Source: Geothrix sp. PMB-07 (GTDB lineage Bacteria; Acidobacteriota; Holophagae; Holophagales; Holophagaceae). Taken from it: a stretch of 64,000 bases of DNA. The notes under the pieces are model-generated. The model was not told the origin of the DNA. It ran no database searches and saw only the letters and a program-made list of their open reading frames with translations. The stretch spans positions 1,240,992 to 1,304,991 of the forward strand of contig NZ_CP132333.1 in the NCBI RefSeq assembly GCF_030758935.1, written 5' to 3'. Within the stretch, counting starts at the first letter, position 1. Each line of letters begins with the position of its first letter. Shown here piece after piece: positions 1 through 64,000 of the stretch. Both the position numbers and the translations under genes were made by a program.

Positions 1-296
1 TGCCAGCGCTTCCGGAGATCCGCCAAAAACGCCAGGTCGGCGGCCTTGCCTTCCGCCGTGTTGGCACGAGCGGCGTGCTGAGTCAGAGCCCTCTCCAGGA
101 TGTAGCTATAGGAGCATTCCGCCTGGGATATTTCGCCGCGGTCTACCAGATCCTGGAGGGCCTTGCGCTCGGCCACCAGAGTTTCCCAACCCCGAAGCGT
201 AAGCCTTAGGCTAAGTGGCTTCTGGAACGGACCAGCCACACGCCCCTGGGGGTGGGTTCGCTCCTTCTTTTCACCTGGCTTTGGGGGTCGGCCCAT
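1..296 (-). CDS. hypothetical protein, partial (C-terminus beyond window)
   Basis: Reading leftward from an ATG at 294-296, about 98 codons stay open to the window edge, so the C-terminus is missing. The start is preceded on the coding strand by AGGAGG at a good distance. The N-terminus is basic and Pro-rich (MGRPPKPGEKKER), like an AT-hook-type basic tail. The rest looks helical and charged, with a Lys/Arg-rich end. I do not recognise a family. The opening and the plasmid-like neighbourhood suggest a small DNA-binding or accessory protein of the integrated block, but this is inference only. Confidence 0.55.
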   Translation of the reverse strand, partial: MGRPPKPGEKKERTHPQGRVAGPFQKPLSLRLTLRGWETLVAERKALQDLVDRGEISQAECSYSYILERALTQHAARANTAEGKAADLAFLADLRKRW

Positions 297-350
297 GGTG
301 GCCCTCCTGCTTTAGGAGTTTATACCACCAAACATTTAATGCTTTGGATG

Positions 351-1436
351 TCAGCCCTCTAGGGTTGGAAGGAGTTCAATGTCGATAACGCTAGGAAGAC
401 CCTCGATGACGCGGATGGATTCGGCCTGAGCTGCCGCAGCAACAGTGGGTGTGTTTTCGATTTGATGAACGCCCATTGGTGATAACGCCGGGATCAGGCC
501 GACGTTCTTACATTGTGGGCATTGGTTTGGTGCTGCGGCAGCACGTTGCGCGGCTTGAGTGGCACCAGCAGCGGAGGAGGCACCTGAGGCCGCAACGGTG
601 GCCCCAGCGGTGGTTGCGGTTCCACCAGCAATGATTAAGAAGATTCCAATGCCGATTGGGATGACGCCGATGCAAAAAAGGAAAAGAAGAGGCAGTCCGA
701 TCAGGATCAAGATGATCCCTAGAGCGGATCCACCGCATCCTGCGGCAGCCAGGCCTGTTCCGCCGACAGCCGCAGCAGTACCAATGGCTTTCGCCCCATC
801 ATAAGTAGGTGCATTGCTTCGAAAGAGGCCAATCCAGCCACATGTTGAACAGAGGGTGTGGTCGGCTAACGGAAACTGCCGGTAGTAGTCGATTCGCTCA
901 TTGTGGCGAATGACAGATTCCCGACGTCGCCTCTCAGCATCTCGGGCCAGGAATAGGATCCGCTCCATCCGTTTTCGATAAATTCTTCCCGCGAACGCAG
1001 ATAACGCGAGCCAGAGACTGATCACCACCACCACGCTCAGCGTCAGTACTAGTTGTTTAGCGGAAATGTCGATTAAAGTTTCTCGCTTGGCATGCATGGG
1101 AGCTAGAGCCTTCACTTCATCTGCCTCGTTGGCTTTGTCCTGGGCGCGCTTTTTCTTCCCTCTGGTGGGCGGTGGCGTTTCCCGGAGCTTTGCCATTCGT
1201 TCTTGAGATTCTTGAGACTGTCTTCGTAACTCTTCGCTCAATTCCTGGGCACGGATCTGCTGTTCGGTAGGTCCGATTGCGCTTTGAATTTGGTCTGAGA
1301 TTCCCTTGGAAGCGGCTTTCATTGCTTCAGGGAAGCCACCCAGCAACAGGGTGGTGAGGCAAGCGCCAACACTAAGAGCGAAAAGCGGTCTGGACCACCA
1401 GGGCGAGAAGAACGAACGAATTTTCTCAATCAGCAC
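351..1436 (-). CDS. membrane protein with split CxxC zinc-ribbon-like pairs
   Basis: This is a 361-residue protein of unknown function starting at GTG. Visible in order: a membrane segment at about 18-36, a charged coiled-coil-like stretch (about 55-115, rich in E, Q, R and K), a second membrane segment at about 128-149, a basic region, a first Cys pair (C196, C199) and a very hydrophobic Gly/Ile/Leu-rich block at about 219-275. After an Ala-rich linker comes a second Cys pair (C306, C309). The two pairs could form one zinc ribbon on the same side of the membrane, with a hairpin between them. I know no named family with this arrangement. It lies in the accessory block left of the tRNA gene and has no operon partner. 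Confidence 0.6.
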   Translation of the reverse strand: MLIEKIRSFFSPWWSRPLFALSVGACLTTLLLGGFPEAMKAASKGISDQIQSAIGPTEQQIRAQELSEELRRQSQESQERMAKLRETPPPTRGKKKRAQDKANEADEVKALAPMHAKRETLIDISAKQLVLTLSVVVVISLWLALSAFAGRIYRKRMERILFLARDAERRRRESVIRHNERIDYYRQFPLADHTLCSTCGWIGLFRSNAPTYDGAKAIGTAAAVGGTGLAAAGCGGSALGIILILIGLPLLFLFCIGVIPIGIGIFLIIAGGTATTAGATVAASGASSAAGATQAAQRAAAAPNQCPQCKNVGLIPALSPMGVHQIENTPTVAAAAQAESIRVIEGLPSVIDIELLPTLEG

Positions 1437-1531
1437 GATCTCATCCCAGAGATTGTCTCAATATTTGGAATCACTATCTCAGCTATGAATCGCCAAGCTT
1501 CGACAGGGTAATGGCGGTGCATACGTCTTCA

Positions 1532-1588
1532 GGTCACATTTCGACCGCATGGACTCGCCGCTGAATGTCTGATGGTACAAATGTGACC
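1532..1588. repeat. 10-bp inverted repeat in intergenic region
   Basis: GGTCACATTT at 1532-1541 is matched by its exact complement AAATGTGACC at 1579-1588, with 37 bases between. The pair lies between two leftward genes, just after the 159-aa gene stops and before the membrane-protein gene. It could be a regulator site or the ends of a decayed small element. It has no U-run typical of a terminator. Confidence 0.35.
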
Positions 1589-1607
1589 AAAGTTGTTTTT
1601 GGGGGGG

Positions 1608-2087
1608 CTACTTAAACAGGTCGGCTTCAAGGCTTCCAACGACGCTATCGGCTAGGGCCCTCTGGCCATTCGCACCGCCCATCGCAGTCATGGCCCAATC
1701 GGAACCGAGTGCCATGATTCGACCTGCCTCGTCGCGGATCTCGACCTCAATTCGGGCGTCTCCGGTGGCCCAGAAATCGGTCTCCACGAGCACCACGGCC
1801 ACCTTGAGGCTATAGGCGCCATGTGCGGTGGTGATGTCTTTCAGGCCCTGCTTTAGGGTCTTGAGGAACTCGACCGAACGCTCCTTGGCGGCCCATTCAA
1901 CCTCGCCACTCCAGGTGATGCCACGAGAGCGGTCGAAGCCTGGGGCCACCCAGAAATAGCAATTCTTGTTGGTGCCACGCTTGGCGGTCTCAAGGTAGTA
2001 CTCCCGCGGGAGGGTCCGCGGGTAGTCGCTTGCCTGGGCATTGAGTGCTGTCAGCGCGAGCGCGAGGCCAAGGATAAGGGGTTTCAT
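1608..2087 (-). CDS. secreted hypothetical protein
   Basis: A 159-residue protein with a clear Sec signal peptide (MKPLILGLALALTALNAQA, cleavage about residue 19). The mature part is a small mixed alpha/beta domain with no motif I recognise. It contains alternating hydrophobic strands and ends in a helix. The ATG is preceded by AAGGAG on the coding strand, about 6 bases upstream, which supports this start. The gene stands alone between the membrane-protein gene and the AT-rich region before parA. Function is unknown and export to the periplasm is the only firm statement. Confidence 0.6.
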   Translation of the reverse strand: MKPLILGLALALTALNAQASDYPRTLPREYYLETAKRGTNKNCYFWVAPGFDRSRGITWSGEVEWAAKERSVEFLKTLKQGLKDITTAHGAYSLKVAVVLVETDFWATGDARIEVEIRDEAGRIMALGSDWAMTAMGGANGQRALADSVVGSLEADLFK

Positions 2088-2140
2088 GTGATCTCCTTCT
2101 AATAAATCTATCGGCCTTTGATGATTTAAACATTACGATT

Positions 2141-2166
2141 GAAACATCGAAACTTTCCATGTTTCG
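2141..2166. promoter_or_regulatory. nested inverted repeat, candidate operator or partition site
   Basis: The gene-free stretch 2088-2403 is clearly AT-richer than its neighbours. Within it GAAACAT (2141-2147) pairs with ATGTTTC (2159-2165), and a shifted pair CGAAAC (2148-2153)/GTTTCG (2161-2166) overlaps it. Clustered GTTTC/GAAAC palindromes upstream of a parA gene are the kind of site bound by a ribbon-helix-helix partition protein. The role is inferred from position. The 69-codon open frame across this stretch has no ribosome binding site or recognisable product and I do not call it. Confidence 0.35.
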
Positions 2167-2343
2167 TCGTTTTGAACCTCAGAAACCCAGAACACCAGAA
2201 CTATGAGGCGCTTGAACTCATAAATACTATAACACCATGCGAATCAAGACTGTCCGATGATGGTTTCGGGGTGGAGGCGTTTTGGCGTTTTGCTGTTTGC
2301 GACGCCAAAACATCGGGCGTAAAAAATTATCGAAGGTTTTATG

Positions 2344-2367
2344 TTTAGAACTTTAGAACTTTAGAAC
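2344..2367 (+). repeat. three tandem 8-bp direct repeats upstream of parA
   Basis: TTTAGAAC occurs three times without gaps at 2344-2351, 2352-2359 and 2360-2367, ending 36 bases before the parA start. Short direct repeats just upstream of a ParA gene are typical of binding sites for its RHH partner, which usually acts as both centromere-binding protein and autorepressor. That role is inferred; the repeats themselves are exact. Confidence 0.55.
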
Positions 2368-2403
2368 AGCGATAGAATGCCGATGACGGAAGCGGGAGGA
2401 CAC

Positions 2404-3066
2404 ATGCTCATCAGTCTCATCAACCTCAAGGGTGGCTCTGGGAAAACCACCTACTCCAAGGAGCTGGCCGCACTCCTGGCGGAGTTTGGCCTCCTCGCCA
2501 AGGGTCTGGACTTGAACCCGGAGAACGGCGATTTCGGGGCTTGGGCCGAACTGGCGACCCTTCCCTGCCGCAGCCTCTACCCGGCCGACCTCGGCCTGCT
2601 CGAACAGGCGGCCAAGGGCAAACAAACCTACATAGCCGACTGTCCTCCTTGGGAGGGAGAGGAGACCCGCACTGCCTTAGCCTATTCGGCGGGAATTCTG
2701 GTGCCCGTTGGCCCCAGCCCACAGGACCTGCGCGGCCTCGGGCGAACTCTGGACCTGGTTCGCGCCGCGAAGGCAAATGCAAACCCTGAGTTGCGCGTGG
2801 CGATCCTCGGAACAAACTACCGTGCCAACACTGGCTGGTGGCGGAGCTGGGCAGCGGCTGTGGAAGCCGCAGCCAGCCCAGAGGAGGGCATCTTTTTCGC
2901 GGGGCTCGTCCAGGAGCGCCAGGGCCTGGTCGATGCTTTTGGCCGCGGTGTTGCCGCGTGCCAACAACCCAACGCCGCTGGGGTGGAGGTCCGCGAGGCG
3001 ATGCTCCGTGTTGTGGAAATCCTCGGCCTCGGCATCCCGGCTCCCGTTGTGCAGGAGGTTTTGTGA
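2404..3066 (+). CDS. parA: ParA-family partition ATPase
   Basis: The 220-residue product starts at ATG 2404, chosen because GGGAGGA sits 3-9 bases upstream; an earlier in-frame ATG at 2377 lacks this. The deviant Walker A motif KGGSGKTT is at residues 9-16, including the signature first Lys of ParA/MinD ATPases. The A'-box has D36 (GLDLNPENG) where most ParAs have DxDPQ. The Walker B-like segment is IADCPPW (about 77-83). Its length and lack of an N-terminal HTH match small plasmid (type Ib) ParAs, which pair with RHH proteins. The next gene is such a protein and overlaps the stop codon. It probably segregates or stabilises an integrated plasmid-like element. Confidence 0.85.
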   Translation: MLISLINLKGGSGKTTYSKELAALLAEFGLLAKGLDLNPENGDFGAWAELATLPCRSLYPADLGLLEQAAKGKQTYIADCPPWEGEETRTALAYSAGILVPVGPSPQDLRGLGRTLDLVRAAKANANPELRVAILGTNYRANTGWWRSWAAAVEAAASPEEGIFFAGLVQERQGLVDAFGRGVAACQQPNAAGVEVREAMLRVVEILGLGIPAPVVQEVL

Positions 3067-3362
3067 GCACCGACCCGAAAGCCTGGCTCCAGGGCGGCGC
3101 CAAGGCGCGCCCGAAACACCTCAATCAGGCGGAGGCTAAGGCCCCGTCTGCGAAGGTAGTCGGGGGCAGGCCTCGCGCCCATGCCCTTGGCGCGGAGCGC
3201 ATCAACTGCCGCGTTGCCGCCGACGTTGCGCGAGAACTTCGTGTGCTTCAGCTCGACACGAAAGTGGCGTTGGGCCTCCTCGTTGAGGAGGCGCTCCGCC
3301 TGGCGCTTGCCCAGCCAACCTTCCGGGAGCGCTTCACCACTAAAACGGAGGTGCTCTTGTGA
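3063..3362 (+). CDS. ribbon-helix-helix DNA-binding protein, ParG/ParB-like partner
   Basis: A 99-residue protein begins at GTG 3063, overlapping the parA stop (GTGA), so translation is probably coupled. Residues 1-42 are a basic, Pro/Gly/Ala-rich flexible tail. Residues 46-84 fit a ribbon-helix-helix fold: a strand (RINCRVA), then two helices ending in LLVEEALRLALAQ. A disordered basic N-tail plus C-terminal RHH is the layout of ParG-type centromere-binding proteins of type Ib partition systems. Likely targets are the TTTAGAAC triple repeat or the GAAAC palindromes upstream of parA. No sequence-level family match was possible, so the RHH call rests on pattern. Confidence 0.65.
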   Translation: MSTDPKAWLQGGAKARPKHLNQAEAKAPSAKVVGGRPRAHALGAERINCRVAADVARELRVLQLDTKVALGLLVEEALRLALAQPTFRERFTTKTEVLL

Positions 3363-3559
3363 CTCGGACGTCCCGAACCCCGGTGAGTGATCGCGCTCCT
3401 CGGCGCGGACTTACTGTAGAGGCTGAGTTGAAGCGCTTCGAGGCGTGGAAGAACGAACGGCTGGGGTCTACCGCGCCCGTTGTTTCTTGGCCACCCGACG
3501 AAATCGACTATTTCGGCAACCGCGACACCAAGAGCCGCGCCACGCGGCGGAAAGGCTAG
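3359..3559 (+). CDS. small hypothetical protein coupled to the partition genes
   Basis: A 66-residue reading frame starts at GTG 3359 within the stop of the RHH gene (GTGA overlap) and ends 2 bases before the next start at 3562. The product is hydrophilic and highly charged, with no motif or membrane segment. The middle (VEAELKRFEAWKNERL) looks like an amphipathic helix. Back-to-back overlap with parA and the RHH gene suggests a third subunit or accessory factor of the same operon. Function is unknown. Confidence 0.5.
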   Translation: MTRTSRTPVSDRAPRRGLTVEAELKRFEAWKNERLGSTAPVVSWPPDEIDYFGNRDTKSRATRRKG

Positions 3560-3561
3560 AC

Positions 3562-4281
3562 GTGCGATCCATTCTCCTCCTCATCCTCTCTGTTGCCACG
3601 ATGGCCCTTTCCGCCCAGCGCTACTACGTCGCCGGGTCCTACCCTGGCCTCGTGGTTGGGCTTGCCGACGCCCCAAACCAGCCCGCACGCTTTCGGGTGG
3701 CCTTGCCCGTGTCGCAGCCGCCGTTCGCCCAGGCGCAGGCGATGGCCCAGGCCTCGTTGGATCGGTTCTGCGCCAGTTCCTGGGAGGTAGCCCTCACGAA
3801 CGATCCGGATATCGACAGTGGTTACGCCGACCTCTGGGTCGTGCGCCGTGTCAGCGATGGTTGGAGGCCCTCAACGCGATTGACCGTTGCGGGACTTCTC
3901 ATCAATGACGGACTCGTAACAGCACCCGTGGGCTGCGACCGACCCCTTCAGGACGTCTACGACCAGGCGTTCACGAACGCCGTCGGCTATAAAACAGGGT
4001 GGTTCCAGCAACTCGGCCTTGATGGCGGACGGAATGCCTGGATTGTCGGCAAGGCCAGAGTGGTTCAGCACCTCCAGCTTGAGCAGCAGCTCGCGAGCAA
4101 AGCTCAGGACGACAAGAAGGTGCAGGACGCCGATGCGCAACGCGAACTTCGACGGGCGCTGAAAACCGCTAGCCCTGCAGAGTCGAAGGCTCTTCAGGAG
4201 GAATACCTTCGAAAGAAGGGATACAAGGTGAACTGGACCACTCTTCGTGTGTCTCCGCTTAATGCTCCGGAGGAAGATTGA
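3562..4281 (+). CDS. secreted hypothetical protein, last gene of the parA operon
   Basis: The likely start is GTG 3562, two bases after the previous stop, giving 239 residues. Earlier in-frame starts would read back through the preceding gene. The N-terminus is a signal peptide (RSILLLILSVATMALSAQ). The mature protein has a mixed domain of about 150 residues, then a charged helical C-terminus (about 175-215, KAQDDKKVQDADAQREL) suggestive of a coiled coil. Tight spacing places it in the four-gene parA operon. An exported product there recalls plasmid transfer or conjugation-type (TraN/TfpX-like) accessory genes, but I cannot identify a family. Confidence 0.55.
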   Translation: MRSILLLILSVATMALSAQRYYVAGSYPGLVVGLADAPNQPARFRVALPVSQPPFAQAQAMAQASLDRFCASSWEVALTNDPDIDSGYADLWVVRRVSDGWRPSTRLTVAGLLINDGLVTAPVGCDRPLQDVYDQAFTNAVGYKTGWFQQLGLDGGRNAWIVGKARVVQHLQLEQQLASKAQDDKKVQDADAQRELRRALKTASPAESKALQEEYLRKKGYKVNWTTLRVSPLNAPEED

Positions 4282-4397
4282 GGCTGATTTCTGTTACCAC
4301 CCTTGTTACCTGAGCCTTGGTTTTTGTGGGTCACAGGGGTAAATACGGGGAAAAGAGGGGGAAAAATTAAAACCGAGTGTTTATCGACCGAATGCTC

Positions 4398-4433
4398 GAA
4401 GACCCAGGTCACCATTAGGTTTCCTGGGTCTTC
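4398..4433. terminator. perfect 11-bp hairpin between parA operon and tRNA gene
   Basis: GAAGACCCAGG (4398-4408) pairs exactly with CCTGGGTCTTC (4423-4433) around a 14-base loop. It lies 4 bases beyond the encoded CCA end of the leftward tRNA gene and 116 bases after the rightward parA operon stops. It could terminate transcription from both sides. No strong U-run is present, so a role at the element junction is an alternative. Confidence 0.45.
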
Positions 4434-4437
4434 TTGT

Positions 4438-4514
<77 letters not shown>

Positions 4515-4605
4515 GTAGGGATTTGAGTGTAGCAGGGATTGGGGGAACGGCAAGGGCGCATGTCCGCGGGGACTTGGTATGCTCGACGGACGCTCGGGAG
4601 ATTCG

Positions 4606-6552
4606 ATGGGACGCCGCTGGATGGCTCTGCTGGTGATGTTGGCCACGGTGGGACTGGTGGCGGGGCCGCGGACCTGGACCACGGAGAAGTGGTTCGAGAA
4701 GCCCCGTTCGCCGCGGATCGCCAACTACCGCATCGAGGCGGCGCTGGATTTCGAGCACAAGACGTTGGAGGGGCGCGAGACCCTCAGTTGGCGCAACACG
4801 GGCACGGCCCCCACTCAGGAACTGCCGCTGCATCTCTATCTCAATGCCTTCAAGGGGCCTCAGAGTCTGTTCGTGAAGGAAAGCGGTGGGCGCCTGCGCA
4901 GGGACCACCAGGATCGTCAGGAAGAGGCCGCTTCGTGGGGGTATTGCCGTCTGCTGAGCGTTCGCCTGGATGGCAAGGATTTGGATGGGCACGATGGCGA
5001 AGACGAGACTGTGCGCTGGTTGAAGCTGCCCCGCGCCGTGGTGCCTGGCGAGACCATCCACCTGGACATCGTCTGGGAGAACCGCTATCCGAGGGTGTTC
5101 GCCCGCAGTGGCTGGTCGGACACTTTCCTGATGTCGGGGCAGTGGTTCCCGAAGGTAGGGGTATACCAGGGCGATCATTGGAATTGCCACGCCTACCACG
5201 CCAACACGGAATTCTTCGCCGATTTCGGCGTTTATGATGTGGCCCTCTCCCTGCCCAATGCCCTGGGGCTGGCCCACACGGGGACCCAGACCAACTTCGT
5301 GACCGAAATTGAGCAGGACCCCAAGCGGCCCCTGAACGTGATTTGGCGGTTGCACGCAGAGGATGTGCACGATTTCGCCTGGGCCGTGATGCCCAGCGAA
5401 AGCTGGCGCAAGCCGGCCATGTATGAGTACCGCGGGGTGCAGGTGTTCTACTACATCGATGGGGCGAATCGCGGCAATTTCGCCCGGCACCGCCGCGCCG
5501 TGGAGAATGCCCTGCGCTGGAGCGAGGAGTGGTATTTCAAGTACCCGTATCCCACGCTCACGGTCATCGACACGCCGAAAGATGCCTCCGGCGCCGATGG
5601 CATGGAATATCCCACCTTGATCACAGCCAGCTCCGTGGCCTTTGATCCGCTGCAGCTCCGCATGGAGCCGGAATTGGTGAGCCTCCATGAATTCGGCCAC
5701 CAGTATTTCTACGGGATGCTGGCCAGCAACGAGTTCGAGGAACCCTGGCTCGATGAGGGCTTCACGAGCTGGTTCACGCACAAGGCCATGGAGCGCAGCT
5801 ACCACGCGGTGATGAGCGGGCGGCGCTTCCAGGTGGGGACCGATTTCATCGAATGGGCCGGCTACTGGTCCCTGCCCAGCAGCGACCCCCTCACGCGGTT
5901 CGGCTTCAAGACCCTGAGTGGGCAGGGCTATTTCATCACCGCCTATGCCAAACCCACCCTGGTGCTCAATCAATTGGAGGCCATGCTGGGTCGGCCGGTG
6001 ATGGAGCAAGTCCTGCGCGCCTACGCGCAGGAGCTGGCTTTCCATCACCTCAACCGAAATGATTTCCGGCGTGTCGCCGAGCGGGTCTCCGGCCGGGATC
6101 TCAGCGCCTTCTGGCGCGATTTCGTGGAAGGGACGGAGGTGCTCGACTACGTCATTCGCGGCGTGAAAAGCCAGGATGTCCTGCAGGGCGGCTGGCTCTA
6201 TTCAGACAAGCCCCCAGTGTTCGCCGCCCCGCAGCCTGCGGCACCCGGCCGGGTGGGCTCCATCACATTGGAAAGGCGTGGCGGCATCCGGGTGCCCATC
6301 ACGCTGTGGGTGCGTCTGGAGAACCACGAGGAGCAGCGGCTCGTCTGGGATGGTCAGGATCGCTGGATCACCTACGAATTCGATTCCCCGGTGGCTGCGG
6401 CGGTGCTGGATCCCGACGGGAACTACCCCATGCTGAAGGATCGCCTTCACGCCAGCTACAACCCCAAACCCATCCGCCGCGGTTTTCACTACTGGGCGCA
6501 GATGGTGTGGGGCGCCGTGGCCGGCTGGATGCAGGGCTGCGGCATCGGCTAG
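4606..6552 (+). CDS. M1-family metallopeptidase, exported
   Basis: The 648-residue product starts at ATG 4606, preceded by GGGAG; an upstream in-frame ATG at 4579 has poorer spacing. A signal peptide spans about residues 1-19. An N-terminal beta domain of the aminopeptidase N type precedes the catalytic domain. The gluzincin zinc site HEFGH is at 361-365, with the third ligand E384 in WLDEGF, which is HExxH-X18-E exactly. The usual GxMEN exopeptidase loop reads as GADGMEYP upstream, so the N-terminal amine-binding site is altered and substrate preference may differ. It probably degrades peptides in the periplasm. It stands alone downstream of the tRNA gene. Confidence 0.88.
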   Translation: MGRRWMALLVMLATVGLVAGPRTWTTEKWFEKPRSPRIANYRIEAALDFEHKTLEGRETLSWRNTGTAPTQELPLHLYLNAFKGPQSLFVKESGGRLRRDHQDRQEEAASWGYCRLLSVRLDGKDLDGHDGEDETVRWLKLPRAVVPGETIHLDIVWENRYPRVFARSGWSDTFLMSGQWFPKVGVYQGDHWNCHAYHANTEFFADFGVYDVALSLPNALGLAHTGTQTNFVTEIEQDPKRPLNVIWRLHAEDVHDFAWAVMPSESWRKPAMYEYRGVQVFYYIDGANRGNFARHRRAVENALRWSEEWYFKYPYPTLTVIDTPKDASGADGMEYPTLITASSVAFDPLQLRMEPELVSLHEFGHQYFYGMLASNEFEEPWLDEGFTSWFTHKAMERSYHAVMSGRRFQVGTDFIEWAGYWSLPSSDPLTRFGFKTLSGQGYFITAYAKPTLVLNQLEAMLGRPVMEQVLRAYAQELAFHHLNRNDFRRVAERVSGRDLSAFWRDFVEGTEVLDYVIRGVKSQDVLQGGWLYSDKPPVFAAPQPAAPGRVGSITLERRGGIRVPITLWVRLENHEEQRLVWDGQDRWITYEFDSPVAAAVLDPDGNYPMLKDRLHASYNPKPIRRGFHYWAQMVWGAVAGWMQGCGIG

Positions 6553-6565
6553 GGACTGGTCTTAC

Positions 6566-7531
6566 CTAGGGTTTCTGCGGCGCTGCATCCCCCATGCGAA
6601 TGGATTGGATGTCGCCCTTGCCGTTCAGCACGATGAGAATCGGGAACCAGAGCAAGCCGAGCTTCTCAAAGGCTGCGCGGCTGGGGGCAAAGCGGCCGTT
6701 GCGTCCGGCTTCCTGAAGCCGCTGCGCCAGAGCTTTGCCTTCGTCCATGAGAGGGGCGCTGAGGCTCGCATCCACCGCATCCTGGTAGCCGGTCTCGCTG
6801 GGAATGACCCAGGCCGTATCCGGTGAAAGGGCGGGCAGGGCCTCCTTGGGAGGTGGACACACCCAGATGCGGGAGGCGCCCAGTTGATCCAGGCGGAGGT
6901 CCTGGTAGTCCAGGCCGGGCAAGGTCCACAGCCGGAAGACCGGTGAGGGGCCGCCAATGAGCCCAAAGAGGCGCTGGAAATCCTTGAAGGTGCTTTCGGA
7001 GTCAGCTCCGGGGGCTGGCCGGAGGGTGGCCAACCGGGCCTCGTCCTGTTCGGCCAGGGCCCAGCAGAGAGCATGGCGCAGGCCGTAGCCCCTGGTGAGG
7101 GCTGGGCCTGCGGCGATGAGGCGATCCTCCCAGAGGCGACGCAAGGGCGCTTCGAAGGCGCCTTGGCGCACCTGGAGGCGACCCCAGCGCCACAGCGCCA
7201 AGGCCGTGCCGGAACGGCGCAGGGGCAGGGTCTTCAGGGCGGTGGCGAGCTGGTCCTTGGGGGCCTTCATAAGGCGGCGCAGGGCCTCGGCCTCCTGCCG
7301 ATCCGGGCCACCCGCAAACGGATCGGGAGGAAGGCCGCGCTCCACCTCGAAGGTGGCGGCGATCCGGAGCCAGCGGTAGGAGAGGGCCGCGGCCCCCTTG
7401 AGCTTGGGGGGGGCGGGCAGGGCGTTTTCCCAGTCGAAGGCCTCCAGAAGGGCGTTTTCGGCCTCCTGGCCTGCGGGGGCGGGGATGGGCGTAACGATGG
7501 CTGGAGGCGCTTGCAGGGTGGGGAGGGGCAT
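6566..7531 (-). CDS. hypothetical protein
   Basis: A 321-residue protein, with the start taken at the ATG whose complement is 7529-7531 because AGAGG precedes it. An upstream in-frame ATG pair near 7570 is possible. No signal peptide is evident. The first 25 residues are Pro/Ala-rich, followed by a helical Leu/Arg-rich body. The last 80 residues end with a buried strand and charged turn (LLWFPILIVLNGKGDIQ) resembling the core of a thioredoxin-like fold, but no CxxC is present. It is divergent from pyrF with 51 bases between. Function is unknown. Confidence 0.6.
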   Translation of the reverse strand: MPLPTLQAPPAIVTPIPAPAGQEAENALLEAFDWENALPAPPKLKGAAALSYRWLRIAATFEVERGLPPDPFAGGPDRQEAEALRRLMKAPKDQLATALKTLPLRRSGTALALWRWGRLQVRQGAFEAPLRRLWEDRLIAAGPALTRGYGLRHALCWALAEQDEARLATLRPAPGADSESTFKDFQRLFGLIGGPSPVFRLWTLPGLDYQDLRLDQLGASRIWVCPPPKEALPALSPDTAWVIPSETGYQDAVDASLSAPLMDEGKALAQRLQEAGRNGRFAPSRAAFEKLGLLWFPILIVLNGKGDIQSIRMGDAAPQKP

Positions 7532-7582
7532 CAATACCTCTCTTAATGGCAGAATGGTCCTCCGCATCATACGGGAGTCCCC

Positions 7583-8323
7583 TTGTCCGCACCCCATTCG
7601 ACCCTCACGCCCCCGCTCCTCACGGCGAGGGAGCGCCTGGTGGTGGCCCTGGACGTGGCCACGGCCAAGGAGGCCCTGGCCATGGCTGAGCGGCTGTCGG
7701 GCCGGGTGGGCATGCTGAAGGTGGGCCTGGAGTTGTTCTGCGCCGAGGGCCCGGCCTTTGTGCGAGAGCTGCAGACGAAGGTGCCCGTGTTCCTCGATCT
7801 GAAGCTCCACGACATCCCCACCACCGTTCGCCGGGCCATGGAGGCGGTGCTGAAGCTGGATCCCCGCCTGATCAACGTGCATGCCCAGGGCGGTCCCGCC
7901 ATGTTGGAAGCGGCGGTGGAGGCCGTGCGGGCCCATCGGGCGGCGGGTGGTCGCACAGAGTTGCTGGCGGTCACGGTGCTGACCAGCCTGGATCGCGAGG
8001 CCCTGGCGGCCCTGGGCCATGCGGCTCCACCCGAGGAGCTGGCCCTGGCCTATGCGAAGCTGGCCCAGCAGGCCGGCTGCGGCGGCGTGGTGTGCTCGGC
8101 CTGGGAAGCCGCGACCATCCGCGAGGCTTGCGGCGAAGGCTTCCACCGCCTCACACCGGGCATCCGGCCCTCCGGCGCGGCGACGCAGGATCAGGCCCGG
8201 GTCATGACGCCCGCCCAGGCCCTCAAGCAGGGCTCTACCTGGCTGGTGGTGGGCCGCCCCATCACCCATGCGGCCGATCCTGCGGCGGCGGCCGAGGCCA
8301 TCGTGGCCGAGATGCAGGCCTGA
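7583..8323 (+). CDS. pyrF: orotidine 5'-phosphate decarboxylase
   Basis: A 246-residue TIM-barrel enzyme that converts OMP to UMP in the last step of de novo pyrimidine synthesis, in the cytoplasm. The N-terminal LVVALDVAT supplies the first active-site Asp. The invariant DxKxxDIP catalytic motif reads DLKLHDIPTTV. The phosphate-gripping end has TPGIRP and a late VVGRPI strand, as in bacterial group-1 enzymes. The start is TTG 7583 with GGGAG five bases upstream. Its stop overlaps the next start by one base (TGATG), so it heads a three-gene unit with a membrane protein and pnuC. Confidence 0.93.
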   Translation: MSAPHSTLTPPLLTARERLVVALDVATAKEALAMAERLSGRVGMLKVGLELFCAEGPAFVRELQTKVPVFLDLKLHDIPTTVRRAMEAVLKLDPRLINVHAQGGPAMLEAAVEAVRAHRAAGGRTELLAVTVLTSLDREALAALGHAAPPEELALAYAKLAQQAGCGGVVCSAWEAATIREACGEGFHRLTPGIRPSGAATQDQARVMTPAQALKQGSTWLVVGRPITHAADPAAAAEAIVAEMQA

Positions 8324-8865
8324 TGTCCGCTGGCTCGCCGCTCGTTTTCCGGCCCTCCTTCGCCCAGCGCGCCATGGCCATGCTGCTCTTCGCGGGCTCC
8401 TGGCTGGTGGGCGTGCGGGCCCTGGCGCAGATCATGGAGCGGCTGCCCGTGCTGCGGGCCTCGCTGAAGGTGGCGGAGGCCGCCGGCGATCCCACCTGGT
8501 CCTTCTGGGTGGCGGTGACGGCTGCCTTCGGTGCCGTGGTGCTGGGGAGCTTCCTGTTGCTGGGTACCCTGGTCGGCGTGCTGATGGTGGAGGGCTCGCA
8601 GGTGCTGGTGGACGACCTGGGCCTGTCGGTGGAGCACAGCGCGCTGCCCGCGCCCCTGGCCCGCCGGTTCGGCGCCGGCCGTCTGCTCTGGAAGCAGGTC
8701 TCGCGCCTGGAGCGGTCCGGGCCCTTCTTCGTCCTGCGCGGGGGCGGTGATGCCACGGTGAATCTGCGCAAGGACCCCACCCTCCGCTTCCTGCTGGTGG
8801 ATGAGTTGGAGCGGCTGGTGCTCACCATCCTGGAGCGCAGCCCCAACCTGAAGCACGAGGACTGA
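8323..8865 (+). CDS. membrane protein with C-terminal PH-like domain
   Basis: A 180-residue protein starting at the ATG that overlaps the pyrF stop (TGATG). Two transmembrane helices (about 17-37 and 62-87) are followed by a compact beta-rich cytoplasmic domain, where alternating strands (QVLVDDLGLSVEH, FFVLRGGGDATVNL) end in a helix. This is the layout of bacterial PH-like/YdbS-type membrane proteins of unknown role. Its own stop overlaps the pnuC start in the same way, so the three genes are probably translated together. The functional link to pyrimidine or NAD metabolism is unclear. Confidence 0.6.
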   Translation: MSAGSPLVFRPSFAQRAMAMLLFAGSWLVGVRALAQIMERLPVLRASLKVAEAAGDPTWSFWVAVTAAFGAVVLGSFLLLGTLVGVLMVEGSQVLVDDLGLSVEHSALPAPLARRFGAGRLLWKQVSRLERSGPFFVLRGGGDATVNLRKDPTLRFLLVDELERLVLTILERSPNLKHED

Positions 8866-9446
8866 TGCCTTCGTTCATGGAGATCTTCGGCTTCATCACC
8901 GGTGCGGCCTGCGTGGCCCTGCTGGTGCGGCAGAGCATCTGGAACTGGCCTCTGGGCATCGCCAACAACCTGGTGTTCATCGTGCTGTTCTACCGGACGG
9001 GCCTCTACGCCGACGTAGGCCTGCAGGGCTTCTACATCGCCATTTCCATCTACGGGTGGTGGCACTGGCTGCATGGGGGCCGCGATCACAGGACGCTCAC
9101 CGTAAGCCGGGTGCGGCCGCAGACGGGGCTGCTGCTGGCCTTGGCCGTGGCGGCCCTCACGGCCACCCTGACTTGGCTGCTGCGCCGCTACACCAACAGC
9201 ACGGTGCCCGTGCTGGATTCGCTCATCACAGCCCTCAGCCTGGTGGCCCAGTTCATGATGACCCGCAAGTGGATCGAGAACTGGCCCGTGTGGATCGTGG
9301 CGAACTGTCTTTCCGTGGGGCTGCTGATCTACAAGGGGCTCTACGTGGCCAGCGCCCTCTACGTGGTGTACCAGGTGCTTTGTGTCATGGGGCTGCTGGA
9401 GTGGAGACGCGCCCTGGAGGCCGAACCTACATCTTCGGCCGACTGA
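8865..9446 (+). CDS. pnuC: PnuC-type nicotinamide riboside (vitamin) transporter
   Basis: A 193-residue integral membrane protein with about seven helices, matching PnuC length. The two substrate-site Trp motifs typical of the family are visible: IWNWPLGI near the N-terminus and WIENWPVWI in the second half, reflecting the internal repeat of SemiSWEET-like folds. PnuC facilitates uptake of nicotinamide riboside for NAD synthesis; some relatives move riboflavin or thiamine, so the exact vitamin is not certain. The start overlaps the upstream stop. The 3' end overlaps the convergent radical SAM gene by 20 bases. Confidence 0.88.
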   Translation: MPSFMEIFGFITGAACVALLVRQSIWNWPLGIANNLVFIVLFYRTGLYADVGLQGFYIAISIYGWWHWLHGGRDHRTLTVSRVRPQTGLLLALAVAALTATLTWLLRRYTNSTVPVLDSLITALSLVAQFMMTRKWIENWPVWIVANCLSVGLLIYKGLYVASALYVVYQVLCVMGLLEWRRALEAEPTSSAD

Positions 9447-11082
9447 GGTAGGCTTCGGCGCCCTTCATCTCGGCGGTGGGGCCGTGGGCGGGTTTTTTCG
9501 TTCGTGTTTTGGTCTGCTTCAGCCCCCAGAGGGTCGCCAGCTCCGTGGCTTCGGGATTGCCGGGGGCGAGGGCGAGCACCTCGGTGAGATCAGCCTTGGC
9601 CTTGGTGGCCTGGCCCAGCTTCTCCCGCAGCAGGGCCCGCTTCAGGAAGCCCCAGGGGTTGGCGGGCTCCTTCGCGATGATTTCGGCGTACTCGGCCTCG
9701 GCCTCTGTCCAGCGGCCCTCTTCTTCGGCGGCTTCGCCGCAGAGCAGGTTGGTGACGGCGCAGAAGCCCAGCCAGGCCTTCTGCTGGGCGAACTCCGTGG
9801 CGCTAAAGCGGGATTTGGCTTTGGCGCGCTGGGCGGCCTGATCCAGGTGGCGCAGGGCCTTCTCTGTGTGGCTGTCCACCCGGGCGAAGATCTCCGCATC
9901 GCCGCTGGCCCGGTAGAAGTCCTTCTGGATGCGGCCTTCGGCGCGGTACTGATCGAACATGCGGGTGCCGGGATACAACGCCAGGGGGCTGATTTGGCAG
10001 TCGCTGGGGCGGGTGTCGCGGATGAAGCCAGCAGTCTCCTCCACATCGGCCCAGGTCTCGCCGGGGATGCCCGTGATGAGGTAGATGCCCAGGTTCATGC
10101 CCACCTTGCGCACCAGCTCCAAGGCGCGACGGGCGTGGCGCAGGTTGGTGCCCTTGTCGAGCAGCTGCAGCACCCGCTCGCTGCCGTGCTCCACGCCGAA
10201 CTGCATGAACTCGCAGCCGGCGCGCTTCATGGCCACCAGGCGGTCCTCGTCCACCAGGTTCACGCGGCTCTGGCAGTTCCACAGGGGGTGTAGGCCGCTG
10301 CCCTGGATGCCGTCCATGAGCTTGAGCACCCGGTCGCGGTTGGCGGTGAAGGTGTCGTCGCGAAAGCTGAAGTAGGTGAGACCGTGGGCTTCGCGCAGCA
10401 GGCGCATCTCCCGCAGCACGGACTCGGCGCTGCGGAAGCGGATGGAGGTGCCCCAGAACTCGGGCGTGTTGCAGAAGTTGCAGGTGGCGGGGCAGCCGCG
10501 GCTGGAGCTCAGGTAGGCCAGCTGGCCCACGTCGTTGAGAAAGTCCGCCTCCAGGTGCTCGGCGGGGATGCCCACCGCATCCAGATCCTCCAGCGGTGCC
10601 TGGGGCAGGGTGCGGCCCTCGCGGAGGATGAGGCCTGGCGTGCGCTTCCATAGGTCGGAGCCGGGCGCCGTCTTCAGGCGCTCCACGACACCCAGGAGCA
10701 CAGTCTCGCCCTCGCCCTGCACGATGGCATCCAGGGCCGGGCAGTCCTCGAAGACTTCTTCCGCCAGGTGCGTGGGATGGGGGCCGCCCGCCAGCAGGAT
10801 GGCGCCGGGGCAGGCCTCCCGGGCCCAAGCCAGCAGCTCGCAGGACCGCTTCCGGTTGAAGGTGAACATGGAGATGCCCAACACGGCCGGGTTCTGGGCC
10901 TTGAAGTAGGCAAGGGCTTCTTTGCGCCCCTTGCCGCTCAGGTTGGCCACCCGGCAGGGCAGGTCCCGCGATTTGAGCGTGGCCTGCAGGTAGCCCAGGC
11001 CGATGGGCAGGAAGGTCATCCACTCATCCCCGAAACCGCTCCGGGGGGCGCTGTAGGCGAGTAGGGTCCGGGGAGGGGTCAT
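9427..11082 (-). CDS. B12-binding radical SAM protein with C-terminal TPRs
   Basis: A 551-residue protein in three parts. Residues 1-135 resemble a cobalamin-binding Rossmann domain (DxHxxG is absent; LLAGGPHPTH is the nearest loop). Residues 190-400 form a radical SAM barrel whose 4Fe-4S ligands are C197, C201 and C204 in RGCPATCNFC. Residues about 430-540 contain tetratricopeptide-like helices (WGFLKRALLREKLGQATKAKADL). This resembles the BchE/P-methylase group of Fe-S oxidoreductases, whose substrates range from tetrapyrroles to hopanoids and peptides. The substrate here cannot be read from sequence. Confidence 0.82.
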   Translation of the reverse strand: MTPPRTLLAYSAPRSGFGDEWMTFLPIGLGYLQATLKSRDLPCRVANLSGKGRKEALAYFKAQNPAVLGISMFTFNRKRSCELLAWAREACPGAILLAGGPHPTHLAEEVFEDCPALDAIVQGEGETVLLGVVERLKTAPGSDLWKRTPGLILREGRTLPQAPLEDLDAVGIPAEHLEADFLNDVGQLAYLSSSRGCPATCNFCNTPEFWGTSIRFRSAESVLREMRLLREAHGLTYFSFRDDTFTANRDRVLKLMDGIQGSGLHPLWNCQSRVNLVDEDRLVAMKRAGCEFMQFGVEHGSERVLQLLDKGTNLRHARRALELVRKVGMNLGIYLITGIPGETWADVEETAGFIRDTRPSDCQISPLALYPGTRMFDQYRAEGRIQKDFYRASGDAEIFARVDSHTEKALRHLDQAAQRAKAKSRFSATEFAQQKAWLGFCAVTNLLCGEAAEEEGRWTEAEAEYAEIIAKEPANPWGFLKRALLREKLGQATKAKADLTEVLALAPGNPEATELATLWGLKQTKTRTKKPAHGPTAEMKGAEAYLSRPKM

Positions 11083-11090
11083 GGGGTCCG

Positions 11091-11150
11091 AAAACAGAGC
11101 TTCCCAGTCGAAAGCAGAGCTTGCCAGTCAAAAGCAGAGCTTCCCAGTGT
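11091..11150. repeat. three tandem 20-bp repeats in a divergent promoter region
   Basis: Three consecutive 20-base units at 11091-11110, 11111-11130 and 11131-11150 share the core CAGAGCTT(C/G)CCAGT, with only scattered differences. They fill most of the gap between the leftward radical SAM gene (start 11082) and the rightward PilZ gene (start 11165). The period is close to two helical turns, so bound proteins would line up on one face of the DNA. They are likely regulator sites or a recent slippage product. Confidence 0.6.
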
Positions 11151-11164
11151 AAGGGACGGAATTC

Positions 11165-12337
11165 ATGATGGAAGCAAGAACCCTTGGAGGCAGCTTGGCG
11201 GGAACCCTGATCCGGAACGCGGACACCATTGCGGACATCTTCAAGCGTGCTTGCGAGCGGCGCGAGTTGATGATCCTGGTGACGCCCTACCTCCGGTTCG
11301 AATCCTCGTTTATCAAGATGGACGGCTCGGAAGTGCAGGTGGTGGCCACCATGGGGCGGGAGGATGCCACCTATGGCCTGCGCAACTCCGCCCTCAAGAT
11401 GCGCTTCCCCCACGGCGTGAGCTTCCTGGAGGCTCCGACGGAACTGAAGGGTTTCGGCATGCACGATGGCCGGCGCACGTTGCGCTTGGCCCTGCCGATG
11501 GCGCTTCACGAGGAGGACCACCGGGGCTCGTACCGTGTGGACCGCGTGGGTCGGGTGCCCGTCACCTTCAGCACGCCGGATTTCGATCTGGTGATGGGAA
11601 CCCTGGTGGACATCAGCACCACCGGGGGCAGGATCTACAGCACCCGGGATTTCATGGAAGGGGAATTGGAGCCGGGACAGGACATGGCCGTGACCATCCC
11701 CCTCACCGAGCAGATCCGCATCAATACGCGGGTGAAACTGCGCCACGTGCACGGTCGCACCTTCGGTGTCGAGTTCCGGCCTCAGCTGGACGAGTCGATT
11801 CTCAATCCGCTGTCCCGCTGGGTATTCGAGAAGCGGGAGGAGGATCTGGACCGGATTTCCCGCCGCGGCGTGGACACCGCCTCTCCCGCAGGGCCCATCG
11901 GCCGTGTCGCCACGGGCCGCCCTTCGGGTCTGCTGCTTGTTTCCGCCGAAAGCGCCCTGGAAGCGACTCTGCAGGACCTGCTGGGGGGCCTTCAGCCCCT
12001 CACCCGGATTCCCCCCACCATGGCGGCCCTGAAGGAAGCCCTGAACCTGAAACCGGCCCTGGTGCTATACCACGTGCCCAGCCTGAGCCTGGATGAAAAG
12101 CGCCGCCTGCGGCCCATGGTGGAATGCATCCAGGGGCGGGCCCCCCTGCTGCTGCTAGGGACTGGCTTGGAGGGGGGCGCCCTCCTGGAATTGGGCAATG
12201 AGCTCAAGGCCACGGTTTCCATCATTTTCAACCCCGAGCGGGGGGTCTTCTTCCAGCGCCTCGTCCAGGGGGTGCTGCGGCGTACCTACGAGGGTGGCGA
12301 ATCTCCCATGGCCCCGCAGGAGCCGGAAGGCGATTAG
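11165..12337 (+). CDS. PilZ-domain protein with C-terminal pseudo-receiver
   Basis: A 390-residue cytoplasmic protein. Residues about 20-110 are a YcgR-N-like beta domain. The PilZ domain follows at about 118-225, with the c-di-GMP switch RGSYRVDR and the second motif DISTTGG, so binding is likely intact. After a linker, residues about 258-380 look like a receiver fold (GLLLVSAESALEATL, then PALVLYHVP, then PLLLLGTG), but the acidic pocket and phospho-Asp are absent, making it a pseudo-receiver. The start may be either of two adjacent ATGs (11165 or 11168). It is a c-di-GMP effector; its partner is unknown. Confidence 0.75.
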   Translation: MMEARTLGGSLAGTLIRNADTIADIFKRACERRELMILVTPYLRFESSFIKMDGSEVQVVATMGREDATYGLRNSALKMRFPHGVSFLEAPTELKGFGMHDGRRTLRLALPMALHEEDHRGSYRVDRVGRVPVTFSTPDFDLVMGTLVDISTTGGRIYSTRDFMEGELEPGQDMAVTIPLTEQIRINTRVKLRHVHGRTFGVEFRPQLDESILNPLSRWVFEKREEDLDRISRRGVDTASPAGPIGRVATGRPSGLLLVSAESALEATLQDLLGGLQPLTRIPPTMAALKEALNLKPALVLYHVPSLSLDEKRRLRPMVECIQGRAPLLLLGTGLEGGALLELGNELKATVSIIFNPERGVFFQRLVQGVLRRTYEGGESPMAPQEPEGD

Positions 12338-12421
12338 CCCTCAGCACGGGAGGCGATTGGCGGATGTCAAGCCTCGTTCGGCAGCGTCGGAGCCGCTAGA
12401 ATCAAGGCTTCCGGAGCCTCC

Positions 12422-14722
12422 ATGTCCGCTGCCCACGAACCGGCTGTCACCGAATCCCTGGCCCTGGAGCTGGGCCTGTCCAAGGACGAGTGGCAGGTCA
12501 TCCTGCGCCTCCTGGACGGTCGCCTGCCCACCTATCCGGAACTGGGTGTGTTCAGCGCCATGTGGAGTGAGCACTGCTCGTACAAATCCAGCCGCATCCA
12601 CCTGAAGAACTTGCCCACGGAAGGCCCCCGAGTGATTGAAGGCCCCGGCGAGAACGCTGGTGTGGTGGACATCGGCGATGGCTGGGCCGTCTGCTTCAAG
12701 ATGGAAAGCCACAATCATCCCAGCTACATCGAGCCCTACCAGGGCGCGGCCACGGGCGTGGGCGGCATCCTGCGCGACGTGTTCACCATGGGCGCCCGGC
12801 CCCTGGCCAACCTCAACAGCCTGCGTTTCGGAGATCTGGACGCGCCGCGCATGAAGAGCCTGGTGAAGGGCGTCTCCGCAGGCATTTCGGGCTACGGCAA
12901 CTGCATGGGCATCCCCATGCTGGGTGGGGACGTGGCCTTTGACGGCAGCTACAACGGCAACATCCTGGTGAACGCCTTCACCCTGGGCGTGCTGCGGGCG
13001 GACAAGGTCTTCAAGGGCTTCGCCTCCGGCGTGGGCAACAAGGTGATGTACATCGGCTCCAAGACGGGCCGCGACGGCATCCACGGTGCCAGCATGGCCT
13101 CGGCGGAATTCGGCGAGGGCAGCGAGGAGAAGCGCCCCACGGTGCAGGTGGGCGATCCCTTCACCGAGAAGCTGCTGCTGGAAGCCTGCTTGGAAATCTT
13201 CAAGACCGATTGGGTGATCGGCATCCAGGACATGGGCGCCGCGGGCCTCACCTCCAGCAGCTTCGAGATGGCGAGCCGCGCCGGCACGGGCCTGGAGATC
13301 CGCCTGGACCAGGTGCCCATGCGGGAAGAGGGCATGACGCCCTTCGAGCTCATGCTCAGCGAGAGCCAGGAGCGCATGCTGCTGGTGGCCCGGCCCGGCT
13401 GCGAGCCCAAGATCATCGAGGTGCTCCACAAGTGGGGCCTGGACGCCTGCGTGGTGGGCGAGGTGACCGACAGCGGCCGCTTCATCGGCAGCTGGCACGG
13501 CGAGCCCGTCATCAACCTGCCCATCCAGCCCCTGGTGGACGCGGCCCCCAAGTACGACCGGCCCCGCCAGCGGCCCGCCTACCTGGATGCCATGGCCGCC
13601 GAGCCCCTGCCGGGGGACCTGAAGCCCGGCGACGTGGAGAAGACCCTGCGCCAGATCCTCGCCGCGCCCACCGTGGCCAGCAAGCGCTGGATCTTCGAGC
13701 AGTACGACGGCACCGTGCGCAGCAACACGCTGCTCGGCATGGGCCGCGGCGATGCTGGCATCATCCGCGTGAAGGACGAGGCGGGCCAGGATACGAACAA
13801 GGCCGTGGCCATGAGCAGCGACTGCAACAGCCGCTTCTGCTACCTGGATCCCTTCTGGGGCGCGGCCCACGCCGTGGCCGAGGCCTGCCGCAACCTGGCC
13901 TGCGTGGGCGCCGAGCCCATCGGCCTCACGGATTGCCTCAACTATGGGAACCCTGAGAAGCCTGAGAACATGTGGACCTTCGAGCAGGGCTGCCTGGGCA
14001 TCCGCCAGGCCTGCCTGGCCCTGGACGTGCCCATCGTCAGCGGCAATGTGAGCCTCTACAACGACACCGAAGGCCAGAGCATCTTCCCCACGCCCATGAT
14101 CGCGGCGGTGGGCCTGGTGGAGGACTGCGCCGGTCCGGTGGATGTGGCGGCGCCCGATGCCACGGCCCTGGCCAAGGTGGGCAACCGCATCTGCGGCTCG
14201 GGCTTCCGCGCCGCCCACGATGGCATCTTCCTCCTGGGCGAAACCCGGGACGAACTGGGCGGCAGTGAATACCTGCGCCTGCGCACGGGCAAGACCCAGG
14301 GCGCCTGCCCGGAGCTGCGCCTGGACGAGGAACTGCGCCTGCAGGCCTGCGTGCGCGAAGGCATCCGCCTGGGCCTCATCCGCAGCGCCCACGACACCAG
14401 CGAGGGCGGCCTGCTGACCGCGGCGCTGGAGAGCGCGTTCGGCGGGAACATGGGCTGCCAGCTCCTGCTCCACAAGGGCGCCCTGCGCCTGGACAGCCTG
14501 CTCTTCGGGGAATCCGTGGGTCGCATTGTGGTGAGCGTGAGCCCCGAGGGCGAGGCCAGCCTTGCCACGCTCTGTGCCACCCACCGCGTGCCCTTCGCCA
14601 AGATCGGCACCTCGGGTGGCAGCCGCATCACCGTGGCCGTGGACGGCCAGCCCCTGGTGGATGCCGACGCCGCCGAGCTGAAGGCCCTCCATGCCAACGC
14701 ACTGGAAGCGGCCCTGAGCTGA
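12422..14722 (+). CDS. purL: phosphoribosylformylglycinamidine synthase subunit PurL
   Basis: A 766-residue small-type PurL that makes FGAM from FGAR, ATP and ammonia in purine synthesis. The ATP/Mg signature MESHNHPSYIEPYQGAATG and GGILRD are in place near residues 95-120. Duplicated AIRS-type halves follow, with GGDVAFDG-like and GGLLTAALE segments. Small PurL needs separate PurS and PurQ subunits, and both are encoded at 19451-20385, so the complex is complete in this window but split over two loci. The start is ATG 12422, with GGAG a few bases upstream. No gene overlaps it. Confidence 0.96.
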   Translation: MSAAHEPAVTESLALELGLSKDEWQVILRLLDGRLPTYPELGVFSAMWSEHCSYKSSRIHLKNLPTEGPRVIEGPGENAGVVDIGDGWAVCFKMESHNHPSYIEPYQGAATGVGGILRDVFTMGARPLANLNSLRFGDLDAPRMKSLVKGVSAGISGYGNCMGIPMLGGDVAFDGSYNGNILVNAFTLGVLRADKVFKGFASGVGNKVMYIGSKTGRDGIHGASMASAEFGEGSEEKRPTVQVGDPFTEKLLLEACLEIFKTDWVIGIQDMGAAGLTSSSFEMASRAGTGLEIRLDQVPMREEGMTPFELMLSESQERMLLVARPGCEPKIIEVLHKWGLDACVVGEVTDSGRFIGSWHGEPVINLPIQPLVDAAPKYDRPRQRPAYLDAMAAEPLPGDLKPGDVEKTLRQILAAPTVASKRWIFEQYDGTVRSNTLLGMGRGDAGIIRVKDEAGQDTNKAVAMSSDCNSRFCYLDPFWGAAHAVAEACRNLACVGAEPIGLTDCLNYGNPEKPENMWTFEQGCLGIRQACLALDVPIVSGNVSLYNDTEGQSIFPTPMIAAVGLVEDCAGPVDVAAPDATALAKVGNRICGSGFRAAHDGIFLLGETRDELGGSEYLRLRTGKTQGACPELRLDEELRLQACVREGIRLGLIRSAHDTSEGGLLTAALESAFGGNMGCQLLLHKGALRLDSLLFGESVGRIVVSVSPEGEASLATLCATHRVPFAKIGTSGGSRITVAVDGQPLVDADAAELKALHANALEAALS

Positions 14723-14763
14723 ATTCAGCTGGCCAAACAGGCACCCGCACCAGGAGGCCTCCA

Positions 14764-15222
14764 TTGAATCCCACCGGGAAAACGCTGCCACCGCCGCTGC
14801 TATTCCTGGGGTGCCTCCTGGCGGGGTGGGGATTGGGGTTCCTGAAGGCCCTCCCCACCCATCTCGGGGAAGGGCTCAGGCTCAGCCTTTGGCTGCTGCT
14901 GTGGATGGCCGCGGCAGGACAGGCTGGTTGGGCGATCCTCACGTTCAGGCGCCATCACACCACGTTGAAGCCCCATGGTGTCGCTTCGGCGCTGCTTACA
15001 TCGGGGCCCTTCCAGTTCACTCGCAACCCTCTGTATGTAAGCCTTGTCAGTCTGCTCGCCGGATTCGGGCTCCTGCTGGATTCCGCCTGGCTGTTGATGC
15101 TGGTGCCGGTCCTTGCAGGACTGTTGGATCGCTTGGTCATCGCCCGCGAAGAGGTCCGGTTGCGAACCCAGTTTGGCGAGGCCTACTTGGCCTACTGTCA
15201 TCGAGTCCGACGGTGGTGCTGA
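14764..15222 (+). CDS. isoprenylcysteine carboxyl methyltransferase-like membrane methyltransferase
   Basis: A 152-residue membrane protein starting at TTG 14764, preceded by AGGAGG. Four or so hydrophobic helices are seen. The family signatures are present: GPFQFTRNPLYVS (the substrate/SAM loop) and the C-terminal REEVRLRTQFGEAYLAYCHRVRRW, which forms the SAM pocket in ICMT/PEMT-type enzymes. Bacterial members methylate small lipids or unknown acceptors, since prenylated proteins are generally lacking. It precedes the DUF922 gene by 2 bases and both are probably one transcript. Confidence 0.82.
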   Translation: MNPTGKTLPPPLLFLGCLLAGWGLGFLKALPTHLGEGLRLSLWLLLWMAAAGQAGWAILTFRRHHTTLKPHGVASALLTSGPFQFTRNPLYVSLVSLLAGFGLLLDSAWLLMLVPVLAGLLDRLVIAREEVRLRTQFGEAYLAYCHRVRRWC

Positions 15223-15224
15223 AC

Positions 15225-15764
15225 ATGGATTACCGTTTCGCAGGCCTTGTGGCCGTTCTGATCGGGATTGGCCCCACGCTCCACGCCCAATCCATCGAGA
15301 ACCGTCGGCTGGTGTGGGAGGACTTCAAAGGCACCCCGGATGCCGCCAGCCCCTACGACGCCTACACCTATTGGTCGGTGCGCTACACCTTCGATCCCCC
15401 CCAGCGCACGGCGACGGGATTGCGGATCCGCTTCCACGTGTCGAACCGCCTGGGAGAACGCTCCTGGGTGAAACGGGGCACGCCGCGGGAGAGCCAGTTG
15501 GCCGAACTGCTGAACCATGAGCAGGGCCATTACAGCCTGGGCGTCATCTGCGCCCTTGAGTTCAAGAAGGCTGCCGAGGCCTTTTCCTTCACCTCCAACT
15601 ACCGTGCCGAGGCCTCCCGCCTGTTCGGGGAAACCCTGGACCAGGTGCTGAAGCTGGAGAAGGCCTACGACGCCGAAACGCGCCACATGTACGACCGTGC
15701 CCAGCAGAAGGCCTGGGACGCGAAGCTCGCACGGAGGATCGAGGAACTCTGGGAGTATCGCTAG
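15225..15764 (+). CDS. DUF922-type secreted zinc-protease-like protein
   Basis: A 179-residue protein from ATG 15225 with a signal peptide (about 1-22, ending LHAQ). The mature domain begins with LVWEDFKGTPD, the characteristic W-DF-G-P opening of DUF922, and contains HEQGHY at about residues 102-107, an HExxH zinc site. C-terminal helices (KLEKAYDAETRHMYDRAQ) follow. The family is annotated as predicted secreted Zn-dependent protease; activity is not demonstrated to my knowledge. It sits 2 bases after the methyltransferase gene and converges with the small membrane gene at 15771. Confidence 0.72.
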   Translation: MDYRFAGLVAVLIGIGPTLHAQSIENRRLVWEDFKGTPDAASPYDAYTYWSVRYTFDPPQRTATGLRIRFHVSNRLGERSWVKRGTPRESQLAELLNHEQGHYSLGVICALEFKKAAEAFSFTSNYRAEASRLFGETLDQVLKLEKAYDAETRHMYDRAQQKAWDAKLARRIEELWEYR

Positions 15765-15770
15765 GCCCGT

Positions 15771-15956
15771 TTAACGGAGCAATCGGCTGGGCAGCAGGAA
15801 AAGCCCGCGTACCAACCCGAAAGCGCCCTCCACGGCGAAACCGAGGATGCGGAACGGCAGGAGCAGGAGCCAGATCAACGGATAGAGGATGAGGAACAGG
15901 ATGGCCAGGGGCCAGCAGATCACCAGCAGGATGAGCCAGAGCAGGAACGCGGCCAT
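15771..15956 (-). CDS. small membrane protein, 61 aa
   Basis: A 61-residue frame with ATG complement at 15954-15956 and a strong AGGAGG six bases upstream on the coding strand. Nearly the whole chain is hydrophobic: two membrane segments (about 3-34 and 40-55) ending in a basic SRLLR tail. I see no family motif. A conserved-looking ribosome site and compact hydrophobic design make it a credible gene rather than noise. It converges with the DUF922 gene and diverges from the amidase gene. Confidence 0.55.
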   Translation of the reverse strand: MAAFLLWLILLVICWPLAILFLILYPLIWLLLLPFRILGFAVEGAFGLVRGLFLLPSRLLR

Positions 15957-16081
15957 GGAAGCCTCCTGACCAAGGATCCGCGCCGCCACCGCCGCTGGCG
16001 CGCTTGGATCGGCGAACAGGCTCTGGGCATCGGCGGATGGTCCGTCATTGGTATGATCCTTCCAAATCCCCGGGGCCCTCG

Positions 16082-17686
16082 ATGCCGAACCAAGACGCCT
16101 TCCTGACGCTCGATCGCCGAGCCTTTCTGGGCGCAGGATTGGCCACGGGGGCCATGGCGCTCCTGGGTGGGGATGGCAAGGCGCTGCCAATGGCCTCGGG
16201 CCTGGTGCTGGAAGAAGCCACGGTGGCGCAGCTCCAAGCCGGCATGGCCGCCGGGCAGTGGACATCAGCAGAATTGGTACGTCGTTACCGGGCCCGGATC
16301 CGGGCCTTTGATCAAGCTGGGCCGAAGGTGAACGCCGTGATCGAATTGAATCCAGAGGCGGCAGCCATCGCCCGCGCGCTGGATGCAGAACGGAAGGCGG
16401 GCAAGGTGAGGGGGCCGCTGCATGGCATTCCCGTGCTCATCAAGGACAACATCGATACCGCTGACCGGATGAAAACCACGGCAGGCTCCCTGGCTCTGGT
16501 GGATGCCCCCGCGCCGAAGGAGGATGCGTTCATCGTGAAAAGGCTGCGGGAGGCAGGCGCGGTCATCCTGGGCAAGACCAACCTCAGCGAGTGGGCCAAC
16601 CTGCGCTCCACCCGCAGCAGCAGCGGCTGGAGCGGCCGGGGCGGGCAGACGCGGAACCCCTACGCCCTGGACCGGAGCCCCAGCGGATCCAGCTCGGGCT
16701 CAGGTGCTGCCGCCGCTGCCAGTTTTTGCGCCGTGGCTGTGGGCACAGAGACGGATGGCTCCATCGTGAGTCCGGCCAGTGCCAACGGCCTGGTGGGCCT
16801 GAAACCCACGCTGGGCCTGCTGAGCCGCAGCGGCATCATCCCCATCTCGCACACGCAGGATACGGCCGGGCCCATGACCCGCACGGTGCGTGATGCTGCA
16901 CTTCTGCTGGGGGCCTTGGCGGGCAGCGATGCCAAGGATGCCGCCACCCTTGAGGCCGCTGCGCGGCGGGAGTCGGACTACACCCGCTTTCTCACGAAGG
17001 ATGGCCTCAAGGGTGCCCGCCTCGGCGTGGTGAAGAACCTCCTGGGTGTCCATGCCCATGTGGATGCGGTCATCCAGCCAGCCTTGGATTCGCTGAAGGC
17101 GCAGGGCGCCACGCTGGTGGAGGTGGAGCTGAAAGCCAGTGCCTACGAGGAGGCAGAATTCGAGGTGCTGCTCTACGAGTTCAAGGCGGATCTCAACGCC
17201 TACCTGGCTGGACGGGGCGGCGCCGTGAAGGACATGGATAGCCTCATGGCCTTCAACGAGGCCCGGGCGCAGGAGGAACTGCCCTTCTTCGGCCAGGAGC
17301 TGTTGAAGCAGGCCCAGGCCAAGGGACCGCTATCGGATCCCGCCTACCTCAAGGCCTTGGATACCTGTGCCCAGGCCCGCCGAGACATCGTCCAGCTGCT
17401 GGCCAAGGAGAACCTCCAGGCCCTCGTAGGGCCCACGGGGACGCCGGCCTGGCTCATCGACCACGTGAACGGCGACAGCTCTGGGTTCAGTTTTTCCACG
17501 CCAGCGGCCGTGGGCGGATGTCCCCACATCACCGTGCCCGCGGGTTTTGCCTTTGGTCTGCCCGTGGGCCTTTCCTTCGTTGCGGGGCCCTGGCAGGAGG
17601 GCCTGTTGCTGAAGTTGGCCCATGCCTTTGAGCAGGCCACACACGCCCGCCGGGGCCCAAGGTTCGCCACCACGGCCTCCCGTTGA
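16082..17686 (+). CDS. Tat-exported amidase (amidase signature family)
   Basis: A 534-residue enzyme, with the start taken at ATG 16082 because the signal begins there; a longer frame upstream has no ribosome site. The N-terminus DRRAFLGAGLATGAMALLGG is a twin-arginine signal. The Ser-cisSer-Lys triad of the amidase signature family can be placed at K121 (LIKDNID), S203 (in SGSSSGSGA) and S227 (TETDGSIVS). The family hydrolyses amides in the cytoplasm or, as here, the periplasm. The substrate is unknown; peptide amides or cell-wall amides are possible. A TatA gene lies elsewhere in the window (48088). Confidence 0.88.
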   Translation: MPNQDAFLTLDRRAFLGAGLATGAMALLGGDGKALPMASGLVLEEATVAQLQAGMAAGQWTSAELVRRYRARIRAFDQAGPKVNAVIELNPEAAAIARALDAERKAGKVRGPLHGIPVLIKDNIDTADRMKTTAGSLALVDAPAPKEDAFIVKRLREAGAVILGKTNLSEWANLRSTRSSSGWSGRGGQTRNPYALDRSPSGSSSGSGAAAAASFCAVAVGTETDGSIVSPASANGLVGLKPTLGLLSRSGIIPISHTQDTAGPMTRTVRDAALLLGALAGSDAKDAATLEAAARRESDYTRFLTKDGLKGARLGVVKNLLGVHAHVDAVIQPALDSLKAQGATLVEVELKASAYEEAEFEVLLYEFKADLNAYLAGRGGAVKDMDSLMAFNEARAQEELPFFGQELLKQAQAKGPLSDPAYLKALDTCAQARRDIVQLLAKENLQALVGPTGTPAWLIDHVNGDSSGFSFSTPAAVGGCPHITVPAGFAFGLPVGLSFVAGPWQEGLLLKLAHAFEQATHARRGPRFATTASR

Positions 17687-17734
17687 CAGGACCAGGCTGA
17701 CCTCTCACCCTGGCCATTCCCCACAGGAGAATTC

Positions 17735-18028
17735 ATGAACCGAGCCCTGCTTTCCCTGCTGTTGGCAGCCTCATCCGTCCAGGCCATGGCCCAGGCCAAG
17801 CCCACGCCCGCTCCCGCGGCCAAGCCCGCTCCAGCTCAGGCCGCCAAGCCTGCCCCGGCACCGGCCAAGGCCACCGGCGCCATCCTGGCCAACAAGGATT
17901 CCAAGATCTACCACCGCGCCGACTGCAAGGCCGCGGCCAAGATCAAGGACGCCAACAAGACGTCTTTCGCCTCGGCGGCCGAGGCCGACAAGGCTGGCTA
18001 CAAGGCCTGCAAAGTCTGCAAGCCCTGA
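17735..18028 (+). CDS. secreted protein with C-terminal Ada-like metal-site module
   Basis: A 97-residue protein with a signal peptide (about 1-20, ending QAMAQ) and an Ala/Pro/Lys linker made of repeated AKPAPA units (21-47). A compact C-terminal module follows. H60, C64, C92 and C95 (YHRADC and CKVCKP) would form a Cys/His metal site like that of small Ada-type metal-binding domains often fused to secreted nucleases. AGGAGAATTC precedes the ATG. It is followed 31 bases later by another Lys/Ala-rich secreted protein, probably in one operon ending at the terminator at 18431. Confidence 0.65.
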   Translation: MNRALLSLLLAASSVQAMAQAKPTPAPAAKPAPAQAAKPAPAPAKATGAILANKDSKIYHRADCKAAAKIKDANKTSFASAAEADKAGYKACKVCKP

Positions 18029-18059
18029 CCGCCACCATCCCACCCTTCCGGAGGATTCC

Positions 18060-18416
18060 ATGAAGCTGTTCGTTCCGCTCCTGATCAGCGCTTCCCTGGC
18101 GCTTTCCGCCCAGATCCCCACCAAGGAGGAACTGAAGGCCAAGGCCGACGCCGCGGTGGATGCTGGCAAGGCTAAGGCTGATGCCAAGGCCGACCAAGGC
18201 AAGGCCAAGGCCGACCAGAAGGCCTCTGAGGCCAAAACCAAGATCGATGCCAAGGCGGGTGGTGTCCCCGTGGCTGGGGAGAAGGTGAAGGCTGCCACCG
18301 CCAAGGGCGAGGGTTCTGCCAAGGCCGGTTCGGACAAGGCCAAGGGGAAGACCAAGAAGGGCACCGACAAGGGCGCCACCAAGGCCAAGGAAGTGACGAA
18401 GAAGGTGGCCGAGTAA
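18060..18416 (+). CDS. secreted Lys/Ala-rich low-complexity protein
   Basis: A 118-residue protein with a signal peptide (about 1-18, ending LSAQ). Nearly all of the rest is built from Lys, Ala, Asp and Gly in irregular KAKADAK-type repeats, with no Cys or aromatic residues after the signal. Such composition predicts an extended or helical, highly charged chain that could bind nucleic acid, polysaccharide or anionic envelope surfaces. GGAGG lies about 5 bases before the ATG. No named family is evident. The gene ends just before a strong bidirectional terminator. Confidence 0.6.
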   Translation: MKLFVPLLISASLALSAQIPTKEELKAKADAAVDAGKAKADAKADQGKAKADQKASEAKTKIDAKAGGVPVAGEKVKAATAKGEGSAKAGSDKAKGKTKKGTDKGATKAKEVTKKVAE

Positions 18417-18430
18417 GATCTCCGAACCTT

Positions 18431-18467
18431 AAAGCAAAAGCCCGGCTCAGCCGGGCTTTTGCTTTTT
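18431..18467. terminator. strong bidirectional rho-independent terminator
   Basis: AAAGCAAAAGCCCGGC (18431-18446) pairs perfectly with the complement at 18450-18465 across a 3-base loop. T-runs follow on both strands. It separates the rightward secreted-protein operon (stop 18416) from the convergent AraC-family gene (stop 18483) and should serve both. Confidence 0.9.
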
Positions 18468-18482
18468 CATGCGGTGCGTCCG

Positions 18483-19343
18483 TCAGGATTTCTTGGGGAA
18501 CTGCCGGTCGTAGGCTTCCTGCGCGTACTCGCTGGGGGGCACGCCGAAGCGGCGCTTGAAGGCGCGGGTGAAGGCGCTCGCATCGTAGAAGCCGAGGATC
18601 TTCGCCACATCGCTGGGCCGCTCACCGTTGGCCAGCAGCGTGACGGCGCGCTGCAGGCGCCGCTCGATGAGGTACTGGTGGGGCGTGGTGCTGGTGGCCT
18701 CGCGGAAGAGGCGGATGAAGTGGTCGGGCGTACAGCGGGCCATGGTGGCCAGCTCGGGCACGCTGTTCTTGGCGCCCAGGTGCACTTCCATGTGATCCAG
18801 CACCAGCTGCAGGGTGGAGCGGTTCAGGCGGTAGGGGAAGCGACCGCGGTCTTCCTTCTCGGTGAGGCGGGACAGCTCCGCGCCCAGCAGGATGAGGAAC
18901 AGCTCACGGGTCATGAGCTGCACACCATCAGGGTTCGCCAGCTCCTGGCTGAAGATGCTGAAGAGCTGCTTGAGGCTGAGGCTGCGCAGCACGGCGAAGC
19001 TGGATTCCTGCCACTTGCGGGGCGGGTGCTGCAGCGAGGAGAGCAGCGGCTCCGGGAATGGGCCTTCCATGAACAGCGCGGTGAACCCGAAGGGCGTGTT
19101 GGCGTGATGCCGCTTCAGGGTGTGGCCGAAGCCCGGCAGCAACAGGGCCAGATCGCCGGAGCGGATGACGCCCTCTTCGCGGTCTTCGCCCGTGCACACG
19201 CGAACGGCGTGGGTGGGCTGCAGCAGCGTCCAGGCGTCCCGGGCAGGCAGCAGTTTGCTGGGGACGGGGTCGCGCTTCAGCACGGCTAAGCGGAGCGGTC
19301 CGCTGGTGTAGGTTAGGAGGTTTTTGGTTTCAGAATCGCTCAT
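18483..19343 (-). CDS. AraC-family transcriptional regulator
   Basis: A 286-residue cytoplasmic regulator. The N-terminal two thirds look like a cupin-type sensing domain (GDLALLLPGFGHTLKRHH). Residues about 190-280 carry the two AraC helix-turn-helix units: SVPELATMARCTPDHFIRLF and the highly conserved second signature DVAKILGFYDASAFTRAFKR with FGVPPSEY. Its ligand and targets are unknown. The genes beyond its promoter, purQ and purS, run in the same direction and lie upstream, so it may control distant genes or itself. Confidence 0.88.
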   Translation of the reverse strand: MSDSETKNLLTYTSGPLRLAVLKRDPVPSKLLPARDAWTLLQPTHAVRVCTGEDREEGVIRSGDLALLLPGFGHTLKRHHANTPFGFTALFMEGPFPEPLLSSLQHPPRKWQESSFAVLRSLSLKQLFSIFSQELANPDGVQLMTRELFLILLGAELSRLTEKEDRGRFPYRLNRSTLQLVLDHMEVHLGAKNSVPELATMARCTPDHFIRLFREATSTTPHQYLIERRLQRAVTLLANGERPSDVAKILGFYDASAFTRAFKRRFGVPPSEYAQEAYDRQFPKKS

Positions 19344-19450
19344 GGCTCAGGAAGAAACAGAGATGCCTACCGAGGCGTTCCGGAAGAATGGCAGGAAAAA
19401 TCATCCCCAGGGCATGAAATTTTCACACCCTCGTTTCTTTGTGATACTGG

Positions 19451-20149
19451 TCAGACCGTGGCGAAGGTTTCGGCAAGACTCTGAAATACGCCCAGACCGC
19501 CCGTGGGGCCCAGTTTGGGGTCCACGGCCCGCTCGGGGTGGGGCATCATCCCCAGCACGTTGCCCCGGATATTCACGATGCCCGCGATGCCGTTCATGGC
19601 GCCGTTGGGCACATGGGCTTCGCCGAGTTCGCCCGCCGGTGAACAGTAGCGGAAGGCGACGCCGCCCCGGGCTTCCAGATCGGCCAAGTCAGCCGGGTCA
19701 ATGGTGAAATTGCCCTCGGCATGGGCGATGGGCACCTGAAACACGGCGCCGGGTTTCATGGCGCGGGTGAAGGGCAGGTCGGCCCGCTCGACGCGCAGAT
19801 GCACGTCCTTGTGGATGAAGCGCAGGGATTCATTGCGCAGCAGGGCGCCGGGCAGCAGCTGGGCTTCGCAGAGGATCTGGAAGCCATTGCAGACCCCCAG
19901 CACCAGGCCGCCATTTTCGGCATGGCGCTTCACGTCGGCCATGATGGGCGCCAGGGCCGCGATGGCGCCGCAGCGCAGGTAGTCGCCGTAGCTGAAACCG
20001 CCGGGCACGACGACCAGTTCGGTGTTCTCAGGCAGCCGCGCTTCCTGATGCCAGACGGGAATCGCCTCCCAGCCCATCACCGTGCCGCAGGCATGCAGGG
20101 CGTCATGGTCGCAGTTGGAGCCGGGGAAGACCGGCACAGCCACCCGCAT
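19451..20149 (-). CDS. purQ: phosphoribosylformylglycinamidine synthase subunit PurQ
   Basis: A 232-residue class-I glutamine amidotransferase that supplies ammonia to PurL. The nucleophile Cys sits in LVLGVCNGFQIL and the catalytic His-Glu pair in MMPHPERA near the C-terminus. The oxyanion region PGGFSYGDYLRCGA is typical of PurQ. The start is the ATG at 20147-20149, which overlaps the purS stop by one base (TGATG). A longer frame upstream would read back into purS and lacks support. PurS and PurQ are co-translated; PurL lies 5 kb away. Confidence 0.95.
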   Translation of the reverse strand: MRVAVPVFPGSNCDHDALHACGTVMGWEAIPVWHQEARLPENTELVVVPGGFSYGDYLRCGAIAALAPIMADVKRHAENGGLVLGVCNGFQILCEAQLLPGALLRNESLRFIHKDVHLRVERADLPFTRAMKPGAVFQVPIAHAEGNFTIDPADLADLEARGGVAFRYCSPAGELGEAHVPNGAMNGIAGIVNIRGNVLGMMPHPERAVDPKLGPTGGLGVFQSLAETFATV

Positions 20150-20385
20150 CACACCACCTCGATGGAGGCCTTCTCCATCACGGGATTGACCAGCAGCTTC
20201 TCGCACATGGCCAGGGCCTTGGCCTTCACTTCGGCCGGATCGGTGCCCGGTACGTCCATCTCAATGAGGCGCCCGATGCGGACGTGGTCCACGGCAAATC
20301 CGAAATCGTGGAGGCCATGTTCCACCGCCTTACCCTGGGGATCCAGGATCCCGGGCTTCAACTGCACCGACACACGCACCTTCAT
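20149..20385 (-). CDS. purS: phosphoribosylformylglycinamidine synthase subunit PurS
   Basis: A 78-residue PurS, the small dimeric subunit that bridges PurL and PurQ. The sequence begins MKVRVSVQLKPGILDPQG and ends ...CEKLLVNPVMEKASIEVV, matching the family throughout (KPGILDPQG and LLVNPV are signature segments). Length is normal. It overlaps purQ by one base. The region upstream on the coding strand (20386-20732) is AT-rich and must hold its promoter. Confidence 0.93.
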   Translation of the reverse strand: MKVRVSVQLKPGILDPQGKAVEHGLHDFGFAVDHVRIGRLIEMDVPGTDPAEVKAKALAMCEKLLVNPVMEKASIEVV

Positions 20386-20732
20386 GGGGCCCTCCGCGAA
20401 CCAGTGTACCCGGAGTGGGGAGGTGGGGGCGTGCCCACACCTCCATGCGCCCAGGGAAAACGTCCCTTCCTGGCCTGGAGAGCAGGCTGCAGATTCAGGT
20501 CTGAAGAACTGATCTCATTTTCCACTTATCGGAAACAGTGACTTCAATAAATTACAAGATCAGTTCTAACCGTTTCATTTTCAACCGATGTGCGTAATTT
20601 ATCAATCGAGTGTGTAAGAAAGTGTAAGTTTGATCGGGTGAAAATATTGTTAAAACATTAATATTTTCATTATTTATAGACATATTTGCAACGCTTGAAA
20701 AGCCTGAAAATCCGGAATACATTTGAGCACTT
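20386..20732. promoter_or_regulatory. AT-rich divergent control region with inverted repeat
   Basis: This 347-base gap separates leftward purSQ from the rightward HTH/receiver gene. The right two thirds are AT-rich compared with the flanks. It contains GAAAATATT (20640-20648) and its complement AATATTTTC (20660-20668) around 11 bases, and a GTGTAAG pair near 20611-20625. I see no gene. The palindrome is a plausible operator for the XRE-type regulator encoded immediately downstream, whose family usually binds such sites. Confidence 0.45.
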
Positions 20733-22001
20733 ATGTTTCACGAAAAATTAAGATCGATACGCCAGCAACAGCGAATTTCGCTTGATAAGCTGTCATTGCT
20801 TGCGGGGGTGAACCGGGCCACCATCTATCGTATTGAGATGGCTGCTGTTTCTCCCCGTGTTGACACGCTAGAGGCCATCTGCAAGGCCCTAGGTGTATCG
20901 ATTATTGACCTGTTTATGGAATGGCCTGCCGCGGTCAATGATCCAAAAAATGAGGTTTATCCATCCAGCGACTTTGAAACCCGATCCAAGGGAGGAGTGA
21001 CCCTCAATGTTTCGCCTTTCCCAGCTGGGTTGGGCCAGCGGCCGAGGGCCCCGAAGGGCGGGAAACGCGGCTCCAGGGGACGGCAGGTGGCGTGGGTGCA
21101 TGTGAATGAGGCGGTTGCGGAACTGATCCACATCCGCAATGCAGCTGACTTCGCCACGCGGCCCATTCAGTTTGAACCCGCGCCTTTTCTGCCACTCATT
21201 CCGCAGAGAGATCCGAACCTGCACCGCGTGCTCGAATCCACCCTGGATTGCTTTTCGGCGAACCTGGGCCTCCTGCGCTCGAATCCCTGCCTGCGTGTGA
21301 ACCTGGTGTCGCCGGAACCCGCTTGGGAAACGAGGGGGGAAGGGCCCACGGCCGTTCCGGAGCACGGCATCTCCATTGACTGGACCTGCGCTCTGGACCG
21401 CAAGGGATTGGCCTCCATCGAAGAGGCCCTGGCCGCATCCCTGCCCCGTGAGGAGGCCGGCCAGGAGTCTTCGATCCGGGTGTCCTGGGCGGTGGAGCCG
21501 CCCGGCCTTGCGGAGGTTGCGGCTGAGGCGGTCGGGAGCGCGACAGTGAGAATCCGGATGGCTTGTCAGCTGCAGCCGCACACCCCAACACGGGAGGAAT
21601 GCATGGGCCAAAGAGAAACACACGCCGCCACGATTCTGGTCGTCGAGGACGATCAGATGCTCCGCCAGTGCATGGTTGAATACCTGGGGCTGATCGGCCA
21701 CCCCTCCCTGGAAGCCTCCAACGGGATCGAGGCGGTGGAGATGGTGAGGCGCCACGGGCTTTCGCTCGGCCTGGTCTTCATGGATATCGACATGCCGCTG
21801 ATGACCGGGCTCGAGGCCATCCAGGAGATCGAAGGTGAGTTCCCGCTTTCGCGCATCGTGGTGATGTCGGGGGCAGACCCCGATCTAAGCGAGATCCGGA
21901 GTGGGATGAACGCCTTGCAGGGTTTCATCCATAAGCCGTTCTCGCTCAAAGAAATCTTCAGCGTGATCGCCCGGCTCGAAGCCAAACCCATGGCCTGTTG
22001 A
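20733..22001 (+). CDS. XRE-type HTH, degenerate histidine-kinase ATPase-like domain and receiver fusion
   Basis: A 422-residue fusion. Residues 6-61 are an XRE helix-turn-helix (ISLDKLSLLAGVNRATIYRIE). Residues about 119-280 read like a decayed HATPase domain: WVHVNEAVAELI, then RDPNLHRVLESTLDCF where kinases have the N-box, then a weak G-box-like tail. No HisKA histidine box or clear ATP-binding residues are seen. Residues about 300-416 are an intact receiver with D306/D307, phospho-Asp D351 (FMDIDMP), S379 and K401. A strong internal SD before M291 could yield the receiver alone. The following gene is a PAS protein 14 bases away. Confidence 0.75.
   Translation: MFHEKLRSIRQQQRISLDKLSLLAGVNRATIYRIEMAAVSPRVDTLEAICKALGVSIIDLFMEWPAAVNDPKNEVYPSSDFETRSKGGVTLNVSPFPAGLGQRPRAPKGGKRGSRGRQVAWVHVNEAVAELIHIRNAADFATRPIQFEPAPFLPLIPQRDPNLHRVLESTLDCFSANLGLLRSNPCLRVNLVSPEPAWETRGEGPTAVPEHGISIDWTCALDRKGLASIEEALAASLPREEAGQESSIRVSWAVEPPGLAEVAAEAVGSATVRIRMACQLQPHTPTREECMGQRETHAATILVVEDDQMLRQCMVEYLGLIGHPSLEASNGIEAVEMVRRHGLSLGLVFMDIDMPLMTGLEAIQEIEGEFPLSRIVVMSGADPDLSEIRSGMNALQGFIHKPFSLKEIFSVIARLEAKPMAC
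21592..21605 (+). promoter_or_regulatory. internal ribosome binding site for a receiver-only product
   Basis: GGGAGGA (21592-21598) lies 4-5 bases before an in-frame ATG at 21603, residue 291 of the fusion, exactly at the linker before the receiver domain. The match is better than that in front of the full-length start at 20733. It predicts a second, roughly 131-residue protein made of the receiver domain only. Confidence 0.55.
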
Positions 22002-22015
22002 GCCGGGAGCACCCC

Positions 22016-22522
22016 ATGACCCACGTGTGTTCCTGGTGCAAGACGAACATCTATCTTGAGGAGGATCCCGAGTCCTTCGGGGGAGTCACGCACGGCATCT
22101 GCCAGGCCTGTGCACGGAAGCTGTTCCAGGAAATCCCCATCCAGATGGACCACTACCTCAACGAGATGGACACGCCGGTGCTGCTGGTCAATCAGGACAT
22201 CACCACCACCTTCGCCAACCAATCCGCGCTTCAGATGCTTGGCGCGGGAGATGGGGAGCTTTCCGGCCTGAAGCTGGGAGCGGTGCTTCTCTGTCCGTAC
22301 GCCCAGTTGAAGGAGGGCTGCGGCCGACAGATCCATTGTTCGGGCTGCACCATTCGGCGCTGCGTGGAGATCACCCGCGATACAGGGGCGCCCTTCTTCG
22401 AGGTGCCAGTCACCCTTTCCCGCGCAGGGACCTCAGAGCCCTCGGAACGGCCCTTCCTGCTCTCCTCGATTCGTCTGGGAAGCATGGTGGTTCTGAAGTT
22501 GGACCCCCTGGCCGAAGCCTGA
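22016..22522 (+). CDS. PAS-domain sensor with N-terminal zinc-finger-like Cys pairs
   Basis: A 168-residue soluble protein from ATG 22016 (GGGAG upstream). The N-terminus has two CxxC pairs (CSWC and, after about 26 residues, CQAC) forming a probable zinc finger. A PAS fold follows, beginning DTPVLLVNQDITTTFANQSALQML. It is interrupted by an unusual Cys-rich insertion, CGRQIHCSGCTIRRC, which could bind metal or an Fe-S/redox cofactor. There is no kinase or output domain. It lies 14 bases after the HTH/receiver gene and is its likely sensory partner. Redox or metal sensing is inferred. Confidence 0.68.
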   Translation: MTHVCSWCKTNIYLEEDPESFGGVTHGICQACARKLFQEIPIQMDHYLNEMDTPVLLVNQDITTTFANQSALQMLGAGDGELSGLKLGAVLLCPYAQLKEGCGRQIHCSGCTIRRCVEITRDTGAPFFEVPVTLSRAGTSEPSERPFLLSSIRLGSMVVLKLDPLAEA

Positions 22523-22554
22523 GGCGGCACGACGGTGGATTGCCGATCCGGGTC

Positions 22555-22905
22555 CTATCGGGGGTTCCAGCGGTGGGCCTCCAAATCAAGGTTGCCCAGG
22601 TCATCCACGTCGATGCCCTCGTCACGCAGTCGTCCGATCTGTTCGAAAGCGCCCCACCAGCGCCCACGGCTGGGCACGTAGCCGCGGGTGTTGACCACCC
22701 GGTGCCAGGGCAGCTTGGTGCCCTCCGGCAGGCCCGACAGCACCATGCCCACCTGGCGGGGCCGCCGCGGGAATCCCGCCAGGGCCGCCACTTGGCCATA
22801 GGAGGCCAGCTTGCCCTTCGGAATCCGTCGCACCACGGCCAGCACGAGGGCGCGGAAATCCTTTTCAGGAGATTCGTCGGACGGCTGTGCCTTTGCCCGG
22901 GGCAT
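22555..22905 (-). CDS. alkyltransferase-like (ATL) DNA-repair protein
   Basis: A 116-residue protein matching the DNA-binding half of O6-methylguanine-DNA methyltransferases (IPKGKLASYGQVAALAGFPRRPRQVG). The acceptor Cys of the PCHRVV motif is replaced by Trp (W67 in PWHRVV), the hallmark of alkyltransferase-like proteins. These bind O6-alkylguanine without removing it and hand it to nucleotide excision repair. The C-terminal extension after about residue 85 is short and acidic. It starts one base after the stop of the DUF2203 gene on the same strand, so the two are co-transcribed. Confidence 0.82.
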   Translation of the reverse strand: MPRAKAQPSDESPEKDFRALVLAVVRRIPKGKLASYGQVAALAGFPRRPRQVGMVLSGLPEGTKLPWHRVVNTRGYVPSRGRWWGAFEQIGRLRDEGIDVDDLGNLDLEAHRWNPR

Positions 22906-23268
22906 TTAGGCCTGCACGCCCGGGCGTTGATGGGCCGGCACGCGAGAGCCGAAGCCGCCTTCGTAACTGTGCCAGTGCCCCAGTTCGCCCTCGGGGTAGG
23001 CCCAGCACCAGTAGCCATCACCGGAATCGAAATCCACCAGCCAGAGGCCCTTCACTTCGGCCTCGAGATCCTGCATGCTCTGCTGCCAGCTTTGCACCAG
23101 GACCTGCAGGCGCTCCCGGAGAGCCTCGGCGCGGTCATCGTCGTTGGCTTCTTCGGCCTGACTCAATTCCTCCGCCAGGCTGGCTGCCAGGGTGTAGACG
23201 GGTTCCGTGGTGGCCTTCACCTGGGGCATGAGGGCCCTCGCTTCATCCAGGGTGAAAATGCGGCCCAT
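22906..23268 (-). CDS. DUF2203-family protein
   Basis: A 120-residue protein, with start chosen at the ATG at 23266-23268 because GGAGG precedes it; a longer frame exists upstream. It opens with the DUF2203 pattern FTLDEARALMPQV, followed by a long coiled-coil helix. It ends with the conserved core KGLWLVDFDSGDGYWCWAYPEGE and an HWHSYEGGF loop. The domain is widespread and uncharacterised. It abuts the ATL gene with no gap, hinting at a shared role that is otherwise unsupported. Confidence 0.75.
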   Translation of the reverse strand: MGRIFTLDEARALMPQVKATTEPVYTLAASLAEELSQAEEANDDDRAEALRERLQVLVQSWQQSMQDLEAEVKGLWLVDFDSGDGYWCWAYPEGELGHWHSYEGGFGSRVPAHQRPGVQA

Positions 23269-23296
23269 GGTGCCTCCGATGCTCCATGATAAACCC

Positions 23297-24004
23297 ATGC
23301 GGTTCGTGCCCCTGATTCCATCCTGTTTCGATCCTGTTCCGTGGCAGTCCCTGGCGCCCCTCATGCTCCGCTGGGATGGCTCCCTCCACGATGGTTGGGC
23401 CCCCGCCGCCCGCAAAGGGTTGGAGATCCATGCGGTGATCCTCCCCGGTCTCGCTCCCGTTGAAGAGGCGCTGGAGGTTCTGCGTCATGGCCTGGGCCCG
23501 GATTTCCTTGTGCTCCCCGTCCAAAAGCCTGAAAACCGCGAAGCGGGGTTCCGCCTTCTCAGGGCCCTGGAAACCCTTCTGGAGGCCACCTCGGGAAGGG
23601 GCGTCAAGCTGGCGCTGCGGCTCGAAGGCGGTGCCGAGGCGGCGGTGCTGGACCTCCTTCGTCAGGCCCATGGCGATGCCGTGGGTTTTTGCTGGCATCC
23701 CGGCATCCGTGATGCTGAGCCGCTGGCAGACCGGCTCTGGTGCGGCCAGTGCGAACCTGGATCCGATCTGCGGTCCTTGCAGGCCCTGGGGTATCGCTGG
23801 GACATGGCGATCGAGGCGGAGCACCCCCAGGATTTCCGAGCCAAGGCGGCCCTACTGGAAGCCACCCACCCAACGGTGCTCTTCCCGGCGGAGATGCCCA
23901 CCACGGCCCTGGGCCGTCCCGTGGTGCCTGATGACAGCGTGGTATTCGGCCGACACCTCCAGTCCGAGGACCCCTTGTTGGACCGACGGCAGGGGCGGGC
24001 ATGA
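23297..24004 (+). CDS. hypothetical protein upstream of lpxB
   Basis: A 235-residue frame, start taken at ATG 23297; nearby upstream ATGs in frame are possible. No signal peptide. Alternating hydrophobic strands and helices (GLEIHAVILPGL, PDFLVLPVQKP, GVKLALRLEGG, AVGFCWHPGI) suggest a TIM-barrel-like fold similar to sugar-phosphate isomerase/epimerase domains, but no metal-ligand pattern is clear. Its stop overlaps the lpxB start (ATGA), implying coupling to lipid A synthesis. Function is unknown. Confidence 0.6.
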   Translation: MRFVPLIPSCFDPVPWQSLAPLMLRWDGSLHDGWAPAARKGLEIHAVILPGLAPVEEALEVLRHGLGPDFLVLPVQKPENREAGFRLLRALETLLEATSGRGVKLALRLEGGAEAAVLDLLRQAHGDAVGFCWHPGIRDAEPLADRLWCGQCEPGSDLRSLQALGYRWDMAIEAEHPQDFRAKAALLEATHPTVLFPAEMPTTALGRPVVPDDSVVFGRHLQSEDPLLDRRQGRA

Positions 24005-25134
24005 GCCGGACCCAAACCCTTCTGGTGATCGCGGGCGAGGATTCGGGAGATTTGCATGGCGCCGAGTTGCTGCGTGAGCTGAAACGGCGACGGCCGGACC
24101 TGCGCATCATCGGCGTCGGCGGCCCCCGCATGACGCCCTACCTGGATCGCAAGCTGGCGGATGTGAAGGATCTCGCGGTGGTGGGGTTCATCGAGGTCAT
24201 CAAGCATCTGCCGCGGCTGAACCGGCTCTTCAAGCAGATTCTGGCGGCGTCGCATGAAGAGGCCATCGCAGGCGCCCTGCTCATCGACTATCCGGGATTC
24301 AACTTGCGGCTGGCCAAGGCCCTGCGCAAGCAGATGCCCTCGGTGAAGCTGCACCAATACGTCTGCCCGCAGGTGTGGGCCTGGAAGAAAGGCCGCATCC
24401 CGGATTTGGGCCGCACCCTGGACACCCTCTACTGCCTGTTCGATTTCGAGCCGGAGTTGTTCCGGGGCTATCCCGTGGACGCGCAGTTCGTGGGGCATCC
24501 CCTGGTGGAGGTGGTGAAACCTGAATGTGACCGCGCCGCTTTCTTTGCGGAGACGGGCCTGGATCCCCTTCGGCCGCTGGTGGCTCTGCTGCCGGGCAGC
24601 CGCAAAGGGGAGATCCAGCGGTTGCTGCCGCCCATGGCCGACCTGGCCCGGCGCTGGCGGCAGGAGCAGCCTGAGGTGCAGTGGGTGCTGCCCGTGGCCC
24701 CCACGCTGGACCCAGCCTTTGTGCGGGCGTATCTGGGCGATGCCCCCATCCTGCTGGTGCAGGATCGCACTTACGCCGCACGGGCCCATGCGAACGCTGC
24801 GCTCGTGGCCTCGGGAACGGCCACCCTGGAGACGGCGCTGCTGGGCACGCCCTTCGCCATCGTCTACCGCCTTAACGCCCTCACCTACCAGCTGGCCCGC
24901 CGCATCGTGAAGGTTCCCCACTTCGGCCTCGCCAATGTGGTGGCTGGCCGCGAGGTGGCCCGCGAACTGCTGCAGGATGACGTTTCGGCCGAACGGCTTG
25001 GGCAAGAGCTTCGTCGGCTGCTGGACCCGGATGTGGCCTGCAAGGTCCGGGCGGAGCTGGCTGAGGTGCGCGGTCACTTGGGCGATCCGGGCGCCGCCGG
25101 CCGGGTGGCGGAAGACCTCCTAAAAAAACTCTGA
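24001..25134 (+). CDS. lpxB: lipid-A-disaccharide synthase
   Basis: A 377-residue GT19-family glycosyltransferase that joins UDP-diacylglucosamine to lipid X to form the lipid A disaccharide at the inner membrane. The N-terminal GEDSGDLHGAELL and IIGVGGPRM motifs match LpxB closely. The donor-site segment ALLPGSRKGEIQRLLP and the later ASGTATLETALLGTPFAIVYR are also characteristic. Length is normal. It overlaps the preceding gene by 4 bases and shows that the organism makes lipopolysaccharide. Confidence 0.96.
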   Translation: MSRTQTLLVIAGEDSGDLHGAELLRELKRRRPDLRIIGVGGPRMTPYLDRKLADVKDLAVVGFIEVIKHLPRLNRLFKQILAASHEEAIAGALLIDYPGFNLRLAKALRKQMPSVKLHQYVCPQVWAWKKGRIPDLGRTLDTLYCLFDFEPELFRGYPVDAQFVGHPLVEVVKPECDRAAFFAETGLDPLRPLVALLPGSRKGEIQRLLPPMADLARRWRQEQPEVQWVLPVAPTLDPAFVRAYLGDAPILLVQDRTYAARAHANAALVASGTATLETALLGTPFAIVYRLNALTYQLARRIVKVPHFGLANVVAGREVARELLQDDVSAERLGQELRRLLDPDVACKVRAELAEVRGHLGDPGAAGRVAEDLLKKL

Positions 25135-25186
25135 CGCCATTCAACCGGATGTCCGCCTCGGCGCATCTCATGGGGTGGAGGTGTCT

Positions 25187-25705
25187 ATGAACCCACTGTT
25201 CTTGATGATCCCCCTGGTGGCTCTGCAGACCCCGGATGCCCCCATCCCCGACGTCGAGGCCAAGGACCTGCCCGCCGCACCGCGGGGGCCCATGGTGCCC
25301 AAGGCTCGTGACATGGGCGCTGAGCACGGCATCACCGGCGCCCTCCGGCGGGGTGCGCGGAGCGGGCCCTCCATTCCGGCCCTGCAGCTTCCCGCGGGCA
25401 ATGTCCGCGTGAAGGACAAGATTCCCGACATGAGTGGGTGGCGAGCCTATGCCATCGAAGTGCCGGCCGGTGGATCCGTGAAGGCCCATGTGGTCGAAGG
25501 TCGCAAGGCCTGGTTTCGGGTGCTGGGTGTGAATGAGTGGGGCCGGGACGAGCCCGGGCTCCTGCAGAACCGCATCTACCTTGGCGAGCCGCAGGCCACC
25601 TACAAGAACCCGAATCCAGAGGCCCGTACCGTCTACTTCATCGTGGACACGCAGGACGCCAACATGGTGGGCGAGCCTTTCACCCTTGAGGTCACTCGGG
25701 GCTAG
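25187..25705 (+). CDS. secreted hypothetical protein
   Basis: A 172-residue protein from ATG 25187 with GGAGG upstream. A short hydrophobic N-terminus (MNPLFLMIPLVALQ) looks like a signal peptide. The C-terminal 90 residues form a beta-rich domain (GWRAYAIEVPAGGSVKAHVVEG, then RTVYFIVDTQDANMVGEPFTLEVTR) of a kind seen in pre-peptidase C-terminal or jelly-roll folds. No catalytic motif is visible. Its 3' end overlaps the convergent SPOR-protein gene by 14 bases. Confidence 0.6.
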   Translation: MNPLFLMIPLVALQTPDAPIPDVEAKDLPAAPRGPMVPKARDMGAEHGITGALRRGARSGPSIPALQLPAGNVRVKDKIPDMSGWRAYAIEVPAGGSVKAHVVEGRKAWFRVLGVNEWGRDEPGLLQNRIYLGEPQATYKNPNPEARTVYFIVDTQDANMVGEPFTLEVTRG

Positions 25706-26903
25706 GTGAAGTCGCCGCGGCGCTCTTGGGAAGCGGCTGGGGCAGAGCATCCCCGAAGGCCTGACGCAGGGTCTTCGGGGCTTTGAACCAGGCGTTGAGC
25801 GCCTCAGTGCGGCTGCCAAAGGTGCCATAGCAGGCCTGCCAGATGCGGAGGCCGTCGCGCCGGAAATAGGGCAGGATGAGGATTTCCTGAACCTTCGGCC
25901 CGGCGATGCGGGCCACCTGTTTCAGCCCTTCGGTGCGCCCCGACACGACCATCCGAATGGTCCAGGACCCATGAGGGGCGGCGCTCCGCCGGGTTTCGCC
26001 CCAGTGGAACGCCTCGGCCAGATCCATCTGGTCCAGGGGCTTGGCGGCCTCCTCGGGGTTCTCCAGGTCCTTCTCGGTGAGTACGCGGCGGGGCTCTTCC
26101 ACGCGCACTTCCACGCTGCGCGAGGAGCCGCCCATGAGGTTGCTCACGCTCAGGGTATAGACGGTGGTCTTGTCGGGTACCACAGCGATGCTGGAGCGGC
26201 CATCCAGTTCAAGGCCGCCGGGCTCCAGGCGCACCTTGGCGTCGCCCTGGCAGATCCATTTCAGATCCACCTGTTCGCCGGGCTTCACAAGGGTGCGGCT
26301 GGCCTCGAAGGTGCAGACCGATGCAATACCTGCGGCGATCCCCGTGGCTGGAGGTGCGGCAGGGGCCACGCGGCCCAGCACGGCGACTTCCACCGTCCGG
26401 CTCTGTCCGCCGGCAGCGTTATTGGCGGTGATGGTGTAGCGGGTGCTCTCCAGGGGCGTGACCGTGACCTCGCTCTTGCCGTCCAGCTCCAGGCCACCGG
26501 GCTCCAGACGCACCTTCGCGCTCCCCGCACATTCCCAACGCAGCACCACCGGATCGCCAGGCAGCACGGCCTTGGCGCTGGCGTCGAACGCGCAGATGCG
26601 GGCGGGATCACCCAGGGCCAGCCCTGGCGTGATGCGCACTTCCGCGTGGCCCAGTTCCAGGCCGCCCGGCCGCGCATCGAACACGCGGTAGGTGGTGGTG
26701 TAGGCGGGCCTCAAGGTCACCTGGAAATGGCCCGGCAGCACCATGCCGCCAGGCTCCAAACGCACCTGGGGCACCTGGGGGCAGTCCCAGGTCAGCAGGA
26801 CGGATTCACCGGGGCGCACTTCCCGAGGCTCCAGGGTCATGGCGCACGGTGCGGGAGCCTGGGCGAGGCAAAGCAGAGGGGCCAGGACAAAGGGGACGGG
26901 CAT
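25692..26903 (-). CDS. secreted protein with three Ig-like repeats and C-terminal SPOR-like domain
   Basis: A 403-residue exported protein (signal about 1-17). Three tandem repeats of about 85-95 residues begin near residues 20, 108 and 209. Each has a Cys at the start, another Cys in the motif W(D/E/I)C, and the signature VRLEPGG, so each probably forms an Ig-like sandwich with one disulfide. A linker rich in Glu/Pro leads to a C-terminal domain (about 318-385, WTIRMVVSG...IWQACYGTFGSRTEALNAW) matching the SPOR pattern that binds denuded septal peptidoglycan. It lies 53 bases after tonB in the same orientation. Confidence 0.65.
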   Translation of the reverse strand: MPVPFVLAPLLCLAQAPAPCAMTLEPREVRPGESVLLTWDCPQVPQVRLEPGGMVLPGHFQVTLRPAYTTTYRVFDARPGGLELGHAEVRITPGLALGDPARICAFDASAKAVLPGDPVVLRWECAGSAKVRLEPGGLELDGKSEVTVTPLESTRYTITANNAAGGQSRTVEVAVLGRVAPAAPPATGIAAGIASVCTFEASRTLVKPGEQVDLKWICQGDAKVRLEPGGLELDGRSSIAVVPDKTTVYTLSVSNLMGGSSRSVEVRVEEPRRVLTEKDLENPEEAAKPLDQMDLAEAFHWGETRRSAAPHGSWTIRMVVSGRTEGLKQVARIAGPKVQEILILPYFRRDGLRIWQACYGTFGSRTEALNAWFKAPKTLRQAFGDALPQPLPKSAAATSPSPE

Positions 26904-26956
26904 GGTCGGAGTCTATCAAGATCTTGGCCGGGGATCTTGACTGGGGGCCCGGGCCG

Positions 26957-27772
26957 TCAGTTTCCCAGGTAGGTGAACCAGAAGCGCACGCCCAGGTATT
27001 GTCCTTCGAAACCTTCCGGAAGGCGTTGCAGGGGGGCGGAGCGCAGCACGGCCATGCGGGCGCTTTCATCCATGGCGGCGTTGCCGCTGGGGATCTCCAC
27101 GCGCACCCGGTCGAGGCCGCCGTCCTTGGCGATGCGGAAGTAAATCTGCACCCGGCCCTGGGTGCTCGACACCCGGTTCCAGTTGCTGGTGATGCGGGCC
27201 TGCACCTGCTGCAGGTACCAGGTGAAGGGGAAGTCGCCATCCACGCCTCCCACGAGGCCCAGTCCGCCCTGAACGCCGGAGGTGGGATTGAGGCCCGGAA
27301 TGCCGCTGCCTGCGCCGAAGGCGGCGCCATTGCCCGTGCCCACGGCCCCGGCCACGGGGTTGGTTGCCGCGGTCTTGCCCTTGGCGGCGGTGGTGCCGGT
27401 GCCCTGGCTGGCGGCATCCTTGTTGTCGCCCTTGGCGGCGGCCTTGGTGGTCTTGAGGGCGAAGGGATCTGGGGCCGTGGCCGAGGGCGAAGTGTCCCGC
27501 ACCGGGGCAACCTCCTCCACGCGGCGAAGGCGCTCACCGGACTTGCCGACTTCCATGGCCTCGGACCCGCCGGAGGCTCCGGCCTGAGCCGCGGGGAGGT
27601 TCACCCAGGTGACTTTCACATCCTCGGCCTTGTCCGTCCCGCTGCCCCGTGGCCAGAAGAACGCTGCGCCCAGGGCCAGGTGCAGGCCCAGGCTCAGGGC
27701 CAATCCCGGGCCCCAGCGCAGCTCACCCAGATGGGAGCGGCTGCGGAGGAAGGCTTGAAGATCCTGGCTCAT
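26957..27772 (-). CDS. tonB: TonB-family energy-transducing protein
   Basis: A 271-residue protein with one membrane anchor near residues 25-43 (ALSLGLHLALGAAFFW). A long Ala/Gly/Pro/Lys-rich periplasmic spacer follows, and then a C-terminal TonB domain (about 180-270). The domain shows VQARITSNWNRV, an amphipathic VQIYFRIAKDGGLDRVRV pair of strands and the final hydrophobic strand. TonB/TolA-type proteins pass proton-motive energy to outer-membrane receptors or the Tol system. It overlaps exbD by 4 bases. No exbB/tolQ is adjacent, so the motor channel must be encoded elsewhere. Confidence 0.82.
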   Translation of the reverse strand: MSQDLQAFLRSRSHLGELRWGPGLALSLGLHLALGAAFFWPRGSGTDKAEDVKVTWVNLPAAQAGASGGSEAMEVGKSGERLRRVEEVAPVRDTSPSATAPDPFALKTTKAAAKGDNKDAASQGTGTTAAKGKTAATNPVAGAVGTGNGAAFGAGSGIPGLNPTSGVQGGLGLVGGVDGDFPFTWYLQQVQARITSNWNRVSSTQGRVQIYFRIAKDGGLDRVRVEIPSGNAAMDESARMAVLRSAPLQRLPEGFEGQYLGVRFWFTYLGN

Positions 27773-28197
27773 TTCGTTTCGGAAGGCGGCGCGGCGGGCG
27801 CGGCGGCGGTGACGAAGCCCACCTGGGTGAAGCCCGCTTCGCGGATGGCATCCACCACCTGGATCACGCGGCCGTAGGGAACGTTGTGATCGGCCCGTAC
27901 CAGCACGGGCCGCTTGCCATCGGCCTGGGCCTTGGCCTTCAGCTGGTTGGCGAGGACGGGCAGGGCCAGGAAGCTCTGGCCGAACTGAAGCCGGCCGTCA
28001 AAGGTGATGGACACCGTGAGGGCCTCGCTCTCCAGGTTCCGGCCGGTCCGGCTTTCGGGCAGCTTCACTTCCACGCCGGTGGTCATCATGGGGGCCGCGA
28101 TCATGAAGATGATCAACAGCACCAGCATCACGTCGATGAGCGGTGTCATGTTGATGTCGGCCATGGCGCCGCGCCTGGAACCGGGTGTGAAGGCCAT
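27769..28197 (-). CDS. exbD: ExbD/TolR-family biopolymer transport protein
   Basis: A 142-residue protein with start placed at the ATG at 28195-28197 (AGGAG upstream), not at the further upstream in-frame ATG. The N-terminal basic stretch and the conserved ADINMTPLIDVMLVLLIIFMI membrane segment carry the essential Asp of ExbD/TolR proton channels. A periplasmic domain (VEVKLPES onward) follows. It forms the ExbB-ExbD-TonB motor with the overlapping tonB gene. It could equally be TolR; sequence alone does not settle it. Confidence 0.88.
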   Translation of the reverse strand: MAFTPGSRRGAMADINMTPLIDVMLVLLIIFMIAAPMMTTGVEVKLPESRTGRNLESEALTVSITFDGRLQFGQSFLALPVLANQLKAKAQADGKRPVLVRADHNVPYGRVIQVVDAIREAGFTQVGFVTAAAPAAPPSETK

Positions 28198-28251
28198 GGG
28201 ACTCCTGGACTGAAGGTTCCAGTCTAACAAGTTGGCTCCGGGACGAGGTTC

Positions 28252-30426
28252 CTACTCCTGCTCCGGATCTCTCTTGCCCATGCGGTTCCAGTAGAAGGTG
28301 CGGAAATCTCCGGGGCTCATGGGGTGTCCGTAGAGGAAACCCTGGGCGCGGTGGCAGCCGCGGTCCAGCAGGAACTTGGCCTGATCGGCGTGCTCCACGC
28401 CCTCGGCGATGAGTTCCATGCCGAGGCTCTGGCCCATGGCGATGATGGCGGTGGCGAGGCTGCGGCTCTGGGAGGCGTTGGTGAGCGACTGCACGAAGGA
28501 TTGATCGATCTTGAGGATGTCGAAGGGGTACTGGTGCAGGTAGCTGAGGGAGCTGTAGCCTGTTCCGAAATCGTCCAGCGCGAGGGTGATGCCCAGTTCC
28601 TTCATGCGTTGCAGGGTGGCGATGGCCCGGTCGGAGCTTTCCAGGAGGACGCTCTCCGTGACCTCCACTTCGAGGCAGCGGGGATCGGCGCCGCTGAAGG
28701 CGATGCACAGTTCGAGACGCTCCATGAGCTGGGGATCCAGCATCTGGACGCTGCTCAGGTTCACCGCCACGCGGATGGGCGGCAGCCCTTCCTCTTGGAG
28801 GCTCCGGGTGAAGCGCAGCGCTTCCCGGAAGACGTATTCGCCCAGCTCCACGATCAGGCCCGTTTCTTCCGCCACGGGGATGAATTTGGCTGGGGCGATG
28901 GAGCCCATCTCCGGGTCATCCCAACGGAGCAGGGCCTCCATGCCGAGAATCTCGCCAGAGCGTGCGTCGATCTGGGGCTGGAAGTGCACGTGGAAGGCGC
29001 CATGGGCCAGACCGTGGCGCATGCCCTCCTCCAGTCGGAAACGCTCCTGCAGGCGAGAGCTCATGGAGGGATCGAAGAACTGGAAACGGTTCCGGCCCGC
29101 CTCTTTGGCGGCATACATGGCGCGGTCCGCGTTCTTGAGGACGGTGTCGGCGTCCCGGCCATCCTGGGGCATGAGGGCGATGCCGATGCTGGGCGTCACC
29201 ACCAGCTGATGGCCTTCCAGCGAGATGGGCTGGCGCAGCACGTCGAGGATGCGGGTGGCCACCCGGGCGGCATCCGTGGGAGTGGTGATCTGGCTGAGGA
29301 TCAGGCAGAATTCGTCGCCCCCGATGCGGGCCACGGATTCGCCATCGCTGTTGTCGGCGCGGGCCAGCAAGTCTGAGGGGCGCAGGACGCCGGAGATCCG
29401 GGCGGCCACTTCCTTGAGCAGATCGTCGCCCAGGGCATGGCCAAGGGTGTCGTTGATCCGCTTGAAATTATCCAGGTCGAGGTAGAGCAGGGCGGCTGCC
29501 TTGGGATAGGGCGACGTCTCGCTGCGGGCGAGGTCGATGAAGAGCCGCTCCAGGGTGGAGCTCAGGGCGTAGCGGTTCCACAGGCCCGTGAGGGCGTCGT
29601 GATAGGCCATGTGCCGGATGCGCTGCTCGAAGACTTTCCGCTCGGTGATGTCGCGGAGCATCACCAGCACTTTGTCCTCGGCGCAGGCGATGAAGCGGCC
29701 CTCCCAGAACCTGGGCTCCTCCTGGAAGGGATCTGCAAATTCCAGGCAGCGCATCTCCGCGGGATTCGCCAGGGCCTCCTGGCAATGCTGCATCGCCAAG
29801 ACGGCCAGATGGTCTGGCAGCAATTCGTCGATCTGGCCCAGCGGCGGTCGGCTCGTGTTGCTCTCACCCTGGATGCCGGAATGAACCAGGGTGACCACAC
29901 CCTTCGCCGTGAGCGTGAAGATGGGATCGGGATGGGCCGCAAAGAGGGAGTTCAGGGTTCGGGTGCGCTCCTGCAGGGCAGCAAAGGCTTCGTTGGCACG
30001 CAGGACGTGTCTCAGCCGATAGGGCAGATGCTTCCAATGCAGGGGCTTGGTGAGGAAATCGCTGGCGCCCACCTGGTAGGCCCTCTGGATGGAAGCCAGA
30101 TCCTCCATGCTGGTGAGCATCACCACGGGCAGGTCTTCCTTGGACCAGGTCTTCCGGATTTCACTGCAGATGCCGAAGCCATCTTCGCCGACCAGTACCA
30201 CGTCGAGCAGCACCAAGTCCGGCCGGAGGTCGCGGATGAGTTGAAGGCCGTTTGTCCCATCGCGCGCGGTGCGGCAGATGAAGCCGTCGGCTTCGAGGGT
30301 GTGCTCGACGGCGCGCAGAATGATCGGGTCATCATCAATGGCGACCACCAACCGCTTGGACCCTTCGGAAGGATGGAGGGGTTCCTCCATCCGGCCTTCC
30401 ATGGGGCCCTTGGGCTGTTGAGTCAT
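28252..30426 (-). CDS. response regulator with REC-PAS-GGDEF-EAL domains
   Basis: A 724-residue cytoplasmic c-di-GMP enzyme. Domains: receiver about 25-140 (acid pocket DDDP, phospho-Asp D75 in LLDVVL, K128), PAS-like about 155-265, GGDEF about 275-450 with intact RIGGDEFCL (369-373) and EAL about 465-720 with EALLR (497-501) and DDFGTGYSSL. Both catalytic motifs look whole, so it may synthesise and degrade c-di-GMP. The usual RxxD inhibitory site before GGDEF is not evident because of an inserted loop. Its stop lies 54 bases upstream of exbD on the same strand; the cognate kinase is not nearby. Confidence 0.9.
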   Translation of the reverse strand: MTQQPKGPMEGRMEEPLHPSEGSKRLVVAIDDDPIILRAVEHTLEADGFICRTARDGTNGLQLIRDLRPDLVLLDVVLVGEDGFGICSEIRKTWSKEDLPVVMLTSMEDLASIQRAYQVGASDFLTKPLHWKHLPYRLRHVLRANEAFAALQERTRTLNSLFAAHPDPIFTLTAKGVVTLVHSGIQGESNTSRPPLGQIDELLPDHLAVLAMQHCQEALANPAEMRCLEFADPFQEEPRFWEGRFIACAEDKVLVMLRDITERKVFEQRIRHMAYHDALTGLWNRYALSSTLERLFIDLARSETSPYPKAAALLYLDLDNFKRINDTLGHALGDDLLKEVAARISGVLRPSDLLARADNSDGESVARIGGDEFCLILSQITTPTDAARVATRILDVLRQPISLEGHQLVVTPSIGIALMPQDGRDADTVLKNADRAMYAAKEAGRNRFQFFDPSMSSRLQERFRLEEGMRHGLAHGAFHVHFQPQIDARSGEILGMEALLRWDDPEMGSIAPAKFIPVAEETGLIVELGEYVFREALRFTRSLQEEGLPPIRVAVNLSSVQMLDPQLMERLELCIAFSGADPRCLEVEVTESVLLESSDRAIATLQRMKELGITLALDDFGTGYSSLSYLHQYPFDILKIDQSFVQSLTNASQSRSLATAIIAMGQSLGMELIAEGVEHADQAKFLLDRGCHRAQGFLYGHPMSPGDFRTFYWNRMGKRDPEQE

Positions 30427-30479
30427 GGCATGACTGTAGTGGATTTAAGGCAAATGAGGTACTAGGTAGAATCGGCCGA

Positions 30480-31610
30480 TCAAGGGTTGGTGTAGGTCAC
30501 CCGCTGCAGGGCGCCCCCGCCCCCCCGGCAGAGCACCAGGACCGAGCCATCCGAAGCCACGCGCAGATCCACCGGGCTGGAGAACCCGGTGAGCCAGTCG
30601 CTGACGGTTCCCGTGCTGGGATCCATGGTGCGGAGCCAGCCCCCGCAGTAGTCCATGAACAGATACTGGTGGAGAAAGGCGGCCGGGAAGGCGGGGGTGG
30701 TGGGATCGTAGAAGTCCGCACCCACGATGGAGCACCCATTCACCGTGCCGCCGCTGTGGGGGTAGGCATAGAGGGGCGACGCGTAGGCGGGATCCGTGGT
30801 GAGCCCTTCCGTTCCGGGCCAGCCGTAGTTGGCGCCGGCGCGGCCGACGTTAACCTCCTCCCAGGTGTTCTGGCCCACATCGTTGATGAACAGGCGCCCG
30901 GTGCCGGGCTGGAAGGCGAAGGTGTAGGGGTTGCGCAGGCCCATGGCCCAGATGAGCCGGTTCTTGCCCGTGGTCTGGCTCAGGAAGGGATTGTCGGCGG
31001 GAACACTGCCATCGGGGTTGAGGCGGAGCAGCTTGCCCAGGAGGTTGTTGAAGCTCTGGGCGTTGGCGCCGTTGGCATTCTCGCCTACGCCCACGTAGAG
31101 CTTTCCGTCGGGCCCGAAATGGAGTGCGCCGCCGTTGTGGTTGTTGGCTGAGCTCAGGTCATCCAGTTCGAGGAGGATGGTTTCACTGCCTGCCTGGGCC
31201 ACGTCCCCCGCGGCCACGAAGCGGCTGAGGCGGTTGTGGGTGGTCGGGGTGGCGGCTGTGTAATAGACGTAGACGTAGCCGTTCTGCACGAATTGGGGAT
31301 CCACGGAGACGCCGAGCAGTCCGCGTTCTCCGGCGATGCTGGTGGGCACGGTGACGAAGGGTGTGGCGAGCAAGGCGCCCCCCTTGATCACGCGGAGCGC
31401 ACCACCCTGTTCGCAGATGAAGATGCGGCCATCGGGCACCAGGGCCAGGGCCGTCGGCTGGGCGAGCCCCGTCACCAGCGCAGCCACGTGGAAGGACCCT
31501 CCCGTGGGAGGTGTCACCGGAGGCGGTGTTGGGGCGGGTGTGCTTTGCTTGCTTCCCGATCCGCAGGCCAGCAGGCAGGTCAATAGCAGGATGGGTATCC
31601 AGTTCTGCAT
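30480..31610 (-). CDS. PQQ-type glucose/sorbosone dehydrogenase-like lipoprotein
   Basis: A 376-residue outer-surface or periplasmic protein. The N-terminus has a lipobox (LLTCLLAC, Cys about 16) followed by a Pro/Thr-rich linker. The rest is a six-bladed beta-propeller with the GSDH family motifs: GERGLLGVSVDPQF, NNHNGGALHFGPDG, GLRNPYTFAFQP and DVGQNTWEEVN. Soluble PQQ glucose dehydrogenases and related sugar oxidases share this pattern. The conserved His in the NNHNG loop is present. Physiological sugar and electron acceptor are unknown. Confidence 0.82.
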   Translation of the reverse strand: MQNWIPILLLTCLLACGSGSKQSTPAPTPPPVTPPTGGSFHVAALVTGLAQPTALALVPDGRIFICEQGGALRVIKGGALLATPFVTVPTSIAGERGLLGVSVDPQFVQNGYVYVYYTAATPTTHNRLSRFVAAGDVAQAGSETILLELDDLSSANNHNGGALHFGPDGKLYVGVGENANGANAQSFNNLLGKLLRLNPDGSVPADNPFLSQTTGKNRLIWAMGLRNPYTFAFQPGTGRLFINDVGQNTWEEVNVGRAGANYGWPGTEGLTTDPAYASPLYAYPHSGGTVNGCSIVGADFYDPTTPAFPAAFLHQYLFMDYCGGWLRTMDPSTGTVSDWLTGFSSPVDLRVASDGSVLVLCRGGGGALQRVTYTNP

Positions 31611-31741
31611 GGGGGCTCCGGCGTTGGGCCTTGGATGCCGCTGGAATGCAGATGGTTTCGAGGCAAATGACGAGCCAGACCTTTGATCGATCCTTGGCCA
31701 GACCCTTCGGTGTAGGAACCTTCGGCCCCGGCTTCTTCGCT

Positions 31742-32596
31742 TCAGACTTGGACTGGGGTCACCAGGTACTTCCCTTTGGCGTCGCGGCTGACGGTGCCCG
31801 CGGGAATGTCGGGATCGTGCTCGAAGATGCAGATGGTGCCGCTGCCCGTGACTTCATCCAGCAGTTTCTGGCGCTCGTTCACGCAGGTGACCACGTCCAG
31901 GTCATAGCCCATGCACCAGGCGGGCTGGATGTGGCGCGCGGTGGGAATGAGGTCGGCCAGGTAGACGAGGCGACGGCCGCCACCCTCCACGACCACGTTC
32001 TGCAGACCTTCAATGTGCCCCGGGGCAGGCCGCACGGAGATGCCGGGCAGAACCTCCGCCGCGCCCGCCACGGTGTCCAGGAGGCCCGCAGCCTCCAGAG
32101 GCTCCCAGGTCGGCGGCAGGTAGCTGGCCTTGACCCGCAGGTGTGGGGCCTTGGCATCGGCCAGATCCCGAGCTTGCACCAGGTAGCGGGCGTTGGGAAA
32201 GCTGGGGACCACCCGCCCCTCCGCATCGAAGCGGGTGCTGCCGCCCGCATGATCGAAGTGCAGGTGGGTGAGGATGCAGAGGGTGATGTCGGCGGGTTTC
32301 ACGCCATGCCTGGCGAGGCTGGCATCCAGCACGCCCCGGCCCTCGAACTTGAAGCGGGCCATGAAGTCGTCACTCTCCTTGTCGCCGTTGCCGTTGTCGA
32401 CCAGGATGACGTGGCGTTTGCAGTCCACCTCGCCACGGATCAACAGGCAGTTGGTGGCCATGGGGATCTGGTTGTCCTCATCGGCGGGGTAGACCTTGTT
32501 CCACACCACCTTCGGCACCGAGCCGAACATGGCGCCGCCATCCAGCCGGAAGGTGCCACCGCTGACGATCTGCACATCCCAGTGACCGAATTGCAT
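31742..32596 (-). CDS. MBL-fold metallo-hydrolase
   Basis: A 284-residue cytoplasmic enzyme, with start at the ATG at 32594-32596 (AGGAG upstream). The metallo-beta-lactamase zinc motif is complete: H111, H113, D115 and H116 (THLHFDHAGG), with later PAPGHIEG and the LADLIPTARH Asp. It resembles lactonase/hydrolase-type MBL proteins (N-acyl-homoserine lactonase and related quorum-quenching groups), but substrate cannot be called. It lies between the sugar dehydrogenase and a palindromic repeat. Confidence 0.83.
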   Translation of the reverse strand: MQFGHWDVQIVSGGTFRLDGGAMFGSVPKVVWNKVYPADEDNQIPMATNCLLIRGEVDCKRHVILVDNGNGDKESDDFMARFKFEGRGVLDASLARHGVKPADITLCILTHLHFDHAGGSTRFDAEGRVVPSFPNARYLVQARDLADAKAPHLRVKASYLPPTWEPLEAAGLLDTVAGAAEVLPGISVRPAPGHIEGLQNVVVEGGGRRLVYLADLIPTARHIQPAWCMGYDLDVVTCVNERQKLLDEVTGSGTICIFEHDPDIPAGTVSRDAKGKYLVTPVQV

Positions 32597-32629
32597 GGGC
32601 GACTCCTGTTCAGGAAAAGAGAACTGAAT

Positions 32630-32698
32630 CATCCACAGATTCCACAGATTTCACAGATCAGAAACGGGAATCTGTGTGAATCGGTGAAATCTGTGGAT
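32630..32698. repeat. palindromic intergenic repeat (CACAGATT type)
   Basis: ATCCACAGATT at 32630 onward reappears inverted at 32670-32698 (GTGAAATCTGTGGAT), and units of CCACAGATT/TCACAGAT recur within each arm. The result is a long imperfect hairpin in the 118-base gap upstream of the MBL gene and downstream of the dehydrogenase E1 gene. Such elements are usually dispersed in a genome; only one copy of this type is visible here. Confidence 0.6.
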
Positions 32699-32714
32699 CC
32701 AGCTTTTCAATCGT

Positions 32715-34778
32715 TTAGAACTCGAGCACCTTCTTGGCCGCCGCCAGCACTTTATCGGCGTTGGGCAGGGTGGCGCGTTCGAGGATGCGGTTGAAGCCCA
32801 CGGGCGTGAACTCGGAGCCCACGCGCTCCACGGGCGCATCCAGCCAGGGGAAGCACTCGGAGGCGGCGATGGCCGCCAGCTCGCCGCCGAAGCCGCCGAA
32901 GACCTTGTCTTCATGGGCGATGAGCACCCGGTGGGTCTTCTTGACAGACTTGACGATGGCGTCCGTATCCAGGGGGCTGAGGCAGCGCAGGTCGATCACC
33001 TCGGCGGATTTGCCTTCCTTCTCCAGCTTGGCGGCGGCCTCCAGGGCGAAGTGCACCGGCGTGCCGTAGGCCAGGATGGTGAGGTCGGTGCCTTCGCGGC
33101 GGACGCGGGCCTTGCCGAAGGGCACCGCGAAGTCCGGCGGGATGACCGCATGGGCCATCTTCGCGTTGTAGAGGAACTTCGGCTCGAGGTAGAGGGTGGT
33201 GCCACGGCTGCGCATGGCAGTGCGCAGCAGACCCGCCGCATCGTCGGCGAAGGCGGGCACCACCACGCGGATGCCGGGCAGGGTGGTGAGCCAGCCCTCG
33301 ACATTCTGCGAGTGGTACAGGCCGCCGCCGATGTAGCCACCGGAGGCGATGCGGATGGTGATGTTGGGTGAGAACTGGCCGTTGCTGCGCCAGTAGTCGT
33401 GACTGGTCTCCACGATCTGCTCGGCGGCCGGCCAGATGTAGTCGGCGAACTCGGCACCTTCCACCACCACGCGGATCTTGTCATCCAGGCGCGAGAAGCC
33501 GTTGGCGGTGCCGACGATGAAATCCTCGGCGATGGGGCCATTGAACACGCGCTTTTCGCCGAACTCCTGCTGCATGCCCTTCGACACGTTGAAGATCCCG
33601 CCCTTGTCCTTGTTGGCCATGTCCTGGCCCCAGATGAAGGTGTCGGGGTTGTGCCGGAATTCCTCCTTGAGCGTCTGGTTCAGGGCGGCGATGACGCTGA
33701 GGGTCTCGCCGGTGGCCTGGTGAGTGCCGTCGGGGTACTGCGCGGACACCCAGCCCTCGGGGATGACAAAGGTCTGGATGCTGGCGGGATCAGGGTTCGG
33801 CGCCGCCATGGCCTTGTCGTGGGCGGCCAGGTAGTGGGCCTGGTTCTCGGTTTCGATGGCCTTCAGCTCATCCTCGCTGAGGCCCTGCGCCAGGCAGTAG
33901 GCCCGGAACTTCGGCAGGGGATCCTTGGCCTTGGCCTCGGCGCGTTCGGCGTCATCGCGGTAGAGCTCGTGGCGGTCGGAGTTGGAGTGGCTGCCGATGC
34001 GCACGCAGGTGGCGTAGACCATGGCCGGTCCGGCGCCGGTTCGCACATAACTGACGGCTTCCTGCATGGCGCGCATGGAATCGGGGAAATCCAGGCCGTC
34101 GCATTTGATGATCTTCAGGTTGGGGAAGCCGCTGAAATTGTCACAGATGTGCTCGTTGGCGCTCTGATCCTTCTTGGGAACGGAGATGCCGTAGCCGTTG
34201 TCCTGGATGATGAAAACCACGGGCAGCTTTTCCCGATCCGCGCCGTTGATGCTCTCGAAACAGTAGCCCTCGGAAAGGGAGGATTCACCCTGGCTGCTGA
34301 ACACGATGGCGTCGCGGCCATAGTATTTCACGGCACGGGCCAGGCCCACGGCGTGCTGCGTGTGATTGCCGGTGAGGCTCGACACGTTCTGGATGCCGAT
34401 GGAGGGCTTCCCAAAGTGGTTGCTCATGTGGCGGCCGCCGCCCGCGACATCCGTGGCCTTGGAGATGCCGTTGAGGAGGATCTCCTCGGCGGTGATGCCC
34501 CCGGCGAGGCAGGTCAGCAGGTCGCGGTAGTAGGGGAAAAGGAAATCCTGGCCCGCGCGGAAGGTGAGTCCTGCAGCGAGCTGGATGCCGTCGTGGCCCG
34601 CGCAAGGTGCGTGGTAGGACCAGCCGATGGCCTGCTTGAGGTAGTTCGGAGCCTTGTCGTCCAGGATGCGCCCGAGGTGCATCAGCTCATACCAGTGCGA
34701 GAGATCCTCGTGACTGGGGCCTTCATGGCCATCCAGCGCGTTCAGGGCCGCCTTCACCAGGGTCGGAGTGTCCAACAT
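32715..34778 (-). CDS. fused 2-oxoisovalerate dehydrogenase E1 (alpha-beta)
   Basis: A 687-residue fusion of both E1 subunits of a branched-chain 2-oxoacid dehydrogenase. Residues about 20-330 are E1-alpha, with the thiamine-diphosphate region reading QGESSLSEG...DNGYG in place of the common GDG...N. Residues about 350-687 are E1-beta (GTANGFSRLDDKIRVVVEGAEF and FGGFGGELAA). The enzyme decarboxylates branched-chain 2-oxo acids to acyl-CoA units via E2/E3, feeding iso-fatty acids. No E2 or E3 gene is adjacent. Single-chain E1s of this sort occur in several phyla. Confidence 0.9.
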   Translation of the reverse strand: MLDTPTLVKAALNALDGHEGPSHEDLSHWYELMHLGRILDDKAPNYLKQAIGWSYHAPCAGHDGIQLAAGLTFRAGQDFLFPYYRDLLTCLAGGITAEEILLNGISKATDVAGGGRHMSNHFGKPSIGIQNVSSLTGNHTQHAVGLARAVKYYGRDAIVFSSQGESSLSEGYCFESINGADREKLPVVFIIQDNGYGISVPKKDQSANEHICDNFSGFPNLKIIKCDGLDFPDSMRAMQEAVSYVRTGAGPAMVYATCVRIGSHSNSDRHELYRDDAERAEAKAKDPLPKFRAYCLAQGLSEDELKAIETENQAHYLAAHDKAMAAPNPDPASIQTFVIPEGWVSAQYPDGTHQATGETLSVIAALNQTLKEEFRHNPDTFIWGQDMANKDKGGIFNVSKGMQQEFGEKRVFNGPIAEDFIVGTANGFSRLDDKIRVVVEGAEFADYIWPAAEQIVETSHDYWRSNGQFSPNITIRIASGGYIGGGLYHSQNVEGWLTTLPGIRVVVPAFADDAAGLLRTAMRSRGTTLYLEPKFLYNAKMAHAVIPPDFAVPFGKARVRREGTDLTILAYGTPVHFALEAAAKLEKEGKSAEVIDLRCLSPLDTDAIVKSVKKTHRVLIAHEDKVFGGFGGELAAIAASECFPWLDAPVERVGSEFTPVGFNRILERATLPNADKVLAAAKKVLEF

Positions 34779-34875
34779 CCACCTCCAAAAAGCCGGGCTT
34801 GACCGGCGGTACCAGAGCCTTCCATCATCCCATGGACCTGGGATGCGGGCCAGTGATGAGGTGTCCGGACACCCT

Positions 34876-35868
34876 TCAGCCGTGGTTCCACACGCGGGGT
34901 GAGCTGTCTCGATTGGCGTCCGTAAAGGCTTTGGCGACGCGGCTCAAAGCGGACTTCATGGTCATGTCTTTGCCGTCCGGAAGCCAAAGGGCCGCGCCCG
35001 TGGGATGGTGGCCGAGGCTCTGCCGCAGGCGGTCCAGCAGCACATCAGCGCCGGTGTCGCCGGTGTGGGGCAGCAGCAGCAGATACTGATCCGTGGACAG
35101 CTCGACCAGCAGATCCTCGCCCCGCAAATGGGCAGCCGCGGCGGCCAGCTTGCCTTTGGTGCCGGGCACCATGGGCTGTGACCAAAGGGCCAGGGCCATG
35201 GGTTCGCGCCGCCGCCGGGCCATGAAGAGCGAGGCTCGCAGCCAAATGTCGAGGTAGCGGCGGTTGGGTAGGCCAGAGCGAGCACTCACCAGGGCGCTGT
35301 CCTCGACCACCGCGCTGCTGAGTTCCAGCGCATCCATGGCCGCTTGCAGCTCCTGTTTGATGTTCTCGGTCTCCAGCGTCCGCTCCACCAGGTGGCCGAG
35401 GGTTTTCAGCAGGGCCAGCTCCGCCCGGGTGAAGACGCGGGGTGCGTGGTGCTGAACGCACAGGGTCCCATGCACCTGGTCACCCACCATCAAAGCCACG
35501 CCGGCGTAGGAGCGGATGCCCAGTTCAAGATGGCCCGCGGATTTTCGCCAACGGGGTTCGTGAGCCGAATCTTTGATGGTGAGGGGCCGCTCCGGATGGG
35601 CGATGACAAAAGGGCAGAAGCCCTTCTCCGGCGTTTCAAAAATGCCCGTCAAGGGGGCGTCCGGCGCGGAGGCCCACCAAAGCACTTCATGGCCGAGGTG
35701 CGTGACCCGCGTGAGCAGCGCCTGATCGATATGGAGGGTCTGCACCAGCATCTCAAGGCCGTGCTCAAAGAGCCGTGCCGCATCACTGCGACTGTCCTGG
35801 AGCAGGTTGGACAGGGCTGAGAGGTGGCCGGATGTGCCAGCACGACGCTTCAGGGGTTTGACCACCAC
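34876..35868 (-). CDS. GAF-domain protein with degenerate GGDEF
   Basis: A 330-residue cytoplasmic protein. A GAF domain (about 20-165) ends with VGDQVHGTLCVQHHAPRVF. A helical linker follows, and then a GGDEF-like fold (about 195-320) that retains SGLPNRRYLDIWL and VLLDRLRQSLG. Its catalytic signature has become STDQYLLLL, so diguanylate cyclase activity is unlikely. Such domains often bind GTP or act as scaffolds. It may sense a small ligand through GAF and modulate another c-di-GMP enzyme, for example the REC-GGDEF-EAL protein at 28252. Confidence 0.7.
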   Translation of the reverse strand: MVVKPLKRRAGTSGHLSALSNLLQDSRSDAARLFEHGLEMLVQTLHIDQALLTRVTHLGHEVLWWASAPDAPLTGIFETPEKGFCPFVIAHPERPLTIKDSAHEPRWRKSAGHLELGIRSYAGVALMVGDQVHGTLCVQHHAPRVFTRAELALLKTLGHLVERTLETENIKQELQAAMDALELSSAVVEDSALVSARSGLPNRRYLDIWLRASLFMARRRREPMALALWSQPMVPGTKGKLAAAAAHLRGEDLLVELSTDQYLLLLPHTGDTGADVLLDRLRQSLGHHPTGAALWLPDGKDMTMKSALSRVAKAFTDANRDSSPRVWNHG

Positions 35869-35958
35869 TTCACGGCTCTCCAGTGACTGCTCCTAGAGTG
35901 GCGCCGTTTTCGCTGGTTGCAAGCCTTACCAGCTGTCAGGTTGGCTCTTCATCTTACC

Positions 35959-36099
35959 TACCAGCTGACCACGCGGAGGCTGGGACTGATTTCCACTCGG
36001 CACGGCCTGCGGCCGCACCGAGGTGCCCGGTTGCGTGTTGGACCAGGCCTCGGACGTGCCGATTACCAGCTGACCACGCGGAGGCTGGGACTGATTTCC
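35959..36099. repeat. 36-bp direct repeat duplicating the 3' end of the nfu gene
   Basis: The 36 bases at 36064-36099, which encode the last 11 codons of nfu and most of its stop, recur exactly at 35959-35994. The spacer between is bounded by an 8-bp inverted pair, TCGGCACG (35997-36004) and CGTGCCGA (36055-36062). The period is 105 bases. A shorter third piece (TTACCAGCTG) occurs near 35927. This looks like a partial tandem duplication or a small palindromic insert. Confidence 0.75.
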
Positions 36100-36608
36100 T
36101 CTTGGAGCAGGCCCTCGATGTAGCGCAGGGTGCCGCTGGTGGAGGAGGGGCAGGAGCCGCAGGCCCCGTGGTAGCTGATCTGAAGGGTCTGGCCGTCGAA
36201 GGAGATGACCTCCAGGCCGCCGCCATCCCCCGCCAAGCCAGGCCGGATGCGGGAATCCAGCAGCTGGTTGATGCGCGCCAGGGTGGCGTCCGCGTCGCCG
36301 CCGGGGGTGAGCGGGGCGGAGTCGCCCAGGTCGTTTTCGGGCAGCTTCAGATCCTCGATGGCTTCGCAGATGGGATCGATGAGATCGCTCCATTCCGCGG
36401 ACGGTTCCTTGTTCACGGTGACGAAGCGGTCCATGTAGAACACGGAGGTGACCTTGCCCAGGCCGAAGAGGCAGGAGCCCAGCGGATCACCCACGGCGGC
36501 CCCGAAATCCTTGAAAGAGCGGGAACCCGCCTTGAGGATGGCCGGATGCACCAGGAACTTGAGTGCATCGGGGTTCGGCGTGGGTTCGATGTTGATGACC
36601 TTGGGCAT
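36063..36608 (-). CDS. Nfu-type iron-sulfur carrier protein
   Basis: A 181-residue protein with an N-terminal Nfu_N domain (NIEPTPNPDALKF onward) and a C-terminal NifU-like domain (about 105-175) carrying the Fe-S ligands C150 and C153 in HGACGSCPSS. A dimer binds one 4Fe-4S cluster and delivers it to target enzymes. Both domains are complete, as in eukaryotic NFU1-type proteins. GGGAGA precedes the ATG. Its last codons are duplicated just downstream (see repeat at 35959). Confidence 0.88.
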   Translation of the reverse strand: MPKVINIEPTPNPDALKFLVHPAILKAGSRSFKDFGAAVGDPLGSCLFGLGKVTSVFYMDRFVTVNKEPSAEWSDLIDPICEAIEDLKLPENDLGDSAPLTPGGDADATLARINQLLDSRIRPGLAGDGGGLEVISFDGQTLQISYHGACGSCPSSTSGTLRYIEGLLQEEISPSLRVVSW

Positions 36609-36680
36609 GGCGGTCTCCCGTTAAAGTTTACCAAATTCGTCAGGATTTGCGAGGGCCCATACTTTGAGGCGGGAGTTCCC

Positions 36681-37349
36681 ATGACGAGACCCAAGGCCCT
36701 GCTGAGTTGGTCCAGCGGCAAAGACGCCGCCTGGGCGCTGCACATCCTTCGGCAGGCAAGAGAGGTGGACGTGGTGGGCCTGCTCACCACCACCAACGAG
36801 GCCTTCGAGCGGGTGGCCATGCATGGTGTGCGGGAGGCACTGCTGGAGGCCCAGGCCGAGGCCGCTGGTCTGCCGCTCTGGAAGGTGCCGTTGCCTTGGC
36901 CCTGCTCCAACGAGGCCTACGAGGCCCGCATGGCCGCCGTGTGCGCGGAAGCCCAGGCCCAGGGCATCGAGGCCATGGCCTTCGGCGATCTCTTCCTGGA
37001 GGATGTGCGGGACTACCGCATCCAGAAGCTGGCGGGAACTGGCCTGCGGCCCCTCTTTCCCATCTGGAATCCGGATACTGCGGGCCTGGCCCGGGAGATG
37101 GTCGGGGCCGGGCTCCGGGCCACCTTGGCCTGCGTGGATCCCCGCGTGCTGGCCGCGGAGTTCGCCGGACGGGATTTCGATGCGGGCTTGTTGGCCGAGC
37201 TGCCCGAGGGGGTGGATCCCTGCGGCGAACGGGGCGAATTCCATACCTTCGCCTGGGGCGGGCCCATGTTCCAGCATCCGGTGGCCATCCGAAGAGGTGA
37301 GGTGGTGGAACGGGATGGCTTTGTCTTCGCCGACCTGCTGCCGGCATGA
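36681..37349 (+). CDS. Dph6-related (DUF71) ATP pyrophosphatase
   Basis: A 222-residue enzyme of the adenine nucleotide alpha-hydrolase fold. The PP-loop is LLSWSSGKDAAWAL at the N-terminus. The family EAMAFGDLFLEDVRDYR segment sits mid-protein, and the C-terminal PCGERGEFHTF is the DUF71 signature. Archaeal/eukaryotic relatives amidate diphthine; bacterial members act on unknown substrates. GGGAG lies five bases before ATG 36681. Its stop overlaps the next start by 4 bases (ATGA). Confidence 0.85.
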   Translation: MTRPKALLSWSSGKDAAWALHILRQAREVDVVGLLTTTNEAFERVAMHGVREALLEAQAEAAGLPLWKVPLPWPCSNEAYEARMAAVCAEAQAQGIEAMAFGDLFLEDVRDYRIQKLAGTGLRPLFPIWNPDTAGLAREMVGAGLRATLACVDPRVLAAEFAGRDFDAGLLAELPEGVDPCGERGEFHTFAWGGPMFQHPVAIRRGEVVERDGFVFADLLPA

Positions 37350-38821
37350 ACCCCGCGAAACCCCAGGGGGCCACGCTTATGGACCCCGGCAAGCCGCTCA
37401 TTCTGGTGACGGGCGCCACGGGCTACATCGGCGGGCGCCTGGTGCCGAAGTTGCTTGAAGCCGGGCACCGGGTCCGCTGCTTGTCTCGCAATCCCGAGCG
37501 CCTGGCGGGCCGATCTTGGCCGGGCGTGCAGATGGTGAAGGGCGATGTGTCCGATTCAGCCTCTCTGGAAGCTGCTTTGGCGGGCGTGGCCCAGGCCTAC
37601 TATCTGGTGCATGCCATGGGTGAGGACCGCCCCGATTTCCGGGGCCGGGACCTGCGGCAGGCGCTGGCCTTCGCGGAAGCCTGTGCGAAGGCCGACGTAC
37701 GTCGGATCATCTACCTGGGCGGTCTGGGCGATCCCACCCGCCATCGCAGCGATCACCTCGCCAGCCGCCAGGAGGTGGGTGCCGCGCTGGGTTCCACGGG
37801 CGTGCCGGTGCTGGAGTTCCGGGCTGCTGTGATCGTGGGCAGTGGCAGCGCCAGCTTCGAGATGATCCGCCACCTGACCGAACGGCTGCCTGTGATGATC
37901 ACGCCCCGCTGGGTGAACACCCGCTGCCAGCCCATCGGCGTGCGCGATGTGCTGGCCTACCTTCGCGAGGCCCTCAGCCACCCGCAGGTGGAAGGCATCT
38001 TTGAGATCGGCGGCGGAGACGTGCTCAGCTACCGGGAGATGATGCTGGCCTACGCGGAGACAAGAGGGCTCCGCCGCACGATCCTGCCCATGAATGTTCC
38101 TCTGCCCATCCTGTCGGTGCTCTGGGTGGATCTGATGACGCCCATTCCCCTGGCGCTGGCGGGGCCCCTGGTGGAAGGCGCCAGCACCGAGGTGGTGGTG
38201 CGGGATCCGCGCGCGCTGGACGTGTTCTCGGTGCGGCCCCTGACCTACCGCGAATCCTTGGCCCTGGCCTTGCAGCGACTGGATGAGGATGCCGTGGAGA
38301 CCACCTGGGCCTCCAGCCTCGCGGGCGAACCCGAGGGCAGTTCGCTGGGTTCCCATGAAGGGATGCTGCTGGCACGGCATTCCCGGCATGTGAAGGCTCG
38401 CCCCGAGGCGGTCTTCCAGGTGTGCTGCGCCCTCGGCGGAGAAAACGGCTGGCCCGCCGGCAACTGGCTGTGGCAGATGCGCGGCTGGATGGATCGCGCC
38501 CTGCGCGGCACAGGCATGCGCCGCGGTCGCAGGCATCCACGGGAACTGCGCGTGGGCGATCCCGTGGATTTCTGGCGGGTGGAGGCCCTGGAGCCCGATC
38601 ACCTGCTGCGGTTGCGGTCGGAGATGAAGGTGGATGGCCACGCCTGGCTGCAATTCATCATTCGGCCTGAGGGAACGGGCACCCGCCTGGAACAGACCGC
38701 CTTCTTCGAGCCCCATGGCCTGTTGGGATTGCTCTACTGGTATGCGGTGCTGCCCTTCCACTGGTTCGTGTTTCCCGGCATGATCCGCGCGCTGAAGAAA
38801 CGGGCCGAAGCGGTCATGTGA
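37346..38821 (+). CDS. SDR-type NAD(P)-binding protein with C-terminal DUF2867
   Basis: A 491-residue two-domain protein. Residues about 17-300 are an atypical short-chain dehydrogenase of the NmrA/complex-I-like type, with the dinucleotide loop GATGYIGG and YLVHAMGED, RRIIYLGGLG motifs; a catalytic YxxxK is not clear. Residues about 340-490 are a DUF2867/START-like domain ending in a hydrophobic segment (GLLYWYAVLPFHWFVFPG). The fusion is a known pattern of unknown role, possibly membrane-associated. It starts within the stop of the DUF71 gene and is followed after 13 bases by the inositol-phosphatase gene. Confidence 0.8.
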   Translation: MNPAKPQGATLMDPGKPLILVTGATGYIGGRLVPKLLEAGHRVRCLSRNPERLAGRSWPGVQMVKGDVSDSASLEAALAGVAQAYYLVHAMGEDRPDFRGRDLRQALAFAEACAKADVRRIIYLGGLGDPTRHRSDHLASRQEVGAALGSTGVPVLEFRAAVIVGSGSASFEMIRHLTERLPVMITPRWVNTRCQPIGVRDVLAYLREALSHPQVEGIFEIGGGDVLSYREMMLAYAETRGLRRTILPMNVPLPILSVLWVDLMTPIPLALAGPLVEGASTEVVVRDPRALDVFSVRPLTYRESLALALQRLDEDAVETTWASSLAGEPEGSSLGSHEGMLLARHSRHVKARPEAVFQVCCALGGENGWPAGNWLWQMRGWMDRALRGTGMRRGRRHPRELRVGDPVDFWRVEALEPDHLLRLRSEMKVDGHAWLQFIIRPEGTGTRLEQTAFFEPHGLLGLLYWYAVLPFHWFVFPGMIRALKKRAEAVM

Positions 38822-38834
38822 CAATCGAACCGGG

Positions 38835-39620
38835 ATGGTGACCATGTTCGAGACGCAACGGGATGCCTGTGTGGCCGCAGCCGAGGCTGGCGGCAAGGTG
38901 CTGCTGGGCTACTTCCGCCAGCTGGATCCCGCCACCATCACCGAGAAAACCAAGAACGATTTCGTGAGCGATGCGGATCGCGCTTCCGAGGCGGCCATTC
39001 GCGCAGAGCTGGAGTTCCGTTTCCCGCAGTACGGATTCGTCGGCGAAGAGGGAGGTGCCTCCGGCGACACCGAGCGGCGCTGGATTGTGGATCCCCTGGA
39101 CGGCACCCTGAACTTCGTCCAGGGTTTCCCCCACTGGTGCGTGTCTGTGGCGCTGTGGGATGCGGAGGGCCCCGTGGCGGGTTGTGTGCTTGATCCCCTC
39201 CGCGGTGACTGCTTCCTGGCAACGCGGGGGCAGGGCGCCACCTGGAACGGCAAGCCCATGGGGGTCTCCAAGCAGCCGGGCCTGGATGGGGCCTTCCTGG
39301 CCACGGGCTTCGCGTACCAATTGGGAGATCGCTGGCCCCGCTTCCATGCGGCGCTGGGTCGTGTCTTCCCACGCGCCATGGGCCTCCGCCGCGCGGGCAG
39401 CGCCGCGCTGGACTTGGCTCACACCGCCTGCGGCATCTACGACGGCTATTTCGAGCTGGGCCTCAAACCCTGGGATCTCGCCGCGGGCGTGCTGCTGGTG
39501 CAGGAGGCGGGCGGCCTCCTCGTGGATTGGGAAGGCGGTCAGTCCTGGTTCGACAGCGGCAACCTGGTGGCGGGCAACCGTGACGTGGTGCCGGGGCTGC
39601 TGGCGGAGCTGGCGGGCTGA
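38835..39620 (+). CDS. inositol monophosphatase family protein
   Basis: A 261-residue phosphatase of the IMPase/FBPase/CysQ superfamily. The metal-binding residues are in place: E71-E72 (VGEEGG), D86-P-L-D89-G-T (DPLDGT) and a C-terminal WDLAAG with its Asp. It could hydrolyse inositol-1-phosphate, histidinol phosphate or 3'-phosphoadenosine phosphate; the family cannot be split by eye. It is third in a gene run with the DUF71 and SDR genes (13 bases apart). Either of two nearby ATGs (38835, 38844) could start it. Confidence 0.9.
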   Translation: MVTMFETQRDACVAAAEAGGKVLLGYFRQLDPATITEKTKNDFVSDADRASEAAIRAELEFRFPQYGFVGEEGGASGDTERRWIVDPLDGTLNFVQGFPHWCVSVALWDAEGPVAGCVLDPLRGDCFLATRGQGATWNGKPMGVSKQPGLDGAFLATGFAYQLGDRWPRFHAALGRVFPRAMGLRRAGSAALDLAHTACGIYDGYFELGLKPWDLAAGVLLVQEAGGLLVDWEGGQSWFDSGNLVAGNRDVVPGLLAELAG

Positions 39621-39633
39621 AGCAGGCCGGCTA

Positions 39634-39715
39634 GATCCAAAGACGGATTCCGCGCTCATCCCTGTGAGCGTTCATGTGAGTGGACCAGCGGTTTTTATGT
39701 GAGGCGGACCTATGC
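39634..39715 (+). repeat. leader repeat, copy 1, upstream of DUF1800-DUF1501 pair
   Basis: This 82-base stretch aligns with 43645-43727 with only one single-base gap. Shared blocks include GATCCAAAG, GTGGACCAG, GGTTTTT and CTATGC. Both copies lie in the gap upstream of a DUF1800-DUF1501 gene pair. They were probably duplicated together with it and may hold its promoter or a regulatory leader. Confidence 0.7.
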
Positions 39716-39846
39716 CTTGGGTTCGCCTCCGGTGTTTATGGGTGATCAGTCCTTTTCTTCACAGGTGCGCGACTTCACCGCCGATCCGCATGCACCCCTT
39801 CAGCCGCGCCCAGATTAACCAGGGTCCCCGTTCCAAGGAGAAAGCT

Positions 39847-41550
39847 ATGGCCGGTGTTTTCGACGTACCCCAAACCAGCTGGACCACGGACGATGTTCTG
39901 CATTTCGCGCGGCGGGCCGGTTTTCACCTGAAACCGGAAGCCGCTCAGGCCCTGGTGGCAGGAGGGCCCGCCGCGGCGGTGTCGGCGTGGATCAGCGCCA
40001 GCGCCGACGAAACCGCCTACCTGCAAGCCCGCAGCACCAAGGGCGATGTCTACTACGACGCCGATGTGGATGGATCCAACCAAGGGCCCCACGGATTCAC
40101 CATCCGCCCCATCGGATCGATTTCCGAGGCGCAGGGGCACACCTGTTTCTCCCTCATGTTCAACCCGAACCAGGCCAAGGAGCGCATCGCCCTCTTCTGG
40201 CACCAGTTTTTCGCCACAGGCGCCGCCAAGGTGGATAACCCCACCCTCATGGCCAATCAATTCCAGCTGTTCAGGGACATGGGTCGGGGAGCCTTTCCGG
40301 ATTTGCTCAAAGCGGTCAGCCACGACCCGGCGATGCTGCGCTGGCTGGATGGCATCGCCAACAGCGTGGATGGCTCCGGCAAGGCCCCCAACGAGAACTA
40401 CGCCCGGGAAGTCATGGAGCTCTATTCCCTGGGCCCCTACAACGGCTACGGCGAGCCGGACATCAAGGCCATGGCCCAGCTTTTCGCCGGATGGACGTTC
40501 TACGCCAGCGGATCCGAGCTCTTCGAGGATTCCGGCCAGACCTACGCCACCACGGGGCATGCGGTGGTGGCCATGGGGCAGGCCAATCCGGTCAATGCGC
40601 CGCTCCTTCTGGACGGCCTTGGCGATACGCTGGCGGCCAATGAGAAGCTGCCCGAGCGCCGGGTGTTCCCTGCCAACGCCGCCGTCACCCTGTTCGGAAG
40701 CCAGGTGCCGGTGATGGGCGCCGACTTCGGCGATAACGCGCTCGCCCTCATCACCACCACCCGCAGCACCGAATGCGCCCAGTTCCTCGCGCGGCGCCTG
40801 CTGCGGCATTTCCTGGCGCCGGAATCGGATCTCAGCGCCACCGTGTTCAACGATTTCGCGGCCACGCTGAAGGCCTCCCATTTCGACATCGGAGCCTGCC
40901 TCACGAAGCTGTTCACCAGCCAGGAATTCTACCGGCCCCAGTACCGCTACTGCCTGGTGGAAGGCCCCGTGGCCTGGATGATCCGGCAGGCCCGCGCCCT
41001 TTGCCCCGATCTGGCGAAGGCATTGGCGACTCCTTTGAATGGAACCCCGGGAGTGCCAAGCTTTCCTGTGTTTGCGGGCGCCCAGAACAGTGACGAAGAC
41101 GAACAGATCGCCTGGTACACGGGCTTCGCAGGCCAGAAGCTGCTCAATCCCAAAGGGCCCAACGGCTGGGCCGAACACCTGGGCTGGATCAACAGCAACG
41201 CGGCCCAGTACCGCAGCAGGCTGGCCGCTGCGCTTGCCTATGGCCCCACGGATTTCACCGGAGATGGGCGCGATCACCCAGGTTCTCCGACCGTCGGCTT
41301 CTTTCCCACGGGCGATATCAGCCTGTGGTTTCCCTCGAAACCCGCCGGGCCCACGGACGTTTGGAACCGGCTTATGGATCTCCTTCAGCCCGCCCCCATC
41401 CCGGCGGCGGCGCGCGACCAGCTTCTGACGGGGGACAATGGCCTCTGGGGACCCGGGCAGACCTTCGCGGCTTGGAACGCCACGGACCAGCGCAAGGCCC
41501 GGGATCTGGCCTTCCTCATCCTGTCCTCACCCCAGGCTCAGGTCCACTAG
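39847..41550 (+). CDS. DUF1800-family protein, copy 1
   Basis: A 567-residue protein starting at ATG 39847 (AAGGAG upstream). It shows the DUF1800 features: an N-terminal helix-rich region beginning DVLHFARRAGF, the conserved KERIALFWHQFFATG, GKAPNENYAREVMELYSLG and AQLFAGWTFY segments, and a C-terminal AWNATDQRKARDLAFLILSSPQ. No signal peptide is seen. DUF1800 genes usually lie next to DUF1501 genes, as here (9 bases apart). Function is unknown, though a periplasmic or cell-surface role has been guessed for the pair. It is strongly similar over its whole length to the copy at 44378. Confidence 0.88.
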   Translation: MAGVFDVPQTSWTTDDVLHFARRAGFHLKPEAAQALVAGGPAAAVSAWISASADETAYLQARSTKGDVYYDADVDGSNQGPHGFTIRPIGSISEAQGHTCFSLMFNPNQAKERIALFWHQFFATGAAKVDNPTLMANQFQLFRDMGRGAFPDLLKAVSHDPAMLRWLDGIANSVDGSGKAPNENYAREVMELYSLGPYNGYGEPDIKAMAQLFAGWTFYASGSELFEDSGQTYATTGHAVVAMGQANPVNAPLLLDGLGDTLAANEKLPERRVFPANAAVTLFGSQVPVMGADFGDNALALITTTRSTECAQFLARRLLRHFLAPESDLSATVFNDFAATLKASHFDIGACLTKLFTSQEFYRPQYRYCLVEGPVAWMIRQARALCPDLAKALATPLNGTPGVPSFPVFAGAQNSDEDEQIAWYTGFAGQKLLNPKGPNGWAEHLGWINSNAAQYRSRLAAALAYGPTDFTGDGRDHPGSPTVGFFPTGDISLWFPSKPAGPTDVWNRLMDLLQPAPIPAAARDQLLTGDNGLWGPGQTFAAWNATDQRKARDLAFLILSSPQAQVH

Positions 41551-41559
41551 GAGCGCGCC

Positions 41560-43503
41560 ATGACGACACGACGCACGTTTCTTCAGGTGATGGCTTCTGG
41601 GGCCACGGCTGCCCTGGGCCTTGGATGCTCCGGAGGCGGCAGAAAGGGGACGACCGCCGAGGGCGGATCACCCGGGACGGCTCCGAGTCTGGATAGCCTC
41701 TCGCCGACGCATGGCCTGCCCGGCGACTCCGTCACCCTCAACGGAACCAATCTGGCGGGTGTCACCCAAGTGCTGTTCGGCACGACCAGCGCCGTGCCAG
41801 GCAGCGTGGCGGCGGCCCGCCTGGTGGTGACGGTGCCGGCGGGGTTGGCTACGGGGGCGCTCAGCGTTCGCGCGCAGGCGGCGGCGGGCGCCAGCAATGG
41901 CCTTTCCTTCACCGTGGATGCCGCGACCCTGCCCCAACTGACCTCGGTGGTTCCGGCCAGCGCCGCGCCGGGGGCCACCCTGCAGGTGGCCGGACAGCAT
42001 CTGGCTTCCGTGACAGAACTCCGTTTCGGAACAGTGCCGGCCACCCCGTCCGCGCTGACCGACACCGGCTTCCAGGTGGTGGTGCCCGTCGGCCTCACCG
42101 CGGGAAGCCTCTCCCTCTTGGCGCACAGTGCGGCGGGAGACAGCAATGCGCTGGCCTTCCAGGTGGGCTCCGCGGGGGGCGCCGCCGTGGCTGATCCCAT
42201 CCTCGTGCACCTGTACCTGGACGGTGGCAACGACCTGCTGGACACGCTGCCTCCGCTGGGAGGGGCTGAGGGGGCCGCCTACCTCAAGGCCCGTCCTGTC
42301 CTGCACATTCCAGCAACCGAGGCTTTCGACACGGGCCTGGGCTTCGGCATCAGCGACCGCTTTCTGCACGCGCGGCAGTGGTGGCAACAGGGGCGGCTGG
42401 CGCTGCTGCCGGGCATTGGCATGGACAATCCGGACTTCAGCCACTTCGTGAGCCATGATCTGTGGAATTGGTCGACGGCTGGAACCCCCGACAACACTGG
42501 CTGGATGGGCCGCTGGGCGGACGCGGCCTTTGGCGCCCAGGATGTGCTGCGCGGTCTTTGCGTGGAGACCTCCCTTCCAGGCCTGGCCCAGGGGCGCACG
42601 CGGCAGCTCGTGGCCATCAGCAGCCTGGACGGTTTTCGCTGGCCCTCCATGCTCGCTCCGGACGACGCCAAGGCCTTCGGCCAGGCCACCTGGGCCGCAG
42701 AGGACCGACTCCGCTCTCTCTACCAGGTGCTGTTGGATGCGGGAAAGGGCGACGGTCATGCGTCCGTGGTGGGCACGACAGGCGGATACAGCCTGTTCTA
42801 TGCGGCGCAGGTGGATTTCAACCAGCGCATGGCGCGGTTCATGGCTCCCGGTCGAACCTTGGAGCCCTTCGAGAAGGTGCTCTATCCGGGTGACGAGGGC
42901 TACACCATCGATGCGGCTCTTCCCCTTCCCGCCGATGCCCGGGCCCGGATCATGGCGAGGTTTGGAGATGATTGGAACCACCGGGCCCTGATGCTCCAGC
43001 TGCGCTTCATCGCCCAGATGATCGCCGCGGACATGCCCACCCAGGTCTACACCGCCTCGCTGGGAGAGTTTGATACCCACGCCGACCACAAGATCACCCA
43101 CGAGTACCTGATGGCTGCCCTGGGCGGGTGTCTGGAAGCCTTCTTCCAGCAGCTGCGGCAGATCAGCACCGCCAAGGGGGCAGCGGAGGACCGTGTGATC
43201 GTCGTGGTGTGGAGCGAATTCGGACGCCGCATCGAAGAGAGCGACAGTGGCACCGACCATGGTGCCGGCGGGCTCGCCTTCGCGGTGGGTAAGCCGGTGA
43301 AGGGCGGGGCCTACAGCGCGTACCCCAGCCTGGTGAAGGGTCTGGCGGATCCTGTGCTGGATGGCAACCTTGAAACCACGGTCAACTTTCTCCGCCTGCA
43401 AGCCACGCTGTTGGAGAAGTGGCTGCCAGGGGGCTCGGGGACTTCGGCCGCGAATCTGGGTTCCAGCGACCCGAAATACATCCAGCCCATTCCCTTCCTC
43501 TAA
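41560..43503 (+). CDS. DUF1501-family protein with two TIG domains, Tat-exported, copy 1
   Basis: A 647-residue protein with a twin-arginine signal (TTRRTFLQVMASGATAALG) followed by Cys in LGCSGGG, so it may be a Tat-exported lipoprotein. Two IPT/TIG beta-sandwich repeats (about 48-125 and 128-203) precede the DUF1501 domain (about 210-647). That domain belongs to the alkaline-phosphatase/sulfatase-like superfamily and shows DGGNDLLDTLPPLGG, MDNPDFSHF, VVVWSEFGRRI and DHGAGGLAFAVG. The catalytic role is unproven. It pairs with the DUF1800 gene 9 bases upstream. Confidence 0.88.
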   Translation: MTTRRTFLQVMASGATAALGLGCSGGGRKGTTAEGGSPGTAPSLDSLSPTHGLPGDSVTLNGTNLAGVTQVLFGTTSAVPGSVAAARLVVTVPAGLATGALSVRAQAAAGASNGLSFTVDAATLPQLTSVVPASAAPGATLQVAGQHLASVTELRFGTVPATPSALTDTGFQVVVPVGLTAGSLSLLAHSAAGDSNALAFQVGSAGGAAVADPILVHLYLDGGNDLLDTLPPLGGAEGAAYLKARPVLHIPATEAFDTGLGFGISDRFLHARQWWQQGRLALLPGIGMDNPDFSHFVSHDLWNWSTAGTPDNTGWMGRWADAAFGAQDVLRGLCVETSLPGLAQGRTRQLVAISSLDGFRWPSMLAPDDAKAFGQATWAAEDRLRSLYQVLLDAGKGDGHASVVGTTGGYSLFYAAQVDFNQRMARFMAPGRTLEPFEKVLYPGDEGYTIDAALPLPADARARIMARFGDDWNHRALMLQLRFIAQMIAADMPTQVYTASLGEFDTHADHKITHEYLMAALGGCLEAFFQQLRQISTAKGAAEDRVIVVVWSEFGRRIEESDSGTDHGAGGLAFAVGKPVKGGAYSAYPSLVKGLADPVLDGNLETTVNFLRLQATLLEKWLPGGSGTSAANLGSSDPKYIQPIPFL

Positions 43504-43878
43504 CGAACCAGGTTCCCTCCGATCCGCTGATCTGAAGCCTGCATGGGTCAGGTGGCCCCGGCGACGTTCTCCGCTCTTGCCGGGGCTGCTCCACATCAGA
43601 GCTGGATTGACGGAAAGGGTCGGCTAAGGCGAGAGACCCTCCTCGATCCAAAGGTGGATCCTGCGCCCATCCATAGGGATCTGTGTGGGAGTGGACCAGA
43701 GGTTTTTCTGTGGAAGCGGATCTATGCATCGAGGTCGGTTCTGACATTGATGGAGACATCGTCCACCCGCCCAGTTGGCCGTCGGGGCAGCTCCTGACAT
43801 ACAGCCACCCTTCCTTTCCTCCTGATTTGTCCACCACTGATCCATCCCTGGTGCGCGAGTCTTCCACCTGCCTGCTCC
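43504..43878. other. intergenic region with leader repeat, no gene seen
   Basis: No credible coding frame fills this 375-base gap. Its middle part (43645-43727) is the second copy of the leader found before the first DUF1800 gene. The remaining sequence on both sides shows no repeats, RNA fold or promoter that I can support. Confidence 0.5.
43645..43727 (+). repeat. leader repeat, copy 2
   Basis: The 83-base counterpart of 39634-39715, in the same orientation relative to its DUF1800-DUF1501 pair. In this copy 151 bases separate it from a lipoprotein gene, which copy 1 lacks. The shared leader shows that the duplicated unit began upstream of the coding sequence. Confidence 0.7.
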
Positions 43879-44367
43879 ATGACCGCCCACGTCCAATCCT
43901 CTGCACCCGCCCTGCGCTTCCTTGCCGCTCTCCTGTGCGTGGCGGTGGCCCTGGCCTGCTCGGGGCACTCGGCGTCTGCACCCGCCCTCCCTCCGCCACC
44001 ACCCCCTGCAGCGGTGACGTTCTCCATCGACATCCAGCCCACTCTGCTGCTTCCGTACTGCGGATCCGCCACCAGTGGTTGCCACGGCCAGAGCCCGCTG
44101 CCACAGGGCTTCGTCCGCTTCGATGTCAGCGACACCCGGAACCTCCGTCAGTGCTATGACGAACTGAAGGCCTACCCCCTCAGCTTGCCGGGCTGGGAGG
44201 TGGTGAAACCTGGCGATTCGGCCCACTCACTGCTCTACGACAAGCTGGCCAGCGGCCAAGAGAATCGCCAACCGGTCACGGGCCATCCCATGCCCCCCAA
44301 CGCCCAGCTGGATCCCAGATTCGTCACCCTTGTCCGCACCTGGATCGACCAGGGCGCCCCCTTTTAG
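43879..44367 (+). CDS. lipoprotein with cytochrome-like CX6CH segment
   Basis: A 162-residue protein with a lipobox (VALAC, Cys about 33), then a Pro-rich stretch and a small domain opening with FSIDIQPTLLLPYC. The segment YCGSATSGCHG resembles cytochrome c-like domains of Planctomycetes-type secreted proteins, but the Cys spacing is CX6CH and not the haem-binding CXXCH. The end has HPMPPNAQLD and LVRTWIDQGAP, typical of those domains. It starts the second DUF1800-DUF1501 unit, 10 bases before DUF1800. Haem binding is doubtful. Confidence 0.68.
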   Translation: MTAHVQSSAPALRFLAALLCVAVALACSGHSASAPALPPPPPPAAVTFSIDIQPTLLLPYCGSATSGCHGQSPLPQGFVRFDVSDTRNLRQCYDELKAYPLSLPGWEVVKPGDSAHSLLYDKLASGQENRQPVTGHPMPPNAQLDPRFVTLVRTWIDQGAPF

Positions 44368-44377
44368 CGAGGCAACC

Positions 44378-46078
44378 ATGGCAGGACTGTTTGATGTCGC
44401 CAAAAGCAGCTGGACTTTGGACGACGTGCTTCACTTCAGCCGCAGGGCAGGATTCCACCTGAAGCCAGAGGACGCCCAGGTGCTGGTGGCAGCTGGCCCC
44501 TCCGCTACGGTCGATGCCTGGCTGGATGCCACGGCGAGTGAGACCGCCTACACGACGGCTCGCGATACGCAAGGCGATGTTTACTATGAATCCGCGACCG
44601 AGGGCACCAACCAGGGGCCCCACGGGTTCACCCTGACCCCGCGGGGCTGGATGAAGGAAGCGCAGGGCCATTTCTGTTTCTCGATGCAGTTCAATCCCAA
44701 CCAGGCCAAGGAGCGGCTGGCGCTGTTCTGGCACCAACTCTTCGCCACCGGCGCCACCAAAGTCGATAACGTCGCCTTGATGGCCAACCAGATCCAGCTG
44801 TTCCGGGATCAGGGCCGAGGTCCCTTCGCGGATCTTCTGAAGGCGGTGAGCCATGATCCGGCCATGTTGCGTTGGCTGGATGGCATTGCCAACAACGTGG
44901 ATGGCACTGGGAAGGCACCTAACGAGAACTACGCCCGCGAGGTCATGGAGCTCTTCTCCCTGGGGCCCTACAACGGCTATGGGGAAGCGGATATCAAGGC
45001 CTTCGCCCAACTGTTTGCCGGGTGGACCTTTTATTCCAGCGGGTCCGAACTGGTCGCTGATGCCGGATACCCATGGGTGGTCAGCAATGGCCACGCCATC
45101 GTGGCCACGGGGCAGACCAATCCCATCGGGGCCCCCATGGTGTTGGACGGGTCGGGAAGCACCCTCGCGGCGAATGAGAAGCTGCCCAACCGCCGGAATT
45201 TCCCCGCGAGTGCCACCGTGACCTTGTTCGGAACCACTGTGCCGGTGATGGGTGCGGATTTGGGAGAGAACGCGCTGGCGCTCATCACCACCACCCGAGC
45301 CACCGAATGCGCCCAGTTCCTCGCCAAAAGGATCCTCCGGCATTTCCTGGCCCCGGAAACTGATCTGAGCACGACCGTGTTCAACGATTTCGTGGCCACG
45401 CTCAAGGCGGAAAAGTTCCACATCGGGAATGCCCTGAAGAAGCTCTTCAAGAGCGACACCTTCTATCAGGCTCCTTACCGGTTCGCCTTGGTGGAAGGCC
45501 CCGTGGCTTGGATGATCCGACAGGCCCGAGCCCTCTGCCCTGATCTCGGCAAGGCGTTGGTCACGCCGCTTAAGGGAACTCCCGGCGTGCCTAGTTTTCC
45601 CGTGTATGCAGGAGGGCAATACAACGATCTCGAACAGATGGCCTGGCATCTCGAGTACGCGGGCCAGAAACTTCTGGATCCCAAGGGCCCCAACGGCTGG
45701 GGTGAGCACCTTTCCTGGATCAACAGCAACACGGCCCGCTACCGCAGTCGGTTGGCAGCGGCCCTGGCCTACGGCCCCAATGATTTCACGCGGGATGGGC
45801 GGGACCATCCCCAGTTATCGGATGTGGGTTTCTTCCCCTCGGACCCAGTGGTGTGGTTCCCGACGAAACCTGCCACCCCGGTCGATGTGTGGAACCGCCT
45901 GGTGGATCTGATCCAACCTGCGCCCATTCCCACAGCCTTGAGAGATCAGACGCTCACGGGCCCCAGTGGCCTCTGGGGTGCGGGTCAGGCCTTTGCAGGA
46001 TGGAACGCCACCGATCAAAGCAAGGCTCGCGACCTGGCTTTCATTCTTCTCTCCACGCCCTACGCCCAGGTTCACTAG
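44378..46078 (+). CDS. DUF1800-family protein, copy 2
   Basis: A 566-residue paralogue of the protein at 39847, alignable end to end with nearly the same length. It keeps the same conserved blocks (DVLHFSRRAGFHLKPE, APNENYAREVMEL, AFAQLFAGWTFY, GWNATDQSKARDLAF). The start is ATG 44378, with GAGG 5-8 bases upstream; a longer frame overlaps the lipoprotein gene. It is 9 bases from the second DUF1501 gene, reproducing the spacing of the first pair. That supports duplication of the whole unit. Confidence 0.88.
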   Translation: MAGLFDVAKSSWTLDDVLHFSRRAGFHLKPEDAQVLVAAGPSATVDAWLDATASETAYTTARDTQGDVYYESATEGTNQGPHGFTLTPRGWMKEAQGHFCFSMQFNPNQAKERLALFWHQLFATGATKVDNVALMANQIQLFRDQGRGPFADLLKAVSHDPAMLRWLDGIANNVDGTGKAPNENYAREVMELFSLGPYNGYGEADIKAFAQLFAGWTFYSSGSELVADAGYPWVVSNGHAIVATGQTNPIGAPMVLDGSGSTLAANEKLPNRRNFPASATVTLFGTTVPVMGADLGENALALITTTRATECAQFLAKRILRHFLAPETDLSTTVFNDFVATLKAEKFHIGNALKKLFKSDTFYQAPYRFALVEGPVAWMIRQARALCPDLGKALVTPLKGTPGVPSFPVYAGGQYNDLEQMAWHLEYAGQKLLDPKGPNGWGEHLSWINSNTARYRSRLAAALAYGPNDFTRDGRDHPQLSDVGFFPSDPVVWFPTKPATPVDVWNRLVDLIQPAPIPTALRDQTLTGPSGLWGAGQAFAGWNATDQSKARDLAFILLSTPYAQVH

Positions 46079-46087
46079 GAGCCCGCC

Positions 46088-48046
46088 ATGACCACTCGGC
46101 GCACCTTCATCCAAGTGATGGCCTCCGGTGCCACGGCCGCCCTGGGCCTTGGCTGCGGGGGCAGCGGATCCAGCAGCAAGGGGTCGGGCAGCAGCAGCAC
46201 GCCGACCAATGGCCCCAGCCTCGATTCCCTCACGCCCGGACACGGAAAGGCCGGAGATAGCCTCACGCTGAACGGCCAGAACCTCACCGCCACCAGCCAG
46301 GTGTTCTTCAACACCACCAGTGCCACTCCCACGGCCATGACGGCTGCCACGGTGGTGGTGACGGTGCCCGCCGGACTCACGCCCGGGCAGGTGTCCATCA
46401 CAGCGCGGGTGGGTTCCGTCACGACCAATGCCTTGGCCTTCACGGTGGATGCCATCGCCCTGGTGCCCCAGCTCACCAGCGTGGCTCCGGCCAGCGCTTC
46501 CGCGGGCACCTCCATCCAGATCACGGGTGTGAACCTGGCGGCAGTGGATGCGGTCAAATTTGGCACCGCGTCTGTGGCCCCGCAAAGCGCCACCGCCACC
46601 ACCCTGAATGTGCTGGTGCCTGCAGGCCTGGCTCTCGGAGCCACCTCCATCGTGGCCCACAGCTCCGGCGGTGACAGCAATGCTCTGAACTTCACGGTGC
46701 TGGCGGGCACAAGCCCTGTGGTGGCTGAACCCATCCTGGTTCACATCTACCTGAACGGTGGCAACGATCTCCTCGATACCCTGCCTCCGTTGGGTGGCGC
46801 CGAAGGGGATGCCTATCTCAAGGCCCGTGCCACCATGCACATCAACGCCGCCGACACCTTCGACACGGGCAAGGGTTTCGGCATCAGCAACCGCTTCCTC
46901 TACGCCAGCAAGTGGTGGAAGGATGGGCGGCTGGCCCTGCTGCCGGGCATCGGCGTGGACAACCCGAACTACAGCCACTTTGTCAGCCATGACGTGTGGA
47001 ACTGGTCCACGGCGGCCACCCCTGACAACACCGGCTGGCTGGGCCGATGGGCCGATGTCGCCTTCAGCAACACCGACGCCATGCGGGCCCTTTGCGTGGA
47101 CAGTTCCCTGCCTGGATTGGCTCAGGGCAAGAACCGCCAGTTTGTCGCCATCAGCAGCATCGATGGTTTCCGCTGGCCTTCCATGCTCGAGCCCTATGAA
47201 TGGAATAACAGCAAAGATTTCGGCGTGGCCACCTGGTCCAAGGAGGATCGGCTGCGAAGCCTGTACGAGCCCTTCCTCGCCGCGGCGAAGACCGATGCCC
47301 ATGCCTCCGTGCAGGGCGTGGGCGGCGGGTACAGTCTGTTCTACACGGCGCAGGATGAATTCAATCGGCGCATGGCGGCGTTTCTAGATCCCAACCGAAC
47401 GGTCCAGCCCTTCGAGAAGGTGCTCTACCCCAGCGATCCCACCTATGTCATCGATCCGGCCCTCCCGCTGCCATCGGGCGCGGCCAGCCGGATCACTGCC
47501 AAGTTCGGCTCGGAGTACAGCCACACCTACCTGGCCAATGAACTGAAATTCATCGCCCAGATGATCGCCGCGGACATGCCCACCCAGGTCTACACCGCCG
47601 AACTCGGTGGCTTCGACACTCATGCTGGCCACCAAGCCACCCATGAGTACCTCATGGCTTCTCTGGGCACCTGCATCGAGTCCTTCTTTGAGCAGCTGAA
47701 GCTGATCAGCACGGCCAAGGGAGCGGCCGAGGATCGGGTGATCGTGGTGGTGTGGAGCGAGTTCGGGCGCCGCATCACTGAAAGTGACAGCGGCACCGAT
47801 CACGGCGCCGGCGGCTTGGCCTTCGCCGTGGGCAAGCCTGTGAAGGGTGGTGTCTACAGCGCCTATCCCAGCCTCGTCAAAGGCCTGGCGGACAAGACGC
47901 TGGATGGGAACCTCGAAACCACCGTCAACTACCTGCGACTCCAGGCCACCCTGCTGGAGAAGTGGCTGCCGGGCGGGGTTGGAACCTCGGCCACCATCCT
48001 GGGCTCCAGCGATCCGAAATACATCCAGCCCATTCCCTTCCTCTAA
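46088..48046 (+). CDS. DUF1501-family protein with two TIG domains, Tat-exported, copy 2
   Basis: A 652-residue paralogue of the protein at 41560, with twin-arginine signal TTRRTFIQVMASGATAALG, a Cys soon after (LGCGGSG), a Gly/Ser linker and two TIG repeats. The DUF1501 domain carries the same core motifs (NGGNDLLDTLPPLGG, GVDNPNYSHF, VVVWSEFGRRI, DHGAGGLAFAVG). The linker between signal and TIG differs most between copies. Forty-one bases after its stop comes tatA, so the last member of the array is a component of the export system its own signal requires. Confidence 0.88.
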   Translation: MTTRRTFIQVMASGATAALGLGCGGSGSSSKGSGSSSTPTNGPSLDSLTPGHGKAGDSLTLNGQNLTATSQVFFNTTSATPTAMTAATVVVTVPAGLTPGQVSITARVGSVTTNALAFTVDAIALVPQLTSVAPASASAGTSIQITGVNLAAVDAVKFGTASVAPQSATATTLNVLVPAGLALGATSIVAHSSGGDSNALNFTVLAGTSPVVAEPILVHIYLNGGNDLLDTLPPLGGAEGDAYLKARATMHINAADTFDTGKGFGISNRFLYASKWWKDGRLALLPGIGVDNPNYSHFVSHDVWNWSTAATPDNTGWLGRWADVAFSNTDAMRALCVDSSLPGLAQGKNRQFVAISSIDGFRWPSMLEPYEWNNSKDFGVATWSKEDRLRSLYEPFLAAAKTDAHASVQGVGGGYSLFYTAQDEFNRRMAAFLDPNRTVQPFEKVLYPSDPTYVIDPALPLPSGAASRITAKFGSEYSHTYLANELKFIAQMIAADMPTQVYTAELGGFDTHAGHQATHEYLMASLGTCIESFFEQLKLISTAKGAAEDRVIVVVWSEFGRRITESDSGTDHGAGGLAFAVGKPVKGGVYSAYPSLVKGLADKTLDGNLETTVNYLRLQATLLEKWLPGGVGTSATILGSSDPKYIQPIPFL

Positions 48047-48087
48047 CACCACCACCACGACTCTCCATCCTTGAATAGGAGCCAGCG

Positions 48088-48267
48088 ATGGGCAACCTGG
48101 GCATCACCGAAATCCTGCTGATCGGCCTCGCACTGCTGTTGTTCTTCGGGCCTTCCCGCCTGCCCGAATTGGGCAAAAGTCTGGGCAAGGGCATCCAGGA
48201 ATTCAAGAAGGCCGGGAAGGAACTGACCGAGGCCGTGAGCGAAGAAGTCCGTAATGAGCGGAAGTAG
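48088..48267 (+). CDS. tatA: TatA/TatE-type twin-arginine translocase subunit
   Basis: A 59-residue protein starting at ATG 48088, preceded by AATAGGAGCC. One N-terminal membrane helix (about 5-20, TEILLIGLALLLFFG) is followed by the hinge GPSRLPELGKSLGKGIQEFKKA, the amphipathic helix that defines TatA. It ends in a short charged tail. TatA assembles the pore that passes folded proteins. Its position directly downstream of two Tat-signal proteins suggests a dedicated supply for them. The TatB/TatC genes are not in the window. Confidence 0.9.
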   Translation: MGNLGITEILLIGLALLLFFGPSRLPELGKSLGKGIQEFKKAGKELTEAVSEEVRNERK

Positions 48268-48294
48268 GGTTCCGGTTTAGGGCATCAGACACAA

Positions 48295-48334
48295 CGGGAA
48301 GACCATGGAGGGCATCCCCTTCGTGGTCTTCCCG
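48295..48334 (+). terminator. hairpin terminator after tatA
   Basis: CGGGAAGACCA (48295-48305) is perfectly complementary to TGGTCTTCCCG (48324-48334), an 11-bp stem with an 18-base loop, lying 28 bases after the tatA stop. A pyrimidine-rich TCTTCCCGTCTTCTTGG tail follows. It probably ends the DUF1800-DUF1501-tatA transcript. Confidence 0.65.
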
Positions 48335-48588
48335 TCTTCCCGTCTTCTTGGTCCAGGTGGTTCTCTATTTCACGCGACGGGCCGTAAGCAAATCAGCAGA
48401 TCATGGAACGGGCTCAAGCCCTGAAGCATGTAACCGAAGGAAATTCCTTTTGAGGGGCTTCGTGGCGGTCCGCCTAGACAATGGGAGGCCATTTTCTGAT
48501 TCTGACGGTGGTGGTTCAGTTTACGAGGGAATGTGTGGCCCCGGGCCAAGCCCAGGCTGAGTGGCAACGATGTGGCCGAGGCCCTAGC
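48335..48588. other. gene-free flank left of IS481 copy 1
   Basis: The 254 bases between the tatA terminator and the IS481 end contain no convincing gene, and nothing matches the other IS flanks. The last six bases, CCTAGC (48583-48588), are the NCTAGN-type target sequence next to the element. Confidence 0.5.
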
Positions 48589-49599
48589 TGTAAGTGCCAA
48601 TCAGGTTGTTCACCCGAGATCTGGGAAGCTGAAAGCGCCAACAAACAGCTTTCTCGGAGCCTCGGGTGAACCTCCACAGTTCAGCAAAGTCTTGCCCCGC
48701 CAGTCGAGCATTAATGGTGAAGCGCGTTCTGGAGGAGGACTGGACGGTCCGGGATGCGGCTGAATCCATAGGAATCAGCAGGCGCAGGGCCTACCGATGG
48801 CTCGCTCGGTTCAAAACAGAGGGTCCGGCCGGGCTCCTGGATCGCTCCAGCCAGCCGCATCGCCTGGCGCGAAGCCACGAGCTTGGCCTCGTCGTCGAGG
48901 CCGTAGGTCGAAGGCGGCGGGGCCAGGCGGCGATCCGGATTGCCTCGGAACTGGGCGTGCCCCGTTCCACCGTGGGCTTCTGGCTCCACAAGGCGCGCAT
49001 CTCCAAGGCTTCGGACCTCCAGCCCAAGGAACCCGACAACCGCTACGAACACGCGGCCCCCGGCGACCTCCTCCACCTGGACACCAAGAAGCTCGCCAAC
49101 TTCCACGAAGTGGGCCACCGCGCCACAGGCATCCGCCACCACAAGAACCGCGATGCGGGCTACCAGGTGCTCCATGTCTGCTCGGACGACCACTCGCGGG
49201 CCTGCTACATGGAAGTGCTCCCGGACGAGAAGAAGGAGACCACTGCCTCATTCCTCCAGAGGGCGCTGTTGCACTTCCAGGCCCGGGGCGTCACCGCCCG
49301 CAAGCTGCTGACCGACAACGGCTCGCCCTACCGGTCCAAGGCGTTCAAGGCCATGCGCGAAGCCTTCGGCCTCACGCACAGCCGCACCCGCCCCTACCGC
49401 CCACGGACCAACGGCAAGGCCGAGCGCCTCATCCAGACCGCCCTGCGAGAGTGGGCCTACGGTCCCACCTGGCAGAGCTCAGACGAAAGAAACCAGGCGC
49501 TCGGCGCCTGGCTCCACTTCTACAATCACCACAGGCCCCACAAGGCCTTAGGTGGTCAGCCCCCGGTTACCCGGCTGGTCAACCTCGTTGGCACCGACA
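48589..49599 (+). mobile_element. IS481-family insertion sequence, copy 1
   Basis: The 1011-bp element has imperfect 20-bp terminal inverted repeats: TGTAAGTGCCAATCAGGTTG at the left and the complement of TGTCGGTGCCAACGAGGTTG at the right (16 of 20 agree). The boundaries are confirmed by comparison with copy 2 at 53196, where similarity stops at the same bases. CTAG sits at a fixed position one base outside each end (CCTAGC left, GCTAGT right). NCTAGN is the target I know for IS481 of Bordetella. The left and right hexamers are not identical. Confidence 0.92.
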
Positions 49600-49604
49600 G
49601 CTAG
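48666..49604 (+). CDS. IS481-family transposase, copy 1
   Basis: A 312-residue transposase that cuts and joins the element ends. An N-terminal HTH (about 15-60, WTVRDAAESIGISRRRAYRWL) and a second helical DNA-binding region precede the integrase-type DDE core. D139 (HLDTKKL), D217 (LTDNGSPY) and E253 (NGKAERLI) have the 35-residue spacing between the last two. It starts at GTG 48666 (MNLHSSAK, the family N-terminus). The element ends at 49599, so the final Ser codon and TAG stop use bases of the CTAG target. It differs from copy 2 at three internal residues. Confidence 0.93.
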   Translation: MNLHSSAKSCPASRALMVKRVLEEDWTVRDAAESIGISRRRAYRWLARFKTEGPAGLLDRSSQPHRLARSHELGLVVEAVGRRRRGQAAIRIASELGVPRSTVGFWLHKARISKASDLQPKEPDNRYEHAAPGDLLHLDTKKLANFHEVGHRATGIRHHKNRDAGYQVLHVCSDDHSRACYMEVLPDEKKETTASFLQRALLHFQARGVTARKLLTDNGSPYRSKAFKAMREAFGLTHSRTRPYRPRTNGKAERLIQTALREWAYGPTWQSSDERNQALGAWLHFYNHHRPHKALGGQPPVTRLVNLVGTDS

Positions 49605-49809
49605 TAAATGGCTGAAACCAGATTGAAGTCAAAGCCTCGGGTTCTGCTCAGGATTCGATGAGGTGGAGGCCCCCCCTGTGCGACCCCCCGATGCTCCAGA
49701 GGGCTGTTCATGGTTGAACAATTAGGCCATCAGGCTCTGCCAGGGAAAGCTTACCAAGGATGCCCTGCACTGGACTGATTGAGAGAACTCATTTCGAGCC
49801 CTTTTACTC

Positions 49810-50499
49810 CTAATTAGGGCTATGGCTAGGGGGTTGAAAACCTACACCTAAAACATGCCAAGGAACCTGCTCTAGTGATGTTACGAGAATATCAGCATGA
49901 TATTCCGGTTCAATCACCGTGAGATCATATAAGCCTCGATCAACCATTACCGTTTGCCATCCTAATTTTCGGGCAGTAATAAAATCCTTTTTAGGGTTAT
50001 CACCACAGTAGATAAAATCATCTGCATGTTTTGACATTTCATTTATAAGACGGATATAAGGACGGGGAGAGGGTTTCCAGCTGTCGGGTCCTTCATCATC
50101 GCTGAACACAATAGCCGTAAAAAAGGGTTCAATTCCAAGCGCCGCAACTTTACGACGTTGCACCATCCTATAACCATCCGTTATCAGTCCCAAAGGCACG
50201 CTCCTTGATAAAGATGTCAAGACGACTCGGGCATCATTATATAATGCAATTGCAGGGCTATGACTTCTATATACATTTATGAGGTCCAGAACAGGAATCT
50301 CCATTTTGTTAGCGTTCAAGACCCGATCAAAGATATCACCACGAATTCCCTGATTGAAAAGAGTAATACATTGAGTTCCAAAATCCTTCATTCCATAATA
50401 TTTAGACACATGCCAACCGACTGCCTGGAATCCACTGATATTGTAGCTCGACTCAGGATATAGTGTGTCGTCTAAGTCAAAAATGACGGCTTTCCTCAC
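49810..50499 (-). CDS. HAD-superfamily phosphatase (cargo)
   Basis: A 229-residue haloacid dehalogenase-type hydrolase. The nucleophile motif is FDLDDTLYP at the N-terminus, the motif II region is LGLITDGYR, a conserved Lys is in SWKPSP, and the metal-binding end is YCGDNPKKD. Base composition is far lower in GC than core genes. Its start overlaps the stop of the ATP-grasp gene (ATGA). HAD/ATP-grasp pairs occur in bacterial surface-polysaccharide loci, where the HAD may dephosphorylate a sugar or nucleotide intermediate. The substrate is unknown. Confidence 0.85.
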   Translation of the reverse strand: MRKAVIFDLDDTLYPESSYNISGFQAVGWHVSKYYGMKDFGTQCITLFNQGIRGDIFDRVLNANKMEIPVLDLINVYRSHSPAIALYNDARVVLTSLSRSVPLGLITDGYRMVQRRKVAALGIEPFFTAIVFSDDEGPDSWKPSPRPYIRLINEMSKHADDFIYCGDNPKKDFITARKLGWQTVMVDRGLYDLTVIEPEYHADILVTSLEQVPWHVLGVGFQPPSHSPN

Positions 50500-51485
50500 T
50501 TTATCCTGGCCTCGGGAACGATGATCTCATCATCGAAACGGAGCATGACGAGACCGTCGCGCCAAGCGTTCATTTGTGCACCGCAAGGCAAGCCTAAATA
50601 TTCTTGAATAAGCCAGCGCGGGAAATCTGCGCCGGCCTGAAGAGAGAGAGTAATTCCCCCCGCAAAACGAGGATTAATCTCAGTAAAACACAACCTTCCG
50701 TCCAACCTTCGGAAGCACTGCACAGTGAGACCACCGACTACCTCCGGAAGGGTCGTAATTAATTTTTCTACAGCAGTTATGATCGACTGGTCCTTCACGG
50801 TTACACTCTTGCTGACTTCCCCCGACCTAATTGCGATTCGCCTACGCGGGACAACGCATTTGATTTGTCCACTTATCCCACAAAGCACGTCGCACGTAAA
50901 CTCTGATCCAACTATGAATTCCTGAATCATGGCGTTAGGTATATAGCTGCTAAAAAACTCGAGCTCCCGGGGAGTTGTGATTTTTGTAACCCCGATGCTC
51001 GAACTACCATTCCATGGCTTGATTAACAATGGGAAATCATTTGCCTTGATAGATTCCAGTTCTTGCGTTGTGAATAGATGTGGAGTGTCGATAAAATGTT
51101 GTTGAAAAAATGCATTGGTCAACCGCTTATCATTTGCAATATCTATGGCTTCGGGTGAAGAGATGATTATTTGAATACCTTTTTCAAAAAATCGCTGGCG
51201 ATTTCTGGCGAGTATTCCCAAATCCGAATCGATGAGTGGGAATAGTAACGAAACTTGGAGTTCGATGCACTGCTCAAGCAGGGTATCAATATAACTCGAT
51301 GATTCAATACGAGGCAGGAGGACAAAACAATCTGCCACAAAGGCCGTAGGAACATTACTTGACGCATCTCCCGCAAGGATCTTGCCCGGAATTCCAAGCT
51401 CAACAAGTGTACGCTGAAAATGGCGTAACAAGTTTACCCTCCGGCCAGAAGATGTGAACAAGATGTTCAATGGGCGCTGCTTCAT
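50496..51485 (-). CDS. ATP-grasp ligase, carbamoyl-phosphate-synthase-like (cargo)
   Basis: A 329-residue cytoplasmic ligase. A pre-ATP-grasp Rossmann part (ILFTSSGRRVNLLRHF) is followed by the ATP-grasp fold. It shows the phosphate-loop-like PLLIKPWNGSSSIGV, a hinge/nucleotide region IQEFIVGSEFTCDV and the magnesium motif CFTEINPRFAGG. Such proteins form amide or ester bonds through acyl phosphates. This subgroup resembles the carbamoyl-phosphate synthase large chain and is found in polysaccharide clusters. It overlaps the HAD gene by 4 bases, so both act on one pathway. AT-rich composition marks it as acquired. Confidence 0.82.
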   Translation of the reverse strand: MKQRPLNILFTSSGRRVNLLRHFQRTLVELGIPGKILAGDASSNVPTAFVADCFVLLPRIESSSYIDTLLEQCIELQVSLLFPLIDSDLGILARNRQRFFEKGIQIIISSPEAIDIANDKRLTNAFFQQHFIDTPHLFTTQELESIKANDFPLLIKPWNGSSSIGVTKITTPRELEFFSSYIPNAMIQEFIVGSEFTCDVLCGISGQIKCVVPRRRIAIRSGEVSKSVTVKDQSIITAVEKLITTLPEVVGGLTVQCFRRLDGRLCFTEINPRFAGGITLSLQAGADFPRWLIQEYLGLPCGAQMNAWRDGLVMLRFDDEIIVPEARIK

Positions 51486-51734
51486 AACTGATATCCTAAT
51501 CGCGTGTGCCTACCATCAAGGAATAAAATCTCTTTGAAGGATAAATATTAATTTCGGAGTTTTATACATTAATCCACCAAAAGAAATGTACTAAGTATAT
51601 ATAATTGACATTATTTTCAACAATTTATCAATTACCATATCAACTCAATTTCAGTATATAGGGAAAACAGTGCGGACTTGAGGTCACTATAATAATTTTA
51701 TCAGAAGGTTGAAAAATCCGGTCCGACCATTACC

Positions 51735-52631
51735 CTATAGAATCTTTACCCCTTCGCTTTTTTTGATTTTTTTTACAAGCAAATTGATGATTTTATCATC
51801 ACGATTCATATTAAATTTTCTAGCAAAAAAGGCAATCTCTCCAGCCTTGGTTAGTTCATTAAAATCATCAGAATTAAATGTGTAAGGTGAATTTTTCTCC
51901 CTTCTTTTCCAGTCAATATAACGTAAATTTGTTGTCATATTTTTACCCCCAAGACTAAGTCTTTCTTTAAATGGCGAGTTTAAAATTAGAGTTTGCATAA
52001 AAACTTCGTCGCACGTCAATCCATGGCGGAAGGTTTTTTCTATCCACTCTTCTTTGTTAAGAACGTACAGGGCAAAAGAATGGGATATTGAAAAATAGGC
52101 CGATCCGTGATGGAAGCCCCCTGCGGGTTCTTTAGAAAAGTGAATTCCAAAAATCTTTTGGAACTTCACTAGCGCATACCTCATAGCCCGAAGAAATTTA
52201 TTTTTTCTATACGAAGAAAATTCAACAAAAAAATGATAATAGGTAGCCTTTTCAAAGGCTTCATTTTTATACTTTGGCTCAATATTAATATATTCAATTT
52301 CCGAATTTTCAAGATATTCGTGAATGATATCCTGACTAACAAGAGGTAGGTCTACACCTGTAAGCAAATGATAATAGATATATTCGCCCTTCGTTGCTTC
52401 CCTGAGAAGCTCCAGCACTCCTTTGATAACGGAGTACCCACCCCAAAATATTGGGAAGGGCTTTAAAATTTGTAACTTTGACTTAGTTAGTCGAAGTTCC
52501 CACAAAAGAATGTCTCCCTTCGAATCAGTTTGGAGATAAATATCATTGCGTTCATCATCGAGAAGAGATAATAATCGACAAAGCTGGTCATGGTTTTCAT
52601 GAGCCATAACTAAATACGCGTGACGTTTCAT
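51735..52631 (-). CDS. GT14-like (core-2/I-branching type) glycosyltransferase (cargo)
   Basis: A 298-residue protein opening with MKRHAYLVMAHENHDQLCRLLSLLDDERNDIYLQTDSKGD, in segments the pattern of bacterial GT14 beta-1,6-GlcNAc/xylosyltransferase relatives. Further family features are YHLLTGVDLPLV, the aromatic HHGSAYFSISHSFALYVL and TCDEVFMQTLI, which holds an acidic residue of the active site. The protein is soluble and Lys/Ile/Asn-rich. It points the same way as the HAD/ATP-grasp pair, 249 AT-rich bases upstream. It probably adds a sugar to a surface glycan; the acceptor is unknown. Confidence 0.8.
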   Translation of the reverse strand: MKRHAYLVMAHENHDQLCRLLSLLDDERNDIYLQTDSKGDILLWELRLTKSKLQILKPFPIFWGGYSVIKGVLELLREATKGEYIYYHLLTGVDLPLVSQDIIHEYLENSEIEYINIEPKYKNEAFEKATYYHFFVEFSSYRKNKFLRAMRYALVKFQKIFGIHFSKEPAGGFHHGSAYFSISHSFALYVLNKEEWIEKTFRHGLTCDEVFMQTLILNSPFKERLSLGGKNMTTNLRYIDWKRREKNSPYTFNSDDFNELTKAGEIAFFARKFNMNRDDKIINLLVKKIKKSEGVKIL

Positions 52632-53026
52632 AATATTTTGCCTTCACATAAATTAAATAATAAATTATCAATTTAATGATATTTCGATAATATTGCATAT
52701 TGCAATTCGATTGATATTTATTTCAAATTCTACTTATCTTCAAATACAATAAATCTAAAAATACAAACCAAGATCGCTACTTCAATTTAGCTTCCGTCGA
52801 TTCCTCTTTATTTTTTGGATTTAATAATAATAGATGAAATTATCATTTCTTCAGCTTTATACGTTACTTTTCAAATAAAATCTATATTAAAATTCTGGAA
52901 ACCAATTGATGGCCAAGAGTAGCGTCTATAGGGTTAATCCTCCCAGTTTTCTTGTGCATGTTCAATGTGGAAGATCGACCCTCTGAGAGACCCATGGCCA
53001 GCGTGCCCGACCTTGGGAGGGGTTGA
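52632..53026. other. AT-rich gene-free region within the IS481-bounded segment
   Basis: About 395 bases of mostly A/T sequence with no credible gene, RNA or repeat that I can support. It lies upstream of the glycosyltransferase gene and may hold the promoter for the three leftward cargo genes. The composition changes sharply to GC-rich near 52960, marking an older junction. Confidence 0.45.
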
Positions 53027-53190
53027 TCAAATGAGGATACGCCCTCTCGCGAATGAGGGTGAATTAGGCAGGAGAAGGCCAGCCCGCACGGCGCTGGGTT
53101 CTACCCAGGCGTCCATCACCTTTCCTGCAAACGCACTGCCATCGTCTGCAATGATTAACATGGATTTCCTCCGCGCCCGAACAGCCATGT
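53027..53190 (-). pseudogene. IS3-family transposase fragment
   Basis: In the minus frame a roughly 50-residue segment reads LIIADDGSAFAGKVMDAW, resembling the D-N-G-x-E-F-A-G-K..D-A-W region of IS3-type OrfB transposases. The invariant Asn and Glu are changed and the following conserved PGKPVEN stretch is lost. It joins the cut end of IS481 copy 2 in frame, which is why the open frame extends from it. It is a decayed fragment. The family is inferred from one short motif. Confidence 0.5.
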
Positions 53191-54129
53191 CTAGGTGTCG
53201 GTGCCAACGAGGTTCACCAGCCGGGTAACCGGGGGCTGACCACCTAAGGCCTTGTGGGGCCTGTGGTGATTGTAGAAGTGGAGCCAGGCGCCGAGCGCCT
53301 GGTTTCTTTCGTCTGAGCTCTGCCAGGTGGGACCGTAGGCCCACTCTCGCAGGGCTGTCTGGATGAGGCGCTCGGCCTTGCCGTTGGTCCGTGGGCGGTC
53401 GGGGCGGGTGCGGCTGTGCGTGAGGCCGAAGGCTTCGCGCATGGCCTTGAACGCCTTGGACCGGTAGGGCGAGCCGTTGTCGGTCAGCAGCTTGCGGGCG
53501 GTGACGCCCCGGGCCTGGAAGTGCAACAGCGCCCTCTGGAGGAATGAGGCAGTGGTCTCCTTCTTCTCGTCCGGGAGCACTTCCATGTAGCAGGCCCGCG
53601 AGTGGTCGTCCGAGCAGACATGGAGCACCTGGTAGCCCGCATCGCGGTTCTTGTGGTGGCGGATGCCTGTGGCGCGGTGGCCCACTTCGTGGAAGTTGGC
53701 GAGCTTCTTGGTGTCCAGGTGGAGGAGGTCGCCGGGGGCCGCGTGTTCGTAGCGGTTGTCGGGTTCCTTGGGCTGGAGGTCCGAAGCCTTGGAGATGCGC
53801 GCCTTGCGGAGCCAGAAGCCCACGGTGGAACGGGGCACGCCCAGTTCCGAGGCAATCCGGATCGCCGCCTGGCCCCGCCGCCTTCGACCTACGGCCTCGA
53901 CGACGAGGCCAAGCTCGTGGCTTCGCGCCAGGCGATGCGGCTGGCTGGAGCGATCCAGGAGTCCGGCCGGACCCTCTGTTTTGAACCGAGCGAGCCATCG
54001 GTAGGCCCTGCGCGTGCTGATTCCTATGGATTCAGCCGCATCCCGGACCGTCCAGTCCTCCTCCAGAACGCGCTTCACCATTAATGCTCGACTGGCGGGG
54101 CAAGACTTTGCTGAACTGTGGAGGTTCAC
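53191..54129 (-). CDS. IS481-family transposase, copy 2
   Basis: A 312-residue DDE transposase, same architecture and catalytic triad as copy 1. It differs from copy 1 at R39T, H108R and Y244D by my reading, plus the last residue, Thr instead of Ser. That last difference comes from the variable base of the CTAG target, because the reading frame runs past the element end into TCTAGG. It looks intact and capable of mobilising both copies. Confidence 0.92.
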   Translation of the reverse strand: MNLHSSAKSCPASRALMVKRVLEEDWTVRDAAESIGISTRRAYRWLARFKTEGPAGLLDRSSQPHRLARSHELGLVVEAVGRRRRGQAAIRIASELGVPRSTVGFWLRKARISKASDLQPKEPDNRYEHAAPGDLLHLDTKKLANFHEVGHRATGIRHHKNRDAGYQVLHVCSDDHSRACYMEVLPDEKKETTASFLQRALLHFQARGVTARKLLTDNGSPYRSKAFKAMREAFGLTHSRTRPDRPRTNGKAERLIQTALREWAYGPTWQSSDERNQALGAWLHFYNHHRPHKALGGQPPVTRLVNLVGTDT

Positions 54130-54206
54130 CCGAGGCTCCGAGAAAGCTGTTTGTTGGCGCTTTCAGCTTCCCAGATCTCGGGTGAACAACCTGATTGGCA
54201 CTTACA
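53196..54206 (-). mobile_element. IS481-family insertion sequence, copy 2 (inverted)
   Basis: The 1011-bp element is in the opposite orientation to copy 1 and the same length to the base. Its inner end (TGTCGG at 53196) is flanked by TCTAGG (53190-53195) and its outer end (TTACA to 54206) by TCTAGA (54207-54212). Both hexamers have CTAG at the expected place but differ in the last base. The outer flank lies inside a decayed IS21 element, the inner flank in an IS3 fragment, so the two sides came from different places. Confidence 0.92.
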
Positions 54207-54207
54207 T

Positions 54208-54363
54208 CTAGACCTCCTCCCGGATCACATGGTCCAGGAACTCCAGAAAGCTCATCTCACCTTTGGCACCGGCCTCCAGCAGGCCATCCAATCGTTCTCG
54301 GGTGCTCACCAGCTTCAGGCGGGTCAGGTGGCGCTCCAGCCGCTCCATGCGGGGATCTACCAT
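54208..54363 (-). pseudogene. istB: truncated istB (IS21 helper ATPase), 5' part
   Basis: A 51-residue frame starts at ATG (54361-54363), preceded by GGGAGG, and overlaps the end of istA, as in IS21 elements. The N-terminus MERLERHLTRLKLVSTRERLDGLL and FLEFLDHVIREE fit IstB openings. It stops at TAG formed by the CTAG adjoining IS481 copy 2. IstB normally has about 250 residues, so about four fifths is missing. The stop lies in the target itself, so istB was either already dead or reshaped before this junction formed. Confidence 0.7.
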
Positions 54364-55611
54364 GCTTCACCTCCCACGATGGCGGCGTAGTGGGCCAGGG
54401 GCGACGGATCTCACAGGGCTTCGCTGAAGCTTTCGCCCCACCCACCAGACCCTCCACATGCCCAGGGTCCTCGATGACTTGGTGGCGACCGGGGTGCACC
54501 GTGTGCTCGGCGATAACCACACCTCGGGACATCACCTGGATGAGTTCGAACTCGACCCTGACCTCCAGGGTGATGCCCACGAACTGCGGCGGGACACTGT
54601 AGCGGTTGGTATCCACGTCGATCCGGCCATCGCTGGAAGCCTTCTGGGTGAAGTGCCTCACCCGCAGGTGGCTCGGGTGGTTCCCCAGAGGTTTGAGGGC
54701 AACCTTCTCCATCTCGAACCGGTCGATGGGTCGTTCATGGGTGGTGCCGTGCACCCGCACATCGGCCACCGCCCGCATCCACCAGGTTAGGTGCTTGTCC
54801 AGAGCCTCGTCACTCTCCCATTCCAATCGGCCCAGGGCATTCCCTTTGGCATACCCCACGACGTTCTCCACCTTCCCTTTGGTCCGGGCGCGGAAGGGTT
54901 GGCAGGCCCTCGGCACCACGCCCCAATGCCGACAGAAGGCTTCGAACTCCGGGTGGAACTGAGGCCGTCCGCCCTTCCGTCCCAGCACCAGCGGTTTCAC
55001 GTTATCCGTCAGGATCTCCTCCGGCACCCCGCCGAAGTGCCGGAACGCATGCTCCAGGCCCATGATCCAGTCCCGCTGACGCAGGCTGCCGGAGATCTCG
55101 ATGTAGCACCGGCGGGAGAAACCCAGGGTTGCCACGAACACATAGCGTTTCTGGCGCTCGCCCTCGATCCGCAGCCACTTCTCCCCGAAGTCCACCTGCA
55201 TCTGTTTCCCGGGCATGGTCTCGAATCGCAGGGTCGCCTTCTGCGCCCACTCCCAGGCCTGGCGGAAGGGCTGAACCTCCCGCTCGACCGTCCGCAGGCT
55301 CACGGCGATCCCTCTGGCCGCCAGTTCCTGCCCAGCACGTCGAAGTTCCGAACCCCAGCATGGAACCGAGCTCGGAGCCACTCCCGATGGGGCGTCAGAA
55401 TCCCTGGGCGGCCCTCGTCTCCCCCATACCGGCGGCTCTCGCCTGACCTGAGCCAGTCCCGGACGGTATTCCGCGACACAGCCGTCTCCTGAGAGATACG
55501 CTTCGCTCCCCAGCCCAAGGCCTTCAACGCGAATACCTGTGCCACGGCCCCCTCACCCAGCATCGTGGCCTCCGATCTCCGGACGCCAGGATCCTCCCGC
55601 TCCACTTCCAT
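54357..55611 (-). pseudogene. istA: IS21-family transposase istA, frameshifted
   Basis: Three frames together spell a normal IstA. The N-terminal part from ATG 55611 (HTH: AKRISQETAVSRNTVRDWL) ends its homology near VLGRN. A second frame picks up at GQELAARGIAVSL around 55335, and carries the DDE core (QVDFGEKW, LTDNVKPLV, KGKVENVVG). Near 54410 the reading moves again, to a typical end SPLAHYAAIVGGEAW with stop at 54357-54359. At least two frameshifts therefore inactivate it. Intact reading would overlap istB, as in functional IS21 elements. Confidence 0.78.
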
Positions 55612-55628
55612 TGCTTTCCCCCCCTCAG

Positions 55629-55673
55629 GGGGTCAATATTCGTGTCGCCAAGGGGTCAGTTTCTGATGTCGCC
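55629..55673. repeat. IS21 multiple terminal repeats
   Basis: Two spaced copies of a GGGGTCA...GTCGCC motif, 55629-55649 and 55652-55673, lie next to the outer edge of the IS21 element. IS21-family transposases bind such repeats to assemble the synaptic complex. Confidence 0.65.
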
Positions 55674-55678
55674 CGACA

Positions 55679-55799
55679 CCAGGCTCAGGTCTGCCACCAG
55701 GCGGATAGGACCCCCCGGGCGGCCGTTGTCTGGGCAATACAGGCTTCCAAAATCGGCCTCCAGCCTGCTCCAATCCATGATCCGGACAAATTGCTTCAT
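55679..55799 (-). pseudogene. IS5-family transposase N-terminal fragment
   Basis: From the ATG complement at 55797-55799, about 40 residues read MKQFVRIMDWSRLEADF then GRPGGPIRLVADLSL. This matches the opening of IS5/IS1182-type transposases (iDW...GRPg.piRLm). It stops at the IS21 edge at 55678. So an older IS5 element was broken by the IS21 insertion, or by a later rearrangement. The fragment cannot function. Confidence 0.6.
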
Positions 55800-55892
55800 T
55801 CGTACGCCAGAAATCGCCGGGCGTACCTCACTTTCTGGTGTACCAGATACGCCTAAGATTTCCTCAAATTGTTGCCAAATCTACATCTGTGA

Positions 55893-56092
55893 CTTGTCCA
55901 GGGGCGACTAATTCGGAGCCAGAAGCGTAAGGTGAAGAACAAGATCTACAGCCAGCATGCCCCCGAAGTGGAGTGCATCGGAAAAGGGAAAGACCATCGC
56001 CCCTATGAGTTCGGCGTAAAGGTGAGCTTGGCTGTCACTCACAAGGAGGTTTTCTACGTGGACATTCAGGCTTGCCCCGGCAATCCCTTCCA
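55893..56092 (+). pseudogene. IS5-family transposase middle fragment
   Basis: On the plus strand the frame reads KIYSQHAPEVECIGKGKDHR and then YEFGVKVSLA. This is the well-conserved middle of IS5-type transposases (HaPEVeCIgKGK..hkpYEFGvKvs). Similarity appears to run on to about GNPF near 56090, then stops at the sigma-factor gene. Its orientation is opposite to the N-terminal fragment at 55679, so the old IS5 element has been rearranged. It truncates the ECF sigma gene on the other strand. Confidence 0.72.
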
Positions 56093-56399
56093 TGGGCGCA
56101 GGCAGGGGGCCCCGCTTCCGGCCCAGGTCGTGGCAGACGTTGACGGCGATGCGAACGAGCCAGGCCTCGAAGGGTTCGCCCAGACGAAAGGTGTGCAGAG
56201 AGCGGAACACGCGGAGGTAGGTTTCCTGGGCGGCATCCTCGGCCAGGTGGCGGTCCCCGAGAAGGCGCCATGATAGGGCCAGGACCCGGGCCTCGGTCTG
56301 CGCCATCAGGGGCTCGAAAGCCTCCACATCACCGGCGCGAAGGCGCCGGATCAGGGGGGTCAGCGGATCTTCCACCCGCGCTGCCGGAAGGGGTTCCAT
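55908..56399 (-). pseudogene. ECF-type sigma factor, truncated
   Basis: The N-terminal part is a clear ECF sigma factor: LIRRLRAGDVEAFEPLMAQTEARVLALSW and LAEDAAQETYLRVFRSL with FEAWLVRIAVNVCHDLGR form region 2. Region 4, which recognises the -35 box, is absent. After about residue 105 (RKRGPLPAPMEG) the frame reads antisense through the IS5 fragment to a chance stop at 55908. The start is probably the ATG at 56397-56399 (GGAGGAGG upstream); an earlier GTG gives a longer frame. The protein cannot recognise promoters normally. Confidence 0.75.
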
Positions 56400-56650
56400 C
56401 CCCTCCTCCATCAGCACGGCTTCGGATCCTGGCACCACCGCACGATTCCTCCCTCATCAATGCATACCGGGAGATCGGATCAAGTGTTGACCCGAAAAAT
56501 CGAATTCCGAATAGAAAAACCTCCATGCCGTGTTGTCTCAAGCCAGCACAACGGCGAACGGCGCTGGCCATTTTTGCTCGTGGTTCCGCTGCTTCTGGCT
56601 TGAGGCAGAGAGATGAATGGGAAGGTGGGACTCGCTACCCAGCCCCAGCT

Positions 56651-58141
56651 TCAACCGCAGTGGAGGTGCCGGTTCACCAGATCTTTCAGGGAGTCGGCAT
56701 TGCCGAACATCTTTTCGCTCATGTTGAGGTCGTTGAAGGCCTGGAGGTTCTTGATGAGCGAGTCGATGAGTCCTGCCGGGAAGACGCCGCCATCCTCGTA
56801 GCGGGCTCGCTCGCGGCCCAGGCACTCAGCGGATTCAAAGCAGGAGGCCGGCAGCTGCTTGAGGGAGGCCACCTTCGAGGCATCCGCCTTCACATAGAGC
56901 TGTTCGGCGACCTTCAGGGCTTCGGGGTGCTCCAGCCCATAGCGCGCGGCCACCGCCATGCCGGCCAGCAGCAGGTGGATGTTGGCGCTGCCGTCGGGGC
57001 TGCGCAGCTCCACGGTCTGGTTGTTCTCGATGGCGCTCATGGTGTCGGCGGGTTCCTGGGGGTTGGCATGGCGCAGCATCTTGTCGCCGACGCCCAGCCA
57101 GCCCAGGGGCACGCGCACCAGCACTGAGCGGTTGCGGTCGCCCCAGCAGATGCTGGTGGGGGCTTCCTGGTGGGGCACCAGGCGCAGGAAGGAGGTGGGC
57201 ACGGTGTTGCCGAAGGCTGTCAGGGATTCGGAGCTCATGAGGTAGCCCGCGATGACCTTTCTTGCGGTATCGGTCAGGCCCCGGTCATCGGCCATGACGT
57301 TCACGCCGTCCTTCATGAAGCGGGTGTGCACGTGGAGCCCGCTGCCAGCATGGCCCACGATGATCTTGGGGGCGAAGCTCACCTCCAGGTCGTGCTTGTA
57401 GGCCACCTCGCGGATGGCCCATTTCGCCATCACCAGTTGATCGGCGGCATCTTCGATGGGCGTCGGCAGGAACTCAATCTCGTGCTGCACCATCTCCAGG
57501 TCGCCGTGGAGGATGTTGCCCACTTCGGCGTGGCCGTACTTGATGGTGCCGCCCATCTCGCTGATGACCTGCATGGCCTCTCGCCGCACCAGGCCCCACT
57601 TCGAGAAGGGATGGGACTCGTGGTAGCCCTTCTGCTCGGTGATGGGGTAGATGCGATCGATCTCCGAGAAGAGGTAGTACTCCAGCTCCCCGAGGGCCTC
57701 CATCACCAGCCCCGTGCGCGCTTTCAGTTCGCGCTGGGCCTTCTGAAGGATGTATTCCGGGGCGCTCTCCAGGGGATCGCCCTGGTTGTTGAAGAAGGAG
57801 CAGATGACATCGATGGTAGGCACTTCCGTAAAGGGATTCATGAAGGCCGTTCGGTAGCGGGGAACCACGTAGAGGTCGCTCGACTCCGCCTGCACAAAGG
57901 GGAAGAGGCTGGAGCCATCCACCCGCTCGCCCATGGACAGCACGCGGTCGAGATGGGCCTTGCTGTTGATGACGAAGTTCAGTTTTTTGAGGCGCCCGTC
58001 CCCAGCCACATACCGGAAGTTGAGCATCCGGATGTTGTTCTGCTCGATGTAGCGGATGAGGTCCTGCTTGGTGAATTCCCCGGCGGGCTTCCCGAGGGCC
58101 TTGACGATCTTGTTGGGATTGAGGGCGATGCTGTCGTTCAT
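56651..58141 (-). CDS. glnA: glutamine synthetase family protein
   Basis: A 496-residue GS from the ATG at 58139-58141 (AGGAG upstream). The N-terminal beta-grasp region (IRMLNFRYVAGDGRLKKLNF) and the C-terminal catalytic barrel are present. Visible catalytic segments are EIEFLPTPIEDAADQ, the HAGSGLHVHTRF loop matching the nGsGmHvH of GSI, and WGDRNRSVLVRVP with Arg residues for ATP and glutamate. No adenylylation Tyr motif (NLYDLP) is evident. It is a divergent GSI-like enzyme that may make glutamine or a gamma-glutamyl amide. Confidence 0.85.
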   Translation of the reverse strand: MNDSIALNPNKIVKALGKPAGEFTKQDLIRYIEQNNIRMLNFRYVAGDGRLKKLNFVINSKAHLDRVLSMGERVDGSSLFPFVQAESSDLYVVPRYRTAFMNPFTEVPTIDVICSFFNNQGDPLESAPEYILQKAQRELKARTGLVMEALGELEYYLFSEIDRIYPITEQKGYHESHPFSKWGLVRREAMQVISEMGGTIKYGHAEVGNILHGDLEMVQHEIEFLPTPIEDAADQLVMAKWAIREVAYKHDLEVSFAPKIIVGHAGSGLHVHTRFMKDGVNVMADDRGLTDTARKVIAGYLMSSESLTAFGNTVPTSFLRLVPHQEAPTSICWGDRNRSVLVRVPLGWLGVGDKMLRHANPQEPADTMSAIENNQTVELRSPDGSANIHLLLAGMAVAARYGLEHPEALKVAEQLYVKADASKVASLKQLPASCFESAECLGRERARYEDGGVFPAGLIDSLIKNLQAFNDLNMSEKMFGNADSLKDLVNRHLHCG

Positions 58142-58308
58142 CTGGAAACTCCTCGCAACGGCGCGAGTCAGTTTGACAGCGGGCCGGGGCTCCCCGCGGC
58201 GACCTGTGCTGTGGATCAAAAGCAAGCAGCGCACCCTGGGAGGATGCCTTTGCGATCCGTTCCGGGATCAGGCTCTTCCAGGGCGCGGGCTGTCTGACTT
58301 TGGTGTCC

Positions 58309-60363
58309 CTAGGCTTCGGCTTTCGCTCGGCGGCTGTAGACCACCACGTAGAGGGCCAGGGCCACCAGGGCGATGAGGCCGATCCACTCGCCGAGCGCGC
58401 CGGTGGCCTGGGCCTCGCTGAGCACAGGGAAGCCCTCGCGCCAGGTGTCCTTCGCCTTGATGGCCGCGGCGATGACACCCATGATGGCGCCGCCGGCCAT
58501 GAGGCCGCTGGCGATGAGCACGCCGCGGTTTTCGCGGGCCTTGGCGTCGGCTTCAGAGGTGCCCTTCTTGGGCCGGTTCACCCAGTGGGCCATGAGGCCG
58601 CCCAGGAAGAGGGGGGTATTCAGTTCGATGGGCAGGTACATGCCCAGCGCGAATCCCAGCGCTGGTAGCTCGACCATGCGCAGCACGATGGAAAGCATGA
58701 TGCCGAGGCCGAAGGCGTACCAGCGCAGGGGCATGGACACGGTGCCGAAGATGCCTTCAAGGATGGCCTTCATGGCGCTGGCCTGGGGGGCGGGCAGGGC
58801 ATTGGTGCCGATGGCGTAGGCGCCGTCGGGCAGCTTCTGGTTGGCCAGCAGCCACATGGCGATGCCCGTGAACAGCGCAGCCACGAGGGTGCCCACGAAC
58901 TTCCAACCGATCTGGCGGGCGGGCGTGGCGCCGATCCAGTGGCCAATCTTGAGGTCCGTGCTGAAGGCGCCGGAGGCCGCCAGGGCCGTGCACACGATGC
59001 CGCCCACCATCATGGTGAGGAACATGCCGTAGCCGCCGGAGAAGTGCAGCTTCAGCATCAGGCCGCCCGTGATGACCAGGGTGAGCATGGTCATGCCGCT
59101 GATGGGGTTGGTGCCGATGGTGGCAATGGCGCGGGCTGCCACGGGTGCGAAGAAGAACGCGATGAGCATGATGACGCCGGTGGCCACCAGGGCGGGCACG
59201 AAGGACTTCTGGATGCCCAGGCCGAAGGAGAGGAAGAGCAGGGTGCCCAGGGCGCAGGCCACCAGGCCCACGGTGATCATGCCGCCGGTGAGGGTGCGGT
59301 CCGTGCGTTTGGGCACGAAGGTGGTGCCATCGGACTTTTCTCCGGTGAGCAGCGCCTTCATGTTGCTGATGATGGAACGGATCATGTTGGGCATGGAGGC
59401 CAGCACGCCCATGACGCCCGCGCCGGCGATGGCGCCCACACCGATGATGCGGATGTAGGCGGAGAAGACCTGTTCGGGGCTCATGTCCGAGATCAGCCTG
59501 GTGCCCGGCGCGATGATCTGGGGCACGTGCTGGCCGATGGCGTGGAAGAGGGGCACCAGCACGAACATGCTGAAGATCGAGCCCGCGGCCATGACGGCGC
59601 TGTAGCGCAGGCCGATGATGTAGCCGATGCCCATGGTGGCGGCGTTGTTGAGGAAGTTGAAGGCCAGGAAGCGTTCCCGGAGCGCGGTTCCCACCCACAC
59701 TGTTTTCAGAGTGATGTTCTCGCCCATGACGCGGAAGATGCTGGTGAGAGAGTCGTACAGTGCGCCAATGCCTGCGGCGACGGCCAGTTCCGTGGCCTGG
59801 TTGCCGGCCTTCTCGCCGGTCACGAGGATCTCTGCCGTGGCGGTGGCTTCCGGCCAGGGGAAGATGCCGTGGTTCTCCACCATGAAGTGGTGGCGCAGGG
59901 GCAGGATGAAGAGGATGCCGATGCAGCCACCCAGGAAGCTCACCAGGCAGACCTGCCAGAGGGTGGGTGTGGGCACGCCGCTGCCGGGGGTGTTGGCCAG
60001 CACGTAGAGGGCCGGGATGGTGAAGGCCGCGCCGCTCACCACGTGGCTGCTGTTGGCGCCGATGGACTGGACGATGACGTTCTCAAGGATGGTGTTCTTG
60101 CGGGGGAAGAACCGGCTGAGGCCCACCGCCAGGGTCGCGATGGGGATGGCGGCTTCGATGCCCTGGCCCACCTTCAGGGCCAGATAGGCCGCGGCCATGC
60201 TGAAGATGGCGCAGAAGACGAGGCCCATGGTGATGGCCCGGGGCGTGACTTCCGGCACGCCGTCCTGGGGCACCAGCGGGATGTAGTCTTCGCCTGGTTC
60301 CAAAGCCCGCCGTGCATTGGCAGGCAGGCCTTTGATCTCCTGGGATTCAAATCCTTGGGACAT
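58309..60363 (-). CDS. OPT-family oligopeptide transporter
   Basis: A 684-residue membrane protein with about 15-16 hydrophobic helices. It shows OPT-family features: an N-terminal ITMGLVFCAIFSMAAAYLALKVGQGIEA, the AAIPIATLAVGLSR and EATATAEILVTGEKAG segments, and VRNRPKKG near the end, where the sequence is WVNRPKKGTS. OPT transporters take up short peptides with protons, or metal chelates. It is followed by, and in line with, an M1 aminopeptidase, a likely pair for peptide use. A palindromic repeat lies between them. Confidence 0.9.
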   Translation of the reverse strand: MSQGFESQEIKGLPANARRALEPGEDYIPLVPQDGVPEVTPRAITMGLVFCAIFSMAAAYLALKVGQGIEAAIPIATLAVGLSRFFPRKNTILENVIVQSIGANSSHVVSGAAFTIPALYVLANTPGSGVPTPTLWQVCLVSFLGGCIGILFILPLRHHFMVENHGIFPWPEATATAEILVTGEKAGNQATELAVAAGIGALYDSLTSIFRVMGENITLKTVWVGTALRERFLAFNFLNNAATMGIGYIIGLRYSAVMAAGSIFSMFVLVPLFHAIGQHVPQIIAPGTRLISDMSPEQVFSAYIRIIGVGAIAGAGVMGVLASMPNMIRSIISNMKALLTGEKSDGTTFVPKRTDRTLTGGMITVGLVACALGTLLFLSFGLGIQKSFVPALVATGVIMLIAFFFAPVAARAIATIGTNPISGMTMLTLVITGGLMLKLHFSGGYGMFLTMMVGGIVCTALAASGAFSTDLKIGHWIGATPARQIGWKFVGTLVAALFTGIAMWLLANQKLPDGAYAIGTNALPAPQASAMKAILEGIFGTVSMPLRWYAFGLGIMLSIVLRMVELPALGFALGMYLPIELNTPLFLGGLMAHWVNRPKKGTSEADAKARENRGVLIASGLMAGGAIMGVIAAAIKAKDTWREGFPVLSEAQATGALGEWIGLIALVALALYVVVYSRRAKAEA

Positions 60364-60389
60364 GGGGCTCCTCTTGGGGGGAAGGGGTT

Positions 60390-60482
60390 CACCACGGAGG
60401 CACGGAGATCACAGAGAAAAGCTCACGGAGGGGAAAGAACTCTTCTCCGCGAAACCTCCGTGCCCTCCGTGCCTCCGTGGTG
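60390..60482. repeat. palindromic intergenic repeat (CACGGAGGCACGGAG type)
   Basis: CACCACGGAGGCACGGAG (60390-60407) is repeated exactly inverted at 60465-60482, an 18-bp perfect arm pair with 57 bases between. Shorter CACGGAGG units occur in the interior. It fills the gap between the aminopeptidase start and the OPT gene stop side. Elements of this look are commonly dispersed in GC-rich genomes and may work as bidirectional terminators. Confidence 0.7.
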
Positions 60483-60487
60483 GATCT

Positions 60488-62266
60488 TTACGCGGGATAA
60501 GCTTCGAGGACGGACTGGACCACGCGGCGCGACAGACCGTGGTAGCCGGGGCTGGCGGCGGCGAAGATCTCGCGGGCCAGGGCGCGGGTACGGGCATGCT
60601 GGCCCAGGGCCCCGTAGAGCGGGCGCAGGTACTTCATGCGGCCCACGCGCATCAGCACCTCGCGAATGCGCGGGAAGGCGGGTTCATACTCGGCCGCGGC
60701 GGCCAGGGTGAGCCACTCCACGAGGATCTCGTGGTTGCCGCGACCCATGAGCTTGAAGTGCTCATCCAGCCAGGCACAGTCGGCCTGGGTGAGTTGGCGG
60801 GGCAGCTTCTGGAGGTAGACCTGCAGCTCTGCAGGCTTCCAGGAGGCGATCTGATGCGCGCTGGGACGGCCGCCATCGGTCCAGCTTTCGGCCAGCACCG
60901 TGAGGGTGTCCAACTGGACGCTGTGGAACTCGGGAGCGGTCTCCGGCAGGCCGGGCTTGTCGAGGTAGGCGCTGGCGTTCACAGCCTTCAACGCGCCGGG
61001 CAATTTGGCGTCCACGAAGGCGCACCATTGTTCGGTGGTGATGGACGTGAAGCGGAAGGCATCCATGTACTCGCGGATGAAGCGGAGGAAGCGGTCTTCG
61101 CCCACCTCCTTCTCCAGCGCGGCCACCAGGCGCGCGCCTTTTTCGTAGGGGATGCTGGAGAAGGCGTCATCGGGATCGATGCCTTCCAGGTGCAGGCGCA
61201 GCACGGTGAGGTGCGGTTCGTTCTTGAAGCGGGCCAGGCTGTCTTCGAGGGCCTTCTGTCCCATGGCCCAGCCCAGGGCCGCGGCGTCATCGCCGTGCAG
61301 GATGCGCAGGATGCGGCGCTCGGCCCACACCGTGAAGCCCTCGTTCAACCAGAAGTGCTCCATGCTCGCGTTGGTCACCAGGTTGCCCGTCCAGCTGTGG
61401 GCCAGCTCATGGGCCACCACGTCCACCAGGCTGCGGTCACCGGCCAGCAGGGTGGGCGTGAGGAAGGTCATGCGCGGGTTCTCCATGCCGCCGTAGGGGA
61501 AGGAGGGCGGCAGCACCAGCATGTCGTAGCGGTCCCAGGGGTAGGCGCCGAAAAGCCCCTCGGCCTTCAGGATCATGTCTTCCACGCCCGCGAACTCCCA
61601 GGCGGCGGCGGCCACCGTTTCCGGCTCGGCCCACACGCGGGCGCGGGGGCTGAGGTCGCGGGATTCCAGTCGGCCCACGGCCAGGGCCATGAGGTAGGAA
61701 GGAATGGGCTGGGGCATGTTGAAGCGGTAGAGGTGACGGCCGTCGGGCAGGGCCTCATCGCCCGCGGGGCCCGCAGACATCACGGCGGTGAGCCCCTCAG
61801 GCACAATGACCTCCGCCTGGTAGGCGATGCGGGCCACGGGCGTGTCCTGGCAGGGCACCATGGTGCGGGCGTGGATCTGCTGGCACTGGCTGAAGAGGTA
61901 GGGTGCCACCTTGCCTTCGGTCTGTTCGGGATCCAGCCACTGCAGGGCCATGGCGTCAGGGCCCGTGCGGTAGGTGATGGCCACTTCCTGCGTGCCTTCG
62001 CGCGCCTGGATGCTGAGGCGCTGGCCGAGGATGGCGTCCACGCTGCCGAGTTCCCAGGCGACGGGGCCCTGGCCTGGCACCTGCACAGACAGGATCTCCA
62101 GGCCCTTGGTGTCGAGATCGATGGGCCCGGCAAAGGCGCTGCCGAATTCCAGCACCACTTCGCCGTCGATGCGTTTGGCTTTGAAATCCACGCCCAGCCT
62201 AAGCCGCAGGCGGCGGGCCTTGGGTTGGGCGGCATCGTAGTAGGAATGCGGATCGGGGCGGTGCAT
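60488..62266 (-). CDS. M1-family aminopeptidase (leukotriene A4 hydrolase-like)
   Basis: A 592-residue cytoplasmic zinc aminopeptidase. The N-terminal domain starts directly (HRPDPHSYYDAAQPKAR), with no signal peptide. The GxMEN exopeptidase motif is GGMEN (259-263), the zinc site HELAH at 286-290 with E309 (WLNEGF), and the C-terminal helical domain is about 140 residues. This layout is that of LTA4H/ColAP-like M1 enzymes. It removes N-terminal residues from peptides, presumably those imported by the OPT transporter next door. Confidence 0.92.
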   Translation of the reverse strand: MHRPDPHSYYDAAQPKARRLRLRLGVDFKAKRIDGEVVLEFGSAFAGPIDLDTKGLEILSVQVPGQGPVAWELGSVDAILGQRLSIQAREGTQEVAITYRTGPDAMALQWLDPEQTEGKVAPYLFSQCQQIHARTMVPCQDTPVARIAYQAEVIVPEGLTAVMSAGPAGDEALPDGRHLYRFNMPQPIPSYLMALAVGRLESRDLSPRARVWAEPETVAAAAWEFAGVEDMILKAEGLFGAYPWDRYDMLVLPPSFPYGGMENPRMTFLTPTLLAGDRSLVDVVAHELAHSWTGNLVTNASMEHFWLNEGFTVWAERRILRILHGDDAAALGWAMGQKALEDSLARFKNEPHLTVLRLHLEGIDPDDAFSSIPYEKGARLVAALEKEVGEDRFLRFIREYMDAFRFTSITTEQWCAFVDAKLPGALKAVNASAYLDKPGLPETAPEFHSVQLDTLTVLAESWTDGGRPSAHQIASWKPAELQVYLQKLPRQLTQADCAWLDEHFKLMGRGNHEILVEWLTLAAAAEYEPAFPRIREVLMRVGRMKYLRPLYGALGQHARTRALAREIFAAASPGYHGLSRRVVQSVLEAYPA

Positions 62267-62343
62267 GGGGACCTCGGGGAACCGGCCATCATCCCACGGG
62301 CCATGGATCGGCGGGCGTCACAAGTGAGAGCTGCGGGACACAG

Positions 62344-62369
62344 AAAAGGCCCCGGAATCGGGGCCTTTT
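62344..62369 (-). terminator. rho-independent terminator after the C69 dipeptidase gene
   Basis: AAAAGGCCCCG (62344-62354) pairs with CGGGGCCTTTT (62359-62369) around a GAAT loop. An A/T-run flanks it on each side. It is 28 bases past the dipeptidase stop and before the aminopeptidase gene, and ends the upstream transcript on the minus strand. Confidence 0.82.
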
Positions 62370-62396
62370 CGATGGCGATGGTGGTCAGACCAGGCC

Positions 62397-64000
62397 CTAT
62401 TCTTCTTCGGGGGCCAGACCTTCGACTTTCTTCACCTTGATGACGTCGCCGTGGTCCTTGACGATGCAGCGCAACCAATCCTCGGGGGCCTTGGGATGGG
62501 TCACTTCACCCTTCTCATTGCGCACGTTGCCATCCAGGTACTTCCAAATGAGGAACTCGCCCAGCTTCTTCCAGCGGGCCATGAGCTGGCTGGAGTTCTT
62601 GGCGGCCAGCTGGGTCAGGTAGTCACGGGCCAGGGTGGGGTTCTGCTTGTAGAGGTCGAGGGCCATGCGATCCACTTCGGGCTGGTCGGCGAGGTAACCG
62701 CCCTCGAATTCGCGCTGCACCTTCTGGACATCGACGATCATGTCGCTCCAGCGGGTGTAGGTGTAGTTGGACACGAAGTTGAAGGTCCAGAAGGCGCTGT
62801 CCCAGTTGAACTCATTGAAATTGCCGGTGCCTTCGGCGAAGGCCTTGGGAGCCTCCTTGATGCCACAGGAAATGGGCTGGTAGACGGTGAGGTAGGTGTC
62901 GTCCACGCCAAACCAGATCACGCCGCCCACGGGATCGGGCAGCCAGGAGCGGCTCTGGGTCACGAAGGAGAAGCCCGTCTGCTGGGTGGAGATGGCGCGC
63001 TCGTGAACGTAGTCCTGGCCGTCGATCTTGAAGCCCATGGGCCGCCAGCGGTAGGGCAGCTTGTAGGGCCCGGCACCCACATCCTTGGTCATGTCGAAAT
63101 CCGTGCCTTCGAAGTGATCGCGCATGAGCTCCATGGCGTCGCGCACGTCCAGCTTCTGGTCGGGCTTCACGAAGAGCGGCATGGGCTTGGCGCCCTTCTC
63201 GGCCTTCACGTAATCCATGCTGATGTGCTGGCTCTTGGCGGCGCGGTTGAAGATGCTCCACACCCGGGCCTCGCAGCCGCGCAGCGATCCGAAGCTCAGG
63301 GGCGCATAGGCGTCCACGAAGCTGAAATCCTTGTCCTCGCCCTTGAAGTAGCCGGCCTTGCGGGCGAAGGGGATGAGGTCCTTGCTGAAGAGGGCCGACT
63401 TGGGATCGTTCTGGGGGAACTGGCGGATGCGGGCCTGGTTGGCGTGGGCGCTGATGGTGCCGTCGGGCAGTTTGTAGGCCACCCAGAGGGCGCCCTTCTG
63501 GCCCTTGCCCTTGCCGATCATTTCAAGGATCCACACTTCATTGGGATCGGCGATGGAGAAGCTCTCGCCCTCGGAGGCGTAGCCGTAGGTCTCCACCAGG
63601 TTGGTCATCACTTCGATGGCCTCGCGGGCGGTCTTGGCGCGCTCCAGGCCGATGTAGATGAGGCTTCCGTAATCCACGAGGCCGCTGGGGACCTGCAGCT
63701 CCTTGCGCCCGCCGAACGTGGTCTCGGCGATGACGAGCTGGTGCTCGTTCATGTTGCCCACGCGCGTGTAGGTCACCGGCGCTTCGGGAATGCGACCCAG
63801 GAACTTGCCCGTGTCCCATTCCACGATGTCGCGCATCTCGGAGGCCAGGTGGCGTCCGCCGTGCTTGAAGTAGAGCTCGCCGTACAGCGTGTGGCTGTCG
63901 GCAGCGTAGGTGATCATGGTGGAGCCGTCCTTGCTCGCGCCCTTGGTCACGAGCAGGTTGGTGCAGGCATCCAGGGCCGCGCCTGCCGTAAGCAGGGTGG
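62397..64000 (-). CDS. pepD: C69-family dipeptidase, partial (N-terminus beyond window)
   Basis: At least 534 codons of a family-C69 (PepD-type) dipeptidase run off the right edge of the window. Extending the frame to the edge gives ...GAALDACTNLLVTKGAS, a signal-peptide end followed by the catalytic N-terminal Cys (ACTN). The nucleophile is exposed by cleavage, and the Cys-Thr opening plus GASKDGS is the C69 hallmark. Further family segments are RGCEARVWSIFNR and the late VDRMALDLYKQNP. It would hydrolyse dipeptides in the periplasm. It shares the peptide-use theme of the OPT and M1 genes nearby. Confidence 0.88.
   Translation of the reverse strand, partial: TLLTAGAALDACTNLLVTKGASKDGSTMITYAADSHTLYGELYFKHGGRHLASEMRDIVEWDTGKFLGRIPEAPVTYTRVGNMNEHQLVIAETTFGGRKELQVPSGLVDYGSLIYIGLERAKTAREAIEVMTNLVETYGYASEGESFSIADPNEVWILEMIGKGKGQKGALWVAYKLPDGTISAHANQARIRQFPQNDPKSALFSKDLIPFARKAGYFKGEDKDFSFVDAYAPLSFGSLRGCEARVWSIFNRAAKSQHISMDYVKAEKGAKPMPLFVKPDQKLDVRDAMELMRDHFEGTDFDMTKDVGAGPYKLPYRWRPMGFKIDGQDYVHERAISTQQTGFSFVTQSRSWLPDPVGGVIWFGVDDTYLTVYQPISCGIKEAPKAFAEGTGNFNEFNWDSAFWTFNFVSNYTYTRWSDMIVDVQKVQREFEGGYLADQPEVDRMALDLYKQNPTLARDYLTQLAAKNSSQLMARWKKLGEFLIWKYLDGNVRNEKGEVTHPKAPEDWLRCIVKDHGDVIKVKKVEGLAPEEE

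Follow-up and report, generated by a model that had tools for sequence, protein, structure and literature searches.

A Geothrix protein with an XRE-type DNA-binding head, a probable kinase remnant and an intact receiver, and a Holophagaceae family that may explain it

The gene at 20733-22001 (forward strand) of the 64,000-nucleotide stretch of Geothrix sp. PMB-07 analysed here (the window, to which positions refer) encodes a DNA-binding domain at its start, a receiver at its end and, between them, a region that resembles a decayed histidine kinase. An earlier note on this DNA had called this order unusual and suggested that the protein could be a switch, with the receiver acting on its DNA-binding part. 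We asked how such an order may have come about and how the protein may work. Our preferred answer, to which we give a probability of about one half, is that the protein is a soluble, receiver-controlled transcription factor that regulates its own gene, derives from a DNA-binding hybrid histidine kinase and would be driven by another kinase. The reading frame was confirmed from ATG to stop over 422 amino acids; it comprises an XRE-HTH, a linker, a probable pseudo-CA remnant and the receiver, and no hydrophobic segment of membrane type is predicted anywhere in the protein.

The results for the two ends of the protein are clear. The XRE/Cro-C1 HTH occupies residues 1-62 (20733-20918, +) and is matched by Pfam HTH_3 at residues 6-59 with an E-value of 1.4e-10, above the Pfam cut-off, as are HTH_26 and HTH_31, which identifies it as a Cro/C1 HTH; its GC3 is only 0.50-0.57. 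The receiver (residues 301-412; 21633-21968, +) is matched by Response_reg at 1.9e-16, also above the cut-off, and is modelled with a pLDDT of about 90. All its key residues are kept, namely E305/D306/D307, the acceptor D351, S379 and K401, so that the protein carries the acidic pair, Asp, Ser/Thr and Lys of a response regulator. With this set intact the receiver should be phosphorylatable, judging from the receiver family at large. At both ends the protein is as the earlier note had described it.

The middle of the protein required a closer comparison with kinases. Neither Pfam nor NCBIfam gives a match between the HTH and the receiver; there is no HisKA match in Pfam, and with it no DHp histidine of a hybrid kinase, and no HATPase_c match with its N, G1 and G2 boxes. 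Residues 63-114 (20919-21074, +) form a linker, located where relatives have a PAS domain and the DHp, in which the composition shifts at about codon 85; its other frames were inspected by eye and no frameshifted DHp was seen. On the other hand, residues 115-179 (21075-21269, +) resemble the start of a CA domain, with its helix 1, a strand and the N-box helix, in three tests that agree in one register. For the first, 62 kinase cores were taken from related hybrid kinases and combined in a profile, to which residues 118-176 align gap-free at the start of the CA domain. The score of this profile over the whole middle was equalled by 2 of 5000 shuffles, and few of the control windows from non-kinase ORFs (about 1200) scored as high, most of these being the window protein itself. 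With hhalign, residues 119-179 match in the same register with a score of 20.6, compared to 12.0 +/- 2.1 in shuffles, of which none in 300 was as good; the probability reported for this match is only about 3%. In pairwise comparison, residues 115-179 match L069, a hybrid kinase encoded in the same genome, at z=6.0, sharing GR.V and NEAV.E, and this match starts just past the DHp/CA junction, at residue 115. Other kinases gave z from below 0 to 3, and the decayed relatives L033, L034 and L057, described below, gave only 2.1-2.5 in the same register.

We conclude that residues 115-179 are probably a kinase remnant. In a MAFFT alignment of residues 113-422 with kinases, used because the whole-protein version placed kinase helix 1 on the HTH, the G1 and G2 motifs are missing. 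Within the remnant, the N-box Asn is replaced by Cys173. The resulting N-box, LDC(F/L), is common to the window protein and the decayed relatives and was not seen in the other kinases collected.

Residues 180-285 (21270-21587, +), where the sequence comparison is not significant, would be the rest of a pseudo-CA without the G2 helix, a continuation of the remnant that we favour by a little. When hhalign was run globally against the complete CA domain, 24 of 300 shuffles did as well, which is not significant. Of the decayed ATPase-like region proposed earlier, the part from 115 to 179 was therefore recovered, while the part from 180 to 285 was not significant by sequence. We find it unlikely that residues 115-285 have no kinase origin and represent a spacer or an unknown sensory domain. 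Such an origin would fit the lack of Pfam and NCBIfam matches in the middle, the outcome of the global comparison and the chance-level matches, such as RibF, that occur in the same stretch, but it leaves the common register of the three tests unexplained, together with the N-box change shared with the decayed relatives and the kinase core that fills the same place between HTH and receiver in the relatives. RibF was considered as a relative of the middle and rejected: a direct search with the middle region across 60 relatives gave weak matches only, several of them to RibF, whose look-alike segment (E about 0.02-0.08) is evidently due to chance. Because of these look-alikes, single matches at E about 0.01-0.1 were set aside as evidence.

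Structure prediction was carried out for the same region. The AlphaFold model of residues 113-422, whose input alignment was made up of hybrid kinases found in viral-contig loci, has a mean pLDDT of 74.5. Its middle (pLDDT mostly 55-80) consists of a helix, a strand, the N-box helix, two strands, a helix and three strands, which is compatible with the Bergerat order without the G2 helix. Since the alignment consisted of kinases and biases the result, this model is not independent proof. A predicted structure unrelated to GHKL ATPases, which the earlier note had named as the outcome that would speak against it, was not obtained, but the GHKL-like model was built on that kinase alignment. A single-sequence AlphaFold model (pLDDT 35) was too poor to judge the fold. 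The top row of a Foldseek search was the hybrid kinase ShkA; the list contained no GHKL rows and, being dominated by matches to the receiver, is silent on the middle.

An explanation for the domain order is offered by the relatives of the protein. They were collected in two rounds, the first searched with the HTH and the second with a profile of HTH and PAS together. Among 77 genomes of Holophagaceae this gave ten relatives; 16 other genomes of the class yielded none, and 396 sampled genomes of the phylum contained no match that covers both HTH and PAS. In seven of the ten, the domains run XRE-HTH, PAS, kinase core, receiver (L033, L034, L057, L059, L060, L058 and L111, the last with its sequence cut at a contig end). 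These relatives account for the unusual order of HTH, kinase remnant and receiver, although the window gene itself has neither PAS nor DHp.

The relatives differ in the extent to which the kinase is preserved. L059 (G083) passes Pfam for HTH_3, PAS_3, HATPase_c (4.7e-18) and Response_reg, and both L059 and L111 (G085) keep the H-box His, the N-box Asn, a DTGCG G1 box, a PFFTTK F box and a G2-like stretch. L059 (positions 1465-3246 of its locus) and L111 are apparently intact DNA-binding hybrid kinases with the DNA-binding domain at the N-terminus; the literature searched, which included few subscription papers, yielded no description of a hybrid kinase with an XRE domain at this end. The H-box histidine is lost in the five others. 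The H-box reads TAEFSNL in L033, L034 and L057, in which HATPase_c is not found, TTEFSNL in L060, in which HATPase_c is under the cut-off, and TARFSNL in L058, in which the CA domain (HATPase_c) is deleted. Among L033, L034 and L057, dN/dS is 0.08-0.13 for the HTH and 0.11-0.16 for the receiver, compared to 0.20-0.47 for the pseudo-CA, indicating that the HTH and the receiver are under strong purifying selection and the pseudo-CA less so. The family comprises several states of kinase loss with both ends kept. In L062, L112 and L113 only the XRE-HTH and PAS are found, kinase and receiver being absent.

These relatives bear on whether the window gene is functional at all. A dying gene, the functionless fragment of a decaying hybrid kinase, could present itself as a species-specific insert with an eroded core and no orthologue, as this one does. 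We consider this very unlikely, given a frame open over 422 codons, the intact HTH and receiver residues, a receiver GC3 of 0.83 and the purifying selection on the decayed relatives.

The relation of the window gene to the family can be read in two ways. Its HTH is 46-48% identical to the family HTH, with E-values from 1e-13 down to 3e-17, whereas the other XRE proteins collected are clearly further away (about 1e-8). The window protein shares with the family this XRE-HTH subfamily, an intact C-terminal receiver and a degenerate core, which in the nearest members has the same N-box change; it differs from the family by the lack of PAS, DHp and the TAGGC promoter motif described below, and by its locus. 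The HTH-PAS profile A2 matches the window protein at positions 1-63 only, and neither this profile nor the Pfam scan detected a PAS domain after the HTH. No orthologue of the window gene was found in the 77 family genomes, which we count against our main reading. The locus also shows its own features. In all nine relatives examined, purS and ogt adjoin, in the order araC, purQ, purS, ogt, and the window carries between purS and ogt a two-gene insert (20400-22555), made up of the regulator gene and the small PAS gene that follows it on the same strand, at which no transposase or clear target-site duplication was seen. Within the gene, codons 1-85 have about 49% GC (GC3 about 0.43-0.57) and are followed abruptly by 69% GC in the same ORF; the composition after codon 85 is typical of the genome. 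The AT-rich promoter and codons 1-85 make up a composition island at 20521-20987, which fits a chimeric origin.

Two histories would fit these data: the gene may be a shortened, relocated member of the family, as suggested by the nearest HTH and the shared N-box change, or a foreign XRE head joined to the C-terminal half of a hybrid kinase from this genome, as suggested by the own-genome match, the composition step and the start at the DHp/CA junction. In the second history, an XRE HTH and its promoter would have been fused independently to that half of an ordinary local hybrid kinase which contains CA and receiver, without descent from the family. We regard such a fusion as a possible but rather doubtful origin. 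The best pairwise match of the middle is indeed L069 and begins exactly at the DHp/CA junction, GC jumps from 49% to 69% near codon 85, the locus differs from that of the relatives, and the receiver tree does not group the window receiver with those of the family. However, a single clade of window and family receivers is not rejected in that tree (p-AU 0.374), the family HTH is nearest to that of the window protein, and the LDC(F/L) N-box is common to the window protein and the decayed members. The receiver tree is thus compatible with either history.

We then consider the promoters, where the family leaves a further mark. TAGGC starts 81-85 bp before the start codon in eight of the nine relatives with readable upstream DNA (L059, L058, L112, L113, L033, L034, L057 and L060, the exception being L062). 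With its inverted half-site it forms a perfect TAGGC-N6-GCCTA in L059 and a copy with one mismatch in L058, L112 and L113; the half-site is poor in the other four. A dyad at a locked position ahead of a gene for an XRE protein usually marks autoregulation, and the recurrence of TAGGC at this distance in eight of the nine relatives, with its half-site in the best cases, speaks for an action of this HTH family on its own promoter. TAGGC with its inverted half-site is thus a candidate operator of the family.

TAGGC is absent upstream of the window gene, which again counts against our main reading. The upstream region of the window gene (20521-20732, +) is AT-rich, with 32% GC compared to 63% for the window, and contains a perfect inverted repeat, TGAAAATATT-N11-AATATTTTCA, at 20639-20669, which is a candidate autoregulatory operator. 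The palindrome noticed earlier near 20640 is therefore exact. Its 10-bp arms have their centre some 79 bp upstream of the ATG, a position comparable to that of TAGGC at -81 to -85 in the relatives. Arms of at least 10 bp occur in about 2% of Markov resamples of the AT-rich stretch, so that the repeat is suggestive, not compelling. It is the sole copy in the 4.24-Mb genome and a regulon could therefore not be read from it.

For the family as a whole, we propose a course of events that we hold slightly short of even. A Holophagaceae lineage of soluble, N-terminal-XRE hybrid kinases that signal to their own promoter would have lost catalysis repeatedly while keeping DNA binding and the receiver, converting kinases into phosphorylation-controlled transcription factors, and the window gene would be the extreme product of this conversion.

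Our preferred reading of the window protein, a self-regulating transcription factor under the control of its receiver, suggests the following mechanism. The XRE HTH would bind an inverted repeat as a dimer; the probable target is the repeat at 20639-20669, upstream of the gene itself. The kinase part of the protein cannot work, because the DHp histidine is missing and the N-box Asn is a Cys. As the receiver residues are kept while its own kinase is dead, the phosphate on D351 would come from another kinase or from a small phosphodonor. The CA remnant may link the HTH to the receiver, and phosphorylation of the latter would alter how the HTH pair is presented to DNA. An action of the receiver on the DNA-binding part, as the earlier note had it, would fit this anatomy and the upstream motif conserved among the relatives. 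The protein would in this way regulate its own two-gene unit, which includes a downstream PAS protein.

We compared this arrangement with known regulators. Ordinary DNA-binding response regulators likewise combine an intact receiver with a DNA-binding domain and have no kinase. Their usual order is receiver, then HTH, whereas in the window protein an XRE HTH comes first and a kinase remnant lies between.

ChiS of Vibrio cholerae, a hybrid sensor kinase, itself makes direct contact with DNA (PMC8092284, PMC10208484). It resembles the window protein in being kinase-derived, in having a receiver and a DNA-binding domain of its own and in acting as a transcription factor. ChiS, however, is embedded in the membrane and binds DNA through a C-terminal domain of a helix-sheet-helix variant, whereas the window protein has an N-terminal XRE HTH, no membrane segment and a kinase core that is largely lost. 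The HTCS of Bacteroides also unite a kinase, a receiver and a DNA-binding domain in a single chain. Until phosphorylated, their receiver holds the DNA-binding domain in check (PMC11253607), and the window protein may work in a similar manner. The HTCS have a membrane sensor, an active kinase and the DNA-binding domain after the receiver, unlike the window protein with its N-terminal HTH and no active kinase. The window protein thus falls in neither class: it differs from both in the type of DNA-binding domain and in the end of the chain that carries it, and it lacks the hallmarks of a kinase.

Proteins that combine a sensor kinase and a DNA-binding regulator are rare; the best-known examples are ChiS and the Bacteroides HTCS, both of which carry the DNA-binding part at the C-terminus. 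The proteins described here have an XRE domain at the N-terminus for this part, and no membrane segment. As intact, point-decayed, domain-deleted and minimal forms occur in one bacterial family, the steps from kinase to transcription factor can be viewed side by side. This natural series allows us to ask what role a pseudokinase core plays between receiver and DNA-binding domain, and also bears on whether the loss of kinase activity changes the phosphate donor of the receiver. The window gene alone is of modest importance, as a single species-specific regulator.

Finally, we looked at the neighbouring genes. The gene at 22016-22522 (+) begins 14 bp past the stop codon, is probably an operon partner of the regulator and encodes 168 amino acids; it is absent from 49 related genomes at E 1e-10. 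The protein has a Cys-rich N-terminus (CxxC...CxxC) followed by a PAS-like domain, whose PAS matches are weak (E 0.001-0.006) and which contains a second Cys cluster, C-x9-CG-x5-C-x2-C. It may work together with the regulator as a sensor of redox state or metals and, more speculatively, may supply the sensing once given by the lost PAS domain. Elsewhere in the window, the gene at 28252-30426 (-) encodes a receiver, PAS, GGDEF, EAL protein, an ordinary c-di-GMP signalling architecture.

Follow-up and report, generated by a model that had tools for sequence, protein, structure and literature searches.

A strong start-like site upstream of the receiver domain in an HTH-receiver regulator gene of Geothrix sp. 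PMB-07

ORF 20733–22001 of Geothrix sp. PMB-07 lies in the 64,000-nt stretch of DNA analysed here (the window) and encodes a protein with an N-terminal HTH domain and a C-terminal receiver domain. Does this gene also direct the synthesis of the receiver alone, and from what kind of protein did it arise? A preliminary description had placed a GGGAGGA sequence at a suitable distance from an in-frame ATG. Direct reading located GGGAGGA at 21592–21598 and the ATG at 21603–21605 in the frame of the larger ORF, with 5 nt between the last G of GGAGG and the A of the ATG. The ATG is codon 291 of the 422-codon ORF, and initiation there would give a receiver-only product computed at 132 aa and 14,542 Da, in agreement with the size of approximately 14 kDa expected earlier. 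The ATG had also been placed exactly at the start of the receiver; it is indeed near this point, but lies 8–10 codons upstream of receiver strand 1, the Pfam Response_reg match beginning at aa 301. This domain carries D306/D307, D351, S379, and K401, an acidic pair, Asp, Ser/Thr, and Lys, which we take to be the phosphorylation residues of the receiver. Since these residues are present, a free receiver would presumably be phosphorylatable. The 16S tail of the Geothrix sp. PMB-07 genome reads GGATCACCTCCTTTCT (the 16S end is also given as ...CACCTCCTTTCT), and therefore the anti-SD is standard.

Table 1 Features of the ORF 20733–22001 region (window coordinates).
Feature	Position	Strand	Basis
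Perfect inverted repeat GAAAATATT/AATATTTTC, arms 20640–20648 and 20660–20668	20640–20668		Direct reading
Promoter-like TTGAAA-17-TACATT, separated by 9 nt from the ORF ATG	20695–20723	+	2 found vs 0.8 expected in shuffles (weak)
Full-length ORF, 422 aa, 46.2 kDa: XRE HTH, decayed HATPase-like region, receiver	20733–22001	+	ORF, Pfam
HTH_3, aa 6–59	20748–20909	+	Pfam E 1.4e-10; 25–29 identities in 53–61 aa, 6 homologues
Putative HATPase-like remnant, about aa 113–282, without catalytic boxes	21069–21578	+	Alignments, predicted structure; no Pfam match
GGGAGGA, SD-like, −10.3 kcal/mol	21592–21598	+	Direct reading, duplex energy
In-frame ATG, codon 291, candidate receiver-only start	21603–21605	+	Position, SD energy, folding, receiver controls
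Candidate receiver-only product, 132 aa, 14.5 kDa	21603–22001	+	Translation
Receiver domain, aa 301–412	21633–21968	+	Pfam E 1.9e-16
Next gene, Cys-rich N-terminus and weak PAS similarity, 14 nt downstream of the ORF	22016–22522	+	ORF, Pfam, relatives

We compared the start signals at 21603 with those of other codons in the window. The SD duplex energy was −10.3 kcal/mol at 21603 versus −1.9 at the ORF's own ATG (20733), and 47 of the 48 crudely called gene starts in the window were weaker than the internal site. Within these 48 genes, 4 of 320 in-frame internal ATGs and 8 of 1138 internal ATG, GTG, or TTG codons had an SD at least this strong, 21603 included in both counts; at least one equally strong site (15956) may be a true start, the gene caller having gone too far upstream. 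Local RNA folding was −10.2 kcal/mol at 21603; the median was −18.7 across 301 internal ATGs and −14.7 across 47 gene starts. We also took 200 other internal ATGs flanked on both sides by 100 codons; the SD was as strong in 1 and the structure as low in 9, and none combined an SD of ≤ −8 with folding of ≥ −14 kcal/mol.

Receivers served as a further control. In 54 stretches of the own genome and the 29 best-matching other receiver loci in the genus, 77 places were found: 45 receivers at the C-terminus of larger proteins, 31 that were N-terminal or stood alone, and 1 excluded because it belonged to neither class. Between 20 codons before and 2 codons after the beginning of strand 1, no start with an SD of ≤ −10 was found in the 45 C-terminal receivers; an SD of ≤ −8 occurred in 5 of them, every one in stable structure. 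An SD of ≤ −10 was present in 9 of the 31 N-terminal or stand-alone receivers (many of which are orthologues of one another), several with an ATG 8 codons upstream of strand 1. The likely true receiver-gene starts, e.g., those of L093, L098, and L058, combined an ATG 8 codons before strand 1 with an SD of −10.8 and folding of about −10. The 21603 site looks like these starts of N-terminal and stand-alone receivers, which are likely genuine receiver-gene starts of the genus, and the SD described earlier as strong proved to be strong, well spaced, and accessible. Because the site matches probable genuine receiver starts in its features, we infer that initiation would occur at 21603. The nearest parallel among the receivers compared was L056 of the own genome. 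Its receiver lies at the C-terminus of a larger protein, and the GTG 8 codons upstream has an SD of −9.5 but sits in a very stable structure (−32.5).

To trace the origin of the gene, we collected its relatives. The HTH had 10 other matches in 77 family genomes, 6 of which extended to a C-terminal receiver (L159–L164). The remaining four comprised three HTH-PAS-like proteins only and L168, by eye an apparently unrelated cupin-type regulator. No further HTH-to-receiver members came from 93 class genomes searched with an HTH profile, in which ORF 20733–22001, itself part of the alignment, scored E 8.9e-34. Pfam was run on four of the six relatives; each has the HTH, PAS, and receiver domains, and HATPase_c was detected in L163 only. 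L163 retains what we take to be the phospho-accepting motif and ATP boxes, and L159–L161 and L164 have lost both. ORF 20733–22001 shares with the relatives the N-terminal HTH (25–29 identities of 53–61 aa) and the C-terminal receiver. In contrast, the relatives are 582–595 aa long (L159, L160, L161, L163, and L164; 460 aa in L162) and possess a PAS domain, which the ORF lacks. Since Pfam gave no match between its HTH and receiver, the ORF is regarded as a shortened, divergent relative rather than a full member. Its receiver scored better with ordinary hybrid kinases than with the HTH-to-receiver family, L163 ranking 13th of 83. The protein had been called a fusion; however, the HTH-to-receiver layout is common to the relatives and appears to be inherited from a hybrid-kinase-like regulator, not to result from a one-off fusion. 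With the boxes intact in L163 and degraded in at least four others, L159–L164 form a natural series in which a hybrid kinase can be followed as it becomes a DNA-binding response regulator.

Conservation of the start site in orthologues, which had been set as a check beforehand, was not borne out. None of the six homologues had a comparable start in the ATPase–receiver linker, and any ATG in the 35 codons upstream of the receiver had at most a weak SD. L161 had an ATG at −13 (SD −2.2), and the best start codon of any kind among the six was the GTG of L163, on strand 1 itself (SD −8.0).

The region between the HTH and the receiver was characterized by alignment, structure prediction, and codon use. 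The ORF has neither the N, G1, F, and G2 boxes, presumably those of HATPase domains, nor a phospho-accepting His. When aa 113–180 were aligned without gaps to 47 hybrid kinases, in the register set by the receiver, 0 of 300 shuffles did better, and the same test of aa 181–290 gave no signal (115 of 300). The mean alignment score of the middle region with five HTH-to-receiver family members was reached by 5 of 1000 shuffles, and the alignment with L163 alone was negative (z −1.14). Pairwise comparison with 45 kinases gave a z of 2.76, the maximum for 29 other window proteins being 1.43. Hybrid-kinase ATPase HMMs did not single out the region, with scores of 0.5 (45 kinases), 0.9 (26 kinases; 6 of 1000 shuffles as good), and −0.1 (21 kinases; 26 of 1000). 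The AlphaFold model of all 422 aa was unusable (pLDDT 35.4). The low-confidence model of the middle region (pLDDT 46.6) had kinase CA domains as its best structural neighbours (Z 8.8 to DesK); Foldseek E-values for this model were not significant, the best being 0.027 to a protein other than DesK. The two alignment tests, the pairwise comparison, and the low-confidence model suggest that the middle region is probably a decayed HATPase domain. Its frame stayed open in 46 of 5000 shuffles (0.9%), and synonymous codon use shifts at codon ~101 and is near-native from there on, the strength of this shift being matched by 5 of 500 shuffles. The open frame, the codon use, and the homologues support translation of the region. 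Because the change point falls at codon ~101 rather than 291, the receiver and most of the middle region belong together, and we rejected a recent join at the latter position.

We also examined where the gene occurs. The ORF lies in a segment of ~2.2 kb (20386–22554) between purS and an alkyltransferase-like (MGMT) gene. Among 43 other genomes with an MGMT-like match, 29 loci were examined; purS adjoined the MGMT-like gene in 28 of them, with no comparable HTH, receiver, or PAS gene in between, and was absent from the stretch examined in the other (L126). The segment thus looks like an insert in this genome only, and no terminal repeats were found in it. With the middle region as query (229 aa, 20913–21599), no match was obtained in 46 other genus genomes or 76 other family genomes, and weak matches appeared in 10 of 395 other phylum genomes (E 2e-4 to 0.009). 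Inspection of five of the ten revealed a single short stretch, LGI..S.PC..V, in four and no convincing match in L022; in L017, this stretch opposes a frame resembling what we take to be pyruvate:ferredoxin oxidoreductase. All ten were treated as chance matches on the basis of these five. The whole ORF as query found only receiver relatives in genome contigs (seven loci), nothing in viral contigs, and only partial matches in plasmids (<60%), the best within kinase genes.

Taken together, the explanation we prefer, with a probability of roughly 0.55, is an HTH-receiver regulator derived from a decayed hybrid kinase and equipped with a lineage-specific internal receiver start. The ORF would encode a DNA-binding regulator related to XRE-HTH/PAS/histidine-kinase/receiver proteins, which has presumably lost the PAS domain and the phospho-accepting helix and retains an intact HTH and receiver beside the decayed ATPase domain. 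Its product probably functions as a response regulator that receives its phosphoryl group from a separate kinase. The strong SD and ATG would have arisen in the ATPase–receiver linker in this lineage alone, and ribosomes probably initiate at 21603 as well as at codon 1, yielding some free 14.5-kDa receiver. The start-like site itself is real and lineage-specific, and that it serves as a source of some receiver-only protein is rather likely. If the free receiver acts at all, it would most likely be a by-product or a weak competitor for phosphoryl groups. Alternatively, the codons for Arg-Glu-Glu-Cys-Met may spell an SD and ATG by chance, with little or no initiation and only the full-length protein of importance. 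In-frame GGAGG-N4–8-ATG occurred five times in the window genes versus 4.34 ± 1.38 times in synonymous shuffles, so such sites arise freely; codon use alone would give GGAGG from Arg-Glu-Glu with a p of about 0.21 (0.33 × 0.64), and the absence of the site from the six homologues points the same way. However, strength, spacing, low structure, and place coincide in none of the 200 internal ATGs or 45 C-terminal receivers, an argument weakened by the choice of the 21603 site after the fact from 64 kb. Chance is a possibility to be taken seriously, but with the odds against it.

Other readings assign the short product a larger role. Under the model of the preliminary description, selection would maintain two products of the gene, and the short receiver would buffer phosphate or form heterodimers with the full-length regulator. 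The initiation evidence given above, the intact receiver residues, and the RcsD-Hpt precedent, in which a C-terminal phosphorelay domain is synthesized by itself, are consistent with this proposal, yet the start site is not conserved and no orthologue occupies this place in the 29 syntenic loci examined, and selection for two products seems unlikely. It is also doubtful that the receiver-only protein is the real gene and the HTH and middle region an untranslated or dying in-frame leader. Codon log-odds do reach gene level only from about 21630, the SD at the ORF's own start is poor, and L093 and L098 have 175–183 open codons 5′ of a likely true receiver start. Against this, the six homologues share the layout and have weak starts of their own (SD 0 to −5.6), synonymous codon use shows no break at 291, and the upstream frame would rarely be open by chance. 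A rescue of the receiver, in which the kinase core decays, a linker start arises, and one gene comes to encode a DNA-binding regulator and a free receiver tuning it, would parallel RcsD-Hpt with a receiver in place of the HPt domain; we consider it improbable.

CheY-like single-domain receivers that act as phosphate sinks are encoded by their own genes. The predicted 132-aa product would be such a receiver in form, but without a gene of its own. A limited literature search found no paper on receiver-only products from internal starts. Meydan et al. reportedly found the ArcB and other internal starts by Ribo-RET. According to a report that cites this work, alternative starts as a group have a stronger SD than annotated starts (PMC11005335). 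The 21603 site fits this pattern of an in-frame internal start with an SD stronger than the annotated one; however, those starts were measured, whereas this one is predicted from sequence alone. In Y. pestis, an internal AUU start with its own RBS allows rcsD to produce the HPt domain separately, as shown by mutation and western blot, and the authors report a putative internal site in many organisms (PMC10191623). Both cases concern a damaged gene of the phosphorelay-kinase type whose C-terminal phosphorelay domain is, or may be, made alone from an internal start; they differ in the domain (HPt versus receiver), the start codon (AUU versus ATG), and the distribution of the site (many organisms versus unconserved). 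If the 21603 site is used, a two-component protein could release its receiver as a free product with no need for gene duplication, and the gene would show how decaying hybrid kinases may be reused.

The surroundings of the ORF contain several further elements. The promoter-like TTGAAA-17-TACATT would yield a nearly leaderless mRNA for the ORF, and the 9-bp inverted repeat, which lies in AT-rich DNA upstream of the ORF, is a possible operator for the HTH. About 35–45 nt 5′ of their start codons, L159–L164 have a common ATTGACAAT-like element (ATTGGTGAT in L163 and ATTGATAAT in L164), possibly an operator or promoter box; inspection of the 60 nt preceding ORF 20733–22001 did not reveal it. Downstream, gene 22016–22522 is probably co-transcribed with the ORF. 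Weak relatives of its Cys-rich PAS-like product were found in 4 of 46 other genus genomes, and in both loci opened (L028 and L029), the relative lies not beside a receiver gene but beside the same kind of TPR-ended gene.
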